Below, one piece after another: positions 1 through 64,000 of a stretch of 64,000 nucleotides of DNA. The stretch covers positions 1-64,000 of the forward strand of contig NZ_SPQP01000002.1 in the NCBI RefSeq assembly GCF_004571075.1. The letters are read 5' to 3'. This DNA is from Blastococcus sp. TF02A-35 (GTDB lineage: Bacteria > Actinomycetota > Actinomycetes > Mycobacteriales > Geodermatophilaceae). Position 1 is the stretch's first letter. Every line of letters starts with the position of its first letter. The notes under the pieces are model-generated. The model had not been told where the DNA came from, searched no databases, and saw nothing but the letters and a program-made list of their open reading frames with translations. The position numbers and the translations under genes were made by a program.

Positions 1-1
1 G

Positions 2-817
2 CTCGTCCGTCTTCGTCTCGCGGTCCAGTACGACGGGACCGCCTTCCACGGGTGGGCGCGCCAGCCGTCCCTGCGCACGGTCCAGGAGGAGCTGGAGCGG
101 GGGCTGGCCACCGTGCTGCGCCGACCCGTCGAGCTGACCGTCGCCGGGCGGACCGACGCGGGGGTGCACGCCACCGGTCAGGTCGTGCACTGCGACGTGC
201 CCGCCCCGCTGTGGGAGGAGCAGGCCCCGAAGCTCCTCCGCAGGCTGCGCGGGGTCCTGCCCTCCGACGTCGCCGTGCGCGCGGTCACCGAGGCGCACCC
301 GGACTTCGACGCCCGGTTCGGCGCGCTGGCCCGGCACTACGTCTACCGGCTCACCGACGAGCCGGCCGGCGCCCCTCCGCTGCGCAGGTCGGACACCGTC
401 GCCTGGCCCCGGCGGCTGGACGCAGCCGCCATGGACCTGGCCGCGGGCCTGCTGCTGGGCGAGAACGACTTCGCCGCCTACTGCAAGCGGCGCGAGGGGG
501 CCACGACCGTGCGCACGCTGCTGCGGCTCACCGTCGAGCGCCGGCGCGAGGACGACGGCGGCGAGGTGGTGCGCATCGACGCCTCGGCCGACGCCTTCTG
601 CCACTCGATGGTCCGCAGCCTCGTCGGCGGGCTGGTCGCCGTGGGGGAGGGGCGCCGCCCGCTGGACTGGCCCGCGGGCCTGCTGAGCCGCACCGAGCGG
701 GCCAGCGAGGTGCCGGTGGCCCCCGCCCACGGGCTGACGCTGGTCGCGGTCGACTACCCGGCCGACGACGAGCTCGCCGCCCGCACCCGCGTCACCCGCG
801 CCCGCCGGGGCGAGTGA
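2..817 (+). CDS. truA: tRNA pseudouridine(38-40) synthase, 5' end cut by window edge
   Basis: TruA converts uridines 38-40 of the tRNA anticodon arm to pseudouridine. The frame is open from base 2, so the start codon lies outside the window; 271 codons are visible and the complete family protein is about 270 residues, so only a few N-terminal residues are missing. The hallmark [12 protein letters not shown] is present, with the catalytic Asp at residue 52 of the fragment, and the C-terminal half carries [13 protein letters not shown]. It ends 10 bp before the convergent SDR gene. Confidence 0.95.
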
Positions 818-827
818 CCGCTCGGGT

Positions 828-1493
828 TCACGGCAGGGAGCGCACCGCGTCGTCGATCGGGGTGTCGCCGGAGACCAGCTCCACCACGGCCCCGTCGCGG
901 CCGGCGTCGAGGAGCGCGAGGAGGACCGCGGCGACGTCGTCCCGCGGGATGCTGCCGCGGTCGGCGTGCCGGGCCAGGGTCACCCGGCCGGTGCCCGGGT
1001 CGTCGGTGAGCCCGCCGGGACGGACCACCGTGACGGCGAGCGCCTCCCGCGCCAGCAGGTCCTGCTCGGCGGCCAGCTTCGCGCGCAGGTAGGCGGTGAA
1101 GACCTCGTCGACGCCGTCGGGCTGAGCGCCGTCGGCGACCAGGTCCACGCCCATCGACGACACCAGTACGTACCGGCGGACGCCGGCCCGCTCGGCGGCG
1201 TCGGCGAGCAGGACGGCGGCGGCGCGGTCGACGGTGTCCTTGCGGCCGGTGCCGCTGCCCGGGCCCGCCCCGGCGGCGAACACGACGGCGTCGGCGCCCG
1301 AGACCACCGCGGCCACGTCCTCGACGCCGGCCTGCTCCAGGTCCAGCACCGCCGGGGCCGTGCCGTCGGCCTCCAGGTCGGCCCGGTGGTCGGGGTTGCG
1401 GACGATCCCGGTGACGGAGTCCCCGCGGGCGGACAGCAGGCGGCCGAGGCGGCGGGCGATCTGGCCGTGGGCCCCGGCGATGACGATGCGCAT
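828..1493 (-). CDS. NAD(P)-binding atypical SDR-type protein
   Basis: A 221-residue Rossmann protein of the atypical short-chain dehydrogenase (NAD(P)H-binding) group. The N-terminus MRIVIAGAHGQIARRL gives the nucleotide-binding GxxGxxxR signature, and YVLVSSMGVD sits where the family's VxxSS strand is expected. No YxxxK catalytic pair is obvious, typical of sugar-epimerase-like atypical members. It starts 9 bp after the mobA stop on the same strand and is probably co-transcribed with it. The substrate cannot be deduced. Confidence 0.8.
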   Translation of the reverse strand: MRIVIAGAHGQIARRLGRLLSARGDSVTGIVRNPDHRADLEADGTAPAVLDLEQAGVEDVAAVVSGADAVVFAAGAGPGSGTGRKDTVDRAAAVLLADAAERAGVRRYVLVSSMGVDLVADGAQPDGVDEVFTAYLRAKLAAEQDLLAREALAVTVVRPGGLTDDPGTGRVTLARHADRGSIPRDDVAAVLLALLDAGRDGAVVELVSGDTPIDDAVRSLP

Positions 1494-1502
1494 GGGGGCG
1501 CC

Positions 1503-2093
1503 CTACCCGGGGCGCCGGGCGGCTACCTCCCGGGCGCTCGCCAGCTCCTCAGGTGTGTCGCAGTCCACCCACGGCGGCACGGAGCCGGGGGCGACGGGCG
1601 GACGGTGCCGGTCCACCTCCAGCCCGCCCAGCGCGTGGTGCAGCGCGGCCGGGGCCCCGGGGGCCGCCACGGCGCGGCGCAGGGCCGCCGTCCGCCAGAC
1701 GCCGAGCAGCAGCTGGTCACGGCCGGTGTCGTCGACGACGAGCACGCCGTCGGCCCGCAGGCCCCGGCGCAGCTCGGTGACCAGCTGCGCGGTGAGGAAG
1801 GGCAGGTCGGCGGCGAGCACGGCGACGACGTCCGTGTCGACGGCGGCGAGCCCCGCCCGCAGCGCGGCGACCGGTCCGCCTCCGGGCGGCTCCTCCCGGA
1901 CGACCACGACGCCCGGGGCCGTGGGCTGCGGGGGCCCGACCACCACCCGGAGCGCCGCGTCCGCCGCGGCGGCGAGGACGGCGGCCAGCATGGTGCGGCC
2001 ACCGACGTCCAGCTGCGGCTTCGCCTGCCCGCCCAGCCGCGCGGCACGGCCGCCGGCCAGCACCACGGCCGAGTACGGCGGCAGATCCTCCAT
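1503..2093 (-). CDS. mobA: Molybdenum cofactor guanylyltransferase (MobA-like)
   Basis: Likely attaches GMP to molybdopterin to give the guanine dinucleotide cofactor used by formate dehydrogenase-type enzymes. The 196-residue protein has the nucleotidyltransferase motif LAGGRAARLGGQAKP near residue 12, GGGPVAALRAGL, and the metal-binding region AADLPFL. The ATG at 2093 is chosen because TACGGT lies exactly 7 bases upstream, a leaderless arrangement. It is divergent from fdhD with only 42 bp between starts, so both probably share one regulatory region. Confidence 0.85.
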   Translation of the reverse strand: MEDLPPYSAVVLAGGRAARLGGQAKPQLDVGGRTMLAAVLAAAADAALRVVVGPPQPTAPGVVVVREEPPGGGPVAALRAGLAAVDTDVVAVLAADLPFLTAQLVTELRRGLRADGVLVVDDTGRDQLLLGVWRTAALRRAVAAPGAPAALHHALGGLEVDRHRPPVAPGSVPPWVDCDTPEELASAREVAARRPG

Positions 2094-2100
2094 GCGCAGC

Positions 2101-2106
2101 ACCGTA
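2101..2106 (-). promoter_or_regulatory. -10 element of leaderless mobA promoter
   Basis: TACGGT on the minus strand followed by 7 bases and the mobA ATG. Initiation 7 bases after a TANNNT hexamer would start the message at or next to the start codon. No clear -35 was found. Confidence 0.55.
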
Positions 2107-2122
2107 GGCCGCCGGGCCTGGG

Positions 2123-2128
2123 TACCGT
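2123..2128 (+). promoter_or_regulatory. -10 element of leaderless fdhD promoter
   Basis: TACCGT followed by 7 bases and the fdhD GTG at 2136. It lies back to back with the mobA -10 (2101-2106), so the two divergent promoters are only 16 bp apart and RNA polymerase binding at one may exclude the other. Confidence 0.55.
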
Positions 2129-2135
2129 CGCCCCC

Positions 2136-2966
2136 GTGGGACGAGTCACCAGCCGCACCCCGGTGCTGCGCATCCGCGGGCCGCAGCACACCACCCGGCC
2201 CGACACCGTGGCGGCCGAGGAGCCGCTGGAGATCCGGCTGGGCGGCACAGCGCTCGCCGTGACCATGCGGACGCCCGGCGACGACTTCGACCTGGTGCAC
2301 GGCTTCCTGGCCACCGAGGGGGTCATCACCGGGGCCGCCGACGTGGCCGGCCTGCGGTACTGCGACTCGGTCGACGCCGACGGCCGCAACACCTACAACG
2401 TGGTGGACGTCGACCTCGCGCCCGGCGTGCCCGTCCCGGACACCGGCCTGGAGCGGAACTTCTACACGTCGAGCTCGTGCGGGGTCTGCGGCAAGGCGAG
2501 CATCGACGCGATCCGCACCAGGACGACCTTCGACGTCGCCTCCGACGGGGCGCGGCTGCCGCTGGAGGTGCTGCTGGCCCTGCCGGACCGGCTGCGGGCC
2601 GAGCAGCAGGTGTTCGAGAAGACCGGCGGGCTGCACGCCGCGGGCCTGTTCACCGCCGAGGGCGAGCTGGTGGCGCTGCGCGAGGACGTCGGCCGGCACA
2701 ACGCGGTGGACAAGGTGGTCGGCGACGGCGTGCGCGCCGGTCGGCTGCCGCTGGCGGGGCACGTGCTCATGGTCAGCGGGCGGGCCAGCTTCGAGCTCAC
2801 CCAGAAGGCGGCCATGGCCGGCATCCCGGTGCTCGCCGCCGTCTCGGCGCCGTCGTCCCTGGCGGTGGAGCTCGCCCGCGAGGTCGGCATCACCCTGGTC
2901 GGCTTCCTGCGCGGCGACGGGTGCAACGTCTACACGCACCAGGAGCGGATCGTCCTCCCGGACTGA
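2136..2966 (+). CDS. fdhD: Formate dehydrogenase accessory sulfurtransferase FdhD
   Basis: FdhD passes sulfur from a cysteine desulfurase to the molybdenum cofactor of formate dehydrogenase. The 276-residue protein has the required CxxC in SSSCGVCGKASID, followed by LREDVGRHNAVDKVVG and the C-terminal RGDGCNVYT, all family hallmarks. The GTG at 2136 is preceded by a leaderless -10. No formate dehydrogenase gene is in the window; the partner enzyme must be elsewhere. The stop directly abuts the convergent moaB-like stop. Confidence 0.93.
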   Translation: MGRVTSRTPVLRIRGPQHTTRPDTVAAEEPLEIRLGGTALAVTMRTPGDDFDLVHGFLATEGVITGAADVAGLRYCDSVDADGRNTYNVVDVDLAPGVPVPDTGLERNFYTSSSCGVCGKASIDAIRTRTTFDVASDGARLPLEVLLALPDRLRAEQQVFEKTGGLHAAGLFTAEGELVALREDVGRHNAVDKVVGDGVRAGRLPLAGHVLMVSGRASFELTQKAAMAGIPVLAAVSAPSSLAVELAREVGITLVGFLRGDGCNVYTHQERIVLPD

Positions 2967-3461
2967 TCAGTGGTCGCCGCCGCGGAGCTGGCTGACCACG
3001 TGCGGCAGCAGCGGCCCGAGGACCGCCAGGCCGTCCTTCACGCCGCCGGTCGACCCCGGCAGGTTCACGATCAGCGTGCGCCCGGCCGTGCCGGCCAGCC
3101 CCCGAGAGAGGACCGCGGTCGGCACCCCGTTCTCGGCTCCGTACCGGCGGACCGCCTCGGCGATGCCCGGTGCCTCCCGGTCGAGGACCGCCCGGGTGGC
3201 CTCCGGGGTCACGTCGGTGGGGGACAGGCCGGTGCCGCCGGTCGTGACCACCAGGTCGACGCCCAGGTCGACGGCGTCCCGCAGCACCGCGGCCAGCTCC
3301 TCGACGTCGTCCGGGCGCACGTGCGGGCCCTCGACGGCGAAGCCGAGCTCGCGCAGCCCGGCCGCCAGAGCCTGGCCGCTGCGGTCCTCGTAGACGCCCG
3401 CGGAGGCCCGGTTCGACGCGGTGACGACGACGGCGCGCGCACCGGCCAGGGGGCTGCTCAC
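2967..3461 (-). CDS. moaB: MoaB/MogA family molybdenum cofactor protein
   Basis: The 164-residue protein is a molybdopterin-binding MoaB/Mog-type enzyme, expected to adenylate molybdopterin before molybdate insertion. TTGGTGLSPTDVTPEAT is the family signature, and AVLSRGLAGTAGRTLIVNLPGS matches its second conserved stretch. The GTG start overlaps the moaC stop by four bases (GTGA), making it the last gene of the moeA-moaC-moaB operon. Sequence alone does not separate the MogA and MoaB names. Confidence 0.9.
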   Translation of the reverse strand: MSSPLAGARAVVVTASNRASAGVYEDRSGQALAAGLRELGFAVEGPHVRPDDVEELAAVLRDAVDLGVDLVVTTGGTGLSPTDVTPEATRAVLDREAPGIAEAVRRYGAENGVPTAVLSRGLAGTAGRTLIVNLPGSTGGVKDGLAVLGPLLPHVVSQLRGGDH

Positions 3462-3931
3462 CGGGTCCACTCGCCGCTCTTGCCGCCGGTCTTCCGCAGC
3501 AGCCGGACGTCGGTGACGCTCGCCCGCGGGTCCACCGCCTTGACCATGTCGATCATGGTCAGGCCGGCCACGGAGACCGCAGTCAGCGCCTCCATCTCCA
3601 CCCCGGTCCGGTCGGCGGTGCGGGCGGTGGCGGTGATCTCCACGGCGTCGTCGGTGACCTCGATGTCCACGGTGACGCCGTGCAGGGCGATCGGGTGGCA
3701 CAGCGGCACGAGGTCCGGGGTCCGCTTGGCCCCGGCGATGCCGGCGATCCGCGCGACGGCGACGGCGTCGCCCTTGGGCACGCCCTTCCCGCGGAGCAGG
3801 TCGACGACCTCGGCGCTGACCAGCACCCGGCCGGCCGCGGTCGCCTCGCGGGCGGTGACCTGCTTGGCGCTGACGTCGACCATGCGGGCGGCGCCGGTCT
3901 CGTCCACGTGCGTGAGCCGCGGTCCGGTCAT
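3458..3931 (-). CDS. moaC: Cyclic pyranopterin monophosphate synthase MoaC
   Basis: MoaC, together with MoaA, turns GTP into cyclic pyranopterin monophosphate, the first molybdenum-cofactor intermediate. The 157-residue length is normal; visible motifs are VDVSAKQVTAREA, KGDAVAVARIAGI, LVPLCHPI and VEMEALTAVSVAGLTMIDMVKA with the conserved KAVD. It overlaps moeA by ATGA and moaB by GTGA. No moaA gene lies in the window. Confidence 0.95.
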   Translation of the reverse strand: MTGPRLTHVDETGAARMVDVSAKQVTAREATAAGRVLVSAEVVDLLRGKGVPKGDAVAVARIAGIAGAKRTPDLVPLCHPIALHGVTVDIEVTDDAVEITATARTADRTGVEMEALTAVSVAGLTMIDMVKAVDPRASVTDVRLLRKTGGKSGEWTR

Positions 3932-5130
3932 TGCAGGGCTCCTTCGATCAGCACCACGTCGACGTGCGCGCCGGCGGGCAGTTCGGTGACGTCCTCGGGG
4001 ACCACCACGAGGCAGTTGGCGCGGGCGAGGTGCGCCACCAGGTGCGAGCCGGGCCCGCCGACCTGGGAGACCTCGCCGCCGTCGTACCGGCCGCGCAGGA
4101 ACTGGCGCCTGCCCGCCGGGGAGCGCAGCGGCCCGGAGAGGCGCGCGGGGGCCCGCAGCCGGTCGGGGAAGGCGTGCCCGAGCGCCCGGCGCAGGGCCGG
4201 GCGGACGAACACCTCGAAGGACACGAAGGAGCTGACCGGGTTGCCCGGCAGCGTCACGACCGGGACGCCGTCGACGGTGCCGGCGCCCTGGGGACCGCCG
4301 GGCTGCATCGCCACCTTGCCGAACTCGACGGTACCCAGGGTGCGGAAGGCGTCCTTGACGACCTCGTACGCGCCGGCGCTCACCCCGCCGCTGGTGACCA
4401 GCAGGTCGGCCGAGGCCAGCTCCGCCCGGACGGTGGTGAGGAACTGGTCGACGTCGTCGGGCACGAAGTGCAGGCGCCGGGGGACGCCGCCGGCCTCCTC
4501 GACAGCGGCGGCCAGCAGCGTCGAGTTCGACTCGTAGATCTGCCCCCGCTGCAGCGGCCGGCCCGGCTCGACCAGCTCGCTGCCGGTGGACAGGACCAGC
4601 ACGCGGGGCCGGCGCCGGACGGTGAGCGCGGTGACCCCGACCGCCGCGGCCAGGCCCAGCTGCGCCGCGCCCAGCGGCGCCCCGGCGGACAGCGCGACGG
4701 TGCCCGCCGCGATGTCCTCACCGGCTCCGCGCAGGTGGCTGCCGACGGGTGGGCGGTCCCGGATCTCGACGACGTCGGTGCCGCCGTCGGTGAGCTCCAC
4801 CGGGACGACGACGTCGGCACCCGGCGGCAGCGGGGCACCGGTCATGATGCGGTGCACGGTGCCGGGTGCGAGCGCCACGACGTCGCTGCGGCCGGCGGGG
4901 ATGTCCTCGGCGACCGGCAGCCGCACGGGGCCGCCGTCGGGGCCGGCCAGCTCGGCCCAGCGGCCGGCGTACCCGTCCATCGCGGAGTTGTCGAAGCCGG
5001 GCAGCGGGACCTGCGCCACGACGTCGCGGGCCAGCACCCGCCCGTGCGCCTCGGCCAGCGGGACGGTCTCCTCCGGCATGGCCGGCAGCAGGGCGTTCAC
5101 CACCGCCTGGTGTTCCTCGACCGTGCGCAC
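3928..5130 (-). CDS. moeA: Molybdopterin molybdenumtransferase MoeA
   Basis: MoeA inserts molybdate into adenylated molybdopterin. The 400-residue protein shows PLPGFDNSAMDGYAGR near the N-terminus, GDxxx-type region IMTGAPLPPGADVVVPVE, VLVLSTGSELVEPG, LVTSGGVSAGAYEVVK and VTLPGNPVSSFVSFE, the standard order for the family. First gene of a three-gene operon with moaC and moaB. The start is GTG; a weak CAGGAT lies 6 bases upstream, which may be a leaderless -10. Confidence 0.95.
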   Translation of the reverse strand: MRTVEEHQAVVNALLPAMPEETVPLAEAHGRVLARDVVAQVPLPGFDNSAMDGYAGRWAELAGPDGGPVRLPVAEDIPAGRSDVVALAPGTVHRIMTGAPLPPGADVVVPVELTDGGTDVVEIRDRPPVGSHLRGAGEDIAAGTVALSAGAPLGAAQLGLAAAVGVTALTVRRRPRVLVLSTGSELVEPGRPLQRGQIYESNSTLLAAAVEEAGGVPRRLHFVPDDVDQFLTTVRAELASADLLVTSGGVSAGAYEVVKDAFRTLGTVEFGKVAMQPGGPQGAGTVDGVPVVTLPGNPVSSFVSFEVFVRPALRRALGHAFPDRLRAPARLSGPLRSPAGRRQFLRGRYDGGEVSQVGGPGSHLVAHLARANCLVVVPEDVTELPAGAHVDVVLIEGALQ

Positions 5131-5218
5131 CCGCCCATCCTGGCCGATCGTCCCTGCTGCCGGCCCGGCGGCCGCCGGTTACTGTCCCCGGGCACCGACG
5201 GAGAGACGGAGGACGGAC

Positions 5219-5704
5219 GTGGCGGAGATCGACCGGATGCTCGAGGCGAACGCAGCCTGGGCGGCGAGGTTCCCGGGCAGCAAGCCGGTGCGCCCGGCCC
5301 GCAAGGTGGCCGTGGTGGCCTGCATGGACGCGCGCATCCCGCTGTTCGGCGTCCTCGGCCTGGAGGTCGGCGACGCGCACGTGATCCGCAACGCCGGCGG
5401 GGTCGTCACCGAGGACGTCATCCGGTCGCTCACCATCAGCCAGCACGCGCTGGGCACCCGGGAGATCGTCCTGGTGCACCACACCGAGTGCGGCCTGCAG
5501 GCCACCGACGACATCTCCTTCGCCGACGCGGTCGAGAAGGCCACCGGCCGGCGCCCGCCGTGGGCGGCCCGGGCCTTCACCGACGTCGACGACGACGTCC
5601 GCGAGTCGATCCGGCTCATCAAGGAGAGCCCCTACCTGCTCTCGCACGAGGTGCGCGGCACGGTCTACGACGTCGACACGGGGCTGGTCCGCGAGGTCGC
5701 CTGA
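5219..5704 (+). CDS. Beta-class carbonic anhydrase
   Basis: Interconverts CO2 and bicarbonate with a zinc ion in the cytoplasm. The 161-residue protein has Cys35 and the Asp37/Arg39 dyad in CMDAR, and His88 and Cys91 in HHTECG, the complete beta-class ligand set with the small size of the mycobacterial Rv1284 type. The GTG start is fixed by GGAGG at 5208-5212, six bases upstream. TACTGT at 5180-5185 is a possible -10. It is divergent from moeA. Confidence 0.92.
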   Translation: MAEIDRMLEANAAWAARFPGSKPVRPARKVAVVACMDARIPLFGVLGLEVGDAHVIRNAGGVVTEDVIRSLTISQHALGTREIVLVHHTECGLQATDDISFADAVEKATGRRPPWAARAFTDVDDDVRESIRLIKESPYLLSHEVRGTVYDVDTGLVREVA

Positions 5705-5746
5705 CCCCTGCCCGCCGGCGGCGGGAGGGCGAGATCGCCCGGCTGG

Positions 5747-5834
5747 TATCGTGAACGGCTGGCGCGCGCGAGCCGGCTGGTGCTGCGCGCGTCGACCCAC
5801 GTCTCCCGTGCTCGGTGAGGCGAACCCACCAGCC
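5747..5834 (+). promoter_or_regulatory. rplM-rpsI promoter and structured leader
   Basis: TATCGT at 5747-5752 is the best -10, giving a leader of roughly 107 bases before rplM. Inside it GGCTGGTG (5775-5782) is perfectly complementary to CACCAGCC (5827-5834), closing a 44-base loop, and AGCCGGCT (5771-5778) is itself palindromic. In E. coli L13 represses its own operon through the leader; whether this leader does so is inference. Confidence 0.4.
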
Positions 5835-5866
5835 ACCCCGACGACGACGCAAGGAGTCGAGCGCCC

Positions 5867-6310
5867 GTGCGCACGTACACCCCCAAGCCCGGCGAGGTCG
5901 CCCGGGCCTGGCACGTCATCGACGCCACCGATGTGGTGCTCGGTCGACTGGCCAGCCAGACCGCGCAGCTGCTGCGCGGCAAGCACAAGCCCCAGTACGC
6001 CCCGCACGTCGACGTCGGCGACTTCGTCGTCATCGTCAACGCCGGCAAGGTCGCCCTGACCGGGTCGAAGCGGGACGACAAGCTCGCCTACCGGCACTCC
6101 GGTCACCCGGGTGGTCTCAAGACCATCAACGTGGGCGACCAGCTGCGCACGCACCCCGACCGCGTCATCGAGCGCGCGATCAAGGGCATGCTGCCGCACA
6201 ACACCCTCGGTCGGCAGATGCTCAAGAAGCTCAAGGTCTACGCCGGCCCCGAGCACCCGCACGCCGCGCAGGCGCCCACGAACTACGAGATCAAGCAGGT
6301 GGCCCAGTGA
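5867..6310 (+). CDS. rplM: 50S ribosomal protein L13
   Basis: L13 is an early-assembling large-subunit protein. The 147-residue sequence contains [41 protein letters not shown] and [17 protein letters not shown], as expected. The GTG start has AAGGAG about 11 bases upstream. Its stop overlaps the rpsI start (GTGA), so the two are translationally coupled as in other bacteria. Confidence 0.97.
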
Positions 6311-6726
6311 CCAGCGCACTGACCGTGACCGACGCCGACGGGCGTCCGATCCAGACCGTCGGCCGCCGCAAGGAGGCCATCGTCCGGGTGCGCCTCCTGC
6401 CCGGCACCGGCCAGTTCAAGCTCAACGGCCGCACCCTCGAGGAGTACTTCCCGAACAAGGTGCACCAGCAGCTCATCCGTGAGCCGTTCGTGACCCTCGA
6501 GAAGGCCGAGCAGTACGACGTCGTCGGCCTGCTCAAGGGTGGCGGCGTCACCGGCCAGGCCGGTGCCCTCCGCCTGGCGATCGCCCGCGCCCTCATCGAG
6601 GTCGAGGCCGAGGACCGCCCGGCCCTCAAGAAGGCCGGCTTCCTGACCCGTGACGCTCGCGTCAAGGAGCGCAAGAAGTACGGGCTCAAGAAGGCCCGCA
6701 AGGCTCCTCAGTACTCCAAGCGCTGA
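6307..6726 (+). CDS. rpsI: 30S ribosomal protein S9
   Basis: S9 of the small subunit; its basic tail reaches the P-site tRNA. The 139-residue product carries [36 protein letters not shown] and the lysine/arginine-rich C-terminus ending in YSKR. The GTG start at 6307 lies in the four-base overlap with rplM. glmM follows 20 bp later. Confidence 0.97.
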
Positions 6727-6746
6727 CCGGCACGGCGGCGTCGTCC

Positions 6747-8090
6747 ATGGGGGGGAGACTCTTCGGGACCGACGGCGTCCGGGGTCGGGCCAACTCCGAC
6801 CTCACGCCGGAGCTGGCCCTCTCGGTGGCTCGTGCCGCCGCAGGCGTGCTCGCCGACCGCGACGGGGCCTCGCGTCCCGTCGCGGTCGTCGGCCGCGACC
6901 CCCGCGCCAGCGGGGAGATGCTCGAGGCCGCGGTCGTCGCGGGCCTCACGAGCGCCGGAGCCGAGGTGCTCCTGGCCGGCGTGGTCCCCACGCCGGCGCT
7001 GGCCTACCTGACCGGCCGCAGCGACGCCGACCTCGGCGTCATGATCTCGGCCAGCCACAACCCGATGCCCGACAACGGCATCAAGCTCTTCAGCCGGGGC
7101 GGGCACAAGCTCCCCGACGCCGTCGAGGCCGCCATCGAGCAGGCCGTCACCTCCGGCGTGACCGACGGGCACCGCCCGACCGGCGCCGCGATCGGCCGCG
7201 TCCAGGCGCTCACCGACGGCGTCGACTCCTACGTCGAGCACCTGCTGTCGACCGTGGACCGGCCGCTGTCCGGCCTCTCCGTGGTCGTCGACGGGGCGCA
7301 CGGCGCCGCCGCCGGTGCCGCTCCCGAGGTCTACCGCCGTGCCGGGGCCACCGTCCACGCCATCGGCTGCGAGCCCGACGGCTGGAACATCAACGACGGC
7401 ATCGGCTCGACCCACCTGGGCCCGCTCGTCAGCGCGGTGCGCGAGCACGGCGCGGACATCGGCATCGCCCACGACGGCGACGCCGACCGCTGCCTGGCCG
7501 TGACCGCCTCCGGCGAGGTCGTCGACGGCGACGCGATCCTGGCCATCTGCGCGCTGGCGCTGCACGAGCGCGGCGAACTGAGGTCCGACACCGTCGTGGC
7601 GACGGTGATGAGCAACCTGGGCTTCCACCACACGATGCGCGACGCAGGCATCGCCGTGCACACCACCGCCGTGGGCGACCGCTACGTGCTGGAGGCCCTC
7701 CGCGCGCGGGGGCTGAGCCTCGGCGGCGAGCAGAGCGGCCACCTCGTGTTCCTCGAGCACGCCACCACCGGCGACGGTCTGCTCACCGGCCTGTCCCTGC
7801 TCTCCCGCATGGCCGCGACCGGCTCCTCGCTGGCCGAGCTCGCCTCCGTCGTGCAGCGGCTCCCGCAGGTGCTCATCAACGTGCCCGTGCAGGACCGGCT
7901 CGCCGTCGCCGAGAGCGACGAGGTCGCCGCCGCGGTGAACGCGGTGGAGGAGGAGCTCGGCGACTCCGGCCGGGTGCTGCTGCGCCCGTCCGGGACCGAG
8001 CAGCTGGTGCGCGTCATGGTCGAGGCGCCCACGCAGGAGCAGGCCGACGCGGTCGCCCAGCGGCTGGCCGCCGTCGTCGCCGTCGTCTGA
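6747..8090 (+). CDS. glmM: Phosphoglucosamine mutase
   Basis: Converts glucosamine-6-phosphate to glucosamine-1-phosphate for peptidoglycan precursor UDP-GlcNAc. The 447-residue protein begins with [11 protein letters not shown]; the phosphoserine is Ser103 in ASHNP, the Mg-binding loop is DGDADR at residues 243-248, and the C-terminus has [13 protein letters not shown]. The downstream glmS supplies its substrate. No strong ribosome-binding site is visible; it may depend on read-through from rpsI, 20 bp upstream. Confidence 0.95.
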
Positions 8091-8207
8091 CGGGCGGCGC
8101 CCGCGGTCCCGCGGGTGGCTGGTGGGCCGCGTGTGACGCAGGGCGAGCCGAGCAGCGCCCGGGGGGCCTGCGACGGCGTCGTTGACGGATCGGTCCGCCT
8201 CCGGCGG

Positions 8208-8213
8208 TATCCT
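8208..8213 (+). promoter_or_regulatory. -10 element of leaderless glmS promoter
   Basis: TATCCT is followed by 7 bases and the glmS ATG. TTGACG at 8182-8187 could be a -35, although the 20 bp spacer is long. The rest of the 130 bp glmM-glmS gap shows no ribozyme-like or other recognisable element. Confidence 0.6.
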
Positions 8214-8220
8214 CGGACCA

Positions 8221-10083
8221 ATGTGCGGCATCGTGGGTTACGTCGGTCCGCAGGGCGCGCTTGACGTCGTCCTGGAAGGACTCCGGAGGCTGGAGTACCG
8301 CGGGTACGACTCGGCAGGCGTCGCCCTCCTCTCGGACGGTGAGCTGAGCACGGCCAAGAAGGCCGGCAAGCTGGCCAACCTGGAGAAGGAGCTCGCCGAG
8401 CAGCCGCTGCCGGCGGCCACCATCGGCATCGGCCACACGCGCTGGGCCACGCACGGCGGCCCGAGCGACCGGAACGCCCACCCGCACGTCTCCGCGGACG
8501 GCACCGTCGCGGTGATCCACAACGGCATCATCGAGAACTTCGCCGCGCTGCGCGCCGAGTGCGAGGCCTCGGGCATCGAGTTCTCGTCTGAGACCGACAC
8601 CGAGGTCGTCGCCCACCTGCTCGCGGCGGTCTACGAGGCCACCCCCGAGGGCGAGGGCCGCCTCGCCGAGGCGATGCGCGGCGTCTGCCAGCGGCTGGAG
8701 GGCGCCTTCACCCTCGTCGCCACGCACGTCGCCGAGCCCGACACCCTCGTCGCCGCCCGCCGCAGCAGCCCCCTGGTCGTGGGCGTCGGCGACGGCGAGT
8801 ACTTCCTGGGGTCCGACGTCGCCGCCTTCATCGGGCACACCCGCGAGGCCCGCGAGCTCGGCCAGGACCAGGTCGTGGAGATCGACCGCACCCGCGGCCT
8901 CACCGTGACCGGCTTCGACGGCACGCCCGCCGAGCCCAAGGCCTACACCGTCGACTGGGACGCCGCGGCCGCCGAGAAGGGCGGCTACGACTGGTTCATG
9001 CTCAAGGAGATCGCCGAGCAGCCCCAGGCCGTCGCCGACACGCTGCTCGGCCGCCTCGGGGAGAACGGCGAGCTGCTCCTGGACGAGGTCCGCCTCTCCG
9101 ACGAGGAGCTGCGCGACATCGACAAGATCTTCGTCGTCTCGTGCGGGACCTCCTACCACGCGGGCCTGATCGCCAAGTACGCCATCGAGCACTGGACCCG
9201 GATCCCGGTCGAGGTCGAGGTGGCCAGCGAGTTCCGCTACCGCGACCCGGTGCTCGACCGCTCCACGCTCGTGATCGTCATCAGCCAGTCCGGCGAGACC
9301 ATGGACACCCTGATGGCCCTGCGGCACGCCAAGGAGCAGAAGGCCCGCGTCCTGGCGATCTGCAACGCCAACGGGTCGACCATCCCGCGCGAGTCCGACG
9401 CGGTGCTCTACACGCACGCCGGCCCCGAGATCGCCGTCGCCTCCACCAAGGCCTTCCTCAGCCAGATCGTCGCCTGCTACCTGGTGGGGCTCTTCCTCGC
9501 CCAGGTGCGCGGCATCAAGTACGAGGACGAGATCGCCGCCATCGTCGACGACCTCCGCCGCCTGCCCGAGGCGGTGGAGAAGGTGCTCGAGCAGATGGAG
9601 CCGGTCCGCGCGCTGGGCCGCTCGCTGGCCGACGCGAACACGATCCTCTTCCTCGGCCGGCACGTCGGGTTCCCCGTCGCGCTCGAGGGCGCGCTCAAGC
9701 TCAAGGAGCTCGCCTACATCCACGCCGAGGGCTTCGCCGCCGGCGAGCTCAAGCACGGGCCGATCGCCGTCATCGACCAGGGGACGCCGGTCGTGGTGAT
9801 CGTGCCCTCGCCGCGCAGCCGCAACTCGGTGCACGGCAAGGTGGTCTCCAACATCCAGGAGGTGCGCGCCCGCGGGGCCCGCACCATCGTGATCGCGGAG
9901 GAGGGCGACGAGGACGTCGTCCCCTACGCCGACCACCTGATCCGGGTGCCCCGCACGCCGACGCTGATGGCTCCGGTGGTCACCACCGTGCCGCTGCAGG
10001 TCCTCTCCTGCGAGATCGCGGACACCCGCGGCTTCGACGTCGACCAGCCGCGCAACCTGGCCAAGTCCGTCACCGTCGAGTAG
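8221..10083 (+). CDS. glmS: Glutamine-fructose-6-phosphate aminotransferase (isomerizing)
   Basis: Makes glucosamine-6-phosphate from fructose-6-phosphate and glutamine, the committed step of amino-sugar synthesis. The 620-residue protein starts MCGIVGYVG, exposing the nucleophilic Cys2 of the glutaminase domain; GHTRWATHG and NGIIENF follow. Two SIS sugar-binding domains show SCGTSYHAG and SQSGETMDT, and the tail [16 protein letters not shown] is conserved. It appears to have a leaderless promoter and to end in a palindromic 3' repeat. Confidence 0.97.
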
Positions 10084-10084
10084 C

Positions 10085-10155
10085 AGAAGGACCCCTCCGC
10101 CTCCCCCCAGCACTCGCTCCGCTCGCGCCGGGACCCCTGCGGAGGGGCCGTTCCA
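10085..10155 (+). repeat. 3' nested-hairpin repeat, copy A (after glmS)
   Basis: Two bases after the glmS stop begins GAAGGA followed by stem arm CCCCTCCGC (10092-10100), an internal region with CTCGCTCCGCTCGCG, then the matching arm GCGGAGGGG (10139-10147) and the tail CCGTTCCA. The acpS -10 follows directly at 10156. Related copies stand after groES, guaA and mdh. Confidence 0.75.
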
Positions 10156-10161
10156 TACACT
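10156..10161 (+). promoter_or_regulatory. -10 element of leaderless acpS promoter
   Basis: TACACT followed by 7 bases and the acpS GTG at 10169. It directly abuts the end of the glmS 3' repeat, so a new transcription unit seems to begin where the repeat ends. Confidence 0.55.
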
Positions 10162-10168
10162 CGCCCAG

Positions 10169-10555
10169 GTGATCATCGGTGTCGGGATCGACGTGGTGCC
10201 GGTGGAGCGGTTCGCGGAGTCGCTCACCCGGACGCCCGGGCTGCGCGACCGGCTGTTCACCGCGGCCGAGCAGCGCACGCCCGCGGGCAACCCCCGCAGC
10301 GGTGAGTCCCTAGCCGCCCGGTTCGCGGCCAAGGAGGCGCTGGCCAAGGCGCTCGGCGCGCCCGGTGACCTGCACTGGCACGACGCCGAGGTGACCGTCG
10401 GCGAGCACGGCCGGCCGCACCTGGAGGTGCGCGGCTCGGTGGCCGGGCGCGCGGCGCAGCTGGGCGTCACGTCGTGGCACGTCTCGCTCAGCCACGACGG
10501 CGGCATCGCCTCGGCCGTGGTCGTCGCCGAGGGCTTCCCGCGGGAGGCGTCGTGA
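10169..10555 (+). CDS. acpS: Holo-[acyl-carrier-protein] synthase
   Basis: Transfers 4'-phosphopantetheine from CoA to the acyl carrier protein. The 128-residue product has the Mg-binding [12 protein letters not shown] at the start and the [13 protein letters not shown] motif at about residue 50, the two signatures of the AcpS group; LSHDGG is close to the C-terminus. It opens a run of overlapping genes: its stop overlaps the nnrD start by GTGA. Confidence 0.93.
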
Positions 10556-12018
10556 TCGGGCTGCACACCGCCGACGAGGTGCGGGCCGCGGAGGCGCCGC
10601 TGCTCGCCGCGCTCCCGGACGGCGCCCTCATGCAGCGCGCCGCGACCGGGCTGGCCACGGTCTGCCTGCGGCTGCTCGGCCGCCCCTACGGCGCCCGCGT
10701 CGCCCTGCTGGTGGGTGCCGGCGGCAACGGCGGGGACGCGCTGCACGCCGGCGCCCTGCTCGCCGGGCGCGGGGCCCGCGTCACCGCCGTCCTGCTCAGC
10801 CCCGAGCGGGCGCACGCCCCGGGGCTGGCCGCCCTCCGCCGGGCGGGGGGACGCACCGTCGCGCCCGACGACGCCGGGCCCTTGCTCGACCGGGCCGACC
10901 TCGTGCTCGACGGGATCGTGGGCATCGGCGGTTCCGGAGGCCTCCGCCCGTCCGCCGCGGCGCTCGTCGAGCGGGCGGCCGGCGGGCCCGCGCTCATGGT
11001 CGCCGTCGACGTGCCGAGCGGCGTCGACGCGGACACCGGCGCGGTCGAGGGCGCCGCCTTCCCGGCCACCCACACCGTCACCTTCGGCGCGGTGAAGCCC
11101 GGCCTCGTCGTCGGTGCCGGGCGCGCGCACGCCGGCGAGGTGCACCTGGTCGACATCGGGCTGGGGGAGCACCTCCGGCCCGCGCGGGCGTGGCAGCTGA
11201 CCGACGCCGACGTCGCGGGCCGGCTGCCGGTGCCCGAGGCCGGTGACGACAAGTACTCGCAGGGCGTGGTCGGCGTCGTCGCCGGCTCGGCGACCTACCC
11301 GGGTGCCGGCGTGCTCTGCACCGGGGCGGCGCTGCGCACCCGGCCGGGGCTGGTGCGCTACGCGGGGACCGCCGCCGAGGGGGTCCGCGCCGCGTGGCCC
11401 GAGGCGATCGTCACCGAGGGGCGGCCCTCCGACGCCGGGCGGGTGCAGGCGTGGGTGGTCGGGCCCGGCACGGGCACCGACGACGACGCCCGCGGCGTGC
11501 TGGCCGAGGTGCTGGCCACCGACCTCCCGGTGCTGGTCGACGCCGACGCGCTGACCCTGCTCGCGCGCGAGCCCGACCTGGTCCGGCAGCGCGCCGCCGC
11601 CACCGTGCTGACCCCGCACGACCGCGAGTTCGCCCGGTTCGGTGCGGAGGTGGGCGAGGACCGCATCGGTGCGGCCCGGCGGCTGGCCGCCGACCTCGGC
11701 GCCGTCGTCCTGCTCAAGGGCGAGGCCACGGTCGTCGCGGACCCCCGCGGCACGGCGTTCGTCAACGCCACGGGTACCCCCTGGCTGGCCACGGCCGGCA
11801 CGGGCGACGTGCTCTCGGGCATCACCGGCGCGCTGCTGGCCACCGACCTCCCCGCGGCCGAGGCGGCGGCCGTGGCGGCGCACGTGCACGGCCGGGCCGG
11901 GCAGCTGGCGGCCGCCGAGGGGCCGCTGATCGCCGGTGACCTGGTGCGGCACCTGCCCGCGGCGATCGACCGGGTGCGCGGTGGCCGTCCGGTGCGCCTG
12001 CCAGACTCGGGACCGTGA
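10552..12018 (+). CDS. nnrD: Bifunctional NAD(P)H-hydrate epimerase / dehydratase
   Basis: Repairs hydrated NAD(P)H. The 488-residue protein fuses a YjeF-N epimerase domain (about residues 1-205; [23 protein letters not shown]) to a ribokinase-like ADP/ATP-dependent dehydratase domain (about 220-480; [40 protein letters not shown]). GTG start overlaps acpS; the stop overlaps alr by GTGA. This two-domain arrangement next to alr and acpS is common in actinobacteria. Confidence 0.93.
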
Positions 12019-13151
12019 CGAACGGGACCGGGGCCGAGATCGTCGTCGACCTCGACGCGATCGCGGCCAACACCGCTGCGCTCCGCGAGCGCGTGCGCCG
12101 GCCGCTGATGGCGGTCGTCAAGGCCGACGCCTACGGCCACGGGCTGGTCCCGGCGGCTCGGGCCGCGCTGGCCGGCGGCGCCGACCAGCTGGGGGTCACC
12201 GTCCTGGAGGAGGGGCTGGCGCTGCGCGCCGCCGGGGTCACCGCCCCCGTGCTGACCTGGCTGAACGGGCCGGGCGCCGACTACGCCGCCGCGCTCACCG
12301 CCGACCTCGAGGTCTCGGTGAACGCGGTCTGGGCGCTGGCCGAGGTCGTGGCCGCGGCCCGGGCCACCGGACGGCCCGCGCGGCTGCACCTGTTCGTCGA
12401 CACCGGGCTGTCCCGGGAGGGCGCCACGGCTGCCGAGTGGCCCGGGCTGGTGGCCGCAGCCGTCCGCGCGCAGGCCGACGGCGACGTGACCGTCGTCGGG
12501 CTGTGGAGCCACATGGCCTACGCCGACGCGCCCACCCACCCCACCATCGGCGCCCAGGTGCGTGCGTTCGAGGAGGCGGTGGGCATCGCGCGCTCGGCCG
12601 GCCTCACCGACGCCCGACGGCACCTCGCCAACTCCGCGGCGACCGTGGCGCTGCCCGACACCTGGTTCGACATGGTGCGGCCCGGGGTCGCCGTCTACGG
12701 CCTGGACCCGCTGGGCGGGGACGCCGCCGCGCACGGGCTGCGACCGGCGATGACCGTGCGGGCGCGGGTCGCGCTGGCCAAGCGCGTGCCCGCGGGGTCC
12801 GGCGTCTCCTACGGCCACACGTACACGACGCCGGCCGAGACGACGCTGGCCCTGGTGCCGGTCGGCTACGCCGACGGGGTGCCGCGCGCCGGGGGGAACA
12901 GCGCGCCGGTCCTGGCGGCCGGCGCTCAGCGCACCATCGCCGGCCGGGTGTGCATGGACCAGTTCGTCGTCGACGTCGGCGACGCGGCGGTCGCGCCCGG
13001 CGACGAGGTGGTCCTGTGGGGGCCGGGCGACGGCGGTGAGCCGACGGCCCAGCAGTGGGCCGACGCCACCGGCACCATCCACTACGAGCTGGTCACCCGG
13101 ATCGGGGGACGGTTCGCCCGCCGGTACGTCGGCTCGGCGGGGGCGGTCTGA
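12015..13151 (+). CDS. alr: Alanine racemase
   Basis: PLP enzyme producing D-alanine for peptidoglycan. The 378-residue protein has the PLP lysine at residue 36 in VVKADAYGHG, the second catalytic tyrosine in SGVSYGHTYTTP, and MVRPGVAVYGLDP. The GTG start overlaps nnrD and the TGA stop shares one base with the next ATG. Co-transcription with t6A and repair genes downstream mirrors the mycobacterial alr-tsaE neighbourhood. Confidence 0.96.
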   Translation: MTNGTGAEIVVDLDAIAANTAALRERVRRPLMAVVKADAYGHGLVPAARAALAGGADQLGVTVLEEGLALRAAGVTAPVLTWLNGPGADYAAALTADLEVSVNAVWALAEVVAAARATGRPARLHLFVDTGLSREGATAAEWPGLVAAAVRAQADGDVTVVGLWSHMAYADAPTHPTIGAQVRAFEEAVGIARSAGLTDARRHLANSAATVALPDTWFDMVRPGVAVYGLDPLGGDAAAHGLRPAMTVRARVALAKRVPAGSGVSYGHTYTTPAETTLALVPVGYADGVPRAGGNSAPVLAAGAQRTIAGRVCMDQFVVDVGDAAVAPGDEVVLWGPGDGGEPTAQQWADATGTIHYELVTRIGGRFARRYVGSAGAV

Positions 13152-14344
13152 TGGCCCGCGGGGGAGCTCCGCACAAGCACCCGAAGGCCCGCAAGGCCGG
13201 GGTGGTCGGCGCCCTGCTGGGCCTGGCCGCGGCCGGCACCGCCACGGGCGTCGCGGTCAGCAAGATCGCCGCCCGCCGGGTGCGCGCCGCGGAGCTCGGG
13301 CCGGCGGCGGAGCTGCCGGAGAACCTCACCGAGGCGCAGCTGCGCGAGGTCGACCCCCTCGGCCTGGAGGCGCGGCCGGCCGACCGCACGGCGCTGGTGC
13401 AGACCGACGACCGCGTCCTGCTGGCCGTCGAGGAGATCGGGCCGCGCGACGCCCCGCTGACCGTCGTCTTCGTGCACGGCTACACCCTCTCCATGGCCTC
13501 CTGGGCCTTCCAGCGGCGCACCCTGGCCGCCGAGCTCGCCACGGAGAACGGCCACCGGCCGGACGCCCGCCTGGTGTTCTACGACCAGCGCGGCCACGGG
13601 GCCTCCGGCCGCGGCAGGCCGGAGAACTCGACGATCGAGCAGCTCGCCCGCGACCTGCTCGCGGTGCTCGACGCCCGGGTCCCGCGTGGGCCGGTGGTGC
13701 TGGTCGGCCACTCCATGGGCGGCATGACGGTCATGGGCCTGGCGGCGCTGCGGCCGGAGCTGTTCGGCAGCCGCGTGGTGGGGGCCGCGCTCGTCTCGAC
13801 CTCCAGCGGCAACCTCGCCGACCTGAACTTCGGCCTCCCCGAGATGCTCACCCGGGTGCGGGCCGCCGTCCTGCCGGTCGCCGCGTGGACCATGCGGCAC
13901 CGCCCGGCGTTCGCCGAGCGCACCCGGCGGGTGGCCGCGGAGCTGGTGTCGGTCGCGACGCGCTCGCTGTCGTTCGGCTCCTCCGACGTCGACCCGGCGC
14001 TGGGGCGCTACGTGGACGCGATGATCGCCGGCACCCCGGTCGACGTGATCGCGGAGTTCTACCCGGCGCTGGCCGGCCTGGACGAGACCGGCTCGCTCGA
14101 GCCGCTGCGCGCCGTCCCCACGCTGGTGCTCACCGGCGACCGGGACAAGATGATCCCCAAGGAGCACAGCGACCTGATCGCGGAGCGGCTCGGGCGGGCC
14201 GGCGAGGCCTCGTCCGAGTACGTGGTCGTCCCCGGGGCCGGCCACATGGTGCAGCTGGAGCGACCCGACGAGGTCAGCGCCGCGATCACCGCGCTGCTCC
14301 GCCGCGCCGGGGCAGGGCAGCGGTCCGGGAGGGCGCCCCGATGA
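13151..14344 (+). CDS. Membrane-anchored alpha/beta hydrolase
   Basis: A 397-residue alpha/beta-fold hydrolase. Residues about 15-35 (AGVVGALLGLAAAGTATGV) form an uncleaved signal anchor after a basic N-terminus. The fold shows the oxyanion region VFVHGYTLS, nucleophile elbow VGHSMGGMT, an acid in LVLTGDRDKMIP, and the catalytic His in VPGAGHMVQLE. The ATG shares one base with the alr stop and the stop overlaps the next gene by ATGA. The substrate is unknown; similar genes often sit between alr and tsaE in actinomycetes. Confidence 0.85.
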   Translation: MARGGAPHKHPKARKAGVVGALLGLAAAGTATGVAVSKIAARRVRAAELGPAAELPENLTEAQLREVDPLGLEARPADRTALVQTDDRVLLAVEEIGPRDAPLTVVFVHGYTLSMASWAFQRRTLAAELATENGHRPDARLVFYDQRGHGASGRGRPENSTIEQLARDLLAVLDARVPRGPVVLVGHSMGGMTVMGLAALRPELFGSRVVGAALVSTSSGNLADLNFGLPEMLTRVRAAVLPVAAWTMRHRPAFAERTRRVAAELVSVATRSLSFGSSDVDPALGRYVDAMIAGTPVDVIAEFYPALAGLDETGSLEPLRAVPTLVLTGDRDKMIPKEHSDLIAERLGRAGEASSEYVVVPGAGHMVQLERPDEVSAAITALLRRAGAGQRSGRAPR

Positions 14345-14970
14345 GCCCGGTCGGTGCCGACCACGACGCCCGGACCGTCGCCGCCACCGCGGAGGCGGCC
14401 CCGGACTGGGCGGCGCTGGCCGCGGCGGCGCGGACGTGCGTGGCCTGCCCCGAGCTGGCCGCGACCCGGCAGCACGTCGTCGTCGGCGACGTGCCGGTGA
14501 CCGGACGTCCCCGGCTCGTGCTGGTCGGGGAGGCGCCCGGGGCCACCGAGGACGAGACCGGCCGGCCGTTCGTCGGGAAGTCGGGTGCGCTGCTGGACCT
14601 GCTGCTCGCCGAGGCCGGGCTGGACCGGGCCGAGGCCGCCGTGCTGAACGTGGTCAAGTGCCGCCCGCCGGCGAACCGCACCCCGAAGGCCCCCGAGGTC
14701 GCGCGGTGCAGCGGCTGGCTGCGGCGCCAGCTGGACCTGCTCGGCGCGCCGGTCGTCGTGGCGCTCGGGCTGTCGTCGGCCAAGTGGTTCCTCGGCCCCC
14801 GGACCGTCCTCGCCTCCGTCCGCGGCCGGCCGCACGAGGTCGACGGCCGTGCCGTGTGGGCGACCTACCACCCGTCGGCGGCCATCCGGTTCGGGCCGAA
14901 CGGGGCGCCGCGGGCAGGGCTGCTCGCCGACCTCACCGCCGTCGCAGCGACCCTGGAGGGAACCGCGTGA
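14341..14970 (+). CDS. Family 4-type Fe-S uracil-DNA glycosylase
   Basis: Removes uracil from DNA. The 209-residue protein carries four cysteines spaced for a [4Fe-4S] cluster: Cys33 and Cys36 (CVAC), Cys107 (VVKCRPPANR) and Cys123. The active-site motifs are GEAPGATEDETGRPFVGKSG-like (around residues 63-82) and YHPSA near the C-terminus. It is translationally coupled on both sides by 4-base overlaps. Confidence 0.9.
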   Translation: MSPVGADHDARTVAATAEAAPDWAALAAAARTCVACPELAATRQHVVVGDVPVTGRPRLVLVGEAPGATEDETGRPFVGKSGALLDLLLAEAGLDRAEAAVLNVVKCRPPANRTPKAPEVARCSGWLRRQLDLLGAPVVVALGLSSAKWFLGPRTVLASVRGRPHEVDGRAVWATYHPSAAIRFGPNGAPRAGLLADLTAVAATLEGTA

Positions 14971-15422
14971 AGCGCGAGCACGTGCTGCCGACGCTCGCCG
15001 ACACCCACGAGCTCGGCCGGCAGCTGGCCGAGCTGGCGCGCCCGGGGGACCTGCTGGTCCTGGTCGGGCCGCTGGGGGCGGGCAAGACCGCGCTGACCCA
15101 GGGCATCGGCGCCGGGCTGGGCGTGCGCGAGCCGGTGACGTCGCCGACGTTCGTCATCGCCCGGGCCCACCGCGACGGGCGCATCCCGCTCGTGCACGTC
15201 GACGCCTACCGGCTGGGCGGCCACGCCGACGTCGACGACCTCGACCTGGACGCCTCGACGGAGGAGTCGGTGACCGTCGTCGAGTGGGGGCAGGGCCTGG
15301 TCGAGCAGCTGGCCGACGAGCACCTCGAGGTGCGGCTGGACCGGCGGGAGGACGACGTCCGCACCGCCGTCCTGCTGCCGCACGGCCCCGGCTGGGAGCA
15401 GCGGCTCGGCGGAGGCGCGTGA
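14967..15422 (+). CDS. tsaE: tRNA t6A synthesis ATPase TsaE
   Basis: P-loop ATPase that works with TsaB and TsaD in forming N6-threonylcarbamoyladenosine at tRNA position 37. The 151-residue protein has Walker A GPLGAGKT at residues 34-41, SPTFVIARAH, the HVDAYRL motif and VVEWGQGL. The GTG start overlaps the glycosylase gene; the stop overlaps the GNAT gene (GTGA). tsaB and tsaD lie 1.5-2.5 kb downstream. Confidence 0.95.
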   Translation: MKREHVLPTLADTHELGRQLAELARPGDLLVLVGPLGAGKTALTQGIGAGLGVREPVTSPTFVIARAHRDGRIPLVHVDAYRLGGHADVDDLDLDASTEESVTVVEWGQGLVEQLADEHLEVRLDRREDDVRTAVLLPHGPGWEQRLGGGA

Positions 15423-15943
15423 CCGCCCCGGCGGTGCGGGTGGACGTGGCGCGCCACCCGCGGGAGGACGGCGGGCTCGCCGCGCGGCTCTGGCGGCTGC
15501 AGCGGGCGGCCTACGCGGTGGAGGCGGCGCTGATCGGTGACGACCGGATCCCCGCGCTGCACGAGAGCGTCGACGACATGGTCTCCGCGCCGCTGCGCTG
15601 GGCGGTCGCCGAGGAGGACGGAGCCGTCCTCGGTGCCCTGGCCTGGGCGGAGTCGCCGGACGTGCTGCAGGTCGACCGGCTCGTCGTCGACCCGGCGGCG
15701 CACCGGCGCGGCGTGGGCCGGGCGCTGGTCGGCGTGCTCCTGGACCACGCCGCCGGCCGCGACGTCGTCGTCTCCACCGGCCGGGACAACGCTCCGGCCC
15801 GCGCGCTGTACGAGCGCGCCGGGTTCCGGCCGCGCGGGGACCGCGAGGTCCTCGCCGGGCTGTGGGTGACCGACTACCGCCGCGCGGGCCGGCCCACCGG
15901 GGTCACGCGCGGAAGACCACCAGCCGCAGCACCACGAAGTTGA
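15419..15943 (+). CDS. GNAT family N-acetyltransferase
   Basis: A 174-residue GCN5-related acetyltransferase. The acetyl-CoA loop is RRGVGRALVGVLLDHA, preceded by the strand VDRLVVDPAAH and followed by NAPARALYERAGFRP, in the usual order. It is the last gene of the acpS-to-GNAT run. The last 41 bp overlap tail-to-tail with the GtrA gene on the other strand, adding a short Pro/Ala/Arg-rich tail beyond the fold. The acceptor is unknown. Confidence 0.85.
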   Translation: MTAPAVRVDVARHPREDGGLAARLWRLQRAAYAVEAALIGDDRIPALHESVDDMVSAPLRWAVAEEDGAVLGALAWAESPDVLQVDRLVVDPAAHRRGVGRALVGVLLDHAAGRDVVVSTGRDNAPARALYERAGFRPRGDREVLAGLWVTDYRRAGRPTGVTRGRPPAAAPRS

Positions 15944-16310
15944 CCGCCGTCCCGAGCCCCTGCGAGAGCGCCCAGGCCAGCGTCACCCGCCACGAGGAGC
16001 CGGGCAGGGTGGCCAGGGCGAGGGCGTTGGTGGCCAGGATGACGACGAACGTGGTGCCGTAGAGCAGCGCGAACGACGCGGCCCGGCGGCGCCCGCCGGA
16101 GACCCCGAACGCCCACCGCCGGTTCAGCACGTACGCCGTCGTCGTGCCGGCCGCGAAGCTGATCGCGCGCGCCGCGTACGTGGGCAGGCCCAGGTGCAGC
16201 CCGAGCGTGTAGACGCCGAGGTCCACCAGGGCGCTCACCGCGCCCACGGCCGCGAACCGGACGAGCTGGCCGACCCACTCGGGGCGGCCGGGGCCGGTAC
16301 CGCCGCTCAT
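15903..16310 (-). CDS. GtrA-like membrane protein
   Basis: A 135-residue protein with four predicted membrane helices and the GtrA-family features LVRFAAVGAVSALVDLGVY, NRRWAF and the C-terminal NFVVLRLVVFRA. GtrA-type proteins are thought to help move polyprenyl-linked sugars across the membrane during cell-surface glycan modification. No glycosyltransferase is adjacent. The ATG at 16310 is the first plausible start; its final 41 bp overlap the convergent GNAT gene. Confidence 0.85.
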   Translation of the reverse strand: MSGGTGPGRPEWVGQLVRFAAVGAVSALVDLGVYTLGLHLGLPTYAARAISFAAGTTTAYVLNRRWAFGVSGGRRRAASFALLYGTTFVVILATNALALATLPGSSWRVTLAWALSQGLGTAVNFVVLRLVVFRA

Positions 16311-16397
16311 CGCCCACCCCGTCCGTTCCCGCGGCACCCGCTGCCGGTCGCCGCCAGCCTGCCGCATGGCCGCGGCACGCGCGGGTACGGCGCGGTC

Positions 16398-16811
16398 GTG
16401 GCAGACACCCAGGACGGTCCCGAGCTCCACCCGGTCACCCGCGAGCTGGCGGAGGGCGCGAACTACGCGGCGATGAGCACGCTGCTGCCGAGCGGCCGCA
16501 TCCAGACGCAGTACGTGTGGGTGCACACCGACGGCGCGCGGGTGTGCGTGAACACCGAGGTACACCGGCAGAAGTACAAGGACCTCGAGCGCGACCCCCG
16601 CGTCACCCTGGCGATCCTCGACGCCGGCAACCCCTACCGGTACGCCGAGGTGCGCGGCCGGGTCGTGGAGACCGAGCGCGGGGAGCGGGCGCGCGCCCAG
16701 ATCGACGAGCTGTCCCAGAAGTACGACGGTCGGCCCTACCCGGCGGAGAACATCCACAGCGAGCGGGTCATCGTCTGGATCGAGCCGGAGCGGCAGACGA
16801 TCGCCGGCTGA
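16398..16811 (+). CDS. PPOX-class (F420/flavin) oxidoreductase family protein
   Basis: A 137-residue split-barrel protein of the pyridoxamine-phosphate-oxidase-like class common in actinobacteria, often F420-binding. Visible are NYAAMSTLLPSGRIQTQYVWV, VCVNTEVHRQKYKDLERDPRVTL and AEVRGRVVE. GTG 16398 was chosen because it begins just before the conserved core and TACGGC lies 6 bases upstream (an imperfect leaderless -10). Cofactor and substrate are not determinable from sequence alone. Confidence 0.8.
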   Translation: MADTQDGPELHPVTRELAEGANYAAMSTLLPSGRIQTQYVWVHTDGARVCVNTEVHRQKYKDLERDPRVTLAILDAGNPYRYAEVRGRVVETERGERARAQIDELSQKYDGRPYPAENIHSERVIVWIEPERQTIAG

Positions 16812-16859
16812 CAGCCGGCCGTGCCATCGCCGGCTGACACCCCGGCGGGCGGCGCGCAC

Positions 16860-16865
16860 TACCCT
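16860..16865 (+). promoter_or_regulatory. -10 element of near-leaderless tsaB promoter
   Basis: TACCCT followed by 8 bases and the tsaB GTG at 16874. It would drive the tsaB-rimI-tsaD-GNAT run. Confidence 0.5.
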
Positions 16866-16873
16866 GGCCCTCC

Positions 16874-17509
16874 GTGCTGGTCCTCGCGCTCGACACCGCC
16901 ACCCCGACCCTCGTCGCGGGCGTGGCGCGGTGGACACCCGACGGTGGCGCCGAGGTCCTGGCCGAGCGCGCCGTCCCCTCGGGCACGAAGCACGCCGAGC
17001 TGCTGACGCCCGCGGTCCGGGGTGCGCTGGCCGACGCCGGGCTGTCGCTGGCCGACGTCGAGGCCGTCGTCACCGGGCTGGGCCCCGGGCCCTTCACCGG
17101 CCTGCGGGTCGGCGTGGTCACCGCCGCCGCGATCGCCGACGCCCGGGGGCTGCCCGTCGTGGGCGTCTGCTCGCTGGACGCGGTGGGCTCGGGCGCGCGG
17201 ACCGTCGTCACCGACGCCCGCCGCAAGGAGGTCTACTGGGCCACCTACGCCGCCGACGGCTCGCGCACCGACGGCCCGGCGGTCGTCCGGCCGGAGGAGC
17301 TGGGCCTGCCCGGCCCGTTCGTCGGTGACCCCGCCTTCGAGCAGCGGCTGGGCGCGGAGGTGGCCCGGGCCGACGTCACGACCGCAGGGCTGCTGCGCGC
17401 CGCCGCCGACCAGCTGGCCGACCCGGGCTCCGCGGCGCCGCTGGTCCCGCTGTACCTGCGCCGGCCCGACGCGGTGCCCCCGACGTCGATCAAGGCCGTG
17501 ACGCAGTGA
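16874..17509 (+). CDS. tsaB: tRNA t6A synthesis protein TsaB
   Basis: Partner of TsaD in tRNA threonylcarbamoylation. The 211-residue protein shows the ASKHA-fold start [47 protein letters not shown] and [15 protein letters not shown]. Its stop overlaps the rimI start by GTGA. Like other TsaB proteins it has only the N-terminal half of the fold and no metal site. Confidence 0.94.
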
Positions 17510-17952
17510 CCCGGCTGCGGCCGATGCGGCTGGCCGACATCCCCGCGGTGATGGTGCTGGAGGAGGAGCTCTTCGCCCCCGACACGTGGACGGCGGCGAT
17601 GTACCGGGAGGAGCTGGCGCAGACCGGGACCCGGCACTACCTGGTCGCCGAGGACGGCGAGTCGGTCGTCGGGTACGCCGGGCTGATCGCCTACTCCGAC
17701 GAGGCGCACGTGGCGACGATCGGCGTCACGGGGGCACGGCAGGGCGAGGGCATCGGGGCGCAGCTGCTGGACGCGCTGCTCGCCGAGGCCGACCGGCGGC
17801 GGAGCCCCGTGGTGCTGCTCGAGGTGCGGGCGGACAACGAGCTGGCCCAGGGGCTGTACCGGCGGCGCGGGTTCGCCGAGATCGGCCGGCGGCCGAGGTA
17901 CTACCAACCGAGCGGCACGGACGCGGTCGTCATGAGGCGGGAGAAGCCGTGA
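17506..17952 (+). CDS. rimI: Ribosomal protein S18 alanine acetyltransferase RimI-type
   Basis: GNAT protein expected to acetylate the N-terminus of a ribosomal protein (S18 in E. coli). The 148-residue length and the pattern [56 protein letters not shown] and RRPRYYQ match RimI. It lies between tsaB and tsaD with 4-base overlaps on both sides, the usual position of rimI in actinobacteria. Confidence 0.9.
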
Positions 17953-18986
17953 AGCAGGAACCGATCGTCCTGGGGTTCGAGACCTCGTGCGACGAGACCG
18001 GTGTCGGCATCGTCCGCGGGCACACCCTGCTCGCCGACGCGCTGGCCACCTCGATGGCCGAGCACGAGCGGTTCGGCGGGGTCGTGCCCGAGATCGCCTC
18101 GCGGGCGCACCTCGAGGCGATGGTGCCCACCGTGCACCGCGCACTCGCCGAGGCCGGCCTGCAGGCCTCCGACGTCGACGCCGTGGCGGTGACCAGCGGC
18201 CCCGGCCTCACCGGCGCGCTGCTGGTGGGCGTGGCGGCGGCCAAGGCCTACGCGCTGGCGCTGGACAAGCCGCTGTACGGCGTCAACCACCTGGCCGCGC
18301 ACGTCGCCGTCGACGAGCTGCAGCACGGCCCGCTGGCCGAGCCGTCGATCGCGATGCTGGTCTCGGGTGGGCACAGCTCGCTGCTGCTGGTGCCCGACCT
18401 GGCGCAGGAGGTGCAGTCGCTCGGCCGCACCATCGACGACGCGGCGGGGGAGGCCTTCGACAAGGTCGCCCGCGTGCTCGGTCTGCCGTTCCCGGGCGGG
18501 CCGCCGATCGACCGCGCCGCCCGCGAGGGCGACCCGGACGCGATCGCCTTCCCGCGCGGGCTCACCGGGCCGCGGGACCCGGTCTACGACTTCTCGTTCT
18601 CCGGGCTGAAGACCGCCGTCGCCCGCTGGATCGAGGCGCGCGAGCGGGCGGGGGAGCCGGTGCCGGTCGCCGACGTCGCGGCCTCGTTCCAGGAGGCGGT
18701 CGCCGACGTGCTGACCGCCAAGGCAGTGCGGGCGTGCAAGGACCACGGCGTGGACCACCTGGTGCTCGGCGGGGGAGTGGCGGCCAACTCGCGGCTGCGC
18801 GCCCTGGCCGAGGAGCGGTGCGCCGCGGCCGGCATCGTGCTCCGGGTGCCCAGCCCCAAGCTGTGCACCGACAACGGCGCCATGGTGGCCGCGCTCGGCT
18901 CCCGGCTGGTCGCCGCCGGTGTCGCGCCGTCGGCCCCCGACCTGGGCGCGGACAGCTCGCTGCCGATCGACGTCGTCAGCCGCTGA
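17949..18986 (+). CDS. tsaD: tRNA threonylcarbamoyladenosine transferase TsaD
   Basis: Catalytic subunit that transfers the threonylcarbamoyl group to A37 of ANN-decoding tRNAs. The 345-residue protein has [15 protein letters not shown], the metal-binding HLAAH motif at about residue 115, [37 protein letters not shown] and the [11 protein letters not shown] loop. GTG start overlaps rimI. The protein is standard with no missing metal ligands. Confidence 0.96.
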
Positions 18987-18989
18987 GCC

Positions 18990-19538
18990 GTGCGCCCGCC
19001 CCCGGTGATCCGCCTCCTCGCCCCGGGGGAGCTGAGCACGGCGCAGGAGATCGAGCGGGCCGCGGGGCGGGCGTTCGCGGACGTCGGCATGCCGGAGATA
19101 GCCACCGACGACCCGCTGCCGGCGGCCGAGCTGGATCGGTACCGGCGGGCCGGACTGGCCTGGGCGGCGGCCGATGCGGACGACGAGCCGGTCGGCTACC
19201 TGCTCGCCGAGCCGGTGGACGGCGCGCTGCACGTCGAGCAGGTCTCGGTGCACCCCCGGGCCGCCCGCCGGGGAGTCGGGCGGGCGCTGCTCGAGCACGC
19301 CGCCATGCACGCCGCGGAGGCCGGCCTCACGTCGCTGACCCTCACCACCTTCGAGGACGTGCCGTGGAACGCGCCCTACTACCGCCGGTGCGGCTTCCGC
19401 GTGCTGGACGAGCGCGAGTGGACGCCGGGGCTGCGGGCGATCCGGGAGCGCGAGGCGGCGCACGGCCTGGACCGGTGGCGCCGCGTGTGCATGCGCCGGG
19501 ACCTGGCCTCCGCGGCCGGGGGCGTCGTCAGCCGTTGA
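18990..19538 (+). CDS. GNAT family N-acetyltransferase
   Basis: A 182-residue GNAT protein beginning 3 bp after tsaD and probably co-transcribed. The acetyl-CoA loop is RRGVGRALLEHA, the preceding strand is HVEQVSVHPRA, and NAPYYRRCGFRVLDE is the C-terminal motif. It is unrelated in detail to the GNAT gene at 15419. The acceptor is unknown. Confidence 0.85.
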   Translation: MRPPPVIRLLAPGELSTAQEIERAAGRAFADVGMPEIATDDPLPAAELDRYRRAGLAWAAADADDEPVGYLLAEPVDGALHVEQVSVHPRAARRGVGRALLEHAAMHAAEAGLTSLTLTTFEDVPWNAPYYRRCGFRVLDEREWTPGLRAIREREAAHGLDRWRRVCMRRDLASAAGGVVSR

Positions 19539-19622
19539 CGTTCGGCCGGGTTGAGCCGCCCGGGCGACCGTGAGGCCGCACCGTGGCCCGGCTACAGGTC
19601 CGGTGGTGCGGGTCGACCCGCC

Positions 19623-20855
19623 CTACGTGAGGTCGCAGACGAGCGCGGTGGGTGCACCAGCCACGCGGGTGACGACGACGGTCGCCGTCCCGGAGCCGTC
19701 GCCGCGCAGCTGGCGGGCCAGCGTCTCCGGCTCGATCGCGGAGCCGCGCTTCTTCACGACCACCCGGCCCACGCCGCGGGAGCGCAGCAGCGCCTTCAGC
19801 TTCTTGAGGTTGAACGGCAGCACCTCGTCCACCCGGTAGGAGCGCACCCACGGGCCGTCGGCGGGCGCGTCGGAGGTGAGGTAGGCGATCGTCGGGTCGA
19901 CCAGCGTCGCGCCGAGGTCGGCGGCGACCAGCGACACGAGGCCCGAGCGGATCACCGCCGGGTCCGGCTCGTGCAGCCAGCCGCGCACCGGCCCCGGAGC
20001 TGCCGGGCCGGGGTCCGCGTCGGCGGTCAGCTCGTGCGCGGCGCCGTCGCGCACGACCGTGGCGCGGCGCCAGGTGGAGGAGACCGCGCGGCCCCACAGC
20101 AGCGCCTCGACGATCGAGCCGCCGACGGAGACCCACTCGGCCTCCACGCCGTCGGGGACGCGGTCGTGGTCGAGGCCGGGGGCGACCTTCACGACCGAGG
20201 TCGGCATCCGGTCGAGCAGCTGGGCCACGGTCGACCACGGCGGGGACCAGTGGTCGGGGTCGAGCTGGCGTCGGCCGCCCGCGCGCCTGGCCGGGTCCAG
20301 GACGGCGGCGCCGCACCCCGCGACCTCGCCGCCGCGCGCCGCCGCCACCAGCTCGACGGCGTCGCCGGCCACCACCCACACGTCGTCGGCGACCCCCATG
20401 GCCTCGACGTTGAGGGCGGTGAGCTCGCGGGCGACGGGGTCGACGTCGACGGCGAGCACGCGCGCGCCGGCGCGGGCGAGCGCGATCGTGTCGGTGCCCG
20501 CCGCGCACCCGAGGTCGGCGACGGAGTCCGCACCGCCGGCGAGGAGCCGGGCGGCGCGACGGGCCGCGAGCTCCGGGCGGCCGGCCTGCTCGAGCGCGTC
20601 GGAGGTGAACAGCAGCCGGTCGGCGTCGGCCCCGAACGTCGCCCGGGCCCGCTGCCGCTGGCGCGCGATGCCCCAGGCCGGTCCGGCCAGGTCCGCGCCC
20701 ACCTCGGCGCGCAGCCGGGTCAGGGCGGCGACCGCGTCCACCCTCTCGTCCAGGAGCACCGACGCCCGGGACAGCGCCGCCGCACCCTCCGGCGTCGCCA
20801 GCGCGCGCAGCTGGCGCACCGTCTCGGCGGTCTGCTCCTCGGGTTCCCGGTCCAC
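19623..20855 (-). CDS. Class I SAM-dependent methyltransferase with THUMP-like C-terminal domain
   Basis: A roughly 410-residue protein. The SAM site is VADLGCAAGTDTIALARAGARVLAVDVD, with [14 protein letters not shown] downstream at the motif IV position, and the C-terminal part (VDEVLPFNLKKLKALLRSRGVGRVVVKKRG) fits the THUMP-like domain of actinobacterial proteins. The start is uncertain: the GTG at 20855 has CACGCT 6 bases upstream; a GTG at 20861 is equally in frame. The frame is open to 20948 but that extension runs through CIRCE and begins with TTG. The target is unknown. Confidence 0.8.
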   Translation of the reverse strand: MDREPEEQTAETVRQLRALATPEGAAALSRASVLLDERVDAVAALTRLRAEVGADLAGPAWGIARQRQRARATFGADADRLLFTSDALEQAGRPELAARRAARLLAGGADSVADLGCAAGTDTIALARAGARVLAVDVDPVARELTALNVEAMGVADDVWVVAGDAVELVAAARGGEVAGCGAAVLDPARRAGGRRQLDPDHWSPPWSTVAQLLDRMPTSVVKVAPGLDHDRVPDGVEAEWVSVGGSIVEALLWGRAVSSTWRRATVVRDGAAHELTADADPGPAAPGPVRGWLHEPDPAVIRSGLVSLVAADLGATLVDPTIAYLTSDAPADGPWVRSYRVDEVLPFNLKKLKALLRSRGVGRVVVKKRGSAIEPETLARQLRGDGSGTATVVVTRVAGAPTALVCDLT

Positions 20856-20913
20856 CGGCACAGCGTGGCGTACGGGCCGGTCCGTCCCGTCGTCACCCAC
20901 CCCGGGGACCAGG

Positions 20914-20943
20914 TTGAGCGGCTGGCACTCTCGTAGGTAGAGT
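20914..20943 (+). promoter_or_regulatory. groES promoter
   Basis: TTGAGC (20914-20919) and TAGAGT (20938-20943) are separated by 18 bp, a good vegetative promoter. The -10 lies inside the CIRCE palindrome, so repressor binding would block it directly. Transcription would start about 20950, leaving a leader near 117 bases. Confidence 0.7.
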
Positions 20944-20948
20944 GCCAA
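20922..20948 (+). promoter_or_regulatory. CIRCE operator (HrcA binding site)
   Basis: CTGGCACTC, nine bases, GAGTGCCAA. This is the CIRCE inverted repeat (consensus TTAGCACTC-N9-GAGTGCTAA) with an 8-bp perfect core TGGCACTC/GAGTGCCA. HrcA binding here represses groES-groEL outside heat stress. hrcA itself is not in the window. Confidence 0.9.
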
Positions 20949-21066
20949 GCGACACGGGCTGGCGCCCGACCCCCGCGACGGCGGGTGCCCGGATCCCGTG
21001 CCACAGCATCAGCACCACAGCACGAACATCCACCAGCCGTCCGACACCGAAGGGGGCGTCACCGAC

Positions 21067-21375
21067 GTGACGACCGCTACCAAGGTCAGCATCAAGCCGC
21101 TGGAGGACCGGGTCGTGGTCCAGGCCAACGAGGCCGAGACCACCACCGCCTCCGGTCTGGTCATCCCGGACACCGCCAAGGAGAAGCCCCAGGAGGGCAC
21201 CGTCGTCGCCGTCGGCCCCGGCCGCATCGACGACAACGGCAACCGCGTCCCGCTCGACGTGAACGTCGGCGACGTGGTCATCTACTCGAAGTACGGCGGC
21301 ACCGAGGTCAAGTACGCTGGCGAGGAGTACCTCGTGCTCTCCGCCCGCGACCTGCTCGCCGTCGTGGAGAAGTAG
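21067..21375 (+). CDS. groES: Co-chaperonin GroES
   Basis: Heptameric lid of the GroEL chaperonin. The 102-residue product shows [16 protein letters not shown], the mobile loop [20 protein letters not shown], and [21 protein letters not shown]. The GTG at 21067 is chosen because AGGGGG lies 10 bases upstream and the family N-terminus begins there; the open frame extends further upstream without support. Transcribed from a CIRCE-controlled promoter. Confidence 0.97.
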
Positions 21376-21437
21376 AAGGACCTCGTCCTCCTCATCCCTC
21401 GCGAGCTCGGGACGAGCCTCTGGACGAGGCCGTCCCA
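21376..21437 (+). repeat. 3' nested-hairpin repeat, copy B (after groES)
   Basis: Begins at the base after the groES stop: AAGGA, arm CCTCGTCC (21381-21388), interior with CTCGCGAGCTCGGG, arm GGACGAGG (21422-21429), tail CCGTCCCA. Same layout as copies A, C and D but with a different, still complementary, stem. Confidence 0.7.
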
Positions 21438-21469
21438 GCACGGCGAGAAGCTCCACCAGTAGTTCCCTC

Positions 21470-21509
21470 GACCGCCCCGGGCGACCCGAACTCGGGTCCC
21501 GGGGCGGTC
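21470..21509 (+). terminator. Strong hairpin between groES and groEL
   Basis: GACCGCCCCGGG (21470-21481) pairs perfectly with CCCGGGGCGGTC (21498-21509); the loop itself contains ACCCGAACTCGGGT. GTCTTTCG follows, a weak U-rich tail. It lies 35 bp before groEL, so it may attenuate groEL relative to groES or protect a processed end. Confidence 0.6.
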
Positions 21510-21532
21510 GTCTTTCGCCCTGCACTTACTGA

Positions 21533-23191
<1,659 letters not shown>

Positions 23192-23216
23192 GCCCCGCCG
23201 GCTCGATCGCACACGC

Positions 23217-23255
23217 GAGAGGGCCCGGTCCAGGAATCCTGGACCGGGCCCTCTC
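23217..23255. terminator. Bidirectional terminator between groEL and whiD-like gene
   Basis: GAGAGGGCCCGGTCCAGG (23217-23234) and CCTGGACCGGGCCCTCTC (23238-23255) form an 18-bp perfect stem with a 3-base loop, between two convergent genes. No long T-run follows, as is common in high-GC actinobacteria. Confidence 0.85.
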
Positions 23256-23272
23256 GGCGTTCGTAGGGGGTG

Positions 23273-23572
23273 TCAGACCCCGGCTGCGACGGCGGCCGGC
23301 TCGGCGGCGATCAGCCGGGCCCGCTCCTCCTCGCTCATCCCGCCCCAGACCCCGTAGGGCTCCCGCACCGCCAGGGCGTGCTTGAGGCACGCCTCGACGA
23401 CCGGGCACCGCGCGCACACGGCCTTGGCTGCGGTCTGCCGACGCGCCCGGGCCGGCCCGCGCTCGCCGTCGGGGTGGAAGAAGAGGGACGTGTTCTCGCC
23501 ACGGCAGGCGCCGTGGAGCTGCCAGTCCCAGACCTCGGCGACGGGCGTCGGGAGTCTGCGGATGTCGGCCAT
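23273..23572 (-). CDS. WhiB-family Fe-S regulator (WhiD/WhiB3-like)
   Basis: Small DNA-associated regulator holding an oxygen/NO-sensitive [4Fe-4S] cluster. The 99-residue protein has the four ligands Cys23, Cys53, Cys56 and Cys62 and the GVWGG turn at residues 74-78. Its N-terminus MADIRRLPTPVAEVWDWQL closely resembles Streptomyces WhiD and mycobacterial WhiB3. ATG 23572 has GGAG 6 bases upstream. It sits next to the bldM-like gene, as whiD does in Streptomyces. Confidence 0.92.
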   Translation of the reverse strand: MADIRRLPTPVAEVWDWQLHGACRGENTSLFFHPDGERGPARARRQTAAKAVCARCPVVEACLKHALAVREPYGVWGGMSEEERARLIAAEPAAVAAGV

Positions 23573-23930
23573 GTCTCCTCCAGGACTCGATCGAGCCGGG
23601 GGGCGTCCGGCTGCAAGGGGCCGGTGCCCTCGGCATCCCGCCGTCAAACCCTGCGGATTCGCAACTTTTTGGCGATGTGTGCTGCGTCACCGCTGTTCGG
23701 GGCCGCTCACCCCCCGGGGTGAGGGCGTCTGTCGGAGGCCCCGGGAGTCGATCAAGGTGGCTGCAGGTCGCGCCGACGACCGGGTGGGGGAGATACCCGG
23801 ATCCGGTGCGCGACCCGCGCAGAGGTGGAGGGCCCCCCGGGTGGGAGCCCTCCACCCGAGCGACAGCCGGTCGGGCCTCCCGACCGGTCGGGGGACCCCC
23901 GGCGCAGGCCGGGAAGAGCGAGGAGCAGGC
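23573..23930. other. 358-bp divergent intergenic region, whiD-like / bldM-like
   Basis: No gene seen. The whiD-like side has an unusual AT-rich patch around 23663-23672 (ACTTTTTGG) and, on the minus strand, TTGACG near 23640 without a clear -10. CTCACCCC/GGGGTGAG (23706-23723) is an 8-bp hairpin. The bldM-like side holds two strong hairpins (23824-23887). Both genes probably have long leaders from this region; I could not place a promoter with confidence. Confidence 0.5.
23824..23887 (+). promoter_or_regulatory. Tandem hairpins in the leader of the bldM-like gene
   Basis: GGTGGAGGGC (23824-23833) pairs with GCCCTCCACC (23847-23856), a 10-bp perfect stem. CCGGTCGGG (23867-23875) pairs with CCCGACCGG (23879-23887), a 9-bp stem with a 3-base loop. 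Both lie less than 110 bases upstream of the start and just before the ribosome-binding site. Confidence 0.5.
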
Positions 23931-24644
23931 GTGATCGAGGACAGGATGCGTGCCCCGGTGCACGGCGCGACCGTGTGGGTCTACGACGAGCGACGGCGGG
24001 TCCGTGACGACGTCGCCTCGCGGCTGGTCGCCCTGCCCTTCGTCGGTCGCGTCGAGGTGGTCGGCGACGGGCAGTCGCTGATGTCGCGCCTGGCCACCCG
24101 CAGCCCCGACGTCCTCGTCGTCGGCACGCAGCGCGCCGTCGACACCGGCCTCTCGGCCGCCACCCAGGCGCTGCGCGCCCACCCGGGTCTCCCGGTGCTG
24201 GTGCTCGGTGCCCCCGACGACGCCGAGAGCGTGCGCGCCGCCGTCGCCTTCGGTGCCCGCGGCTACCTCCGCTGGGACGCCACCCCCATCGAGATGGGCC
24301 TGGGCCTCTCCCGGGTCGGCCTGCGGGCCGACGGCCGCATCCCGGTGCAGCAGGCGCCGCAGCCGGCCATGGCCTGGAGCGGTGCCGCGCCGCTGGCGGG
24401 CTCGGCGCCGACCACGGTGCGCTCGACCGTCCGGGAGGCCACCCCGTCCCCGGCGCTGTCCATGCGCGAGATGCAGGTGCTCACCGGCATGAGCCAGGGC
24501 AAGAGCAACGCCCAGATCGGCCGCGAGCTCTACCTGTCCGAGGACACCATCAAGACCCACGCCCGCCGGCTGTTCCGGAAGCTGGGCGCCAAGGACCGCG
24601 CCGAGGCGGTCGCCCTCGGCTTCCGCCGCGGCATCATGGCCTGA
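23931..24644 (+). CDS. BldM-like orphan response regulator, LuxR-type HTH
   Basis: A 237-residue regulator with a degenerate receiver (about 12-120) and a C-terminal LuxR-type helix-turn-helix (about 172-235; LSMREMQVLTGMSQGKSNAQIG, LSEDTIKTHARRLFRKLG). The position of the phosphorylated Asp is Gly65 in PDVLVVGTQ, so phosphorylation at the canonical site is impossible. Position between a whiD-like gene and guaB matches Streptomyces bldM. GTG 23931 has GAGGAG upstream; no histidine kinase is adjacent. Confidence 0.87.
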   Translation: MIEDRMRAPVHGATVWVYDERRRVRDDVASRLVALPFVGRVEVVGDGQSLMSRLATRSPDVLVVGTQRAVDTGLSAATQALRAHPGLPVLVLGAPDDAESVRAAVAFGARGYLRWDATPIEMGLGLSRVGLRADGRIPVQQAPQPAMAWSGAAPLAGSAPTTVRSTVREATPSPALSMREMQVLTGMSQGKSNAQIGRELYLSEDTIKTHARRLFRKLGAKDRAEAVALGFRRGIMA

Positions 24645-24664
24645 CCCGCGACACCCGTCGCACG

Positions 24665-24701
24665 CCGAGGGCCCCTCCCGATCGTCGGGAGGGGCCCTCG
24701 G
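24665..24701. terminator. Bidirectional terminator after bldM-like gene
   Basis: CCGAGGGCCCCTCCCGA (24665-24681) and TCGGGAGGGGCCCTCGG (24685-24701) form a 17-bp perfect stem with loop TCG, between the convergent bldM-like and DUF5319 genes. Confidence 0.85.
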
Positions 24702-24713
24702 TCCGTGCTGGGC

Positions 24714-26772
<2,059 letters not shown>

Positions 26773-26774
26773 GC

Positions 26775-27902
26775 ATGAGCGTGCGTGACACCGTCGAGAT
26801 CGGGCTGAACCGCTTCGCCCGCCGTGGCTACGACCTGGACGAGGTCTCCATCGTCCCGTCCCGCCGCACCCGGGACGTCGACGACGTCTCGACCGCCTGG
26901 CAGATCGACGCCTTCCGGTTCGACATCCCGCTGATCGCCAGCCCCAGCGACGCCGTGATGAGCCCGGCCACGGCGATCGCCGTCGGCCAGGCCGGCGGGC
27001 TCGGCGTGCTCAACGGCGAGGGCCTCTGGACCCGCTACGACGACCCGGCCCCGGTCTACCGGGAGATCGCCGCGGCGGCCGCCGCCGGCGCCCCGCCGGT
27101 CGCGCTCCTGCAGAAGGTCTACGCCGAGCCGGTGAAGACCGACCTGATCACCGCGCGGATCAAGGAGATGAGCGACGCCGGGGTGACCACGGCGATCCGG
27201 GTCTCCCCGCAGCACACCCAGCAGCTGGCGCCCGCCGCGCTGTCCGCGGGCGTGGACCTGCTGGTCATCCAGGGCACGATCGTCTCGGCCGAGCACGTGA
27301 CCAGCCAGGGCGACGCGCTCAACCTCAAGGAGTTCATCGCCGACCTCGACGTGCCGGTGATCGTCGGGGGTGCGGCGAACTACACGACCGCGCTGCACCT
27401 GATGCGCACCGGCGCGGCCGGCGTGATCGTCGGCGTGGGTGCCGACACCTACTCGACCACCGACGCCGTCATGGGCATCCGGGTGCCGCTGGCCAGCGCG
27501 ATCGCCGACGCCGCCGCGGCCCGCCGCGACTACCTCGACGAGACCGGCGGCCGGTACGTGCACGTCATCGCCAACGGCGCGATCGAGACCAGCGGCGCCA
27601 TCGCCCGGGCCCTGGCCTGCGGTGCCGACGCCGTCCAGCTGGGCGAGCCGCTGCGGATCGCCGCCGAGGCGCCCGCCGGCGGCGTGTGGTGGGACTCCGT
27701 CGCCGCGCACCCGCGCCTGCCGCGCGGTGCCACCTCCGCGCCGGTCGAGCCCGCCGGCTCGCTGGCCGACGTGCTCAACGGGGCGGCGGAGTCCGCCGAC
27801 GGCCGCACCAACCTCTTCGGGGCGCTGGCCCGCACGATGGCCAAGACCGGCTACCGGGACCTCAAGGAGTTCCAGCGGGTCGACCTGGTCATCGGGGGCT
27901 GA
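26775..27902 (+). CDS. guaB3: GuaB3 family IMP dehydrogenase-like protein
   Basis: A 375-residue paralogue of IMP dehydrogenase lacking the CBS domains, equivalent to mycobacterial GuaB3. The barrel start [26 protein letters not shown] and [28 protein letters not shown] are visible, while the GSICTT catalytic loop of guaB is replaced by [13 protein letters not shown], so it is not a standard IMP dehydrogenase. It follows guaB by 2 bp. The biochemical role of this paralogue is uncertain; some actinobacterial GuaB3 proteins have been linked to GMP reductase-type activity. Confidence 0.88.
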
Positions 27903-27910
27903 GCCACGTC

Positions 27911-29479
27911 ATGGGTATGGACTTCCCGACCGTCCTGGTCGTCGACTTCGGCGCCCAGTACGCCCAGCTGATCGCCCGGCGGATCCGGGAGGCCGGCGTC
28001 TACTCCGAGATCGTGTCGTCGGAGGTGCCGGTCGAGGAGATCCTCGCCCGCAAGCCCGCCGCCATCGTCCTCTCCGGCGGGCCCTCCAGCGTCTACGCGC
28101 CGGAGGCCCCGAAGGTCGACCCGACCCTCTTCGAGGCCGGCGTCCCCGCCTTCGGCATCTGCTACGGCTTCCAGGCGATGGCCGCCTCGCTGGGCGGCAC
28201 GGTCGCCCGCACCGGCGACCGCGAGTACGGCGGGACGCCGCTGACGGTCACCACCGGCGCGCGGCTGTTCGGCTCGCTGCCGGTGGAGCAGAACGTCTGG
28301 ATGAGCCACGGCGACGCCGTCAGCGAGGCGCCCCCCGGGTTCACCGTCACCGCCACCTCCACCGGCGCCCCCGTCGCGGCCTTCGAGGACGTCGACCGGC
28401 GGCTGGCCGGCGTGCAGTTCCACCCCGAGGTGCGGCACACCGCGCACGGGCAGACGGTGCTCGAGCACTTCCTGTTCGACATCGCGGGCCTGGAGCCCAC
28501 CTGGACGATGAGCAACGTCGTCGACGAGCAGGTCGCGCTGATCCGGGAGCAGATCGGCGACCGGCGGGCGCTGTGCGCGCTGTCCGGCGGCGTCGACTCC
28601 GCCGTCGCCGCGGCCCTGGTCCAGCGGGCCATCGGCGACCGGCTCACCTGCGTCTACGTCGACCACGGCCTGATGCGCCAGGGCGAGACCGAGCAGATCG
28701 AGCGCGACTTCGCCGCCACCACCGGCGCGGACCTGCGCGTGGTCGACGCCAGCGAGCAGTTCCTCTCCGCGCTCGCCGGGGTCAGCGACCCCGAGCAGAA
28801 GCGGAAGATCATCGGCCGCGAGTTCATCCGGGTGTTCGAGCAGGCGGCCACCGACGTCGTCGCCGACGCCCAGGCGCACGGGGAGACCGTCGACTTCCTC
28901 GTGCAGGGGACGCTCTACCCCGACGTCGTCGAGTCCGGCGGCGGCACCGGGACGGCGAACATCAAGAGCCACCACAACGTCGGCGGGCTGCCCGAGGACC
29001 TGCAGTTCACCCTGGTCGAGCCGCTGCGCACCCTGTTCAAGGACGAGGTGCGCGAGGTCGGCCGGCAGCTGGGCCTGCCCGACACCCTCGTGCAGCGGCA
29101 GCCGTTCCCCGGGCCGGGGCTGGGCATCCGCATCGTCGGCGAGGTGACCCGCGAGCGGCTCGACGTGCTGCGCAAGGCCGACGCGATCGCCCGCGAGGAG
29201 CTCACCACGGCGAAGCTGGACACCGAGATCTGGCAGTGCCCCGTGGTCCTGCTGGCCGACGTCCGCTCCGTCGGGGTGCAGGGCGACGGGCGCACCTACG
29301 GCCACCCGGTCGTGCTGCGGCCGGTGTCCAGCGAGGACGCCATGACCGCCGACTGGACGCGGCTGCCCTACGACGTGCTGGCCAGGATCTCCACCCGCAT
29401 CACCAACGAGGTGGAAGAGGTCAACCGCGTGGTCCTCGACGTGACGAGCAAGCCCCCGGGCACCATCGAGTGGGAATGA
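27911..29479 (+). CDS. guaA: GMP synthase (glutamine-hydrolysing)
   Basis: Aminates XMP to GMP. The 522-residue protein has an N-terminal class I glutaminase domain (Cys in [13 protein letters not shown] in FHPEVRHT), an ATP pyrophosphatase P-loop [14 protein letters not shown] at about residue 218, and the dimerisation domain ending [11 protein letters not shown]. It starts 8 bp after guaB3, completing a guaB-guaB3-guaA operon. The stop runs directly into a 3' nested-hairpin repeat. Confidence 0.97.
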
Positions 29480-29545
29480 GGACCTCGTCGCCCCCCACCC
29501 GCTCGCTGACGCTCGCGGGCGGGACCCTGCGACGAGGCCGTTCCA
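29478..29545 (+). repeat. 3' nested-hairpin repeat, copy C (overlapping guaA stop)
   Basis: GAGGA then arm CCTCGTCG (29483-29490), inner stem CCCACCCGC / GCGGGCGGG around a GCTCGCTGACGCTCGC-type loop, then GGGACCCTG and arm CGACGAGG (29530-29537), tail CCGTTCCA. It shares the CCTCG core with copy B, and the changed eighth base pair is compensated. Confidence 0.75.
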
Positions 29546-29556
29546 TCCCGTTGCTT

Positions 29557-29585
29557 CGACGCCCCTCGCTGCGCTCGGGGCGTCG
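29557..29585. terminator. Terminator hairpin between guaA and WYL regulator
   Basis: CGACGCCCC (29557-29565) pairs with GGGGCGTCG (29577-29585), 11-base loop, between convergent genes and just downstream of repeat copy C. Confidence 0.65.
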
Positions 29586-29587
29586 CG

Positions 29588-30274
29588 TCACCTCAGGGGA
29601 TGCGCGTCGTCGGGCGGGGTTCCGAAGATGGCGGGGTCGTGGGCCGGGGCCGGCTCGGTCGTGAGGTCTGCGGCCTCGATGCGGTCCCACCGGAACCAGC
29701 GCGGTGCCCGGCGCTCCTGGCACCAGGCGGCCAGGAGCCAGCGGCCGCCCGTGCGGGCCAGGAAGACCGGCTCCACGCGGCGGCGCGAGACCTCCCCGGT
29801 GCCGCTCCGGTAGCGGATCGCCACGACCCGGCGGCGCAGCACCGCCTCCTCGACCACTGCGGCCGCGGGCGGCCGCCGGCTCTCCGGCCCCCGCACCCAG
29901 ACCTGGCCGCCGAGCCGCTCGGCATCGGCCCGCGCGGCGGGGCCGAGCACGTCGAGGACCTTCTCCAGCGCCGCCCGCGCGTCGACGGCGAAGGGCGCCT
30001 CCGGGCTGCCCGCGACCGCCACGGCGAGGGCGATCGCCTGGGACGGCGTGAGGTTCACCGGGGGCAGCGACGCCGAAGCCTCCAGCACGTAGCCGCCACC
30101 CGGCCCGCCGGACGCCCAGATCGGTGCGCCGGCCTGCTGCAGCGCCGAGATGTCGCGCTTGATCGTGCGCGGGGACACCTCGAGCCACTCGGCCAGCCGC
30201 TGGGCGGTGCGGCCACGCCGGCCGGCCCGGCGGAGCTCCTCGGAGACGGCGTGCAGCCGGTCGGTGCGGTTCAC
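29588..30274 (-). CDS. HTH/WYL-domain transcriptional regulator
   Basis: A 228-residue DeoR-type winged-helix protein (about 1-60; TAQRLAEWLEVSPRTIKRDISALQQAGAPI-like region, GGPGGGYVL) with a C-terminal WYL sensor domain (VVAIRYRSG, GRWLLAAWCQERRAPRWFRWDRIEA). The GTG at 30274 opens the HTH domain directly. Divergent from a dienelactone-hydrolase-type gene with a 20-bp palindrome between them; it likely regulates that gene. The ligand is unknown. Confidence 0.87.
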   Translation of the reverse strand: MNRTDRLHAVSEELRRAGRRGRTAQRLAEWLEVSPRTIKRDISALQQAGAPIWASGGPGGGYVLEASASLPPVNLTPSQAIALAVAVAGSPEAPFAVDARAALEKVLDVLGPAARADAERLGGQVWVRGPESRRPPAAAVVEEAVLRRRVVAIRYRSGTGEVSRRRVEPVFLARTGGRWLLAAWCQERRAPRWFRWDRIEAADLTTEPAPAHDPAIFGTPPDDAHPLR

Positions 30275-30294
30275 GCCCGAAGACTGGCAGAAAC

Positions 30295-30314
30295 GGTGAC
30301 AGGACGGTGTCACC
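30295..30314. promoter_or_regulatory. Candidate operator of the WYL regulator
   Basis: GGTGACA-GGACGG-TGTCACC is a perfect 7-bp inverted repeat with a 6-bp spacer, centred in the 62-bp divergent region between the regulator and the hydrolase start (30337). Its position allows control of both promoters. Confidence 0.6.
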
Positions 30315-30336
30315 GGAGGGGCGGGACAGTCCTCCC

Positions 30337-30924
30337 ATGACTCAGATCGCGCTCTTCCACTCCGCCCTCGACGTCCGTCCCGGCGTCCTCGACGCCGCCG
30401 ACCGGCTGCGCTCCGCCGGCCACGAGGTGCTGGTCGTCGACCAGTACGACGGCCTGGTCTTCGACGACTACGCCGAGGCGGGCGCGCACGTCGAGCGGGT
30501 CGGGTTCCCGGCGCTCATGGCGGCGGCTCTCGACGGCGTCGCGGACCTGCCCGACGGGTTCGTCGCCGCCGGCTTCTCCAACGGCGCCGGCATGGCGGAG
30601 CTGGTGGCGACGCAGCGGCGGTGCGCGGGGCTGGTGATGTTCTCCGGCGCCCTGCCGCTGGCGATGCTCGGTGTCGGCTCCTGGCCCGACGGGGTGCCGG
30701 TCCAGCTGCACGTCGCCGAGGGCGACCCCCTGCGCAACCCGGAGTGGGACGAGGCCTTCCTGGCCGACGTGGGGGACGCCCCGGTCGAGGTCTTCGAGTA
30801 CCCGGTCGCCGGGCACCTCTTCACCGACCCGTCCCTGCCCGGCGAGTTCGACGCGGCCGCGACGGAGCTGCTGTGGTCGCGGACGCTGGACTTCTGCGGC
30901 CGCACGGCCCTCAGCCGGTCGTGA
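30337..30924 (+). CDS. Dienelactone hydrolase family protein
   Basis: A 195-residue alpha/beta hydrolase of the dienelactone-hydrolase type. The nucleophile elbow is AAGFSNGAGMAEL, where Ser replaces the Cys of classical enzymes; the acid lies in HVAEGDPL and the His in YPVAGHLF. The 14 final bases overlap the convergent lipoprotein gene. A WYL regulator transcribed divergently with a dienelactone hydrolase is a frequent actinobacterial pairing (from memory). Confidence 0.85.
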   Translation: MTQIALFHSALDVRPGVLDAADRLRSAGHEVLVVDQYDGLVFDDYAEAGAHVERVGFPALMAAALDGVADLPDGFVAAGFSNGAGMAELVATQRRCAGLVMFSGALPLAMLGVGSWPDGVPVQLHVAEGDPLRNPEWDEAFLADVGDAPVEVFEYPVAGHLFTDPSLPGEFDAAATELLWSRTLDFCGRTALSRS

Positions 30925-31693
30925 ACTGCAGCCCCGTCCCGTCGGGAGCGGTCAGGGCGAGGCGGTCCCGCGCGATGCGCAGCGCCCCGCCCTGGTGGAG
31001 CACGTGCAGCACCTGACCGTCCTGCTCGGCCAGGTCCGCCGGGCACTCGCCGTCGGTGACCACGTCGGTGGTGGTGAGCCGCTCGTCGGCCACCTGCCAC
31101 GTGCCGCGCACCGGCCGGCAGCCGGTGCTGCCCGTGAAGGTGCCGTCGGACCGGAACTCGACCGCGGCGGGCTGGAGCGGCGAGGCCGCGGTCTCCCGGT
31201 CGACCAGTGCGGCGAGCTGCCAGGTGCCGGCGAGGTCGGCGTCGGCCACCGGCGGGCGGGGGAGCAGGTGGACATCCACCCCGCCGCCGCGGACGACCAG
31301 CCGGTCGCCGTCACGCGCCAGCCGGACGTCGGAGGCGCTCAGCGCGGCGAGGTAGCGGCTCTCGGCGGTGGTGACGCCGTCGTCCAGGCAGGCCATCGCG
31401 GTCACCCCCAGGTCCTCGACCGTCAGCCGGTCGCCCTCGATCCGGTACCCGGTGAAGAAGCTGTTGCAGAAGGCCTGGCCGAGCAGCCGCGCGTCCTCCA
31501 CCGCGAGGGTGCCGTCGACACCGGCGGGCAGCGGCACCACCTCGCCGTCGCGGCGGAGCTCGGTGACCACCCACTCGCCGCGCACGTCGCCGGGGCCCTC
31601 GCCCGGCGGCTCCGCCGGCGGGGCGCCGGTCCCGCCCCCGCCGCAGGCGGCGACGGCCAGCGCCACGAGGAGCAGCAGGGCGGTCCGGGCCAT
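30911..31693 (-). CDS. Lipoprotein with two META/HslJ-like domains
   Basis: A 260-residue secreted protein anchored by lipid: signal MARTALLLLVALAVAAC with lipobox Cys17. Two META (HslJ-like) repeats follow, one starting about residue 38 (GEWVVTELRRDGEVVPL, FCNSFFTGYRIEGDRL, MACLDD) and one about residue 155 (GTWQLAALVDRET, FTGSTGCRPVRGTWQV). Such domains occur in envelope proteins linked to heat or antibiotic tolerance. It overlaps the convergent hydrolase gene by 14 bp. Confidence 0.85.
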   Translation of the reverse strand: MARTALLLLVALAVAACGGGGTGAPPAEPPGEGPGDVRGEWVVTELRRDGEVVPLPAGVDGTLAVEDARLLGQAFCNSFFTGYRIEGDRLTVEDLGVTAMACLDDGVTTAESRYLAALSASDVRLARDGDRLVVRGGGVDVHLLPRPPVADADLAGTWQLAALVDRETAASPLQPAAVEFRSDGTFTGSTGCRPVRGTWQVADERLTTTDVVTDGECPADLAEQDGQVLHVLHQGGALRIARDRLALTAPDGTGLQFTTG

Positions 31694-31736
31694 GCCCTCC
31701 AGACGTCCGGGTGGACCGGAGGGTTCCGGACGACGA

Positions 31737-31770
31737 CGGGGCCCGGGGAGCGGTCGCTCCCCGGGCCCCG
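31737..31770 (-). terminator. Terminator of the PspC/small membrane protein operon
   Basis: CGGGGCCCGGGGAGCG (31737-31752) and CGCTCCCCGGGCCCCG (31755-31770) form a 16-bp perfect stem. It lies 19 bp beyond the stop of the minus-strand gene at 31789. Confidence 0.75.
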
Positions 31771-31788
31771 CGGCTCCGCGTCCTCGCC

Positions 31789-32082
31789 TCAGCTCTGGCG
31801 GCGTGACCTCCGCAGCTCCCTGACCAGCAGGGCCACGCCGGCCGCGATGACGGCGACCCAGATGATGCCGCCGTCGGCGAGGAAGCCCAGCCGCAGGTCC
31901 ACGCCGGCCATCGCGGTGACCGCGAGGAGGACGAACAGCACCCCGGGGACGAGGGCGACGAGGTCGACCCGCCTGCGCGGGGCCGGCTCGGGCCGGTCCT
32001 CGGTCTGCAGAGCGCGGACCTCCTCCCACTGCTGCTCCTGCCACGCTGTCGGCGTGGTCGGGAACTCGCTGTAGTCAGCCAC
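31789..32082 (-). CDS. Small two-helix membrane protein
   Basis: A 97-residue protein with a charged cytosolic N-terminal half and two hydrophobic segments (LVALVPGVLFVLLAVTAMAG and IIWVAVIAAGVALLVREL) followed by a basic tail. The GTG start, with GGAGGTG upstream, lies inside the end of the PspC gene (8-bp overlap), so the two are coupled. No family recognised; it may assist the PspC/LiaF-like protein. Confidence 0.75.
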   Translation of the reverse strand: MADYSEFPTTPTAWQEQQWEEVRALQTEDRPEPAPRRRVDLVALVPGVLFVLLAVTAMAGVDLRLGFLADGGIIWVAVIAAGVALLVRELRRSRRQS

Positions 32083-33004
32083 GGGACACCTCCACCTCTC
32101 CGACACCCGCGTGGATGTCCAGGTCGAACTCGAGCTCGCCGTCGTCGGACCAGGCGGCGGAGCCGCTGCCCGGGTAGGTGCGCGGCCCGGCGTCGCTCTC
32201 ACCGAAGACGTCGATGTCGCCCAGACCGTTCATCACCTCGACGCGCACGTCCGCGGAGCGCGGCACGACCACCTCCACGTTGCCGATGCCGTGCTGGACC
32301 TCGATCTCCAGCACCTCGTCGAGGTCGGCCAGCGGCACGTCGGAGAGGTCGATCGTGAGGTCGCCGACCCCGCCCTCGTAGACCTCCCGGACGCCTGCCG
32401 CGGTCTGCGGCGCGAAGGTGCGGTCGCCGACCTGGGCGTCGGCCGGCCACGGGTCGGTCGCCTCGACGGCGACGGCGACCGACAGGGCCACGCCCAGCGC
32501 GATCAGCCCGCCGCGGGCCCGGCGTCCGCCGGTGAAGGCGGCCGCGACGAGCCCCAGGCCCACCAGCAGCAGCGCCGTCCCGAGGAAGTAGCCGGCGTCG
32601 AGGTCCCAGTCGGTGAAGCGGGCGAGGAGCGCCCCCGTGCCGAGCACGATGAGCAGCGCGGCGAGGGTGATGCCCGGGACGGGGGAGCGGGGCTCGGCCG
32701 GCCGCCTGGCCCGCACGGCGGGAGCGGAGCCCGGGCCGGCGTCCGGGCCGGCGGGCAGCAGCACCCACAGCAGCAGGTAGACCAGGACGCCGGAGCCGGC
32801 GGCGAGCGTGAGGGCGACGAAGCCGACCCGCCAGAGCAGGGCGTCGATCCCGGTGTACTCGGCCAGGCCACCGTTCACGCCGCCTAGCACCTTGTCGGTG
32901 CGGCTGCGGCGCAGCTGCGGTCGGTCCGGGAGGCCGGAGGGCGGCGGGGGCTGCCAGGCCGGCGGCTGCACCGTCGGCGGTGGAGGAGGAGGTGCGGAGG
33001 TCAT
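32075..33004 (-). CDS. PspC-domain / LiaF-like envelope-stress membrane protein
   Basis: A 309-residue protein: proline-rich N-terminus, PspC domain (about 33-88, KVLGGVNGGLAEYTGIDALLWRV-like), three further hydrophobic helices to about residue 190, then a C-terminal beta-rich domain (LTIDLSDVP, EVQHGIGNVEVVVP, MNGLGDIDVFG) like the LiaF/DUF2154 domain. LiaF proteins hold a neighbouring histidine kinase inactive until cell-envelope stress. It is divergent from such a kinase, 123 bp away. CACGCT lies 7 bases before the ATG. Confidence 0.85.
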   Translation of the reverse strand: MTSAPPPPPPTVQPPAWQPPPPSGLPDRPQLRRSRTDKVLGGVNGGLAEYTGIDALLWRVGFVALTLAAGSGVLVYLLLWVLLPAGPDAGPGSAPAVRARRPAEPRSPVPGITLAALLIVLGTGALLARFTDWDLDAGYFLGTALLLVGLGLVAAAFTGGRRARGGLIALGVALSVAVAVEATDPWPADAQVGDRTFAPQTAAGVREVYEGGVGDLTIDLSDVPLADLDEVLEIEVQHGIGNVEVVVPRSADVRVEVMNGLGDIDVFGESDAGPRTYPGSGSAAWSDDGELEFDLDIHAGVGEVEVSRG

Positions 33005-33127
33005 GGCAGCAAGCGTGCCGACGATCCGGCCCGGGAACCATCAGGGAACCCCCCGAACCGACCCTGGTTCCTCTTCCGGGGTGTCACCGGTGTCGGTCGC
33101 CCTCCTCCCGGTGCGACGATCGACACC

Positions 33128-34309
33128 GTGACCACGTCCCTCGCCGCGCCGCCGCGCCCACCGTTGGCGCGCCCGCGCTCCGGCCGGGTCATCTCGGGCG
33201 TGGCAGCGGGGACCGCGGCGCACCTGCGGCAGGACGCCGTCGTGGTCCGCGTGGGCTTCGTGCTCCTGGCGGTGGCCGGCATCGGCCTCATCGTCTACGC
33301 CCTGCTGTGGCTGACCATGCCGGTCGCCGCGCCGGGGGAGGACCCGGCCCCGAACGCGGCCGCGTGGCGTCCGTCGGGCACCGGGCAGTGGGTGGTCACC
33401 GGGGTGCTGGGCCTGGTCGCGGTCTCGCTGCTCGGCGAGCTCACCAGGTGGACCAGCAGCGACGTCGTCCTGCCGCTGCTGCTGGTGGGCGCCGGTCTGG
33501 CCGTCATCTGGCGGCAGCTGGACACCGACCGGACCCTCGCCGTCCGCGGGGCGCGATGGGCCCTGGCCGGCGGCGTCGCGCTCGCCGGCGGCGGGCTGTT
33601 CATCCTGCTGGCCACCACCGGCCAGCTGGCCAACGCGCGCAACGGGTTCGCCGCGACCCTGGTCATCCTGACCGGCGTCGTGCTGGCGACGGCGCCGCTG
33701 TGGCGCCGGCTGCTCGACTCGCGGGCCGAGGAGCGTGCCGCGCGCATCCGGTCCGAGGAGCGGGCCGCGGTCGCCGCGCACCTGCACGACTCGGTGCTGC
33801 AGACCCTCGCGCTCATCCAGCGCAACGCCGACGAGCCGCAGGCGGTCAGCCGCCTGGCCCGCAGCCAGGAGCGCGAGCTGCGCGCCTGGCTCTACGACCC
33901 CGCGGCGGTCCGCGAGGGCGGCACGTGGGCCGGCCTGGTCGCCGGGATGGTCGCCGAGGTCGAGGCCGACCACGCGTTCACCGTCGACCCGGTCGTCGTC
34001 GGTGACGCCCCCGTCGACGACGCGGTCGCCGCGCTCGGCGCAGCCACGCGCGAGGCGCTGGTCAACGCGGCCAAGCACTCCGGTGCCGACTCCGCCGACC
34101 TCTACACCGAGGTGACCCCGCAGCAGGTGTCGGTCTTCGTCCGCGACCGCGGGAAGGGCTTCGACCCCGAGACCGTGCCCGACGACCGCCGCGGCCTCCG
34201 CGACTCGGTGCGGGGCCGGCTGGCCCGGCTCGGTGGCACGACGCTCGTGCGCTCCGCGGCCGGTGAGGGCACCGAGATCGAGCTCGTCCTGCCGAGGAGC
34301 AACCCGTGA
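33128..34309 (+). CDS. PspC-fused sensor histidine kinase (LiaS/NarL-partner type)
   Basis: A 393-residue kinase whose N-terminus is itself a PspC domain (about 18-68, GRVISGVAAGTAAHLRQDAV) followed by more membrane helices to about residue 192. The dimerisation/phosphoacceptor motif is HLHDSVLQTL with His220, and the HATPase region contains REALVNAAKHSGA and DRGKGFD. It lacks an extracellular sensor, so it probably senses within the membrane. The stop overlaps its response regulator gene by GTGA. Confidence 0.9.
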   Translation: MTTSLAAPPRPPLARPRSGRVISGVAAGTAAHLRQDAVVVRVGFVLLAVAGIGLIVYALLWLTMPVAAPGEDPAPNAAAWRPSGTGQWVVTGVLGLVAVSLLGELTRWTSSDVVLPLLLVGAGLAVIWRQLDTDRTLAVRGARWALAGGVALAGGGLFILLATTGQLANARNGFAATLVILTGVVLATAPLWRRLLDSRAEERAARIRSEERAAVAAHLHDSVLQTLALIQRNADEPQAVSRLARSQERELRAWLYDPAAVREGGTWAGLVAGMVAEVEADHAFTVDPVVVGDAPVDDAVAALGAATREALVNAAKHSGADSADLYTEVTPQQVSVFVRDRGKGFDPETVPDDRRGLRDSVRGRLARLGGTTLVRSAAGEGTEIELVLPRSNP

Positions 34310-34962
34310 GCCCACGCGTCTTCCTGGTCGACGACCACGCCATGGTGCGGGCGGGGGTGCGCGCCGAGCTGGGCGACGCCGTCGACGTCGTGGGCGAGGC
34401 GTTCGACGTGCCGACCGCGGTCGAGGGGATCCGCGCGACCCGGCCCGACGTCGTCCTGCTCGACGTGCACCTCCCCGGCGGCGACGGGCGCGCGGTGCTG
34501 GAGACGCTGCGCGGCGAGCTGCCCGACGTCCGCTGGCTGGCGCTGTCGGTCTCCGACGCCGCCGAGGACGTCATCGCCGTCATCCGGGCCGGCGCCCGCG
34601 GCTACGTCACCAAGACCATCTCCGGGCCCGACCTGCTCGACGCCGTCCGCCGGGTGGCCGACGGCGACGTGGTGTTCAGCCCCCGGCTGGCCGGCTTCGT
34701 GCTCGACGCGTTCTCGGCCGGGCCGGGTGCCGCGCCCGCGCCCGCCGAGGAGGTGACCGACCCCGGCCTGGACCTGCTCAGCGCGCGCGAGCGCGAGGTG
34801 ATGCAGCTGCTGGCCCGCGGCTACACCTACCGCGAGATCGGCTCCCGGCTGTTCATCTCGGTGAAGACCGTGGAGTCCCACGCCTCGAACGTGCTCCGCA
34901 AGCTCCAGCTGTCCAACCGCAACGAGCTCACCCGCTGGGCGGCGACCAACCGCCTGCTCTAG
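34306..34962 (+). CDS. LuxR/NarL-type response regulator
   Basis: The 218-residue partner of the preceding kinase. The receiver has acidic pair Asp9-Asp10, phospho-acceptor Asp53 in VVLLDVHLPGGDG and the Lys in VTKTIS; the C-terminal HTH is LSAREREVMQLLARGYTYREIG, VKTVESHASNVLRKLQ. The GTG start is translationally coupled to the kinase. Its stop abuts the convergent TfoX-like stop without a gap. Confidence 0.92.
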   Translation: MSPRVFLVDDHAMVRAGVRAELGDAVDVVGEAFDVPTAVEGIRATRPDVVLLDVHLPGGDGRAVLETLRGELPDVRWLALSVSDAAEDVIAVIRAGARGYVTKTISGPDLLDAVRRVADGDVVFSPRLAGFVLDAFSAGPGAAPAPAEEVTDPGLDLLSAREREVMQLLARGYTYREIGSRLFISVKTVESHASNVLRKLQLSNRNELTRWAATNRLL

Positions 34963-35262
34963 CTACTGCGCGGCGACGTACGCGCGGGCCTCCTCGACCA
35001 GCGGAGCCGGGTCGGCCGAGGGCCCCAGCACGACCCAGCCGTTCATGCGGCGCCCCTCCATGGGCTCGAACGGCGTGCCGGCGCCGTCCTCGACCAGCCG
35101 GGCGAGCCGGGTCGGCGGCAGCTTGAGCACCAGCTGCCCCTCCCAGCGGATCGTGAAGAACCTCCGGCCGGTCCGCAGCCCCTGGCACCCGAACATGTGC
35201 CCGCGCGTGACCTCGCCGTCGGTGAACCGGTCGACCAGGTCCTCCCAGGCGTCCTCCGTCAT
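34963..35262 (-). CDS. TfoX N-terminal-domain / MmcQ-like protein
   Basis: A 99-residue single-domain protein with GEVTRGHMFGCQGLRTGRRF-type start and GQLVLKLPPTRLARLVEDGAG, matching TfoX-N domain proteins. In gammaproteobacteria the domain occurs in the competence regulator Sxy/TfoX, but free-standing actinobacterial copies have no known role. Monocistronic by position: it follows the formamidase gene after a hairpin. Confidence 0.75.
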   Translation of the reverse strand: MTEDAWEDLVDRFTDGEVTRGHMFGCQGLRTGRRFFTIRWEGQLVLKLPPTRLARLVEDGAGTPFEPMEGRRMNGWVVLGPSADPAPLVEEARAYVAAQ

Positions 35263-35280
35263 GGGCCCAGATCCTGCCCG

Positions 35281-35308
35281 CGGGCGGCCTCCCGCGGGAG
35301 GCCGCCCG
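35281..35308 (-). terminator. Terminator hairpin after the formamidase gene
   Basis: CGGGCGGCCTCCC (35281-35293) and GGGAGGCCGCCCG (35296-35308) are perfectly complementary, 6 bp beyond the formamidase stop on the minus strand. Confidence 0.7.
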
Positions 35309-35314
35309 CGCGCC

Positions 35315-36697
35315 TCACGCGAAGCGGCTCTTCGGGATCACGGCGTGCACGCCGACCGTGCGGTCGACCACCTGGGAGACCTCGAAGTCCACGGCGGCCG
35401 ACAGGTAGGCGTAGGCCACCATCCGGTCCATCCCGAGGTCGTTCTGCAGGAAGTCCAGGGCGTGGATCACCGCCCGGCGGTTGGCCACGTCGAGGTCGCC
35501 GCCCTGCCCGTTGCGGGCGCCGTCCGGGTCGGACAGGCCGATCGGCACCCAGGACTCCGGGGTCTCCCCGAACGGGTAGCGGTAGGCCACCGACGGCGCG
35601 GCCTTCGAGCCCTTCTTGCACACCGTGAGGCGGAAGGTCAGCCGCAGCGACCCCTCCAGCGCGGTGAGCGCGACCTCGCCGCTGCCCATGGACATGTGCG
35701 GGTCGCCGACGGAGAACAGCGCCCCCTCGGCGACCACCGGCAGGTAGAAGGCCGAGCCGACGCCCAGCAGGTTCACGTCGATGTTGCCGCCACCCACGGT
35801 GGGCGGGATGGAGTTGACCAGGGGGTCGTTCAGCGTCGGTGCGTCGGCGACGGTCGCGACCGCCATCAGCCCGGCGAAGGGGTCCACCGGCCACGCCACC
35901 GACCCGTGCCGGCCCCGCGGGAGGGCGGCCCGGACGACGCCCCGGCTGGTCGACAGCGGCGTGAAGTGGGAGAGGTTGCCGTACCGCATCGGGTCCTTGG
36001 TGGCGCGACCGTCGGTGGCGGCGGCGGGCAGGACCTCGGTGGTGCTGATGTCGCCGGGGTTGGCCGCGAACGCAGCGGAGAGCGCACCCTTGCCGTGCCG
36101 GCTGCTGATCACGCCGTAGGGCACCCGGGGGAGGGCGGACAGCGGCTCGATCTTGAGCACGTCACCGGGCCGCGCGCCCTCGACGTACACCGGGCCGGTG
36201 ACCACGTGCGGGCCGTCGGCGTCGAAGTTCCGCGGATGCCGCGAGTACTCCTTCGCGATGGCGACGGCGTCGTCCAGCACCCGGTTGCGGGGCACGCCCT
36301 TGCTGCCGAACCAGGCGACCGGGTCGCGTCCCTGGTCCTCGAGGATGCCCTCGTGGCTGACCGTGTCGATCGTGATCGTGCGGCCCGAGCGGACGCGGAC
36401 CACCGGCGCGTCGGTCGTGCGGGGCAGGTAGCCCCAGCGGACCTGGTCGGGCCGGGAGGGCAGGTAGACGTCGCCGTCGATGGGGCCCTTGCCCGGCTGC
36501 AGCACCTCCCCGGGCAGCCGGGTGCGGTTCGGGGTGGCCGCCGCGGGAGCCGCCGTCGCCACCCCGGCCGCCATCAGGGCGCCGGTCGCCAGCGCGGCCT
36601 GCACGAACCCGCGCCGGCCCAGCCCCCGCTCCAGGCGCTCGGCGGCCTCCTGCGGGTCGGGTGCGGGGGCGGTGTGGTCGTGCGAGGACGTGGTCAT
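35315..36697 (-). CDS. Tat-exported acetamidase/formamidase family protein
   Basis: A 460-residue FmdA/AmdA-type amidase, expected to release ammonia from formamide or short amides. Residues 27-50 form a twin-arginine signal (GRRGFVQAALATGALMAAG) with Ala-x-Ala sites about 50-54, so it should be folded before export, unusual for this mostly cytosolic family. Core motifs include GDVLKIEP, HFGVISSRHG-like VPYGVISSRHGKG, GNIDVN and FSVGDPHMSMGSGE. Substrate range is inferred from the family only. Confidence 0.85.
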   Translation of the reverse strand: MTTSSHDHTAPAPDPQEAAERLERGLGRRGFVQAALATGALMAAGVATAAPAAATPNRTRLPGEVLQPGKGPIDGDVYLPSRPDQVRWGYLPRTTDAPVVRVRSGRTITIDTVSHEGILEDQGRDPVAWFGSKGVPRNRVLDDAVAIAKEYSRHPRNFDADGPHVVTGPVYVEGARPGDVLKIEPLSALPRVPYGVISSRHGKGALSAAFAANPGDISTTEVLPAAATDGRATKDPMRYGNLSHFTPLSTSRGVVRAALPRGRHGSVAWPVDPFAGLMAVATVADAPTLNDPLVNSIPPTVGGGNIDVNLLGVGSAFYLPVVAEGALFSVGDPHMSMGSGEVALTALEGSLRLTFRLTVCKKGSKAAPSVAYRYPFGETPESWVPIGLSDPDGARNGQGGDLDVANRRAVIHALDFLQNDLGMDRMVAYAYLSAAVDFEVSQVVDRTVGVHAVIPKSRFA

Positions 36698-36748
36698 GAG
36701 TGCTCTCTCCCGGGGCCGTGATCAGCGGTCGGGCGAGTTCTACGTGCT

Positions 36749-36793
36749 CGGTGTTGCGTCCCCGTGCCGATCGGGGACCGCGGTGTTGCGTCC
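36749..36793 (-). promoter_or_regulatory. Direct repeat upstream of formamidase gene
   Basis: CGGTGTTGCGTCC occurs at 36749-36761 and again at 36781-36793, identical over 13 bp and 32 bp apart, about three helical turns. It lies 52-96 bp upstream of the formamidase ATG, suggesting two sites for one regulator on the same DNA face. Confidence 0.45.
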
Positions 36794-36810
36794 TCGTTTC
36801 GGCTGCCGGG

Positions 36811-37545
36811 TCAGGCCGTGTGGACGACGTGGAACGTCTCGGCCAGCCGGCCCTCGGGCAGCCCGTGCGTCCGCGCGTTCTGCGCCATCCAGGCGCGGAC
36901 GAACCCGTCGAGGTCGGGCATGTGGCTGACCTGGGTGACGTGGCAGCGCAGCGCGGCCATCTTGCGGTCGGCGACCTCGGTGACGTCGACGGCGTGGTCG
37001 GCCCGCGGGCTGGCGCCCAGCCACACCTCGGGCACCGTCCACGCCTCCAGTCCCTCGTCGGCGAGCAGCTCGGGGAAGGCGAAGGGGTTGCGCGCGTCGG
37101 GGTAGACCGCGCGCAGGGTCGACTCACCGACCGTCATGTGGTCGGGGTGGCTGGCGCCGATCCGCTCCCAGTACCGCTCCGGCGAGCTGGTCAGCACCCG
37201 CTGCGGCCGGACCTGGCGGATGACCCGGCTGATGTCGCGGCGGAGGTCCAGGGTCAGCTCCAGCCGCCCGTCGGGGTAGCCGAGGAACCGGACGTCGGTG
37301 ACGCCGACCTCCGCGGCCGCCGCCCGCTGCTCGGCCCGGCGCAGCGGCCCCATCTGGTCCCGCGGCGTCTCGTCGAACCCGCCGGCGTCGCCGTCGGTGA
37401 CGATCAGGTAGGTCACCTCGGTGCCCGCCGCGGTCCAGGTGGCGACCGTCCCCGCGCTGCCGAAGTCGACGTCGTCGGGGTGGGCGAGCACGCACAGCGC
37501 GCGCTCGACGTGCTCGGCGGGGTGCTGGGGGATGGGTCCGGTCAC
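36811..37545 (-). CDS. PIG-L family deacetylase
   Basis: A 244-residue LmbE/PIG-L zinc deacetylase. The metal site is AHPDDVDFGSAG near residue 21 with SHPDHMTVGE carrying the later histidines. Relatives include MshB and Mca of mycothiol metabolism, and many act on N-acetylglucosamine derivatives; which applies here is unclear. The GTG start has TAGGCT exactly 7 bases upstream (leaderless), so it may be transcribed separately from the sigma-factor gene 37 bp upstream. Confidence 0.87.
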   Translation of the reverse strand: MTGPIPQHPAEHVERALCVLAHPDDVDFGSAGTVATWTAAGTEVTYLIVTDGDAGGFDETPRDQMGPLRRAEQRAAAAEVGVTDVRFLGYPDGRLELTLDLRRDISRVIRQVRPQRVLTSSPERYWERIGASHPDHMTVGESTLRAVYPDARNPFAFPELLADEGLEAWTVPEVWLGASPRADHAVDVTEVADRKMAALRCHVTQVSHMPDLDGFVRAWMAQNARTHGLPEGRLAETFHVVHTA

Positions 37546-37552
37546 CCGCGGG

Positions 37553-37558
37553 AGCCTA
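37553..37558 (-). promoter_or_regulatory. -10 element of leaderless PIG-L deacetylase promoter
   Basis: TAGGCT on the minus strand, then 7 bases and GTG. It lies in the 37-bp gap after the ECF41 sigma-factor gene. Confidence 0.5.
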
Positions 37559-37582
37559 GGAGAAGGAGCCTCGTGCAGGCCG

Positions 37583-38482
37583 TCACCACCGTTCGAGCCC
37601 GGCCAGCTTGTCGGGGTTGCGCACCATGAGCACCTGCTCGACCAGGCCGTCGCCGGAGACCACCACGGTCGCGGCCATGAACGGCCGCCCGTCCTGCCAG
37701 GCCGCGACGCCGGGACGCCCGTTCACCTCCGCCGGAAGCACCACGAACGACGGGTCGGCCCCGGTGGCGGCGATCGCCAGGAGGAAGCGGGCGACCTTCT
37801 CGGCACCGGTGATCGGCCGCAGCGCGGCGCGCGCCTTGCCCCCGCCGTCGCTCACCAGCACGGCGGACGGCGCCAGCACCGCGAGCAGGGCCGACACGTC
37901 GCCACCCGCGCAGGCGGCCAGGAACCGGTCGGTCACCTCCCGCTGCACGGCTGCCGAGGGCTCGAAGCGGGGGCGGCGGGCCTGCACGTGCTCGCGCGCC
38001 CGGTGCCCCATCTGCCGGACCGCGGCCTCGCTGCGGCCCAGCGCCTGCGCCACCTCGGCGGCCGGCATGCCGAAGACCTCGCGCAGCACGAACACCGCGC
38101 GCTCTGCGGGGGAGAGGGTCTCCAGCACCACGAGCACCGCCAGGGACACCTCCTCGCCCAGCTCCGCGCTGTCGGCCGGGTCCCGCGGGGCGGGCGCGCC
38201 GGCCAGGGGGGCGGCCGCGGTCACCAGGGGCTCGGGCAGCCACGGTCCGACGTAGCTCTCCCGGCGGGCCCGGGCGGACCCGAGCCGGTCCAGGGCGAGG
38301 TTGGTGGCGATCCGCACGAGGTAGGCGCGCGCGTCGGTGACCTCGCCCCGGTCCGCCGCCGACCACCGCAGCCAGGTGTCCTGGACGACGTCCTCGGCGT
38401 CGGCGACGCTGCCCAGCAGCTGGTAGGCCACCGAGAAGAGCAGCCCGCGGTGCTGGTCGAACGGGGCGAGGCCCTCGCTCAC
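37583..38482 (-). CDS. ECF41-group sigma factor with SnoaL-like C-terminal domain
   Basis: A 299-residue sigma factor with region 2 (VAYQLLGSVADAEDVVQDTWLRW), region 4 (LETLSPAERAVFVLREVFGM, VAQALGRSEAAVRQMGHRARE) and a fused NTF2/SnoaL-like domain (about 190-299). WLPEPL in the linker, DGGGK and the terminal NPDKL are the motifs I recall for the ECF41 group, in which the extension acts as a built-in regulator. GTG overlaps the upstream partner gene by GTGA. Confidence 0.92.
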   Translation of the reverse strand: MSEGLAPFDQHRGLLFSVAYQLLGSVADAEDVVQDTWLRWSAADRGEVTDARAYLVRIATNLALDRLGSARARRESYVGPWLPEPLVTAAAPLAGAPAPRDPADSAELGEEVSLAVLVVLETLSPAERAVFVLREVFGMPAAEVAQALGRSEAAVRQMGHRAREHVQARRPRFEPSAAVQREVTDRFLAACAGGDVSALLAVLAPSAVLVSDGGGKARAALRPITGAEKVARFLLAIAATGADPSFVVLPAEVNGRPGVAAWQDGRPFMAATVVVSGDGLVEQVLMVRNPDKLAGLERW

Positions 38483-39027
38483 GCCGGGAGCTCGCAGCGG
38501 TCCTTGAACCCCTGGCTGGTCAGCCCCAGGGCGCTGTTGAAGCGGGAACGGGAGTTCTCCACGGACACCATCATCGTCAGCTCGACGAGCTCGGCGTCGT
38601 CCAGGTGCCGCCGCAGACCGGCCACCATCTCGTCGGTGACCTGCAGGGGCGTGGTCGTCATCGCCTCGGCGTAGGCCATGACCTGCCGCTCCACGTCGGA
38701 GTACACGTCGCTGTCGCGCCACCGCGGCACGTCGCGCAGCTTGCGCGGGTCCACCCCGCGCTGGGCGGACTCCCAGTAGCCGAAGTCCAGGCACCAGGAG
38801 CAGCCGATGGTCACGGCCGAGGACATCACGGCCAGCGCCTTCAGCGTCGGGTCCAGCCGGTCCCACCGGGCCAGGGACGTCTCGTGCCGCACGTAGGTGC
38901 GCAGCACGCGGCCGTTGTGGGCCATCGCGGCGCCGGGGTCCAGGACCGCCCCGTACGTCCGCCGCGAGTACCACTCGGCGAGGCGGGTCAGCAGGGTGCG
39001 GGGCGGGTCGAGCGGGATGCGGGCCAT
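38479..39027 (-). CDS. Carboxymuconolactone decarboxylase family protein
   Basis: A 182-residue AhpD-like protein. The redox/catalytic motif is SAVTIGCSWCLDFGYW (CxxC plus nearby acid), typical of the carboxymuconolactone decarboxylase family. It precedes the ECF41 sigma gene in one transcription unit; ECF41 sigma factors are regularly paired with this family, with oxidoreductases or with epimerases. ATG has AAGGAG 7 bases upstream. The substrate is unknown. Confidence 0.88.
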   Translation of the reverse strand: MARIPLDPPRTLLTRLAEWYSRRTYGAVLDPGAAMAHNGRVLRTYVRHETSLARWDRLDPTLKALAVMSSAVTIGCSWCLDFGYWESAQRGVDPRKLRDVPRWRDSDVYSDVERQVMAYAEAMTTTPLQVTDEMVAGLRRHLDDAELVELTMMVSVENSRSRFNSALGLTSQGFKDRCELPA

Positions 39028-39063
39028 GGTCGGCTCCTTCTCGGGAGGGGGTCTCGGCCATGG

Positions 39064-39090
39064 GACGACGCAGCCCCGGCAGGTGTGACA
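39064..39090 (-). promoter_or_regulatory. ECF41-type promoter of the CMD-sigma operon
   Basis: On the minus strand TGTCACA (39090-39084) is followed after 16 bases by CGTC (39067-39064), with a second CGTC three bases earlier. TGTCACA/CGTC is the promoter signature I recall for ECF41 sigma factors. It lies 37-63 bp upstream of the decarboxylase-family gene, implying autoregulation. Confidence 0.65.
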
Positions 39091-39135
39091 CGGCCCGGTG
39101 GCCGCGCCGGGGGAGCGGTCGCGCAGACTCGCTGC

Positions 39136-39429
39136 GTGCCCTCGTTCACCCTCTCCGTCGCGCTGCGCTCCTCGGCGCCGCTGGACGACGACGCGATCGA
39201 ACGCATCCGCGCCGCGGTGCGCCCCGGCGACCCCGAGCTGCGCGCGTGGCGGGAGCCCGACCGTGCGGTGCTGCGGGTCGCCACCGAGTGCGAGGCCCCC
39301 GACCTCGACGCCGCGCTCGACCTCGGCAAGGACCTCGCCGACGAGGCGAACGCCGTGTGCCCCGGCCGGGTGTTCGAGGTGGCCGCGATGGGCGACGACG
39401 ACTCGCAGGTGTGGCGCAGCGGCCCCTGA
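39136..39429 (+). CDS. Hypothetical protein
   Basis: A 97-residue soluble protein of unknown family. The sequence alternates short strands and helices (FTLSVALRSSAPLDDDAIERI, AVLRVATECEAPDLDAALDLG) with a conserved-looking acidic tail GDDDSQVWRS. The GTG at 39136 has CAGACT 6 bases upstream as a possible leaderless -10. Codon usage resembles its neighbours, so it is probably real. Confidence 0.7.
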   Translation: MPSFTLSVALRSSAPLDDDAIERIRAAVRPGDPELRAWREPDRAVLRVATECEAPDLDAALDLGKDLADEANAVCPGRVFEVAAMGDDDSQVWRSGP

Positions 39430-39462
39430 CCCCGGCGGCCCCTGGCTCCGGCGGCCCCTGGG

Positions 39463-39738
39463 TCAGAGCCTGCCGCGCCCCTGGCGGAGCAGCAGCATCC
39501 CGAGGGCGGCGCCGTCGTCGCCGAGGGCCTCGCGGAAGCGGTCGAGCACCTGCTGCTCGCGGGAGAGGTTCAGCCGGGTGCCGCCGGTCGCCTTGCGGAG
39601 GGCGCCGATCTCCCGCGACACGGCCAGGCGGCGCCGGACCAGCTCGATGATCTCGGCGTCGCAGGCGTCGATCTCACCGCGCAGCTCGGTGATGCGGTCG
39701 ACGGCGGAGCCGGTGACGGTGACGGGTGCGGTGCTCAT
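39463..39738 (-). CDS. Chorismate mutase (AroQ-delta type)
   Basis: Rearranges chorismate to prephenate, the branch point to Phe and Tyr. The 91-residue all-helical protein (ITELRGEIDACDAEIIELVRRRLAVSREIG... arrangement, LSREQQVLDRF) matches the short actinobacterial AroQ form, which in M. tuberculosis is next to uvrD1 and gains activity by binding DAHP synthase. The ATG at 39738 follows GAGGGAGACC. A leader peptide and terminator lie immediately upstream. Confidence 0.92.
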   Translation of the reverse strand: MSTAPVTVTGSAVDRITELRGEIDACDAEIIELVRRRLAVSREIGALRKATGGTRLNLSREQQVLDRFREALGDDGAALGMLLLRQGRGRL

Positions 39739-39783
39739 GGGGTCTCCCTCGGTCGTCCGGCCCGGGACCCCTGGGAACGAGAA

Positions 39784-39812
39784 ACGCCCCGGGCTCCTCG
39801 GGCCCGGGGCGT
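39784..39812 (-). terminator. Attenuator terminator ahead of chorismate mutase
   Basis: Read on the minus strand, ACGCCCCGGGC and GCCCGGGGCGT form an 11-bp perfect stem with a 7-base loop, followed by TTCTCGTT. The U-rich side is only on the minus strand, so it terminates transcripts heading into chorismate mutase. It begins 16 bases after the leader-peptide stop and ends 45 bases before the gene. Confidence 0.75.
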
Positions 39813-39828
39813 CTGTTGCGGCGTGTGC

Positions 39829-39891
39829 TCAGCCAGCGGTGACGGACACCGGATCCCGGTGGCCGTAGTAAAAGCTGACGGTGGCGAGCAC
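39829..39891 (-). CDS. Putative Phe/Tyr leader peptide of chorismate mutase
   Basis: A 20-codon reading frame: GTG, five codons, then TTT TAC TAC (Phe-Tyr-Tyr), GHRDPVSVTAG and TGA. TTT is a rare codon in this GC-rich window. CAGACT lies 7 bases before the GTG. CACCGG-GAT-CCGGTG right after the Tyr codons forms a small hairpin that a stalled ribosome would cover. Together with the downstream terminator this has the layout of a ribosome-mediated attenuator sensing Phe/Tyr-tRNA charging. Not proven to be translated. Confidence 0.65.
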   Translation of the reverse strand: MLATVSFYYGHRDPVSVTAG

Positions 39892-39898
39892 GGGCCGG

Positions 39899-39904
39899 AG
39901 TCTG
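39899..39904 (-). promoter_or_regulatory. -10 element of the chorismate mutase leader transcript
   Basis: CAGACT on the minus strand, then 7 bases and the leader-peptide GTG. It differs from TANNNT only at the first base; the same CAGACT precedes the gene at 39136. Confidence 0.4.
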
Positions 39905-39984
39905 CCACAGCGGCCGTCGGGCGCGCCACGGCCGCACCCGTGGTGCAGGTGGTGCGTGCGGTCCGGACCGTCACCCGTCCGGCC

Positions 39985-39990
39985 TACAGT
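39985..39990 (+). promoter_or_regulatory. -10 element of pcrA promoter
   Basis: TACAGT, 9 bases before the pcrA ATG, implying a leader of only about two bases. Confidence 0.5.
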
Positions 39991-39999
39991 GGCTTCGTC

Positions 40000-42300
40000 A
40001 TGAGCAGCAGCCTCCAGCAGTCCCTGCCCGGTACCGCCGCCCTGCAGCGTTCCGCTCCCGGCTCGCTCGGGCGGGAGCTGGACCGCATGCTCGCCGGCCT
40101 CAACGGGCCGCAGCGCGACGCCGTGGTCCACGAGGGCGGCCCGCTGCTCATCGTGGCCGGCGCCGGGTCGGGCAAGACGCGGGTGCTCACCCACCGGATC
40201 GCCTACCTGCTGGGCGCCCGCGGCGTGCAGCCGGGCGAGATCCTCGCGATCACCTTCACCAACAAGGCCGCCGGCGAGATGAAGGACCGGGTCGCCGCGC
40301 TCGTCGGGCCGCGCGCCCGGTCGATGTGGGTGTCGACCTTCCACTCGATGTGCGTGCGGATCCTGCGCGCCGAGGCCGCGAAGCTGGGCCTGAAGTCGTC
40401 GTTCACGATCTACGACCAGGGCGACTCGGTCCGGCTCATGACGATGGTCGCTCGCGACCTGGACCTCGACGCCAAGCGCTTCCCGGGCCGCAGCCTCGCC
40501 GCCCAGGTGTCCAACCTGAAGAACGAGCTGGTCGACGAGGAGGAGTTCAGCCCCCAGACGGCGCCGGAGAAGGTGCTGAAGGAGGCGTACACGCTCTACC
40601 AGCGGCGGCTGCGCGAGGCGCACGCCATGGACTTCGACGACCTGATCATGAACACCGCGCACCTGCTGCAGGCGTTCCCGGACGTGGCCGAGCACTACCG
40701 GCGGCGGTTCCGGCACGTGCTGGTCGACGAGTACCAGGACACCAACCATGCGCAGTACGTGCTGATCCGCGAGCTCGTGGGCCCGGAGGGCGGTGCGGTG
40801 CCGCCGGCGGAGCTGTGCGTCGTCGGTGACGCCGACCAGTCCATCTACGCCTTCCGCGGCGCCACGATCCGCAACATCGACGAGTTCGAGCGGGACTACC
40901 CGCAGGCGACGACGATCCTGCTGGAGCAGAACTACCGCTCGACGCAGCGGATCCTCAAGGCCGCCAACACCGTCATCGCGAAGAACACCAGCCGCCGGCC
41001 GAAGAACCTGTGGACCGACTCCGGCGACGGCGAGCTGATCGAGGGCTACGTCGCCGACAACGAGCACGACGAGGCCGCCTGGGTCGCCGAGCAGATCGAC
41101 AAGCTGGTCGACGCCGGCGACGCCCGACCCGCGGACATCGCGGTCTTCTACCGGACCAACAACGCCTCGCGCGTGTTCGAAGAGGTCTTCATCCGGGTCG
41201 GCATGCCCTACAAGGTCGTCGGCGGCGTCCGGTTCTACGAGCGCAAGGAGGTCCGCGACGCGCTGGCCTACCTCAAGCTGGTGGCCAACCCGGCCGACGT
41301 GGTGAGCCTGCGCCGGATCATCAACGTGCCCAAGCGCGGGATCGGCGACAAGGCCGAGTCCTGCATCGAGGCCTTCGCCGACCGGGAGCGGATCGCCTTC
41401 GGGTCGGCGCTGCGGCGGTGCAGCGAGATCGGCACGCTGGCCACCCGGTCGCTCAAGGCGCTGCAGGAGTTCGTCGCGCTGCTGGAGGAGTTCGAGCGGC
41501 TGGTCGAGACCGGCTCGGGCCCGGCCGCGCTGCTGGAGAGCATCCTGGACCGGACCGGCTACCTCGCCGAGCTGCAGGCCAGCACCGACCCGCAGGACGA
41601 GGGCCGCGTCGACAACCTCAACGAGCTCATCTCGGTGGCGGCCGAGTTCGAGGCGGCCAACCCCGAGGGCACCGTCACCGACTTCCTCGAGCAGGTCTCC
41701 CTGGTGGCCGACGCCGACCAGATCCCGGTGTCCGGCGACGAGGCGGGCGTCGTCACGATGATGACCCTGCACACGGCCAAGGGCCTGGAGTTCCCGGTCG
41801 TCTTCCTCACCGGCATGGAGGACGGCGTCTTCCCGCACCTGCGCGCGCTCGGTGACCCGCGGGAGCTGGAGGAGGAGCGCCGGCTGGCCTACGTGGGGAT
41901 CACCCGCGCCCGGCAGCGGCTGTTCATCTCCCGGGCCACGGTGCGCACCAGCTGGGGGCAGCCGGCCTACAACCCGCCGTCCCGGTTCCTCGACGAGATC
42001 CCGGGCGAGACGATCCACTGGGAGCGGCTGGACCCGGCGCCGGCCCCGTCCACCGGCTACCGCTCGGCGCAGACGAGGGTCGCGGCCACCGGGCTGTCCA
42101 CGGGCGGCCTGCGGGGTGGCCTGGGCAACCGGCAGGTCATCTCGGTGGAGGTCGGTGACCGCGTCAGCCACGACGCGTTCGGCCTCGGCACCGTGGTGGA
42201 GGTGACCGGCGTCGGCGACAAGGCCCAGGCGACGGTCGACTTCGGCTCGGGCGGCACCAAGCGCCTGGTCCTGCGCTACGCCCCGCTCGTCAAGCTCTGA
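40000..42300 (+). CDS. pcrA: ATP-dependent DNA helicase PcrA/UvrD1
   Basis: A 3'-5' superfamily 1 helicase for repair and replication. The 766-residue protein contains Walker A GAGSGKT (about residue 53), TFTNKAAGEMKDR, the DEYQD helicase box, GDADQSIYAFRGA, the QNYRS motif, TLHTAKGLEFPVVFLTGMEDGVFPH and VGITRAR. The C-terminus has the Tudor-like domain (GDRVSHDAFGLGTVVEV) that contacts RNA polymerase in homologues. The order chorismate mutase-uvrD1-M23 peptidase-sucC matches mycobacteria. Confidence 0.96.
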   Translation: MSSSLQQSLPGTAALQRSAPGSLGRELDRMLAGLNGPQRDAVVHEGGPLLIVAGAGSGKTRVLTHRIAYLLGARGVQPGEILAITFTNKAAGEMKDRVAALVGPRARSMWVSTFHSMCVRILRAEAAKLGLKSSFTIYDQGDSVRLMTMVARDLDLDAKRFPGRSLAAQVSNLKNELVDEEEFSPQTAPEKVLKEAYTLYQRRLREAHAMDFDDLIMNTAHLLQAFPDVAEHYRRRFRHVLVDEYQDTNHAQYVLIRELVGPEGGAVPPAELCVVGDADQSIYAFRGATIRNIDEFERDYPQATTILLEQNYRSTQRILKAANTVIAKNTSRRPKNLWTDSGDGELIEGYVADNEHDEAAWVAEQIDKLVDAGDARPADIAVFYRTNNASRVFEEVFIRVGMPYKVVGGVRFYERKEVRDALAYLKLVANPADVVSLRRIINVPKRGIGDKAESCIEAFADRERIAFGSALRRCSEIGTLATRSLKALQEFVALLEEFERLVETGSGPAALLESILDRTGYLAELQASTDPQDEGRVDNLNELISVAAEFEAANPEGTVTDFLEQVSLVADADQIPVSGDEAGVVTMMTLHTAKGLEFPVVFLTGMEDGVFPHLRALGDPRELEEERRLAYVGITRARQRLFISRATVRTSWGQPAYNPPSRFLDEIPGETIHWERLDPAPAPSTGYRSAQTRVAATGLSTGGLRGGLGNRQVISVEVGDRVSHDAFGLGTVVEVTGVGDKAQATVDFGSGGTKRLVLRYAPLVKL

Positions 42301-42330
42301 CCGGAGCGGGACCGGAGGGTCCCCGACGGG

Positions 42331-43158
42331 TCAGACGGCTACGCCGCGCTCGGCGAGGTACCTCGCGGGGTCGATCGGCCGGCCGTCCATGCCGCCACGG
42401 TGGATCTCGTAGTGCAGGTGCGGTCCGGTGGATTGGCCCTCGTTGCCGACCTTGGCGATCTGGTCGCCGGCGGTGACGATGTCGCCGTCCTTCACGTTGT
42501 AGTACCGCATGTGCCCGTAGATGTGGACGTTGCCGTCCGCGTCCTGGATGTAGACGGCGTTGCCGTAGCCCGAGGCGCGGCCGGCGCGGACGACGACGCC
42601 GTCGGTGGCCGCGTAGATCGGGGTGCCCGACGGGGCAGCCAGGTCCAGGCCGTAGTGCATGGTGCCCCAGCGCATGCAGAAGCAGGTGGTGAGCGTGCCC
42701 TGGACCGGCAGCGCGGTCTTCGGCTGGCGGGCGGCCCGGGAGGCGGCCAGCTCGTTCAGGCGGGCCTGGGCCTCGGCCTCGGAGATGCCGCGGCGGGCGT
42801 CGGCCCCCTCCAGGCCCCCGGCGAAGCTGACCTCGGTGCTCTGGCCGAGCCCGTAGTCGGAGGCGGTGGCGGAGACGCTCGGGGCCTCGCCGAACGCGGC
42901 GGGCACACCGGCGACCAGGGCGCCGGCCACGAGGGCGGCGAACCACATCGGCGCCCGGCGGCCGGGCGGGTGCGGGAGGCGGCGCCCGGCGAGCAGGCGG
43001 CCCAGCAGGGACGGCTTCCCGGCGGTGGGCCCAGTGTCGGCGTCCTCGGCCCCGCGGGCGGCGCGGCGGGCGGCCAGCGCCCGAGCGGCGGCCGAGGTCT
43101 GCTCCTCGCCGGCGTCGGCCGCCGGGCGCTCCAGCACATGTGCACTGCTGAGAGACAC
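42331..43158 (-). CDS. M23 family metallopeptidase, membrane-anchored
   Basis: A 275-residue LytM/M23-type peptidoglycan peptidase. After a basic cytosolic segment, residues about 70-90 (MWFAALVAGALVAGVPAAFG) form a signal anchor. The zinc site is HYGLDLAAPSGTPI and the later HLHYEIH; GYGNAVYIQDADG and YGHM complete the M23 pattern. A Cys-x-Cys pair (CFC) precedes the catalytic domain. The GTG start has GGAAGG nearby. Downstream stops converge with pcrA. Confidence 0.9.
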   Translation of the reverse strand: MSLSSAHVLERPAADAGEEQTSAAARALAARRAARGAEDADTGPTAGKPSLLGRLLAGRRLPHPPGRRAPMWFAALVAGALVAGVPAAFGEAPSVSATASDYGLGQSTEVSFAGGLEGADARRGISEAEAQARLNELAASRAARQPKTALPVQGTLTTCFCMRWGTMHYGLDLAAPSGTPIYAATDGVVVRAGRASGYGNAVYIQDADGNVHIYGHMRYYNVKDGDIVTAGDQIAKVGNEGQSTGPHLHYEIHRGGMDGRPIDPARYLAERGVAV

Positions 43159-43265
43159 GGCGAACCTTCCGGGACGGACTGTCCGGCGAGCGCCCGGGAG
43201 CGATCGTCGGGGGAGCGACGACGGCGTGGACGCCGTGGTGGCGTCCGCCGGTGTCCACCGGCGCC

Positions 43266-43281
43266 GTGACCGAACCGTAAC
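43266..43281. promoter_or_regulatory. GTNAC direct repeat upstream of M23 peptidase
   Basis: GTGAC-N6-GTAAC on the plus strand, 108-123 bp upstream of the M23 start. Direct repeats of this kind resemble sites reported for the cell-envelope regulator MtrA, which controls peptidoglycan hydrolases. The motif is short, so this is tentative. Confidence 0.3.
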
Positions 43282-43389
43282 GATCCGTCAGGACCGGTCC
43301 AAGTACCGAACGCTGCGTGTCGCGATATGTGCAAACCGTGAAGTCGACGAGTCGACCCGGCCCCGCGCCGGGGCCAGGACGCTGCGCCG

Positions 43390-44283
43390 TCAGGCGACGG
43401 CGGCGACCTGCTGGTGCGGACGCGGGGCGCTGCGGACGCCGGCCAGGGTGGCGGCCACCTCGTCGAGGACCCCGCGGTGGATGGGCAGCGACATGTGCCC
43501 GACGCCCCGGAACAGCAGGTTGCGGGCGCGGAGGTCCGGGTGGTCGCACCGGCCGGAGTGCGTGGGCAGCACCATCTGGTCCAGGTCGCTGTAGACGGCG
43601 GTGATGCTGGTCCGACAGCCCGGCGCCGGCTCTTCCAGCTCGCGCAGCACGGGGGAGCCCGGGCGCAGCTGGCGGACCAGCGGGGTGGGCAGCACGTGGG
43701 CGAGGACCGAGCCCTGGTGCGGCGTGCCGAGGGTGACCAGGGAGTCGACGTGACGGTCGCCGCCCTGGCGCTGCACGTGGTAGCGGGCGATCAGGCCGCC
43801 GAGGCTGTGGCCGACGACGTGCAGCCGGTCGTGCCCGGTCTGCTCGCAGATCCGGTCGATCTGGGCGCCGAGGTCCGTGGCCGCCCGGCTGATGTCGGTC
43901 AGGAAGGGGCTGTAGTTCCAGGAGCAGACGTGGGCGAAGCCGCGTCGGCGCAAGCTCCGGCGCATGACGGCGAAGACCGACCGGTTGTCGACCAGCCCGT
44001 GCACGAGCAGGACCGGGGTCCGCGCGGCCAGCGGGTCGGCGGAGAACAGGGCCCGGACGGCGGGCGGCTGCTCTCCGGTCCGGCGGCGCGGGTCGGGGCG
44101 GAGGGCCTCCATCCGGGTGCCCAGGGGGTACATCAGGACGTGCGCGCCGACCCAGGCGAGCTCGGTCAGCCCGCCGGTCAGCGTGGTCGGTGAACACAGT
44201 CCGCGCAGCCCCCGTGGCGCGGCCTCGGCCGGCTCCCCGGTGTGCGACTCTGGAACGGAGACCGGATCGATCGATGGCCCCAT
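43390..44283 (-). CDS. Alpha/beta hydrolase, triacylglycerol lipase-like
   Basis: A 297-residue lipase/esterase. The oxyanion region is PVLLVHGLVDNRSVF, the nucleophile elbow is VVGHSLGGLIARYHV, LVTLGTPHQGS follows as in class I lipases, and GVGHMSLP probably holds the catalytic His. No signal peptide is seen, although LTELAWVGAHVLMYPL is hydrophobic. ATG 44283 has GGGGGAG 6 bases upstream. The natural substrate is unknown. Confidence 0.85.
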   Translation of the reverse strand: MGPSIDPVSVPESHTGEPAEAAPRGLRGLCSPTTLTGGLTELAWVGAHVLMYPLGTRMEALRPDPRRRTGEQPPAVRALFSADPLAARTPVLLVHGLVDNRSVFAVMRRSLRRRGFAHVCSWNYSPFLTDISRAATDLGAQIDRICEQTGHDRLHVVGHSLGGLIARYHVQRQGGDRHVDSLVTLGTPHQGSVLAHVLPTPLVRQLRPGSPVLRELEEPAPGCRTSITAVYSDLDQMVLPTHSGRCDHPDLRARNLLFRGVGHMSLPIHRGVLDEVAATLAGVRSAPRPHQQVAAVA

Positions 44284-44388
44284 CGCCTGCTCCCCCCGTC
44301 GGTACCTCCGGCGGAGCGCGGGCTCGTGCCGTCCCGCCGGTGGCGGTCGCACCTCCTGTGCTCCGTTCACCCGAAGGTAATGCCTGCG

Positions 44389-44404
44389 TGTGGCGGGCGT
44401 CACA
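44389..44404. promoter_or_regulatory. CRP/FNR-like box between lipase and membrane-protein genes
   Basis: TGTGG-CGGGCG-TCACA matches TGTGA-N6-TCACA except one base, and GTGTG (44388-44392) mirrors CACAC (44401-44405). It lies in the 184-bp divergent region, 106 bp from the lipase start and 64 bp from the membrane-protein start. Confidence 0.4.
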
Positions 44405-44467
44405 CATCCGTGACCGGCGCGTGCTCGATCGAGGCCGGTTCGTGACCGTTCCAGCCGAGGGGGAACC

Positions 44468-45478
44468 GTGCCCGCCCGCGACGCCCGCACCGGGACCGAC
44501 CGAGCCACCGCCCGCCGCGAGAGGGGGCGGGCGGTGCCCGAGGCCCCGCCGGCCCACGACGACCGGCTGGTCGTCGGCACCATCCCGCCGCTGGTGCCGG
44601 TGACGGGGGTGCTCCTGCTGCTCGCCGGCCTCGCCGGCGTCGCCGCCGCGTTCACCCCGTACCTCACCGTCGACGGCCAGGAGCTGCGCCAGGTGGGGAG
44701 CGTCGGCGGGGCCCTGGTGGCGCTCCTCGTCCCGGTCGTGCAGCTGGCGGTGGGGGCGACGCTGGTGCTCCGGCGCGTCCCCAAGTTCGGGCTGGCCTAC
44801 GCGGGTGTCGCGGGGGCGCTGGCCGTCGGGCAGCTCCTCATCGAGGTCTACCGCGGCAGCAGCTCCACCTCCCGTCCCGGTGTGGAGGTGCTCGCCGGCG
44901 AGGTGGTGCTCACCAGCGGCATCCGGATCGGCGCCGGCTGGGTGCTCGGCGTCTGCGCGCTGGGGCTGACGGTGCTCGCCGCCCTGACCGGCACGGCCGC
45001 CTGGGGCCGGACCGTGATGGAGGACCGCGGGGCGCTCGACGCCGTCCGCTCGGTCCTGGCCGGGGCGGCCGTGCTCCTCGGGGTGGCCACCGTCATCTGC
45101 CTGACGGTGCCGGCCGCCGACGTCCCCGACACGCTGGCCACCGACCCGGCCACCGGGATGCAGACCGTCGTCACGCAGGAGGGCCCGCAGGCCCTGCTCG
45201 AGCGCCCGGGGCTTGCGCTGCTGGGCGGGCTGCTCCTCGCGGGGATCCTCCTGCTCTGCTCGGCGGTGGCCCCCTCGCTGCGGCCGCGCCTGGCCGTGGT
45301 CGGTGGGCTGCTCGCCCTCGCCGTCGCCGTCCTGGCAGCGGGGCTCGGTGGCCTGGACGACGCCGCCTCGTCCGACGAGCTGGAGTGGACCGTGCCCGGC
45401 GCCGGGCTGCTCGTCCTAGGCGTGGCCTTCCTCGTCCTCACCGCCGCTGCCTGGCGGGTGCGCCGCACGGCGGGCTGA
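44468..45478 (+). CDS. Multi-pass membrane protein of unknown function
   Basis: A 336-residue protein with a charged cytosolic N-terminus and about eight hydrophobic segments (for example LVPVTGVLLLLAGLAGVAAAF, GGALVALLVPVVQLAVGATLVL, GLALLGGLLLAGILLLCSAV). A periplasmic loop lies about 215-250 (DTLATDPATGMQTVVTQEG). The GTG at 44468 has GAGGGGG upstream. No recognised family; in length and topology it resembles other poorly characterised actinobacterial membrane proteins. Confidence 0.78.
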   Translation: MPARDARTGTDRATARRERGRAVPEAPPAHDDRLVVGTIPPLVPVTGVLLLLAGLAGVAAAFTPYLTVDGQELRQVGSVGGALVALLVPVVQLAVGATLVLRRVPKFGLAYAGVAGALAVGQLLIEVYRGSSSTSRPGVEVLAGEVVLTSGIRIGAGWVLGVCALGLTVLAALTGTAAWGRTVMEDRGALDAVRSVLAGAAVLLGVATVICLTVPAADVPDTLATDPATGMQTVVTQEGPQALLERPGLALLGGLLLAGILLLCSAVAPSLRPRLAVVGGLLALAVAVLAAGLGGLDDAASSDELEWTVPGAGLLVLGVAFLVLTAAAWRVRRTAG

Positions 45479-45509
45479 CGAGCGGTGGGGGAGTGCTTCC
45501 CTCCCTCAC

Positions 45510-45515
45510 TAAGCT
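45510..45515 (+). promoter_or_regulatory. -10 element of leaderless B12-binding protein gene
   Basis: TAAGCT, 6 bases before the GTG at 45522. Confidence 0.45.
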
Positions 45516-45521
45516 CCGGCC

Positions 45522-45932
45522 GTGGTCGACGAACGCATCCGAGTGGTCATCGCCAAGCCGGGCCTCGACGGGCACGACCGCGGGGCCAAGGTGGTCGCGC
45601 GAGCGCTCCGCGACGCCGGCATGGAGGTCGTCTACACCGGTCTCCACCAGACGCCCGAGCAGATCGTCGAGACCGTCGTGCAGGAGGACGCCGACGCGGT
45701 CGGGCTGTCGGTGCTCTCGGGCGCCCACATGACCCTCTTCGCGCGTCTGACCGAGCTCATGCGCGAGCGCGGGATCGACGACGTCGTCGTCTTCGGCGGC
45801 GGGATCATCCCGGAGGAGGACGTGCCCGAGCTCCGGCGCCTCGGCGTCGAGGGCGTCTTCACGCCGGGCGCGACCACCACCGACATCGTGGACTGGGTGC
45901 GCACCCACGTGGGCGCGCCCGCCGGTCCCTGA
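45522..45932 (+). CDS. Cobalamin-binding domain protein (mutase small-subunit type)
   Basis: A 136-residue stand-alone B12-binding domain, like the C-terminal domain of methylmalonyl-CoA mutase. The base-off motif DxHxxG is Asp16-Gly-His18-Asp-Arg-Gly21, SVLSG and FGGGIIP are the other two signature loops. No mutase large subunit is in the window, so it must pair with a catalytic subunit encoded elsewhere. Leaderless start. Its stop is 4 bp from the convergent CocE-type gene. Confidence 0.9.
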
Positions 45933-45936
45933 GCGG

Positions 45937-47838
45937 TCAGCGCAGCCGGCTGCCGTCCTCCACCGGGACGGTCAGCGACTGGGTGACCCCCGGCCCCGTG
46001 CTGAGCGCGACCGGCTGGGGGAGCGTCGCGCCGCGGTAGGCGAGGTCGCCCCCGGCGAGCACGACCGCCAGCCGGTGCCCGGGGGCAAAGCGGTGCACGA
46101 CCGCCGGCAGCTCGATGGTCACCGGCCGGCCGACGTCGGTGATGCGCACCGGCGAGATCAACCGGTTGGGCAGCTCGATCGTCGTCCCGTCGGCGGCGAT
46201 GTCGTAGACCTTCGCGTAGGCGACGAGCTGGCCGGCCGGGCCTCCGCCCTGCGTCACCTCGACGGCGGGCGAGGTCAGCTGCACGGTCAGCCGCGGCGAC
46301 CCGACGACGTCCAGCGGCTCGTCCAGCGGAGGGGTCGCGAAGCTGATGGCGGTCCCCGGCGGGTCGACGACCGGGGAGCGCTGGTCGAGGAACGAGGTCT
46401 CGGTGAAGTTGGGGCCCACCGGCGCGACGCTGCTGTAGGCGCTGGTGCCCGTCCGCACGTCCGCCGGGCTGGTCACGAGGTCCCCACCTGCCGTGCCCGT
46501 GCTCGACAGCAGGAACGTGCTGCTGGTCGAGGCGGGGAAGGCGTCGGCCTCGGCATAGGCGTCCTCGATCGATCCGCCCGCCTGCTGCACCCAGTCGCGG
46601 TGGTAGGAGAAGCTCGGACGGGGCTCCTCGCCCACGCCCCGGACGTAGTGGTCCAGCCAGGCCAGCGCCTGCCTGCCGAGGTGGGTGCTCTCCGGGTTGC
46701 TGAGGTCCATCTCGCCGGGGGCCGGGGTCCCGTCGCTGTGCCCGAAGGACTGCCAGACCAGGGAGACGTCGGTGCCCTGCGCCTTGAGCGCGGTGTACGT
46801 GGCGACCGACTCCTGCAGGTTGAACAGCGTGTCGGCCTGCCCCTGCATGAGGAGGGTGGGCACCCGCATCTGGTGCACGTAGCCGGCCACAGAGTTCGAG
46901 CGCAGGTAGTCGATCGACGCCCTGCTCGGGTGGCCCTGGACCGCCACCTCGGCGAGGGCCCGGCACACCTCGGGCTCGAAGTTCAGGCAGTTGTTCCTCA
47001 CGAACTCCTGCGATCGCGCCGGGTCGGCCAGCGCCGTGAGGTCCTGCACACCGGTGGCCACGCCGAGCGCGGTGAACAGCGCCGCCCACTGGTACTTGAA
47101 GACGCCGGTGCCCGTGGAGCTGACCGAGCCCGACTCCGCGGTGCCGCCGGGCAGCGCGCTGTTCTCCGGCGCCAGCGAGTAGGAGAGGTCGTTCCAGGTG
47201 ATCGTGGGGACGATGGCGTCCAGCCGGTTCGTACCGGCCCGGTGCTCCGCGGCCGCGGCCGCGAACTGGATCTGGCCGCCGTAGGAACCGCCGATCATGC
47301 CGACCTGCGGGTCGTGCGTCGGCTTCGCCTTCTTGCCCTTCCCCCTGCCCTTCGCGGGGGTGTCCTCGCGGACGACCTGGTCGACGACGACCCGCTCCTG
47401 GGTCGCGTCGTCCACGGCGACGACCGAGGGGTCACCGCCGAGGAACCGCAGCAGCTGGCTGGCGGCCGCGCCGTCGTGCTCGACGTCGTCGAGGGTGATC
47501 GGGCACAGGTCGCCGTCGACGAACCCGAGGCCGGTGTAGGAGAGGACGACGTAGCCCTGCTCGCCGAACCCGCGGGCCAGCCCCGCCTGGTCGGTCTTGT
47601 CGCCCCCGAAGCCGTTCGTGACCAGCAGCGCCGGCGCCGGGTCCGCCGCCGTGACGCCGGGCGGGACGTGCAGGTCGGCGTCGATCCGGCAGGTCCGCTT
47701 CTCCGGCCCCAGCCCGGTCACCGTGATGGTCAGGTCGCGCACGGAGGGCTGCGTCGTCGCGGTGGCCGCGGGCGCGACCGTGACCAGACCTCCGGCGGCC
47801 AGCGCGGAGGAGAGCAGGACGGTCGCGGTGCGGCGCAC
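45937..47838 (-). CDS. Secreted CocE/NonD-type (S15) acyl hydrolase
   Basis: A 633-residue exported hydrolase with a Sec signal (VRRTATVLLSSALAAGGLVTV, Ala-rich cleavage region about residue 25). Family features are the Ser nucleophile in GMIGGSYGGQIQ, an Asp in LMQGQADTLFN, the His in SFGHSDG, and a C-terminal jelly-roll domain (SPRLTVQLTSP, ELPAVVHRFAPGHRLAVVLAGGD). A lysine/glycine-rich insertion (GRGKGKKAKP) precedes the elbow. GTG start has GAGGAG 6 bases upstream. The substrate, ester or peptide, is unclear. Confidence 0.87.
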   Translation of the reverse strand: MRRTATVLLSSALAAGGLVTVAPAATATTQPSVRDLTITVTGLGPEKRTCRIDADLHVPPGVTAADPAPALLVTNGFGGDKTDQAGLARGFGEQGYVVLSYTGLGFVDGDLCPITLDDVEHDGAAASQLLRFLGGDPSVVAVDDATQERVVVDQVVREDTPAKGRGKGKKAKPTHDPQVGMIGGSYGGQIQFAAAAAEHRAGTNRLDAIVPTITWNDLSYSLAPENSALPGGTAESGSVSSTGTGVFKYQWAALFTALGVATGVQDLTALADPARSQEFVRNNCLNFEPEVCRALAEVAVQGHPSRASIDYLRSNSVAGYVHQMRVPTLLMQGQADTLFNLQESVATYTALKAQGTDVSLVWQSFGHSDGTPAPGEMDLSNPESTHLGRQALAWLDHYVRGVGEEPRPSFSYHRDWVQQAGGSIEDAYAEADAFPASTSSTFLLSSTGTAGGDLVTSPADVRTGTSAYSSVAPVGPNFTETSFLDQRSPVVDPPGTAISFATPPLDEPLDVVGSPRLTVQLTSPAVEVTQGGGPAGQLVAYAKVYDIAADGTTIELPNRLISPVRITDVGRPVTIELPAVVHRFAPGHRLAVVLAGGDLAYRGATLPQPVALSTGPGVTQSLTVPVEDGSRLR

Positions 47839-47934
47839 GGGGGCTCCTCGGTTCGGGACACGCGGTGGTCCCGGCGCCGTTCCTGCTGCGAACGGGTGAG
47901 GCATCGTGTGATGCACCGCACGCAGGACCCATCT

Positions 47935-47966
47935 CCGTAACGCCCGGGGCAGCGGTGTGGTTACGG
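47935..47966. promoter_or_regulatory. Inverted repeat upstream of sucC promoter
   Basis: CCGTAAC (47935-47941) and GTTACGG (47960-47966) are perfect complements 18 bp apart, ending 6 bp before the sucC -10. A second small palindrome GCATC-GTGT-GATGC lies at 47901-47914. Either could be an operator; the spacer is long, so chance is possible. Confidence 0.3.
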
Positions 47967-47972
47967 GCGGGC

Positions 47973-47978
47973 TACGGT
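47973..47978 (+). promoter_or_regulatory. -10 element of near-leaderless sucC promoter
   Basis: TACGGT, 8 bases before the sucC GTG at 47987. Confidence 0.5.
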
Positions 47979-47986
47979 GCCTGATC

Positions 47987-49147
47987 GTGGATCTCTTCGA
48001 GTACCAGGCCCGTGACCTGTTGGCCTCGCACGGCGTGCCCGTGCTCCCCGGTGGTGTGGCGGAGACGCCCGAGCAGGCGGAGGCGATCGCCCGCGAGATC
48101 GGGCAGCAGGTCGTCGTCAAGGCGCAGGTGAAGGTCGGTGGCCGCGGCAAGGCCGGCGGCGTGAAGCTGGCGGCCGACGCCGACGAGGCGCGGGCCCGCG
48201 CCCAGGACATCCTCGGGCTGGACATCAAGGGGCACATCACGCACCGCGTGATGGTGGCCCAGGCCAGCGACATCGCCGAGGAGTACTACTTCTCCTACCT
48301 GCTCGACCGTTCCAACCGCACCTTCCTGGCCATGGCCTCGAAGGAGGGCGGCATGGAGATCGAGCAGCTCGCCGTCGAGCGCCCGGAGGCGCTGGCCCGC
48401 ATCCCCGTCGACGCCAGCGTCGGTGTGGACAGCCAGAAGGCCGCCGAGATCGTCGACGCCGCCGGCTTCCCGGCCGAGGTGCGCGACCAGGTGATCGCCA
48501 TCGCCGTCCAGCTGTGGGACGTCTTCTCCAAGGAGGACGCCACCCTGGTCGAGGTGAACCCGCTGGCCAAGGCCCCGGACGGCACCGTCCTGGCCCTGGA
48601 CGCGAAGATCACCCTCGACGAGAACGCCGGCTTCCGGCACACCGAGCACGCCGCTCTGGAGGACGCCGCCGCCGCCGACCCGCTCGAGGCGCGCGCCAAG
48701 GAGAAGGACCTCAACTACGTCAAGCTCGAGGGCGAGGTCGGGATCATCGGCAACGGTGCCGGCCTGGTCATGAGCACCCTCGACGTCGTCGCCTACGCCG
48801 GCGAGGAGTTCGGTGGCGTCAAGCCCGCCAACTTCCTCGACATCGGTGGCGGTGCCTCGGCCGAGGTCATGGCCAACGGCCTGGAGATCATCCTCTCCGA
48901 CCCGGCCGTGAAGAGCGTGTTCGTCAACGTCTTCGGTGGCATCACCGCCTGCGACGCCGTCGCCAACGGCATCGTCTCCGCGCTGAGCATCCTCGGCGAC
49001 GAGGCCACCAAGCCCCTGGTCGTCCGGCTCGACGGCAACAACGTCGAGGAGGGCCGGCGGATCCTCGCCGAGGCCAACCACCCCCTGGTGACCGTGGTCG
49101 ACACGATGGACGGCGCCGCCCGCCGCGCCGCCGAGCTCGCCGCCTAA
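47987..49147 (+). CDS. sucC: Succinyl-CoA synthetase beta subunit
   Basis: TCA-cycle enzyme subunit that binds nucleotide and couples succinyl-CoA breakdown to ATP/GTP. The 386-residue protein starts [19 protein letters not shown] and has the ATP-grasp [24 protein letters not shown], and the C-terminal [14 protein letters not shown] and [19 protein letters not shown] 47987 is favoured by the family N-terminus and a -10 eight bases upstream. sucD follows 28 bp later. Confidence 0.96.
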
Positions 49148-49175
49148 GCGCCCCGAAAACGACAGGACTCCAGAG

Positions 49176-50054
49176 ATGTCGATCTTCCTCAACGAGAACA
49201 GCAAGGTCATCGTCCAGGGCATGACCGGCTCCGAGGGCAGCAAGCACACCCAGCGCATGCTCGCCTCCGGCACCGCGATCGTCGGTGGCGTGAACCCGCG
49301 CAAGGCCGGCACCAGCGTCGACTTCGACGGCACCAGCGTCCCGGTCTTCGGCGGCGTCGCCGACGCCATGAAGGAGACCGGCGCCGACGTCAGCGTCATC
49401 TTCGTGCCGCCGCCGTTCGCCAAGGCCGCCGTCATCGAGGCCGTCGACGCCGGCATCGGCCTGGCCGTCGTCATCACCGAGGGCATCCCGGTGCACGACT
49501 CGACCTACTTCTGGGCGCACGCCCAGGGTGGCTCGACCCGCATCATCGGCCCCAACTGCCCCGGCCTCATCAGCCCCGGGCGCTCGAACGCGGGCATCAT
49601 CCCGGCCAACATCACCAAGCAGGGCAAGATCGGCCTGGTGTCGAAGTCGGGCACGCTGACCTACCAGATGATGTACGAGCTGCGGGACATCGGTTTCTCC
49701 ACCGCGATCGGCATCGGCGGTGACCCGGTCATCGGCACCACGCACATCGACGCGCTCCAGGCGTTCCAGGACGACCCGGAGACCGAGGCCATCGTGATGA
49801 TCGGTGAGATCGGTGGCGACGCCGAGGAGCGGGCCGCCGACTTCATCAAGGCCAACGTGACCAAGCCGGTCGTCGGCTACGTCGCGGGCTTCACCGCCCC
49901 CGAGGGCAAGACGATGGGCCACGCCGGCGCCATCGTGTCCGGCTCCGCCGGCACCGCCCAGGCCAAGCAGGAGGCCCTCGAGGCCGCCGGTGTCCGCGTG
50001 GGCAAGACCCCCTCGGAGACCGCGAAGCTGATGCGGGAGATCGTCGGCGCCTGA
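49176..50054 (+). CDS. sucD: Succinyl-CoA synthetase alpha subunit
   Basis: Binds CoA and carries the phosphohistidine. The 292-residue protein has [17 protein letters not shown], CoA-binding [29 protein letters not shown] and the active-site His in [13 protein letters not shown] near the C-terminus. Co-transcribed with sucC. A strong terminator lies 32 bp after the stop. Confidence 0.97.
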
Positions 50055-50086
50055 TCCTCCTCGGAGGACGTCCCGGTACGCCACCT

Positions 50087-50123
50087 CGCTGCCCGGCACC
50101 CCACTACGGGGTGCCGGGCAGCG
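50087..50123 (+). terminator. Terminator of sucCD
   Basis: CGCTGCCCGGCACCCC (50087-50102), loop ACTAC, GGGGTGCCGGGCAGCG (50108-50123): a 16-bp perfect stem followed by TCGTCC. Confidence 0.85.
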
Positions 50124-50226
50124 TCGTCCCACCCCGGTGCGGCGCGACGCGCCGCCTGCAGCCGTTGCGGGCCCGTGTCGTCCCCCCGCACGATCACGGG
50201 GACCCGTCAGACCCGGAGGAGAGCCT

Positions 50227-51333
50227 GTGACCGCCAGCCAGCCCCCGCAGCCGCCCGAGGGCGGGCAGCCGCCTGCCGGGGGCCCTCCGCCGGAGGCGCA
50301 CGGGTCCTCTGCCGCCGGCGGCCGGCCCCCTCAGCCGGGCCAGCAGCCGTACGCCCAGCAGCCGTACGCCCAGCAGCCTGCCCAGGGCCAGCAGCCCTAC
50401 GGGCAGCCCCCGTACGGGCAGCCCCAGTACGGGCAGCCCCCTTACGGGCAGCCCTCGTACGGGCAGCCCCCGTACGGGCAGCCTCCGCACGGGCAGCCTC
50501 CGCACGGGCAGCCTCCGTACGGGCAGCCTCCGTACGGCCAGCCTCCCTACGGTGGGCCGCCGCAAGGGCAGCAGCACTACGGCCAGCAGCACTACGGCCA
50601 GCAGCACTACGGACAGCCCGGGTACGGCCAGCCCTACGGCCCGTACCAGCAGCCGCCCTACGGCGGCCCCAACCCCTACCGCCGTCCGCCCGGCGCGGGA
50701 GCGGAGTTCTCCGTCGACCTCACGCGGGTGCGGGTGCTCGACTGGGCCCTCGCCGGCGGCGTGCTGCTCTTCCTGGGCCTGGGCTTCCTGCCGTGGTGGC
50801 GCTTCGGGGACGACACCTTCGGGGTCTCGTTCAGCGGGTTCGAGGACAGCATGGTGGTCTCGGCCTTCGTGCTCCTCCTGCTGGCCGCCACCTGGGCCGT
50901 GCTGCCCGGCTTCGTCAAGGCGCAGGTCACCTTCCCGCGGGCGGGGGTGACCGTCGTCCTCGCGTCGCTCGGGCTCGTGCTCACGCTGTTCGCCTGGATG
51001 GACACGCTGCGGTACGCCTTCTCGCCGTGGGCCCTGCTCGGCTTCCTGACGGCGGTCGCCGTCACGGTGCTGGCCGCGCTGGCGCTGCGCCGCGACCTGC
51101 GGGACAGGCCTGCGCGGCCCAGCGCCCCGGCCGCCGGCCCCTACTGGCCGGGCGGCCCGGCCCAGCCCTACGGGTACCCGCAGCAGCCTCCGGGTGGCCC
51201 CGGTGGCGCGCCGTGGCAGTCGCCCCCGGCCGCGCCGGCACCGGGTGCCCCGCACCGGACCGACGGCGCACCCGCGCGCCCGGCCGACCCGCCGCCGGCT
51301 GCGCAGGGTGAGCAGCCCAGCACGGACACCTGA
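50227..51333 (+). CDS. Proline/glycine/tyrosine-rich four-helix membrane protein (Rv0954-like)
   Basis: A 368-residue protein. Residues about 1-155 are disordered, rich in Pro, Gln, Gly and Tyr with many PYGQP repeats; four membrane helices follow (about 178-315), then another Pro/Gly-rich cytosolic tail. The GTG has GGAGGAG 5 bases upstream. By position between sucCD and a PerM-like gene it corresponds to mycobacterial Rv0954 (from memory), linked to the divisome. Function here is inference. Confidence 0.82.
50398..50622 (+). repeat. 15-bp coding minisatellite (YGQPP-type units)
   Basis: A 15-base period repeats from 50398: about eleven units of TACGGGCAGCCCCCG with variants (CAC for TAC at 50488 and 50503), then three units of TACGGCCAGCAGCAC from 50578. 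The period is a multiple of three, so copy changes keep the frame. Confidence 0.85.
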
Positions 51334-51407
51334 TCCTCTCCGGATCCCGACCCGCAGCCCGGCGCGTGCACCCGGCATCGGCGGGAGCGGCTTGGGAGAG
51401 TGGGGGC

Positions 51408-52604
51408 GTGGTCGCACTGCTCGCACGCCTGCCCTTCCGGCGGGACGACGGCGAGGCCGCGCGACCGGCCCCGTCGGCCCTGCTTGCCGTCGTCGCCGCG
51501 GCGGCCGTCACGGTCGTCGGGCTGCTCGGGCTCGGGCTCGCGCTCGTCGTCGTCCAGACCCTCGACCCCGCCGGGGGCATGTCCACCGGCGCCTCCGCCG
51601 TCCTCGCGGCCCGGCTGTGGCTGCTGGCCCAGGGCGGCGAGCTCACGCTCGGCTCGGGCCCGCTGGTCCTGGCCCCGCTGCTGCTCACCCTCCTGCTGGC
51701 ACGGGGGCTGTCCTGGGCCGGGCGGGTGGCCGTGCGCGCGCTCGGCGAGGACACCGGAGTGCCGCGGGTGGTCCGGGCCGCGGCCGGCGTGGTGGCCCTG
51801 CACGTCGGGCTGACCCAGCTGGTCGCCCTGCTGGCCGGTGGCGACGGCGTGGGCGTCGGCTGGCTGCGCACCGTGCTCGGGCCCCTCGTCCTGGCGCTGC
51901 TCGCCGTCGGCTGGGGTGCCGGACGGGAGTCGGAGCTGCTCGACGCCGGTGCCGACCGGCTCCCCGGCATGCTCCGGCCCGCGCTGAGGGGCGTCCTCGC
52001 GGGGCTGTTCACCGCCCTCGCGCTCTCCTCGTGCGTGGTCGCCATCGCCCTCGCCAGCGACACGTCGGGGTACGCGGCCGTCTCCGGGTCCCTGGGCGGG
52101 GCCGCGGCCGGCGCGGTGGGCCTCACCGGCCTCGGCGCCCTCCTGCTGCCGAACGCCTCGCTCGCCGCCCTCGGTCTCGCCGCCGGGCCCGGCTTCCACG
52201 TCGGCGCCGGCACGCTGGTGTCGGTGCAGGGGGTGACGCTGGGCCCGGTCCCCGCGCTGCCCCTGCTGGCGGCGCTCCCCGACACCCAGGCGGTGCCGCT
52301 GGTGGCCTTCGTCTCCCAGGTCGTCCCGGTCCTCGCCGGGCTGGTCGCCGGGACGACGGTCGGCCGCCGGCTCCGCGACACCGACGGCGGCTCGGTGAGC
52401 GCGGGCCTGGCCGGCGTGCTCACCGGCTGCCTGCTCGGCGTCGTCGTCGGTCTGCTGTGCTGGGTGGGAGGTGGCCGGCTCGGCGACGGCGCCCTGGCGG
52501 TCGTGGGCGCCCCCGCCGTGGCCACCGGCATCGCCGTTGCCGCGCAGAGCGGGATCGCCGCCGCGGTGGCCGCCGCCGTGACCCGCTGGCGGGCGCTCGG
52601 CTGA
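51408..52604 (+). CDS. DUF6350 multi-pass membrane protein (PerM-like)
   Basis: A 398-residue protein with about ten hydrophobic helices separated by short loops (for example ALLAVVAAAAVTVVGLLGLG, PLVLAPLLLTLLLARGLSW, GVVVGLLCWVGGG). Family and position just before purN match M. tuberculosis PerM (Rv0955), which supports cell division under stress. The GTG at 51408 has GAGAGT 6 bases upstream; an ORF extension upstream is unsupported. Shares its neighbourhood with the Rv0954-like gene. Confidence 0.82.
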   Translation: MVALLARLPFRRDDGEAARPAPSALLAVVAAAAVTVVGLLGLGLALVVVQTLDPAGGMSTGASAVLAARLWLLAQGGELTLGSGPLVLAPLLLTLLLARGLSWAGRVAVRALGEDTGVPRVVRAAAGVVALHVGLTQLVALLAGGDGVGVGWLRTVLGPLVLALLAVGWGAGRESELLDAGADRLPGMLRPALRGVLAGLFTALALSSCVVAIALASDTSGYAAVSGSLGGAAAGAVGLTGLGALLLPNASLAALGLAAGPGFHVGAGTLVSVQGVTLGPVPALPLLAALPDTQAVPLVAFVSQVVPVLAGLVAGTTVGRRLRDTDGGSVSAGLAGVLTGCLLGVVVGLLCWVGGGRLGDGALAVVGAPAVATGIAVAAQSGIAAAVAAAVTRWRALG

Positions 52605-52639
52605 GCGGGGACGGTTCCCGGCAGCTCCGGCGCCCCGGC

Positions 52640-52645
52640 TAGTGT
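52640..52645 (+). promoter_or_regulatory. -10 element of leaderless purN promoter
   Basis: TAGTGT followed by 7 bases and the purN GTG at 52653. Confidence 0.55.
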
Positions 52646-52652
52646 CGCTGCC

Positions 52653-53255
52653 GTGCCCGTCGACGAGCCTGCCCAGCGGGCGCGCGTCGTCGTCCTGCTC
52701 TCCGGGACCGGGTCGCTGTGCGCCGCCCTGCTGGCCGCCACCGACGACCCCGCCTACCCGGCCACCGTCGTCGCCGTCGGGGCCGACCGCGAGGCTGCCG
52801 GGCTCGAGGAGCCGCGCCGGCGCGGCATCCCGACCTTCGTCTGCGCGCTGGGCGAGCACCCCGACCGGGCCGCGTGGGACCGCGCGCTGGCCGAGCGGAT
52901 CGCCTCCGCCGAGCCGGACCTGGTCGTGTCGGCCGGCTTCATGAAGATCGTCGGGCCGGCGGTGCTGGCCCGGTACGAGGGCCGGCTGCTCAACACCCAC
53001 CCCGCGCTGCTGCCGCTGTTCCCCGGCGCCCACGCGGTGCGCGACGCGCTGGCCGCCGGTGCCACGGTGACCGGCTCGACGGTGCACCTGGTCGACGCCG
53101 GGGTGGACACCGGGCCGGTGCTGGCCCAGCGCGAGGTGCCGGTCCTGCCCGGCGACGACGAGCCGCGCCTGCACGAGCGGATCAAGGACGTGGAGCGCGA
53201 GCTCCTGGTGGAGACGGTGGCGGAGTTCGTCACCCGGACGAGGAAGAGCCCCTGA
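52653..53255 (+). CDS. purN: Phosphoribosylglycinamide formyltransferase
   Basis: Adds a formyl group from 10-formyl-THF to GAR in purine synthesis. The 200-residue protein has [15 protein letters not shown] (family usually GSGSN), the catalytic [21 protein letters not shown] with the essential Asn-His, and [19 protein letters not shown] with the catalytic Asp. The TGA stop shares one base with the purH ATG. folD, the source of one-carbon folate, is 2.8 kb downstream. Confidence 0.95.
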
Positions 53256-54808
53256 TGAGCGAGCGCAGCCCCATCCGTCGTGCCCTGCTGGGCGTGTACG
53301 ACAAGACCGGGATCGAGGACCTGGCCCGTGGGCTGGCCGCGGCCGGCGTCGAGCTGGTGAGCACGGGGGCGACCGCCCGCCGCATCGCCGAGGCCGGCGT
53401 CCCGGTGACCCCGGTGGAGCAGGTCACCGGCTTCCCCGAGTGCCTCGACGGCCGGGTGAAGACCCTGCACCCCGCGGTGCACGCCGGGATCCTGGCCGAC
53501 CGGCGCAAGCCGGAGCACGTGGCGCAGCTGGAGGAGCTCGGCATCGCCGCGTTCGACCTCGTGGTCGTCAACCTCTACCCGTTCACCGAGACCGTCGCCT
53601 CGGGCGCCTCGCCGGACGAGTGCGTCGAGCAGATCGACATCGGCGGCCCCGCGATGGTGCGTGCGGCGGCGAAGAACCACCCGTCGGTCGCCGTCGTCGT
53701 CGACCCGGCCCGCTACGACGACGTCCTCGCCGCGGTCTCCGCCGGCGGCTTCACCCTCGCCGGCCGGCAGAAACTGGCGGCCGCGGCGTTCCGGCACACG
53801 GCGAGCTACGACATCGCCGTCGCCTCCTGGATGAGCAGCGTGCTCGCCCCCGAGGAGGACACCGTGTTCCCGACCTGGGTGGGCGCCACCTGGGAGCGCG
53901 CCGACGTCCTCCGCTACGGCGAGAACCCGCACCAGCAGGCCGCCCTCTACCGCGGTGGCGCGCTGCCCGGTCTGGCGCACGCCGAGCAGCTGCACGGCAA
54001 GGCGATGTCCTACAACAACTACGTCGACACCGACGCCGCCTGGCGGGCCGCGCACGACCACGACGAGCCGACCGTCGCGATCATCAAGCACGCCAACCCG
54101 TGCGGGATCGCGGTCGGTGCCGACATCGCCGCCGCGCACCGCAAGGCGCACGCCTGCGACCCGCTGTCGGCGTTCGGCGGCGTCATCGCGGCCAACCGCG
54201 AGGTCGACCTGACGATGGCCGAGCAGGTCGCCGAGGTGTTCACCGAGGTGGTCGTGGCCCCCGCGTTCACCGACGACGCCCTGCGCGTGCTGACGGCGAA
54301 GAAGAACGTGCGGCTCCTGCGGCTGCCGCACCCCCCCGCGGGCGGTGCCGAGATCCGCCCGGTCGGCGGCGGGCTGCTCATGCAGACGGTGGACCGGATC
54401 GACGCCGCGGGCGACGACCCCACGACCTGGACGCTGGCGACCGGTGAGCCGCTGGACGCCGCGGGGCTGGACGACCTGGTCTTCGCCTGGCGGGCGGTGC
54501 GCGCGGTCAAGAGCAACGCCATCCTGCTGGCCCACGACCGGGCCACCGTCGGCGTCGGCATGGGCCAGGTGAACCGCGTCGACTCGGCGCGGCTCGCCGT
54601 CGCCCGTGCCGGGGAGCGCGCCGCCGGGTCCGTCGCGGCGTCGGACGCCTTCTTCCCGTTCGCCGACGGCCTGCAGGTGCTGCTGGACGCCGGGGTGCGC
54701 GCCGTCGTCCAGCCCGGCGGCTCGGTCCGGGACGAGGAGGTCGTCGCCGCGGCGGCCGCCGCGGGCGTGCCGCTCTACCTGACCGGCACCCGCCACTTCG
54801 CGCACTGA
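53255..54808 (+). CDS. purH: Bifunctional AICAR transformylase / IMP cyclohydrolase
   Basis: Catalyses the last two steps to IMP. The 517-residue protein has the cyclohydrolase domain ([47 protein letters not shown]) and the transformylase domain ([50 protein letters not shown], ending GTRHFAH). IMP made here feeds guaB. The stop shares one base with the pentapeptide gene start. Confidence 0.96.
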
Positions 54809-55440
54809 TGCGGGGGACCCGGCCCCACGTCGGCCCGCCGGAGGCCGGCGCGGAGATCGAGGGAGAGGACTTCGCCCGCGTCGACTGGTGGGGCGCCGAG
54901 CTCGACGGCGTCACGTTCGTCCGCTGCCGGTTCGACGACGCCGGGCTGGAGGAGCTGGTCACCCGGCGCTGCGTCTTCGAGGACTGCGTCCTCACCGGGG
55001 TGCGGATGGCCGGCGCGCGGCACCACGGCTCGGCGTTCCTGTCCTGCCGGTTCGACCGCGCCCGGCTGATCGACGTCACCTGGGACGGCTGCAAGCTGAC
55101 CGGCTCGCAGTTCCCGGGTGCGCACCTGCGGCCCATGACGGCGACCGAGTGCGACTGGAGCTTCACCTCGCTCCGGGGTGCGGACCTCTCGGGGCTGGAC
55201 CTGTCCGGGCAGCGGTTCCGGGAGGCCGACCTGACCGACGCCGACCTGCGCGAGTGCGACCTGACCCGCGCCGCGCTGGACCGCAGCCGCCTGCAGGGCA
55301 CGAAGCTGCGCGGGGCCGACCTGCGCGGTGCCTCCACCGACGGGGTCAACTGGCGGGCCTTCGAGCTCACCGGCGTGCGGCTGGACCTGGCCCAGGCCGT
55401 GCAGTTCACCAGCTCCCACGGCGCCCACGTCGGCGACTGA
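54808..55440 (+). CDS. Pentapeptide-repeat protein
   Basis: A 210-residue protein built of A(D/N)LXX-type repeats, clearest about residues 125-180 (LRGADLSGLDLSGQRFREAD, DADLRECDLTRAALD), predicted to fold into a square beta-helix. Some relatives protect DNA gyrase from quinolones by mimicking DNA; this one has many Cys and Trp substitutions and no clear gyrase-binding loop. One-base overlap with purH suggests co-expression with purine genes, a connection I cannot explain. Confidence 0.87.
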   Translation: MRGTRPHVGPPEAGAEIEGEDFARVDWWGAELDGVTFVRCRFDDAGLEELVTRRCVFEDCVLTGVRMAGARHHGSAFLSCRFDRARLIDVTWDGCKLTGSQFPGAHLRPMTATECDWSFTSLRGADLSGLDLSGQRFREADLTDADLRECDLTRAALDRSRLQGTKLRGADLRGASTDGVNWRAFELTGVRLDLAQAVQFTSSHGAHVGD

Positions 55441-55443
55441 GGC

Positions 55444-55971
55444 TCAGCCGGTCCGGGGCGGGCTGAGCAGCGCCTTGGCGGCACCGAGCAGGCCGAGGAC
55501 GGCGACGGCGATCGCGCACCAGAAGCCGGCGTCGAAGAACCCGAGGTCGAAGCCGGCGGCGACCAGCGGCACGAGCACCGCCCAGACGACCAGGCCGCTC
55601 ACCACGAGCGCGAGCACGCCCCACGGCCGGTGCGTGCGGGCCGGCAGGAACACCAGCACGCCGGCCACGAGCAGCAGCGCGCCGCCGAGCACGATCACCA
55701 GCGGCTGCCAGAGCCCGGTGTCGACGACGTCGCCCAGGCCGCCGAAGCCGCGGCGCACGAGGTCGAGGCCGGTGGCGTCGTCGTCGGCCAGCCAGGGGAG
55801 CAGCAGGCTGACCCCCGCGGCCGCCCCGGCGAGCAGCAGCAGGAGCCCGGCCACCGGGTCCGAGCGGCGGAACACGGCCCGCTCGGTGGACCAGGGCGGC
55901 GCCGTGGCACCACCCGGCCCCTGGACGGCGGAGATCTCGGTCGTGGCGGGGTCCTGCTGGCGCTCGGTCAT
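55444..55971 (-). CDS. Four-helix membrane protein of unknown function
   Basis: A 175-residue protein with a polar N-terminus (about 40 residues) and four hydrophobic segments ([84 protein letters not shown]). The ATG at 55971 has GGAGGTG upstream. Convergent with the pentapeptide gene (3-bp gap). No recognised family. Confidence 0.78.
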
Positions 55972-56042
55972 CGCGGGGCACCTCCTCCCGCGAGCCTAGG
56001 ACCGCGGCGCCGCCGGCGGGGAGGCTCCGGCACACTGTCGGC

Positions 56043-56897
56043 GTGCCCGCGACGACTCTGGACGGCAAGGCCACCGCAGCGGCGATCCGCACCGAGCTGA
56101 CCGAGCGGGTGGCCGCGCTGACCGCGGCGGGCCACCGCCCCGGTCTCGGCACGCTGCTCGTCGGCGACGACCCGGGCAGCCGCTGGTACGTCAACGCCAA
56201 GCACTCCGACTGCGCCCAGGTCGGCATCGCCAGCATCCAGCGGGAGCTGCCGGCCGACGCCACCCAGCAGGACGTGCTGGACGTCGTCGCCGAGCTCAAC
56301 GCCGACCCGGCCTGCACCGGCTACATCGTCCAGCTGCCGCTGCCCCGGCACATCGACGAGTCCGCCGTCCTGGAGGCCATGGACCCGGCCAAGGACGCCG
56401 ACGGGCTGCACCCGGTCAACCTCGGCCGCCTGGTGCTCGGCGTGCCCGGGCCGCTGCCGTGCACTCCCGTCGGCATCGTCGAGCTGCTCCGCCGCTACGA
56501 GGTGCCGGTCGCCGGTGCCGAGGTCGTGGTCGTCGGCCGCGGCATCACCGTCGGCCGGCCGCTGGGGCTGCTGCTCACCCGGCGCAGCGAGAACGCCACG
56601 GTGACCCTCTGCCACACCGGCACCCGCGACCTGGCCGCGCACGTGCGCACCGCCGACGTCGTCGTCGCCGCGGCCGGCGTGCCCGGGCTGATCACCGCGG
56701 AGATGGTCAAGCCCGGTGCCGCCGTGCTCGACGTCGGCGTCAGCCGGGTCGACGGGAAGATCGCCGGTGACGTCGCGGCCGACGTCGTGCAGGTGGCCGG
56801 GCACGTGGCGCCGAACCCCGGGGGAGTGGGGCCCATGACCCGGGCGATGCTGCTGCAGAACGTCGTCCTGGCCGCCGAGCAGGCAGCCTCGGCGTGA
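56043..56897 (+). CDS. folD: Methylene-THF dehydrogenase / methenyl-THF cyclohydrolase
   Basis: Interconverts one-carbon folates and supplies 10-formyl-THF for purN and purH. The 284-residue protein has [23 protein letters not shown] (with the catalytic Lys), [42 protein letters not shown] and [14 protein letters not shown]. The GTG start has CACACT 6 bases upstream. The stop overlaps the DUF3017 start by GTGA. Confidence 0.95.
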
Positions 56898-57193
56898 CCC
56901 GCCCGCCCCTCTACGTCCGCCGGCCGTTCCTGGCCGGCCTGGTCCGCCAGCTGCCGCTGCTGGCGGTGCTGGTCGCGGTCGGGACCGGGCTGCTGCTGGT
57001 GACCGTCGAGCACTGGCGGCTGGGGCTGGTCGTGGTGGGGCTGTCGCTGGTCGGCGCCGCGCTGCTGCGGCTGCTGCTGCCGGTCCGGCGGGTCGGGTTC
57101 CTCGCCGTGCGCAGCCGTGCGGTCGACGTCGTCCTGCTCTCCGGGGCCGGGCTGGTGCTGACGGCGGTCGCGCTGGCCATCCCCGGCGCGTGA
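56894..57193 (+). CDS. DUF3017 small membrane protein
   Basis: A 99-residue protein with three hydrophobic segments ([60 protein letters not shown]) and a positive loop [12 protein letters not shown] between the second and third. DUF3017 genes directly follow folD in many actinobacteria. GTG start overlaps folD. Function unknown. Confidence 0.85.
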
Positions 57194-57223
57194 CCCGCGG
57201 CAGCGCTGGGAGCCGGTGAGGGC

Positions 57224-57229
57224 TAGGTT
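57224..57229 (+). promoter_or_regulatory. -10 element of leaderless mdh promoter
   Basis: TAGGTT followed by 7 bases and the mdh ATG at 57237. Confidence 0.55.
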
Positions 57230-57236
57230 GGCGGCC

Positions 57237-58190
57237 ATGGCAGCGCAGCCCAGGAACGGCAAGGTCACCGTGGTCGGTGCCGGCTTCTACGGCTCCACCA
57301 CCGCACTCCGCCTCGCGGAGTACGACATCTTCGACACCGTGGTCCTCACCGACATCGTCGAGGGCAAGCCCGAGGGCCTCGCCCTCGACATGAACCAGTC
57401 CCGCCCCATCGAGGGGTTCGAGACGAAGGTCGTCGGGGTCGGCGGCGGCTCCTACGAGGGCACCGAGGGGTCCGACGTCGTCGTCGTGACCGCCGGGCTG
57501 CCCCGCAAGCCGGGCATGAGCCGCATGGACCTCATCGAGACCAACGCCGGGATCGTCCGGCAGGTCTCGGAGAACATCGCGAAGACCTCGCCCGACGCCG
57601 TCGTCATCGTCGTCTCCAACCCGCTGGACGAGATGACCGCCCTGGCCCAGATCGCCACCGGCTTCCCGCACCACAAGGTGATGGGGCAGGCCGGCATGCT
57701 GGACACGGCGCGCTTCTCCAACTTCGTGGCCGAGGAGTGCGGTGTGCCCGTCGCCTCGGTGCGGACGCTGACCCTGGGCTCGCACGGCGACACGATGGTG
57801 CCGGTGCCCTCCCGCTGCACCGTCGACGGCAAGCCGCTGGCCGACGTGCTGCCCGCCGACCGCATCGAGCACCTCGTGCAGCGCACCCGCAACGGTGGCG
57901 CCGAGGTGGTCGCGCTGCTCAAGACCGGGTCGGCCTACTACGCTCCGTCCGCCGCGGCCGCCCGCATGGCGCGTGCGGTCATGGAGGACTCCGGCGCCGT
58001 GATGCCGGTGTGCACCTGGGTGGACGGCGAGTACGGCATCTCCGGGGTGTACCTGGGGGTGGAGGCCGAGATCGGCCGGGGCGGCGTGACGCGCGTCGTC
58101 GAGAGCAACCTGTCCGACGACGAGCTGGCGGGCCTGCGCGAGGCGGCCGAAGCGGTGCGCGCGAAGCAGGCCGACGTAGCCGACCTCTGA
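57237..58190 (+). CDS. mdh: Malate dehydrogenase (LDH-like)
   Basis: Oxidises malate to oxaloacetate in the TCA cycle. The 317-residue protein has the NAD site [42 protein letters not shown] with the substrate-loop arginines, VSNPLDEMT, and the catalytic His in [13 protein letters not shown]. The MSR loop favours malate over lactate. The group is the lactate-dehydrogenase-like MDH. A 3' nested-hairpin repeat begins at the base after the stop, with icd beyond it. Confidence 0.93.
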
Positions 58191-58256
58191 AGAAGGACCC
58201 CGCTGCCCCCCTCCGCTCGCACGCTCGCGGCGGGACCCTGCAACGGGGCCACGACA
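58191..58256 (+). repeat. 3' nested-hairpin repeat, copy D (after mdh)
   Basis: AGAAGGA, arm CCCCGCTGC (58198-58206), inner CCCTCCGC / GCGGCGGG around GCTCGCACGCTCGC, GGGACCCT, arm GCAACGGGG (58240-58248, one C-A mismatch), tail CCACGACA. The icd ribosome-binding site follows closely, so mdh-icd read-through must pass it. Confidence 0.75.
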
Positions 58257-58272
58257 GCAACAAGGAGAACGC

Positions 58273-59487
58273 GTGAGCAAGATCAAGGTCGAGGGCACCG
58301 TCGTCGAGCTCGACGGCGACGAGATGACCCGGATCATCTGGCAGTTCATCAAAGACCAGCTGATCCTCCCGTACCTCGACGTCAACCTCGAGTACTACGA
58401 CCTCGGCATCGAGCACCGCGACGCCACCGACGACCAGGTGACGATCGACTCCGCCACCGCCATCAAGAAGCACGGCGTCGGCGTCAAGTGCGCGACCATC
58501 ACGCCCGACGAGGCGCGGGTCGAGGAGTTCGGCCTGAAGAAGATGTGGCGGTCCCCGAACGGGACGATCCGCAACATCCTCGGCGGCGTGATCTTCCGCG
58601 AGCCGATCATCATGCAGAACGTGCCGCGCCTGGTGCCGGGCTGGACCAAGCCGATCATCGTCGGCCGCCACGCCTACGGCGACCAGTACCGCGCCACCGA
58701 CTTCAAGTTCCCGTCGGCGGGCAAGCTCACCGTCACCTTCACCCCGGACGACGGCTCGCAGCCCATCGAGCACGAGGTCTTCCAGGCCCCCGGCGCCGGC
58801 GTCTCGCTGTCGATGTACAACCTCGACGACTCGATCCGCGACTTCGCGCGGGCCTCGCTGAACTACGGCCTGGCGCGCAAGTACCCGGTCTACCTGTCCA
58901 CGAAGAACACGATCCTCAAGGCCTACGACGGCCGGTTCAAGGACATCTTCGAGGAGACCTTCCAGGCGGAGTTCGCCGACAAGTTCTCCGAGGCCGGCAT
59001 CACCTACGAGCACCGGCTCATCGACGACATGGTCGCCGCCTCGCTCAAGTGGGAGGGCGGCTACGTCTGGGCCTGCAAGAACTACGACGGTGACGTGCAG
59101 TCCGACACCGTCGCGCAGGGCTTCGGCTCGCTCGGCCTCATGACCTCGGTGCTCGCGACCCCGGACGGCCGCACGGTCGAGGCCGAGGCCGCCCACGGCA
59201 CGGTGACCCGCCACTACCGGCAGCACCAGCAGGGCAAGGAGACCTCGACCAACCCGATCGCGTCGATCTTCGCCTGGACCCGGGGCCTGGCCCACCGCGG
59301 CAAGCTCGACAACACCCCCGAGGTCACCCGGTTCGCCGAGACCCTCGAGCGGGTCTGCATCGAGACCGTCGAGAGCGGCCAGATGACCAAGGACCTCGCG
59401 CTGCTGATCTCCAAGGACCAGCCGTGGCTGAACACCCAGGACTTCCTGGCGGCCATCGACACCAACCTGCAGAAGGCCATGGCCTGA
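58273..59487 (+). CDS. icd: NADP-dependent isocitrate dehydrogenase (eukaryote-like homodimer)
   Basis: Produces 2-oxoglutarate and NADPH. The 404-residue protein begins [21 protein letters not shown] and has [46 protein letters not shown]-type [11 protein letters not shown], and [12 protein letters not shown]; this is the eukaryote-like form, not the long monomeric form of some actinobacteria. GTG has AAGGAG 6 bases upstream. Confidence 0.95.
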
Positions 59488-59498
59488 CCCAGGGCTGA

Positions 59499-59538
59499 CA
59501 CGACGGCCCCCTCGCCTCCGGGCGAGGGGGCCGTCGTG
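59499..59538. terminator. Bidirectional terminator between icd and CAP gene
   Basis: CACGACGGCCCCCTCGCC (59499-59516), loop TCCG, GGCGAGGGGGCCGTCGTG (59521-59538): 18-bp perfect stem between convergent genes. Confidence 0.9.
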
Positions 59539-59593
59539 CGTCCGGCGCCGGCGGCGAGCGCCGCTGACCGCCGTGCCGCGCCCGGGCGGTGCG

Positions 59594-60313
59594 TCAGCCG
59601 AAGAGCTGCGTCCACCAGGGGCCGTTGCCGCCGTCGGCGACGCCCACCCCGAGCCTCGACAGGTCGCAGTCGAGGATGTTCGCCCGGTGCCCGGCGCTGT
59701 TCATCCACGCGTCCATGACCGCCGCGGCGTCCCGCTGCCCCATGGCGATGTTCTCCGCACGGGCGGCCTGGCCGGCCGAGCGGGCCCGGTCGAAGGGGTC
59801 CTGGCCGGAGGGGTCCACGTGGTCGAAGTAGCCGCGGTCCCGCATGTCCGCGCTGTGCGCGGCGGCGACGGCCGCCAGCCCCGCGTCGGCCACCAGCGGG
59901 CCGCAGCCGGCAGCGGCACGCTGCTGGTTGACCAGCGCGATCACCGCGGCCTCCCGGGAGCTGCCCGACGGCGCCGGAGCGGGGGCAGCCGCGGCCACCC
60001 GGGGGGCCTGGGCCACCGGGGCGGCGGCGGTCGTGGGAGCCGTGGGTTCCGGGGCCGGCTCCTCGACGGGGGCGGGGGCCTCCGCCGGTGGGGGCGGGAC
60101 CGCCGCTGGGGCCTCCGGCACGGGGGCCGCGGTCGGGGCGCCGGCGACGAGCGGCTCGGGGGTAAGGGCGAACACCGAGGTCGACGACTCGGGTGCGGTC
60201 CCGGAGGCCTCCTCGGCCGGCGTGCTGGTCGGCGCGGTCAGCCAGAACCCGGCCGCCGCGAGCGCGAGGGCCAGGCCGGTGCCGAAGCGTCGGCCGGCGG
60301 AGGGCTGGTGCAA
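59594..60313 (-). CDS. Secreted CAP (SCP/PR-1)-domain protein
   Basis: A 239-residue exported protein: signal peptide (FGTGLALALAAAGFWLTAP), a Pro/Ala/Glu-rich linker (about 30-120) and a CAP domain (VIALVNQQRAAAGCGPL, AAAHSADMRDRGYFDHVDPSGQDPFDRA, AENIAMGQ, AWMNSAGHRANIL). The start is taken as TTG 60313, with GGGGAG 7 bases upstream and the signal peptide immediately after. A GTG near 60402 is in frame, but that extension is AT-richer and uses rare codons, so it is probably leader. Function unknown. Confidence 0.83.
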   Translation of the reverse strand: MHQPSAGRRFGTGLALALAAAGFWLTAPTSTPAEEASGTAPESSTSVFALTPEPLVAGAPTAAPVPEAPAAVPPPPAEAPAPVEEPAPEPTAPTTAAAPVAQAPRVAAAAPAPAPSGSSREAAVIALVNQQRAAAGCGPLVADAGLAAVAAAHSADMRDRGYFDHVDPSGQDPFDRARSAGQAARAENIAMGQRDAAAVMDAWMNSAGHRANILDCDLSRLGVGVADGGNGPWWTQLFG

Positions 60314-60356
60314 GGAGGTGCTCCCCGGATCACTTTTCGTTATCGAGCCGGGACCA

Positions 60357-60362
60357 ACGGTA
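60357..60362 (-). promoter_or_regulatory. -10 element of CAP-protein promoter
   Basis: TACCGT on the minus strand would start the transcript near 60350, giving a leader of about 37 bases. The CRP-like box at 60386-60401 is then centred about 43 bp upstream, where an activator would contact RNA polymerase. Confidence 0.4.
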
Positions 60363-60385
60363 AGCGCAACGACACGGTCCGTTGT

Positions 60386-60401
60386 TATGAGCTGGGTCAC
60401 A
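60386..60401. promoter_or_regulatory. CRP-like box, CAP/hemolysin divergent region
   Basis: TATGA-GCTGGG-TCACA matches TGTGA-N6-TCACA except one base. On the other side TAGCGT (60404-60409) is a possible -10 for the hemolysin-type gene, which the same box would overlap or repress. Confidence 0.45.
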
Positions 60402-60508
60402 TCTAGCGTCCGCGGGTGCGGGGGCCGCCCGCCCCCGCGCCGGCCCGCCGCGAGCAGGCACCATGGTGAGGTCCCAGCACCCGAGAACCCCCGAGGAGCA
60501 CGCCGCCG

Positions 60509-61837
60509 GTGAGCGACGTATGGCTCAACATCGTCATGGTCGTGGTCTTCGTCCTGGTCGGCGGAGCGTTCGCCGGCGCGGAGATCGCCCTGGTCTCGCT
60601 GCGCGAGGGCCAGGTGCGGGCCATGGCCGACCAGGGACGACGCGGCAAGGCCGTCCAGAAGCTGCTCCAGGACCCCAACCAGTTCCTCGCGGCGGTCCAG
60701 GTCGGCGTCACGCTGGCCGGGTTCTTCTCCGCGGCGTTCGGCGCCAGCACCCTCTCCCGCCCGCTGGCCACCTGGCTGGAGGCCCAGGGCGTGAGCCAGG
60801 GCCTCGCGGGCACGCTGGCGCTGGTCCTGGTCACCATCGTGATCAGCTACCTGTCGCTGGTGGTCGGCGAGCTGACGCCCAAGCGGCTGGCGCTGCAGCG
60901 GGCCGAGGGCTTCTCGCTGCTGGTCGCCGCGCCGCTGAACACGATCGCGAAGCTGTCCCGGCCGGTCATCTGGCTGCTGTCGAAGTCGACGAACGGCCTG
61001 GTCCGGCTCCTCGGCGGTGACCCCAAGGCCAGCGGCGAGGCGATCAGCCAGGAGGAGCTGCGCGACCTGGTGGCCGCGCACGAGTCGCTGAGCAGCGACG
61101 AGCGCCGCCTCATCGACGAGGTCTTCCGCGCCGGCGAGCGCGAGGTCCGCGAGGTCATGACGCCGCGCACCGAGGTGCAGTTCCTCGACGCGTCGATGAC
61201 CGCCAGCCGCGCGGCCAAGCTCGTGGCGGAGTCCAACTGGTCGCGGTTCCCGGTCGCCGGGCGGGACCAGGACGACGTCGTCGGCTTCGTCCACGTCCGC
61301 GACCTGTTCCTGCCGACCCACCCCGCCGGGCGCGCGGCGACCGTGGGCGACCTCGCCCGCGAGGTCAAGCGGCTGCCCGGCACCGCCGCCGTCCTCACCG
61401 TGCTGAGCGAGATGCGCCGGGAGAACCAGCACCTGGCCATCGTCGTCGACGAGTACGGCGGCACCGACGGCATCGTCACCCTCGAGGACCTCATCGAGGA
61501 GGTCATCGGGGAGATCTACGACGAGTACGACGAGGAGGTCGAGCCCGACGCGAAGCAGTCCCCGGACGCCCCGCGCGAGGTCGACGGCCTGCTCAACCTC
61601 GACGACTTCACCGAGGCCACCGGCCTGGAGCTGCCGGAGGGCCCGTACGAGACGGCGGCCGGCTACGTCCTCGCCGAGCTCGGCCGGCTCCCCGAGGTCG
61701 GCGACGCCGTCGAGGTCGAGGGGCGCCGGATCGAGGTGCTCGAGCTCGACGGCCGGCGCATCGCCCGGCTGCGCGTCAGCCCTCCGCCGGCCACCGACGT
61801 CCCCGAGGGCGCCGAGGACGTGCCCGCGGCGGGCTGA
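60509..61837 (+). CDS. CNNM/CorC-type hemolysin family membrane protein
   Basis: A 442-residue protein: DUF21/CNNM domain with about four helices (1-190; FAGAEIALVSLREGQV, VTLAGFFSAAFGA, ELTPKRLAL), a CBS pair (about 215-340; REVMTPRTEVQFLDA, LAIVVDEYGGTDGIVTLEDLIEEVIGEI) and a CorC/HlyC C-terminal domain (about 350-430). Family members are linked to Mg/Co efflux or homeostasis rather than haemolysis. The GTG follows GAGGAG at 60494-60499. Preceded by a 195-bp divergent region. Confidence 0.9.
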   Translation: MSDVWLNIVMVVVFVLVGGAFAGAEIALVSLREGQVRAMADQGRRGKAVQKLLQDPNQFLAAVQVGVTLAGFFSAAFGASTLSRPLATWLEAQGVSQGLAGTLALVLVTIVISYLSLVVGELTPKRLALQRAEGFSLLVAAPLNTIAKLSRPVIWLLSKSTNGLVRLLGGDPKASGEAISQEELRDLVAAHESLSSDERRLIDEVFRAGEREVREVMTPRTEVQFLDASMTASRAAKLVAESNWSRFPVAGRDQDDVVGFVHVRDLFLPTHPAGRAATVGDLAREVKRLPGTAAVLTVLSEMRRENQHLAIVVDEYGGTDGIVTLEDLIEEVIGEIYDEYDEEVEPDAKQSPDAPREVDGLLNLDDFTEATGLELPEGPYETAAGYVLAELGRLPEVGDAVEVEGRRIEVLELDGRRIARLRVSPPPATDVPEGAEDVPAAG

Positions 61838-61852
61838 GCGCGCGCGGGCCGG

Positions 61853-62812
61853 TCAGGAGCGGCGGGCCTGCGCGACCTCCCACGCGTCGCGGACGATGCC
61901 GACCAGGTCGGTGTGCTTCGGCGCCCAGCCGAGGTCGGCGCGGATCCGGTCGCTGGAGGCCACCAGCTGCGCCGGGTCGCCCGCCCGCCGCTCGCCGACG
62001 GTGACCGGGATGGCGTGGCCGGTGACCTCGCGGGCCGCCTCCACGACCTCCTGCACCGAGAAGCCGGTGCCGTTGCCCAGGTTGTAGATCCGGTGCTCGC
62101 CCGCAGCGGGCGCCGGCAGCGCGAGCAGGTGGGCGTCGGAGAGGTCCTCGACGTGCACGTAGTCGCGGATGCAGGTGCCGTCCGGCGTGGGGTAGTCCTG
62201 CCCGTACACCGTGAGCGACTCCCGCTGGCCCGCCGCCACCTGGAGCGCGATCGGGATGAGGTGGGTCTCGGTGGCGTGCCGCTCGCCGAGCCCGTAGGCG
62301 GCGCCCGCGACGTTGAAGTACCGCAGGCTCACCGCGGCGAAGCCGTGCGCGACGGCGTACGAGGTGAGCATGTGGTCGACGGCCAGCTTCGAGGCGCCGT
62401 AGGTGTTCGTCGGCCGGGTCGGCGCGTCCTCGCGGATCGGCACCTGGTCGGGCTCGCCGTAGGTGGCCGCCGTGGAGGAGAAGACGATCCGCCGGCAGTC
62501 GGCCGCCCGCATCGCCTCCAGCAGCGCGAAGGAGCCGCCCACGTTGGTGTGCCAGTAGTCCTCGGGCTGCTGCTGGGAGACGCCGACCAGCGACTTGGCC
62601 GCGAAGTGCAGCACCGCCTCGGGGCGGAACTCGGCCAGCACCGGCGCGGAGTCGTGCAGGGACACCTCGGCCAGCGTGGCGCCCTCGGGGACCGCGTCGG
62701 CGTGCCCGGTCGAGAGGTCGTCGAGGACGGTCACCTCGTGGCCGTCGGCCAGCAGGGCAGCCGTCACTACGCTGCCGATGTAGCCGGCTCCGCCGGCGAC
62801 GAGTACGCGCAT
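61853..62812 (-). CDS. galE: UDP-glucose 4-epimerase
   Basis: Interconverts UDP-glucose and UDP-galactose for cell-wall sugars. The 319-residue protein has the NAD loop [10 protein letters not shown] at residues 5-14, [18 protein letters not shown], the catalytic [13 protein letters not shown] and [16 protein letters not shown]. Leaderless: TAGGGT lies 6 bases before the ATG. It is divergent from the aminotransferase gene. Confidence 0.94.
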
Positions 62813-62818
62813 GGCCCC

Positions 62819-62824
62819 ACCCTA
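62819..62824 (-). promoter_or_regulatory. -10 element of leaderless galE promoter
   Basis: TAGGGT on the minus strand followed by 6 bases and the galE ATG. The aminotransferase start region begins immediately beyond it, so the two divergent promoters must overlap. Confidence 0.5.
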
Positions 62825-62853
62825 TGAGGCCGCTCGCACAGGTGGAGGATCCC

Positions 62854-63954
62854 GTGGTCAGTGCCCGTCCGGCGGTGCAGTCGCTCCCGGCCTACAAGCC
62901 GGGCCGCAACCCGGCCGACCTCGCCCGGGAGATCGGTGTCGAGCGGGCCGTCAAGCTGGCCAGCAACGAGGTCGCCTTCCCGCCGCTGCCCGCCGTCGTC
63001 GAGGCGGTCACCGCGGCGGTCGCCGAGACCAACCGGTACCCCGACAACGGCGCCGTCGTCCTGACCCGCGCCCTCGCCGACCGCTACGGCGTCGACCCGG
63101 GGCAGGTCGCGACCGGCTGCGGGGCGGTGGCGATCTGCCAGGAGCTCGCCCAGGCCTACAACGACCCCGGCACCAGCATCGCGTTCGCCTGGCGCTCGTT
63201 CGAGATGTACCCGCTGCTGGCCCGCGTCGCCGGTGCGCGTGCGGTCCAGGTGCCGCTGCGGCCGGGCCGGGACGGCGGCTCCGCCGACACCCACGACCTC
63301 GACGCGCTCGCCGCGGCGGTCGACGGCACCACCCGGCTGGTGTTCGTCTGCAACCCGAACAACCCCACCGGGACGGCGGTGCGGCGGGCGGAGCTGGAGC
63401 GGTTCCTCGACGCCGTCCCCACCGACACCCTGGTCGTGCTCGACGAGGCCTACCGCGAGTTCGTGACCGACCCCGGGGTCCCGGACGGCGTGGAGCTCAT
63501 GCGCGGGCGGCCCAACGTCGCCGTCCTCCGCACGTTCTCCAAGGCGTGGGGGCTGGCCGGCCTGCGCGTCGGCTACCTGCTCGCCGAGGACCCGGCCGTG
63601 GCCGAGGCGGTGCGCAAGACGCACCTGCCGTTCAGCGTCGGCATGGTGGCCCAGGCCGCGGCGGTGGCCGCGCTGGCCAGCGAGGACGAGGTGCGCCGCC
63701 GCTGCGCCGCGGTCACCACCGAGCGCGAGCGGCTGACGGCCGCCCTGCGCGAGCGCGGGCTGGAGGTCGCGGACAGCCAGGCGAACTTCGTCTGGCTGCC
63801 GGTGGGGGAGCGGACGGCGGGGCTCGCGGCGGCCCTCGAGGCCCGCGCGGTGATCACCCGGCCGTTCGCCGGCGAGGGGATCCGGGTCACCGTCGGCACC
63901 CCCGAGGAGGACGACGTCTTCCTCGCCGCGCTGGACGACGCGCTGGCCTCCTGA
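62854..63954 (+). CDS. Histidinol-phosphate / aromatic amino acid aminotransferase (HisC2-like)
   Basis: A 366-residue class I PLP aminotransferase of the HisC group, closest by eye to mycobacterial HisC2, thought to act mainly on aromatic keto acids such as phenylpyruvate. Motifs: KLASNEVAFPPLP, NRYPDNG, CNPNNPTGTAV, VVLDEAYREF, PLP lysine 230 in TFSKAWGLAGLRVGY, and GIRVTVGTPEEDD. GTG 62854 is chosen for GGAGG 5 bases upstream; ATG 62824 is an in-frame alternative but overlaps the galE -10. Possible link to chorismate mutase in this window. Confidence 0.88.
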   Translation: MVSARPAVQSLPAYKPGRNPADLAREIGVERAVKLASNEVAFPPLPAVVEAVTAAVAETNRYPDNGAVVLTRALADRYGVDPGQVATGCGAVAICQELAQAYNDPGTSIAFAWRSFEMYPLLARVAGARAVQVPLRPGRDGGSADTHDLDALAAAVDGTTRLVFVCNPNNPTGTAVRRAELERFLDAVPTDTLVVLDEAYREFVTDPGVPDGVELMRGRPNVAVLRTFSKAWGLAGLRVGYLLAEDPAVAEAVRKTHLPFSVGMVAQAAAVAALASEDEVRRRCAAVTTERERLTAALRERGLEVADSQANFVWLPVGERTAGLAAALEARAVITRPFAGEGIRVTVGTPEEDDVFLAALDDALAS

Positions 63955-64000
63955 CCAGCGCCGGTGCACCCGGGAGCGGCCGCCGGGTGCCGGCGGGACG

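Follow-up and report, generated by a model that had tools for sequence, protein, structure and literature searches.

The window, meaning the whole 64,000-nucleotide stretch of Blastococcus sp. TF02A-35 DNA analysed here, carries on its minus strand a chorismate mutase (CM) gene, the only one in this genome, whose closest solved relative is the intracellular CM of M. tuberculosis, Rv0948c. The intergenic region common to this gene and a divergent PcrA/UvrD-like helicase gene holds a short open reading frame, a hairpin within it and a terminator hairpin behind it. These elements (39,784-39,904) and their flanks comprise the following features.

40,000-42,300, plus: PcrA/UvrD-like helicase gene, divergent, with its ATG at 40,000, outside the putative switch
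39,899-39,904, minus: -10-like box CAGACT, within TGTGGCAGACT, 7 nt 5' of the leader GTG
39,829-39,891, minus: leader open reading frame of 20 codons plus TGA, deduced peptide VLATVSFYYGHRDPVSVTAG; the same type of peptide precedes CM in relatives
39,865-39,873, minus: candidate control codons TTT TAC TAC (Phe-Tyr-Tyr), from the sequence and the comparison of leaders
39,842-39,866, minus: sensor hairpin (arms 1 and 2), ACGG-c-CACCGG-gat-CCGGTG-t-CCGT, from pairing and covariation
39,841-39,858, minus: predicted 5' part of the antiterminator (arm 2 region), CGGGATCCGGTGTCCGTC, pairing with the terminator 5' arm with an energy that co-varies among lineages
39,799-39,813, minus: predicted 3' part of the antiterminator and terminator 5' arm region (arm 3), GACGCCCCGGGCCCG, from pairing energy and covariation
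39,784-39,812, minus: intrinsic terminator hairpin of 11 bp, ACGCCCCGGGC / GCCCGGGGCGT, from the sequence and terminator scores
39,772-39,783, minus: U-rich terminator tail, UUCUCGUUCCCA, from the sequence
39,744-39,750, minus: Shine-Dalgarno-like GAGGGAG 5' of CM, from the sequence
39,463-39,738, minus: chorismate mutase (AroQ, CM_2; Pfam PF01817) of 91 amino acid residues, the presumed regulated gene

The initial annotation had described a 20-codon GTG frame with TTT TAC TAC, a CACCGG/CCGGTG hairpin and a stop, followed by a perfect 11-bp hairpin with a U-rich tail and then by CM, and each of these elements, spacings included, was read exactly where it had been placed. The leader GTG lies at 39,891 and its TGA at 39,831-39,829, the CACCGG GAT CCGGTG core of the sensor hairpin occupies 39,861-39,847, and the 5' arm of this hairpin starts inside the last Tyr codon of the leader. 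The terminator stem, 16 nt 3' of the TGA, pairs 39,812-39,802 with 39,794-39,784, and the CM ATG at 39,738 is located 45 nt downstream of it. The upper edge of the feature as originally delimited (39,904) coincides with the first base of the -10-like box. The U tract is interrupted in the window copy. A simple promoter/terminator scan returned no match at the locus; it requires a TTGACA/TATAAT-type promoter and at least five T in eight positions, which are absent from this copy. No second copy of the leader was detected in the Blastococcus sp. TF02A-35 genome at up to two mismatches. A 780-codon open frame on the minus strand (39,829-42,171) lies antisense to the PcrA-like gene, extends into the frame of the leader and ends at the same stop; automatic annotation could take it for a gene, hiding the leader.

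Distribution and conservation of the leader

CM genes were gathered at the genus, family, order and class level, with Blastococcus, Geodermatophilus, Klenkia and Modestobacter as named relatives among the compared genomes. Among the more distant groups, families f8, f15, f16 and f13 probably correspond to Mycobacteriaceae, Pseudonocardiaceae, Micromonosporaceae and a Frankia-like family, family f30 to Streptomycetaceae, and genus g68 to Corynebacterium. Defined as a frame with Tyr-Gly preceded by another Phe or Tyr and a stop within 26 codons, a leader was found upstream of 156 of the 172 CM-like loci, a set that includes paralogues and truncated contigs, versus 1.2% of upstream regions after dinucleotide shuffling. 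The 16 loci missed by this rule include at least two with the variant FYFG (L109 and L111). The leader is present at nearly all CM loci of Geodermatophilaceae, in the majority of the families sampled within the order and in f30, one further family of the class, examples being RFFYGYRSAVPVV, RFYFYYGTGSPAAVGRA, RFFYGTRTPAPVIA, RFFYGSGHPAAVIVV and TFLFTYGNRPTGCHGRAA. It is clearly absent from the four inspected g68 loci, from two other f8 genera and from distant CM paralogues. The f8 loci with CM and no leader are L141, L145, L152 and L153 (g68), L122 and L134 (g48), and L136 (g45), and the absence in these three genera suggests lineage-specific loss.

The leader also accompanies CM where another neighbour stands in place of the divergent helicase, notably in f30, and therefore belongs to CM. 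The assignment of this region to pcrA, as an N-terminal extension or 5' region, was rejected, because the flanks are divergent and the element is retained at CM loci that have no adjacent pcrA. Alignment of the relatives retained the aromatic codons, the stop and the terminator amid changing surroundings, the pattern that had been named beforehand as favouring a genuine leader, and this provides strong comparative evidence, at the level of sequence, that the element is functional.

The sequence CA[TGC]ACT stands 6-7 nt 5' of an in-frame ATG or GTG in 112 of the 135 distinct leaders, against 0.12% in shuffled sequences, and looser -10 boxes occur in 131 of them. A -10 box 6-7 nt ahead of the start codon is the layout of leaderless actinobacterial transcripts. 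This arrangement predicts that the leader would be translated from a leaderless mRNA; the leader peptides of S. lividans have likewise been described as leaderless (PMC8079986).

Alternative RNA structures

A hairpin followed by a T-rich tail was found 3' of the leader stop in all 135 distinct leaders. Its core is nearly always CCCCGG, and in most of the leaders listed it lies 11-24 nt past the stop. The terminator scores of 34 representatives averaged 35.9, compared with a mean of 9.4 for shuffled sequences, which never scored as high. In an alignment of 24 sequences from diverse families, the sensor hairpin was paired in 93.9% of the cells, with a covariation score of 0.283 versus 0.109 for shuffled alignments, none of 500 reaching the observed value.

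The predicted antiterminator would form when the 3' arm of the sensor hairpin, its loop and the next nucleotides pair with the terminator 5' arm and the bases immediately preceding it, so that antiterminator and terminator use a common arm and exclude each other. In f15 it is composed of CGGACUCCGG with CCGGAGUCCG, and in f16 it additionally includes GUAGGUC with GACCUAC. Across 34 dissimilar representatives, the arms belonging to one locus paired with a mean energy of -22.9 kcal/mol, versus -18.0 kcal/mol when arms were exchanged among loci (z -9, p < 5e-5, with 0 of 20,000 permutations as good), and the same result was obtained with one sequence per family. On the alignment, 80% of the antiterminator cells were paired, and the covariation score of 0.233 (0.120 for shuffled alignments) was reached by none of 500 shuffles. 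The suggestion that CCGG segments of the leader could alternatively pair with the terminator arm is thus backed by both covariation and arm swaps. Within Geodermatophilaceae the signal is weak, with pairing that does not exceed that of dinucleotide-shuffled sequences (mean z -0.44), and the antiterminator of the window is therefore assigned by homology with the other lineages.

The conservation of the leader peptide bears on two further readings of the locus. The first, in which the leader peptide would bind free Phe or Tyr and thereby arrest the ribosome, in the manner of TnaC and Trp, so that the codons would count only via the peptide, is favoured by the unusually good conservation of the peptide beyond the control codons within Geodermatophilaceae (GHRxPVxV) and by a Tyr-Gly pair that is near universal in CM leaders. 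This pair is, however, accounted for by base pairing, since UAYGG pairs with CCRU and the invariant Tyr and Gly codons have their own third bases paired (C-G and U-A for Tyr; G-C, C-G and U-A for Gly). Moreover, the residues after Tyr-Gly differ wholly among families (YGHRDPVSV, YGTGSPAAV, YGNRPTGCH) while the RNA hairpin is kept, and in f16 the hairpin core is shifted by one base relative to the reading frame of the window copy (TAC GGC ACC GGG versus TAC GGC CAC CGG), so it is the RNA and not the peptide that is conserved. We consider peptide-mediated arrest very unlikely.

Slightly less probable still is a functional microprotein followed by an ordinary terminator, with CM expressed by read-through or from its own promoter. 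It would suit the strong amino acid conservation within one family, but among families only the aromatic run and the hairpin-coding part are conserved, the antiterminator arms co-evolve, and the codon content tracks the pathway product (see below). The least probable reading is ribosome-independent control of the same terminator by a riboswitch, a T-box or a protein-binding leader, a reading also compatible with the conservation of hairpin and terminator, but against which stand the lack of a match at gathering score to Rfam release 15, amino-acid leaders included, for the window and five relatives, the small size of the element (~110 nt, with an entirely coding 5' half that leaves little space for a ligand pocket) and the conservation of the aromatic codons and not of the codons flanking them.

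As a separate observation, an extra inverted repeat (GUCUG...CAGAC, or GCUUG in f30) surrounds the leader stop in f13, f9, f14, f12 and f30 (e.g., L105, L156 and L160), where it could form a third hairpin; it was not seen in f16 or f8.

Control codons, pathway product and the proposed switch

The leader is a short open reading frame with clustered codons for amino acids that the CM pathway makes. The Phe codon located two positions before the invariant Tyr (39,871-39,873 on the minus strand of the window) is TTT in 125 of the 135 leaders, although this codon is otherwise nearly unused, with a TTT to TTC ratio of 2:338 across 41 likely genes in the window. A slowly read TTT would sharpen stalling, for which the rare Leu codons of the Salmonella leu leader are a precedent.

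A covariance model built from CM leaders only found the CM locus as its top match in the Blastococcus sp. TF02A-35 genome and for the majority of the genomes in the order, mostly with 40-84 bits versus less than 34 bits elsewhere. The same model also detected aromatic leaders upstream of DAHP synthase (PF18152) in other genomes and in another class. Trp is encoded in 26 of 27 DAHP synthase leaders, such as MQQRFYFWYGYRPGSPRRLVALH and MRDYFWFYGTSGSPEADAR, and in only 3 of the 135 CM leaders (Fisher p 8e-14, calculated on representatives). The product of CM, prephenate, is a precursor of Phe and Tyr only, whereas Phe, Tyr and Trp all depend on DAHP synthase, and the proposal of the initial annotation that Phe and Tyr control codons suit the product of CM is in agreement with this contrast. 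Such agreement between codons and product is expected of amino-acid-specific attenuation but not of a microprotein, a riboswitch or a plain terminator. Since a model of CM leaders alone retrieves DAHP synthase leaders elsewhere, with the same FxYG-hairpin-CCCCGG architecture at both nodes, we give roughly even chances to the view that one old attenuator family of Actinomycetota controls the shikimate pathway at two nodes and senses at each precisely those amino acids that the node supplies, with Phe and Tyr codons at CM and Trp, Phe and Tyr codons at DAHP synthase.

Type II DAHP synthase, the partner enzyme, was considered as a further carrier of the same leader and rejected: 17 of the 18 readable loci (L315-L331 and L333) have no aromatic leader, and the sole weak match is a longer frame; a further two loci were unreadable. 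The type II DAHP synthase gene of Blastococcus and its relatives thus lacks a comparable aromatic leader, and in the Blastococcus genome CM alone appears to be attenuated.

The effect of ribosome position was simulated with the transcript extended to the terminator loop, scoring how far upstream pairing occupies the terminator 5' arm. With the A-site on the first two control codons, this arm was predicted to be held by the antiterminator with a mean probability of 0.78, decreasing to 0.69 at the last Tyr codon and to 0.09 with the ribosome at the stop, compared with 0.37 in the absence of a ribosome. In these simulations a stalled ribosome would thus lead to the antiterminator and a ribosome at the stop to the terminator, but the controls discriminate little (0.56 for shuffled and 0.67 for swapped upstream sequences versus 0.78 for the own sequence); the model is consistent with attenuation and, taken alone, separates it weakly from the controls. 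For the full-length RNA at equilibrium the terminator was present in nearly all states, so the switch must be kinetic, which is how attenuators generally act.

Given the anatomy of the locus, its conservation, the covariation of both alternative structures and the match between codons and pathway product, the sequence is very probably that of a ribosome-mediated transcription attenuator of chorismate mutase, in which stalling at Phe and Tyr codons would prevent termination. Leader translation, premature termination and a response to Phe/Tyr supply would then be expected as follows. Transcription would start at or beside the GTG, and the leader would be translated from the leaderless RNA. With charged tRNA-Phe or tRNA-Tyr in short supply, the ribosome would stall at TTT TAC TAC and cover the 5' arm of the sensor hairpin, to which the Tyr codon itself contributes the first pairs; the 3' arm thus released, together with CCGUC, could then pair with GACG and the CCCCGG terminator 5' arm, so that no terminator would form and CM would be transcribed. 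When charged tRNAs are ample, the ribosome would proceed to the stop and cover the CGUC part, the sensor hairpin would re-form behind it, and the terminator would end transcription. The switch would thus probably raise CM when Phe or Tyr run short.

Relation to known attenuators

The proposed mechanism is of a known type, represented by trpL, pheL and aroR, but CM appears to be a new target, and the distribution is very wide. In the E. coli pheL-pheA and pheST systems, as proposed here, stalling at Phe codons relieves termination, and pheL precedes a CM-containing enzyme. The leader frame of pheL, however, has a Shine-Dalgarno start and Phe control codons only, the pheA product is a fused CM-prephenate dehydratase, unlike the CM of the window, and the window leader matches none of the Rfam leader families at gathering score.

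Among actinobacteria, the closest analogue is AroR of C. glutamicum, mentioned in the initial annotation as a Phe-rich leader upstream of aroF and indeed described as an attenuator of this DAHP synthase gene with Phe-Tyr-Phe codons that responds to Phe and not to Tyr (Neshat et al. 2014, via PMC11802643; PMC4046766). AroR and the proposed CM switch are alike in being actinobacterial attenuators with Phe/Tyr control codons at an aromatic-pathway gene; they are set apart by the target gene, DAHP synthase versus CM, and the four CM loci inspected in g68, the presumed Corynebacterium, lack the CM leader. The leaderless trpL, ilvL and leuL of S. lividans and other actinobacteria (PMC8079986, PMC1262725) have a leaderless short frame, control codons and mostly a terminator, as is predicted for the CM leader, but different amino acids and genes are concerned. 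In M. tuberculosis, the attenuator of ilvB1 (PMC13236596) is an example of uORF-dependent mycobacterial attenuation with tested terminator and regulatory codons; unlike the CM leader, its codons are for branched-chain amino acids, and the mycobacterial polycysteine leaderless uORFs have Cys codons and are described as translational.

The initial annotation knew of no leader described for this CM, and our search of the open-access literature likewise found no description of an actinobacterial CM leader, a provisional result as subscription papers were outside the search. A comparative survey from 2005 reported Trp, Cys and branched-chain leaders as well as T-boxes before ileS, and for the remaining amino acid pathways it reported no conserved upstream structures (PMC1262725). 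CM is not among the eight leaders listed for S. lividans (PMC8079986) or in the list for C. diphtheriae (PMC5784534), and is absent from the main text of the M. tuberculosis ilvB1 paper (PMC13236596). The intracellular CM of mycobacteria is described as an essential branch-point enzyme, subject to feedback by Phe/Tyr and to regulation through its complex with DAHP synthase (PMC7762937). If the attenuator reading is correct, an additional layer of CM control, acting on the transcript, has been overlooked across much of the actinobacteria, by extension probably including mycobacteria and Streptomyces, and the leader could serve as a small Phe/Tyr biosensor part for the engineering of aromatic compounds. 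The CM and DAHP synthase leaders would also lend themselves to comparison, as naturally occurring versions of one switch whose codons are retuned from Phe/Tyr to Trp/Phe/Tyr at an earlier step of the pathway.

Leaders of type I DAHP synthase were observed at L219, L225, L247, L255-L268, L285-L291, L297, L301, L303 and L313, in several actinobacterial families and in another class. They are short Trp/Phe/Tyr frames, mostly leaderless in appearance, and those inspected have a hairpin and a CCCCGG-type terminator behind them.
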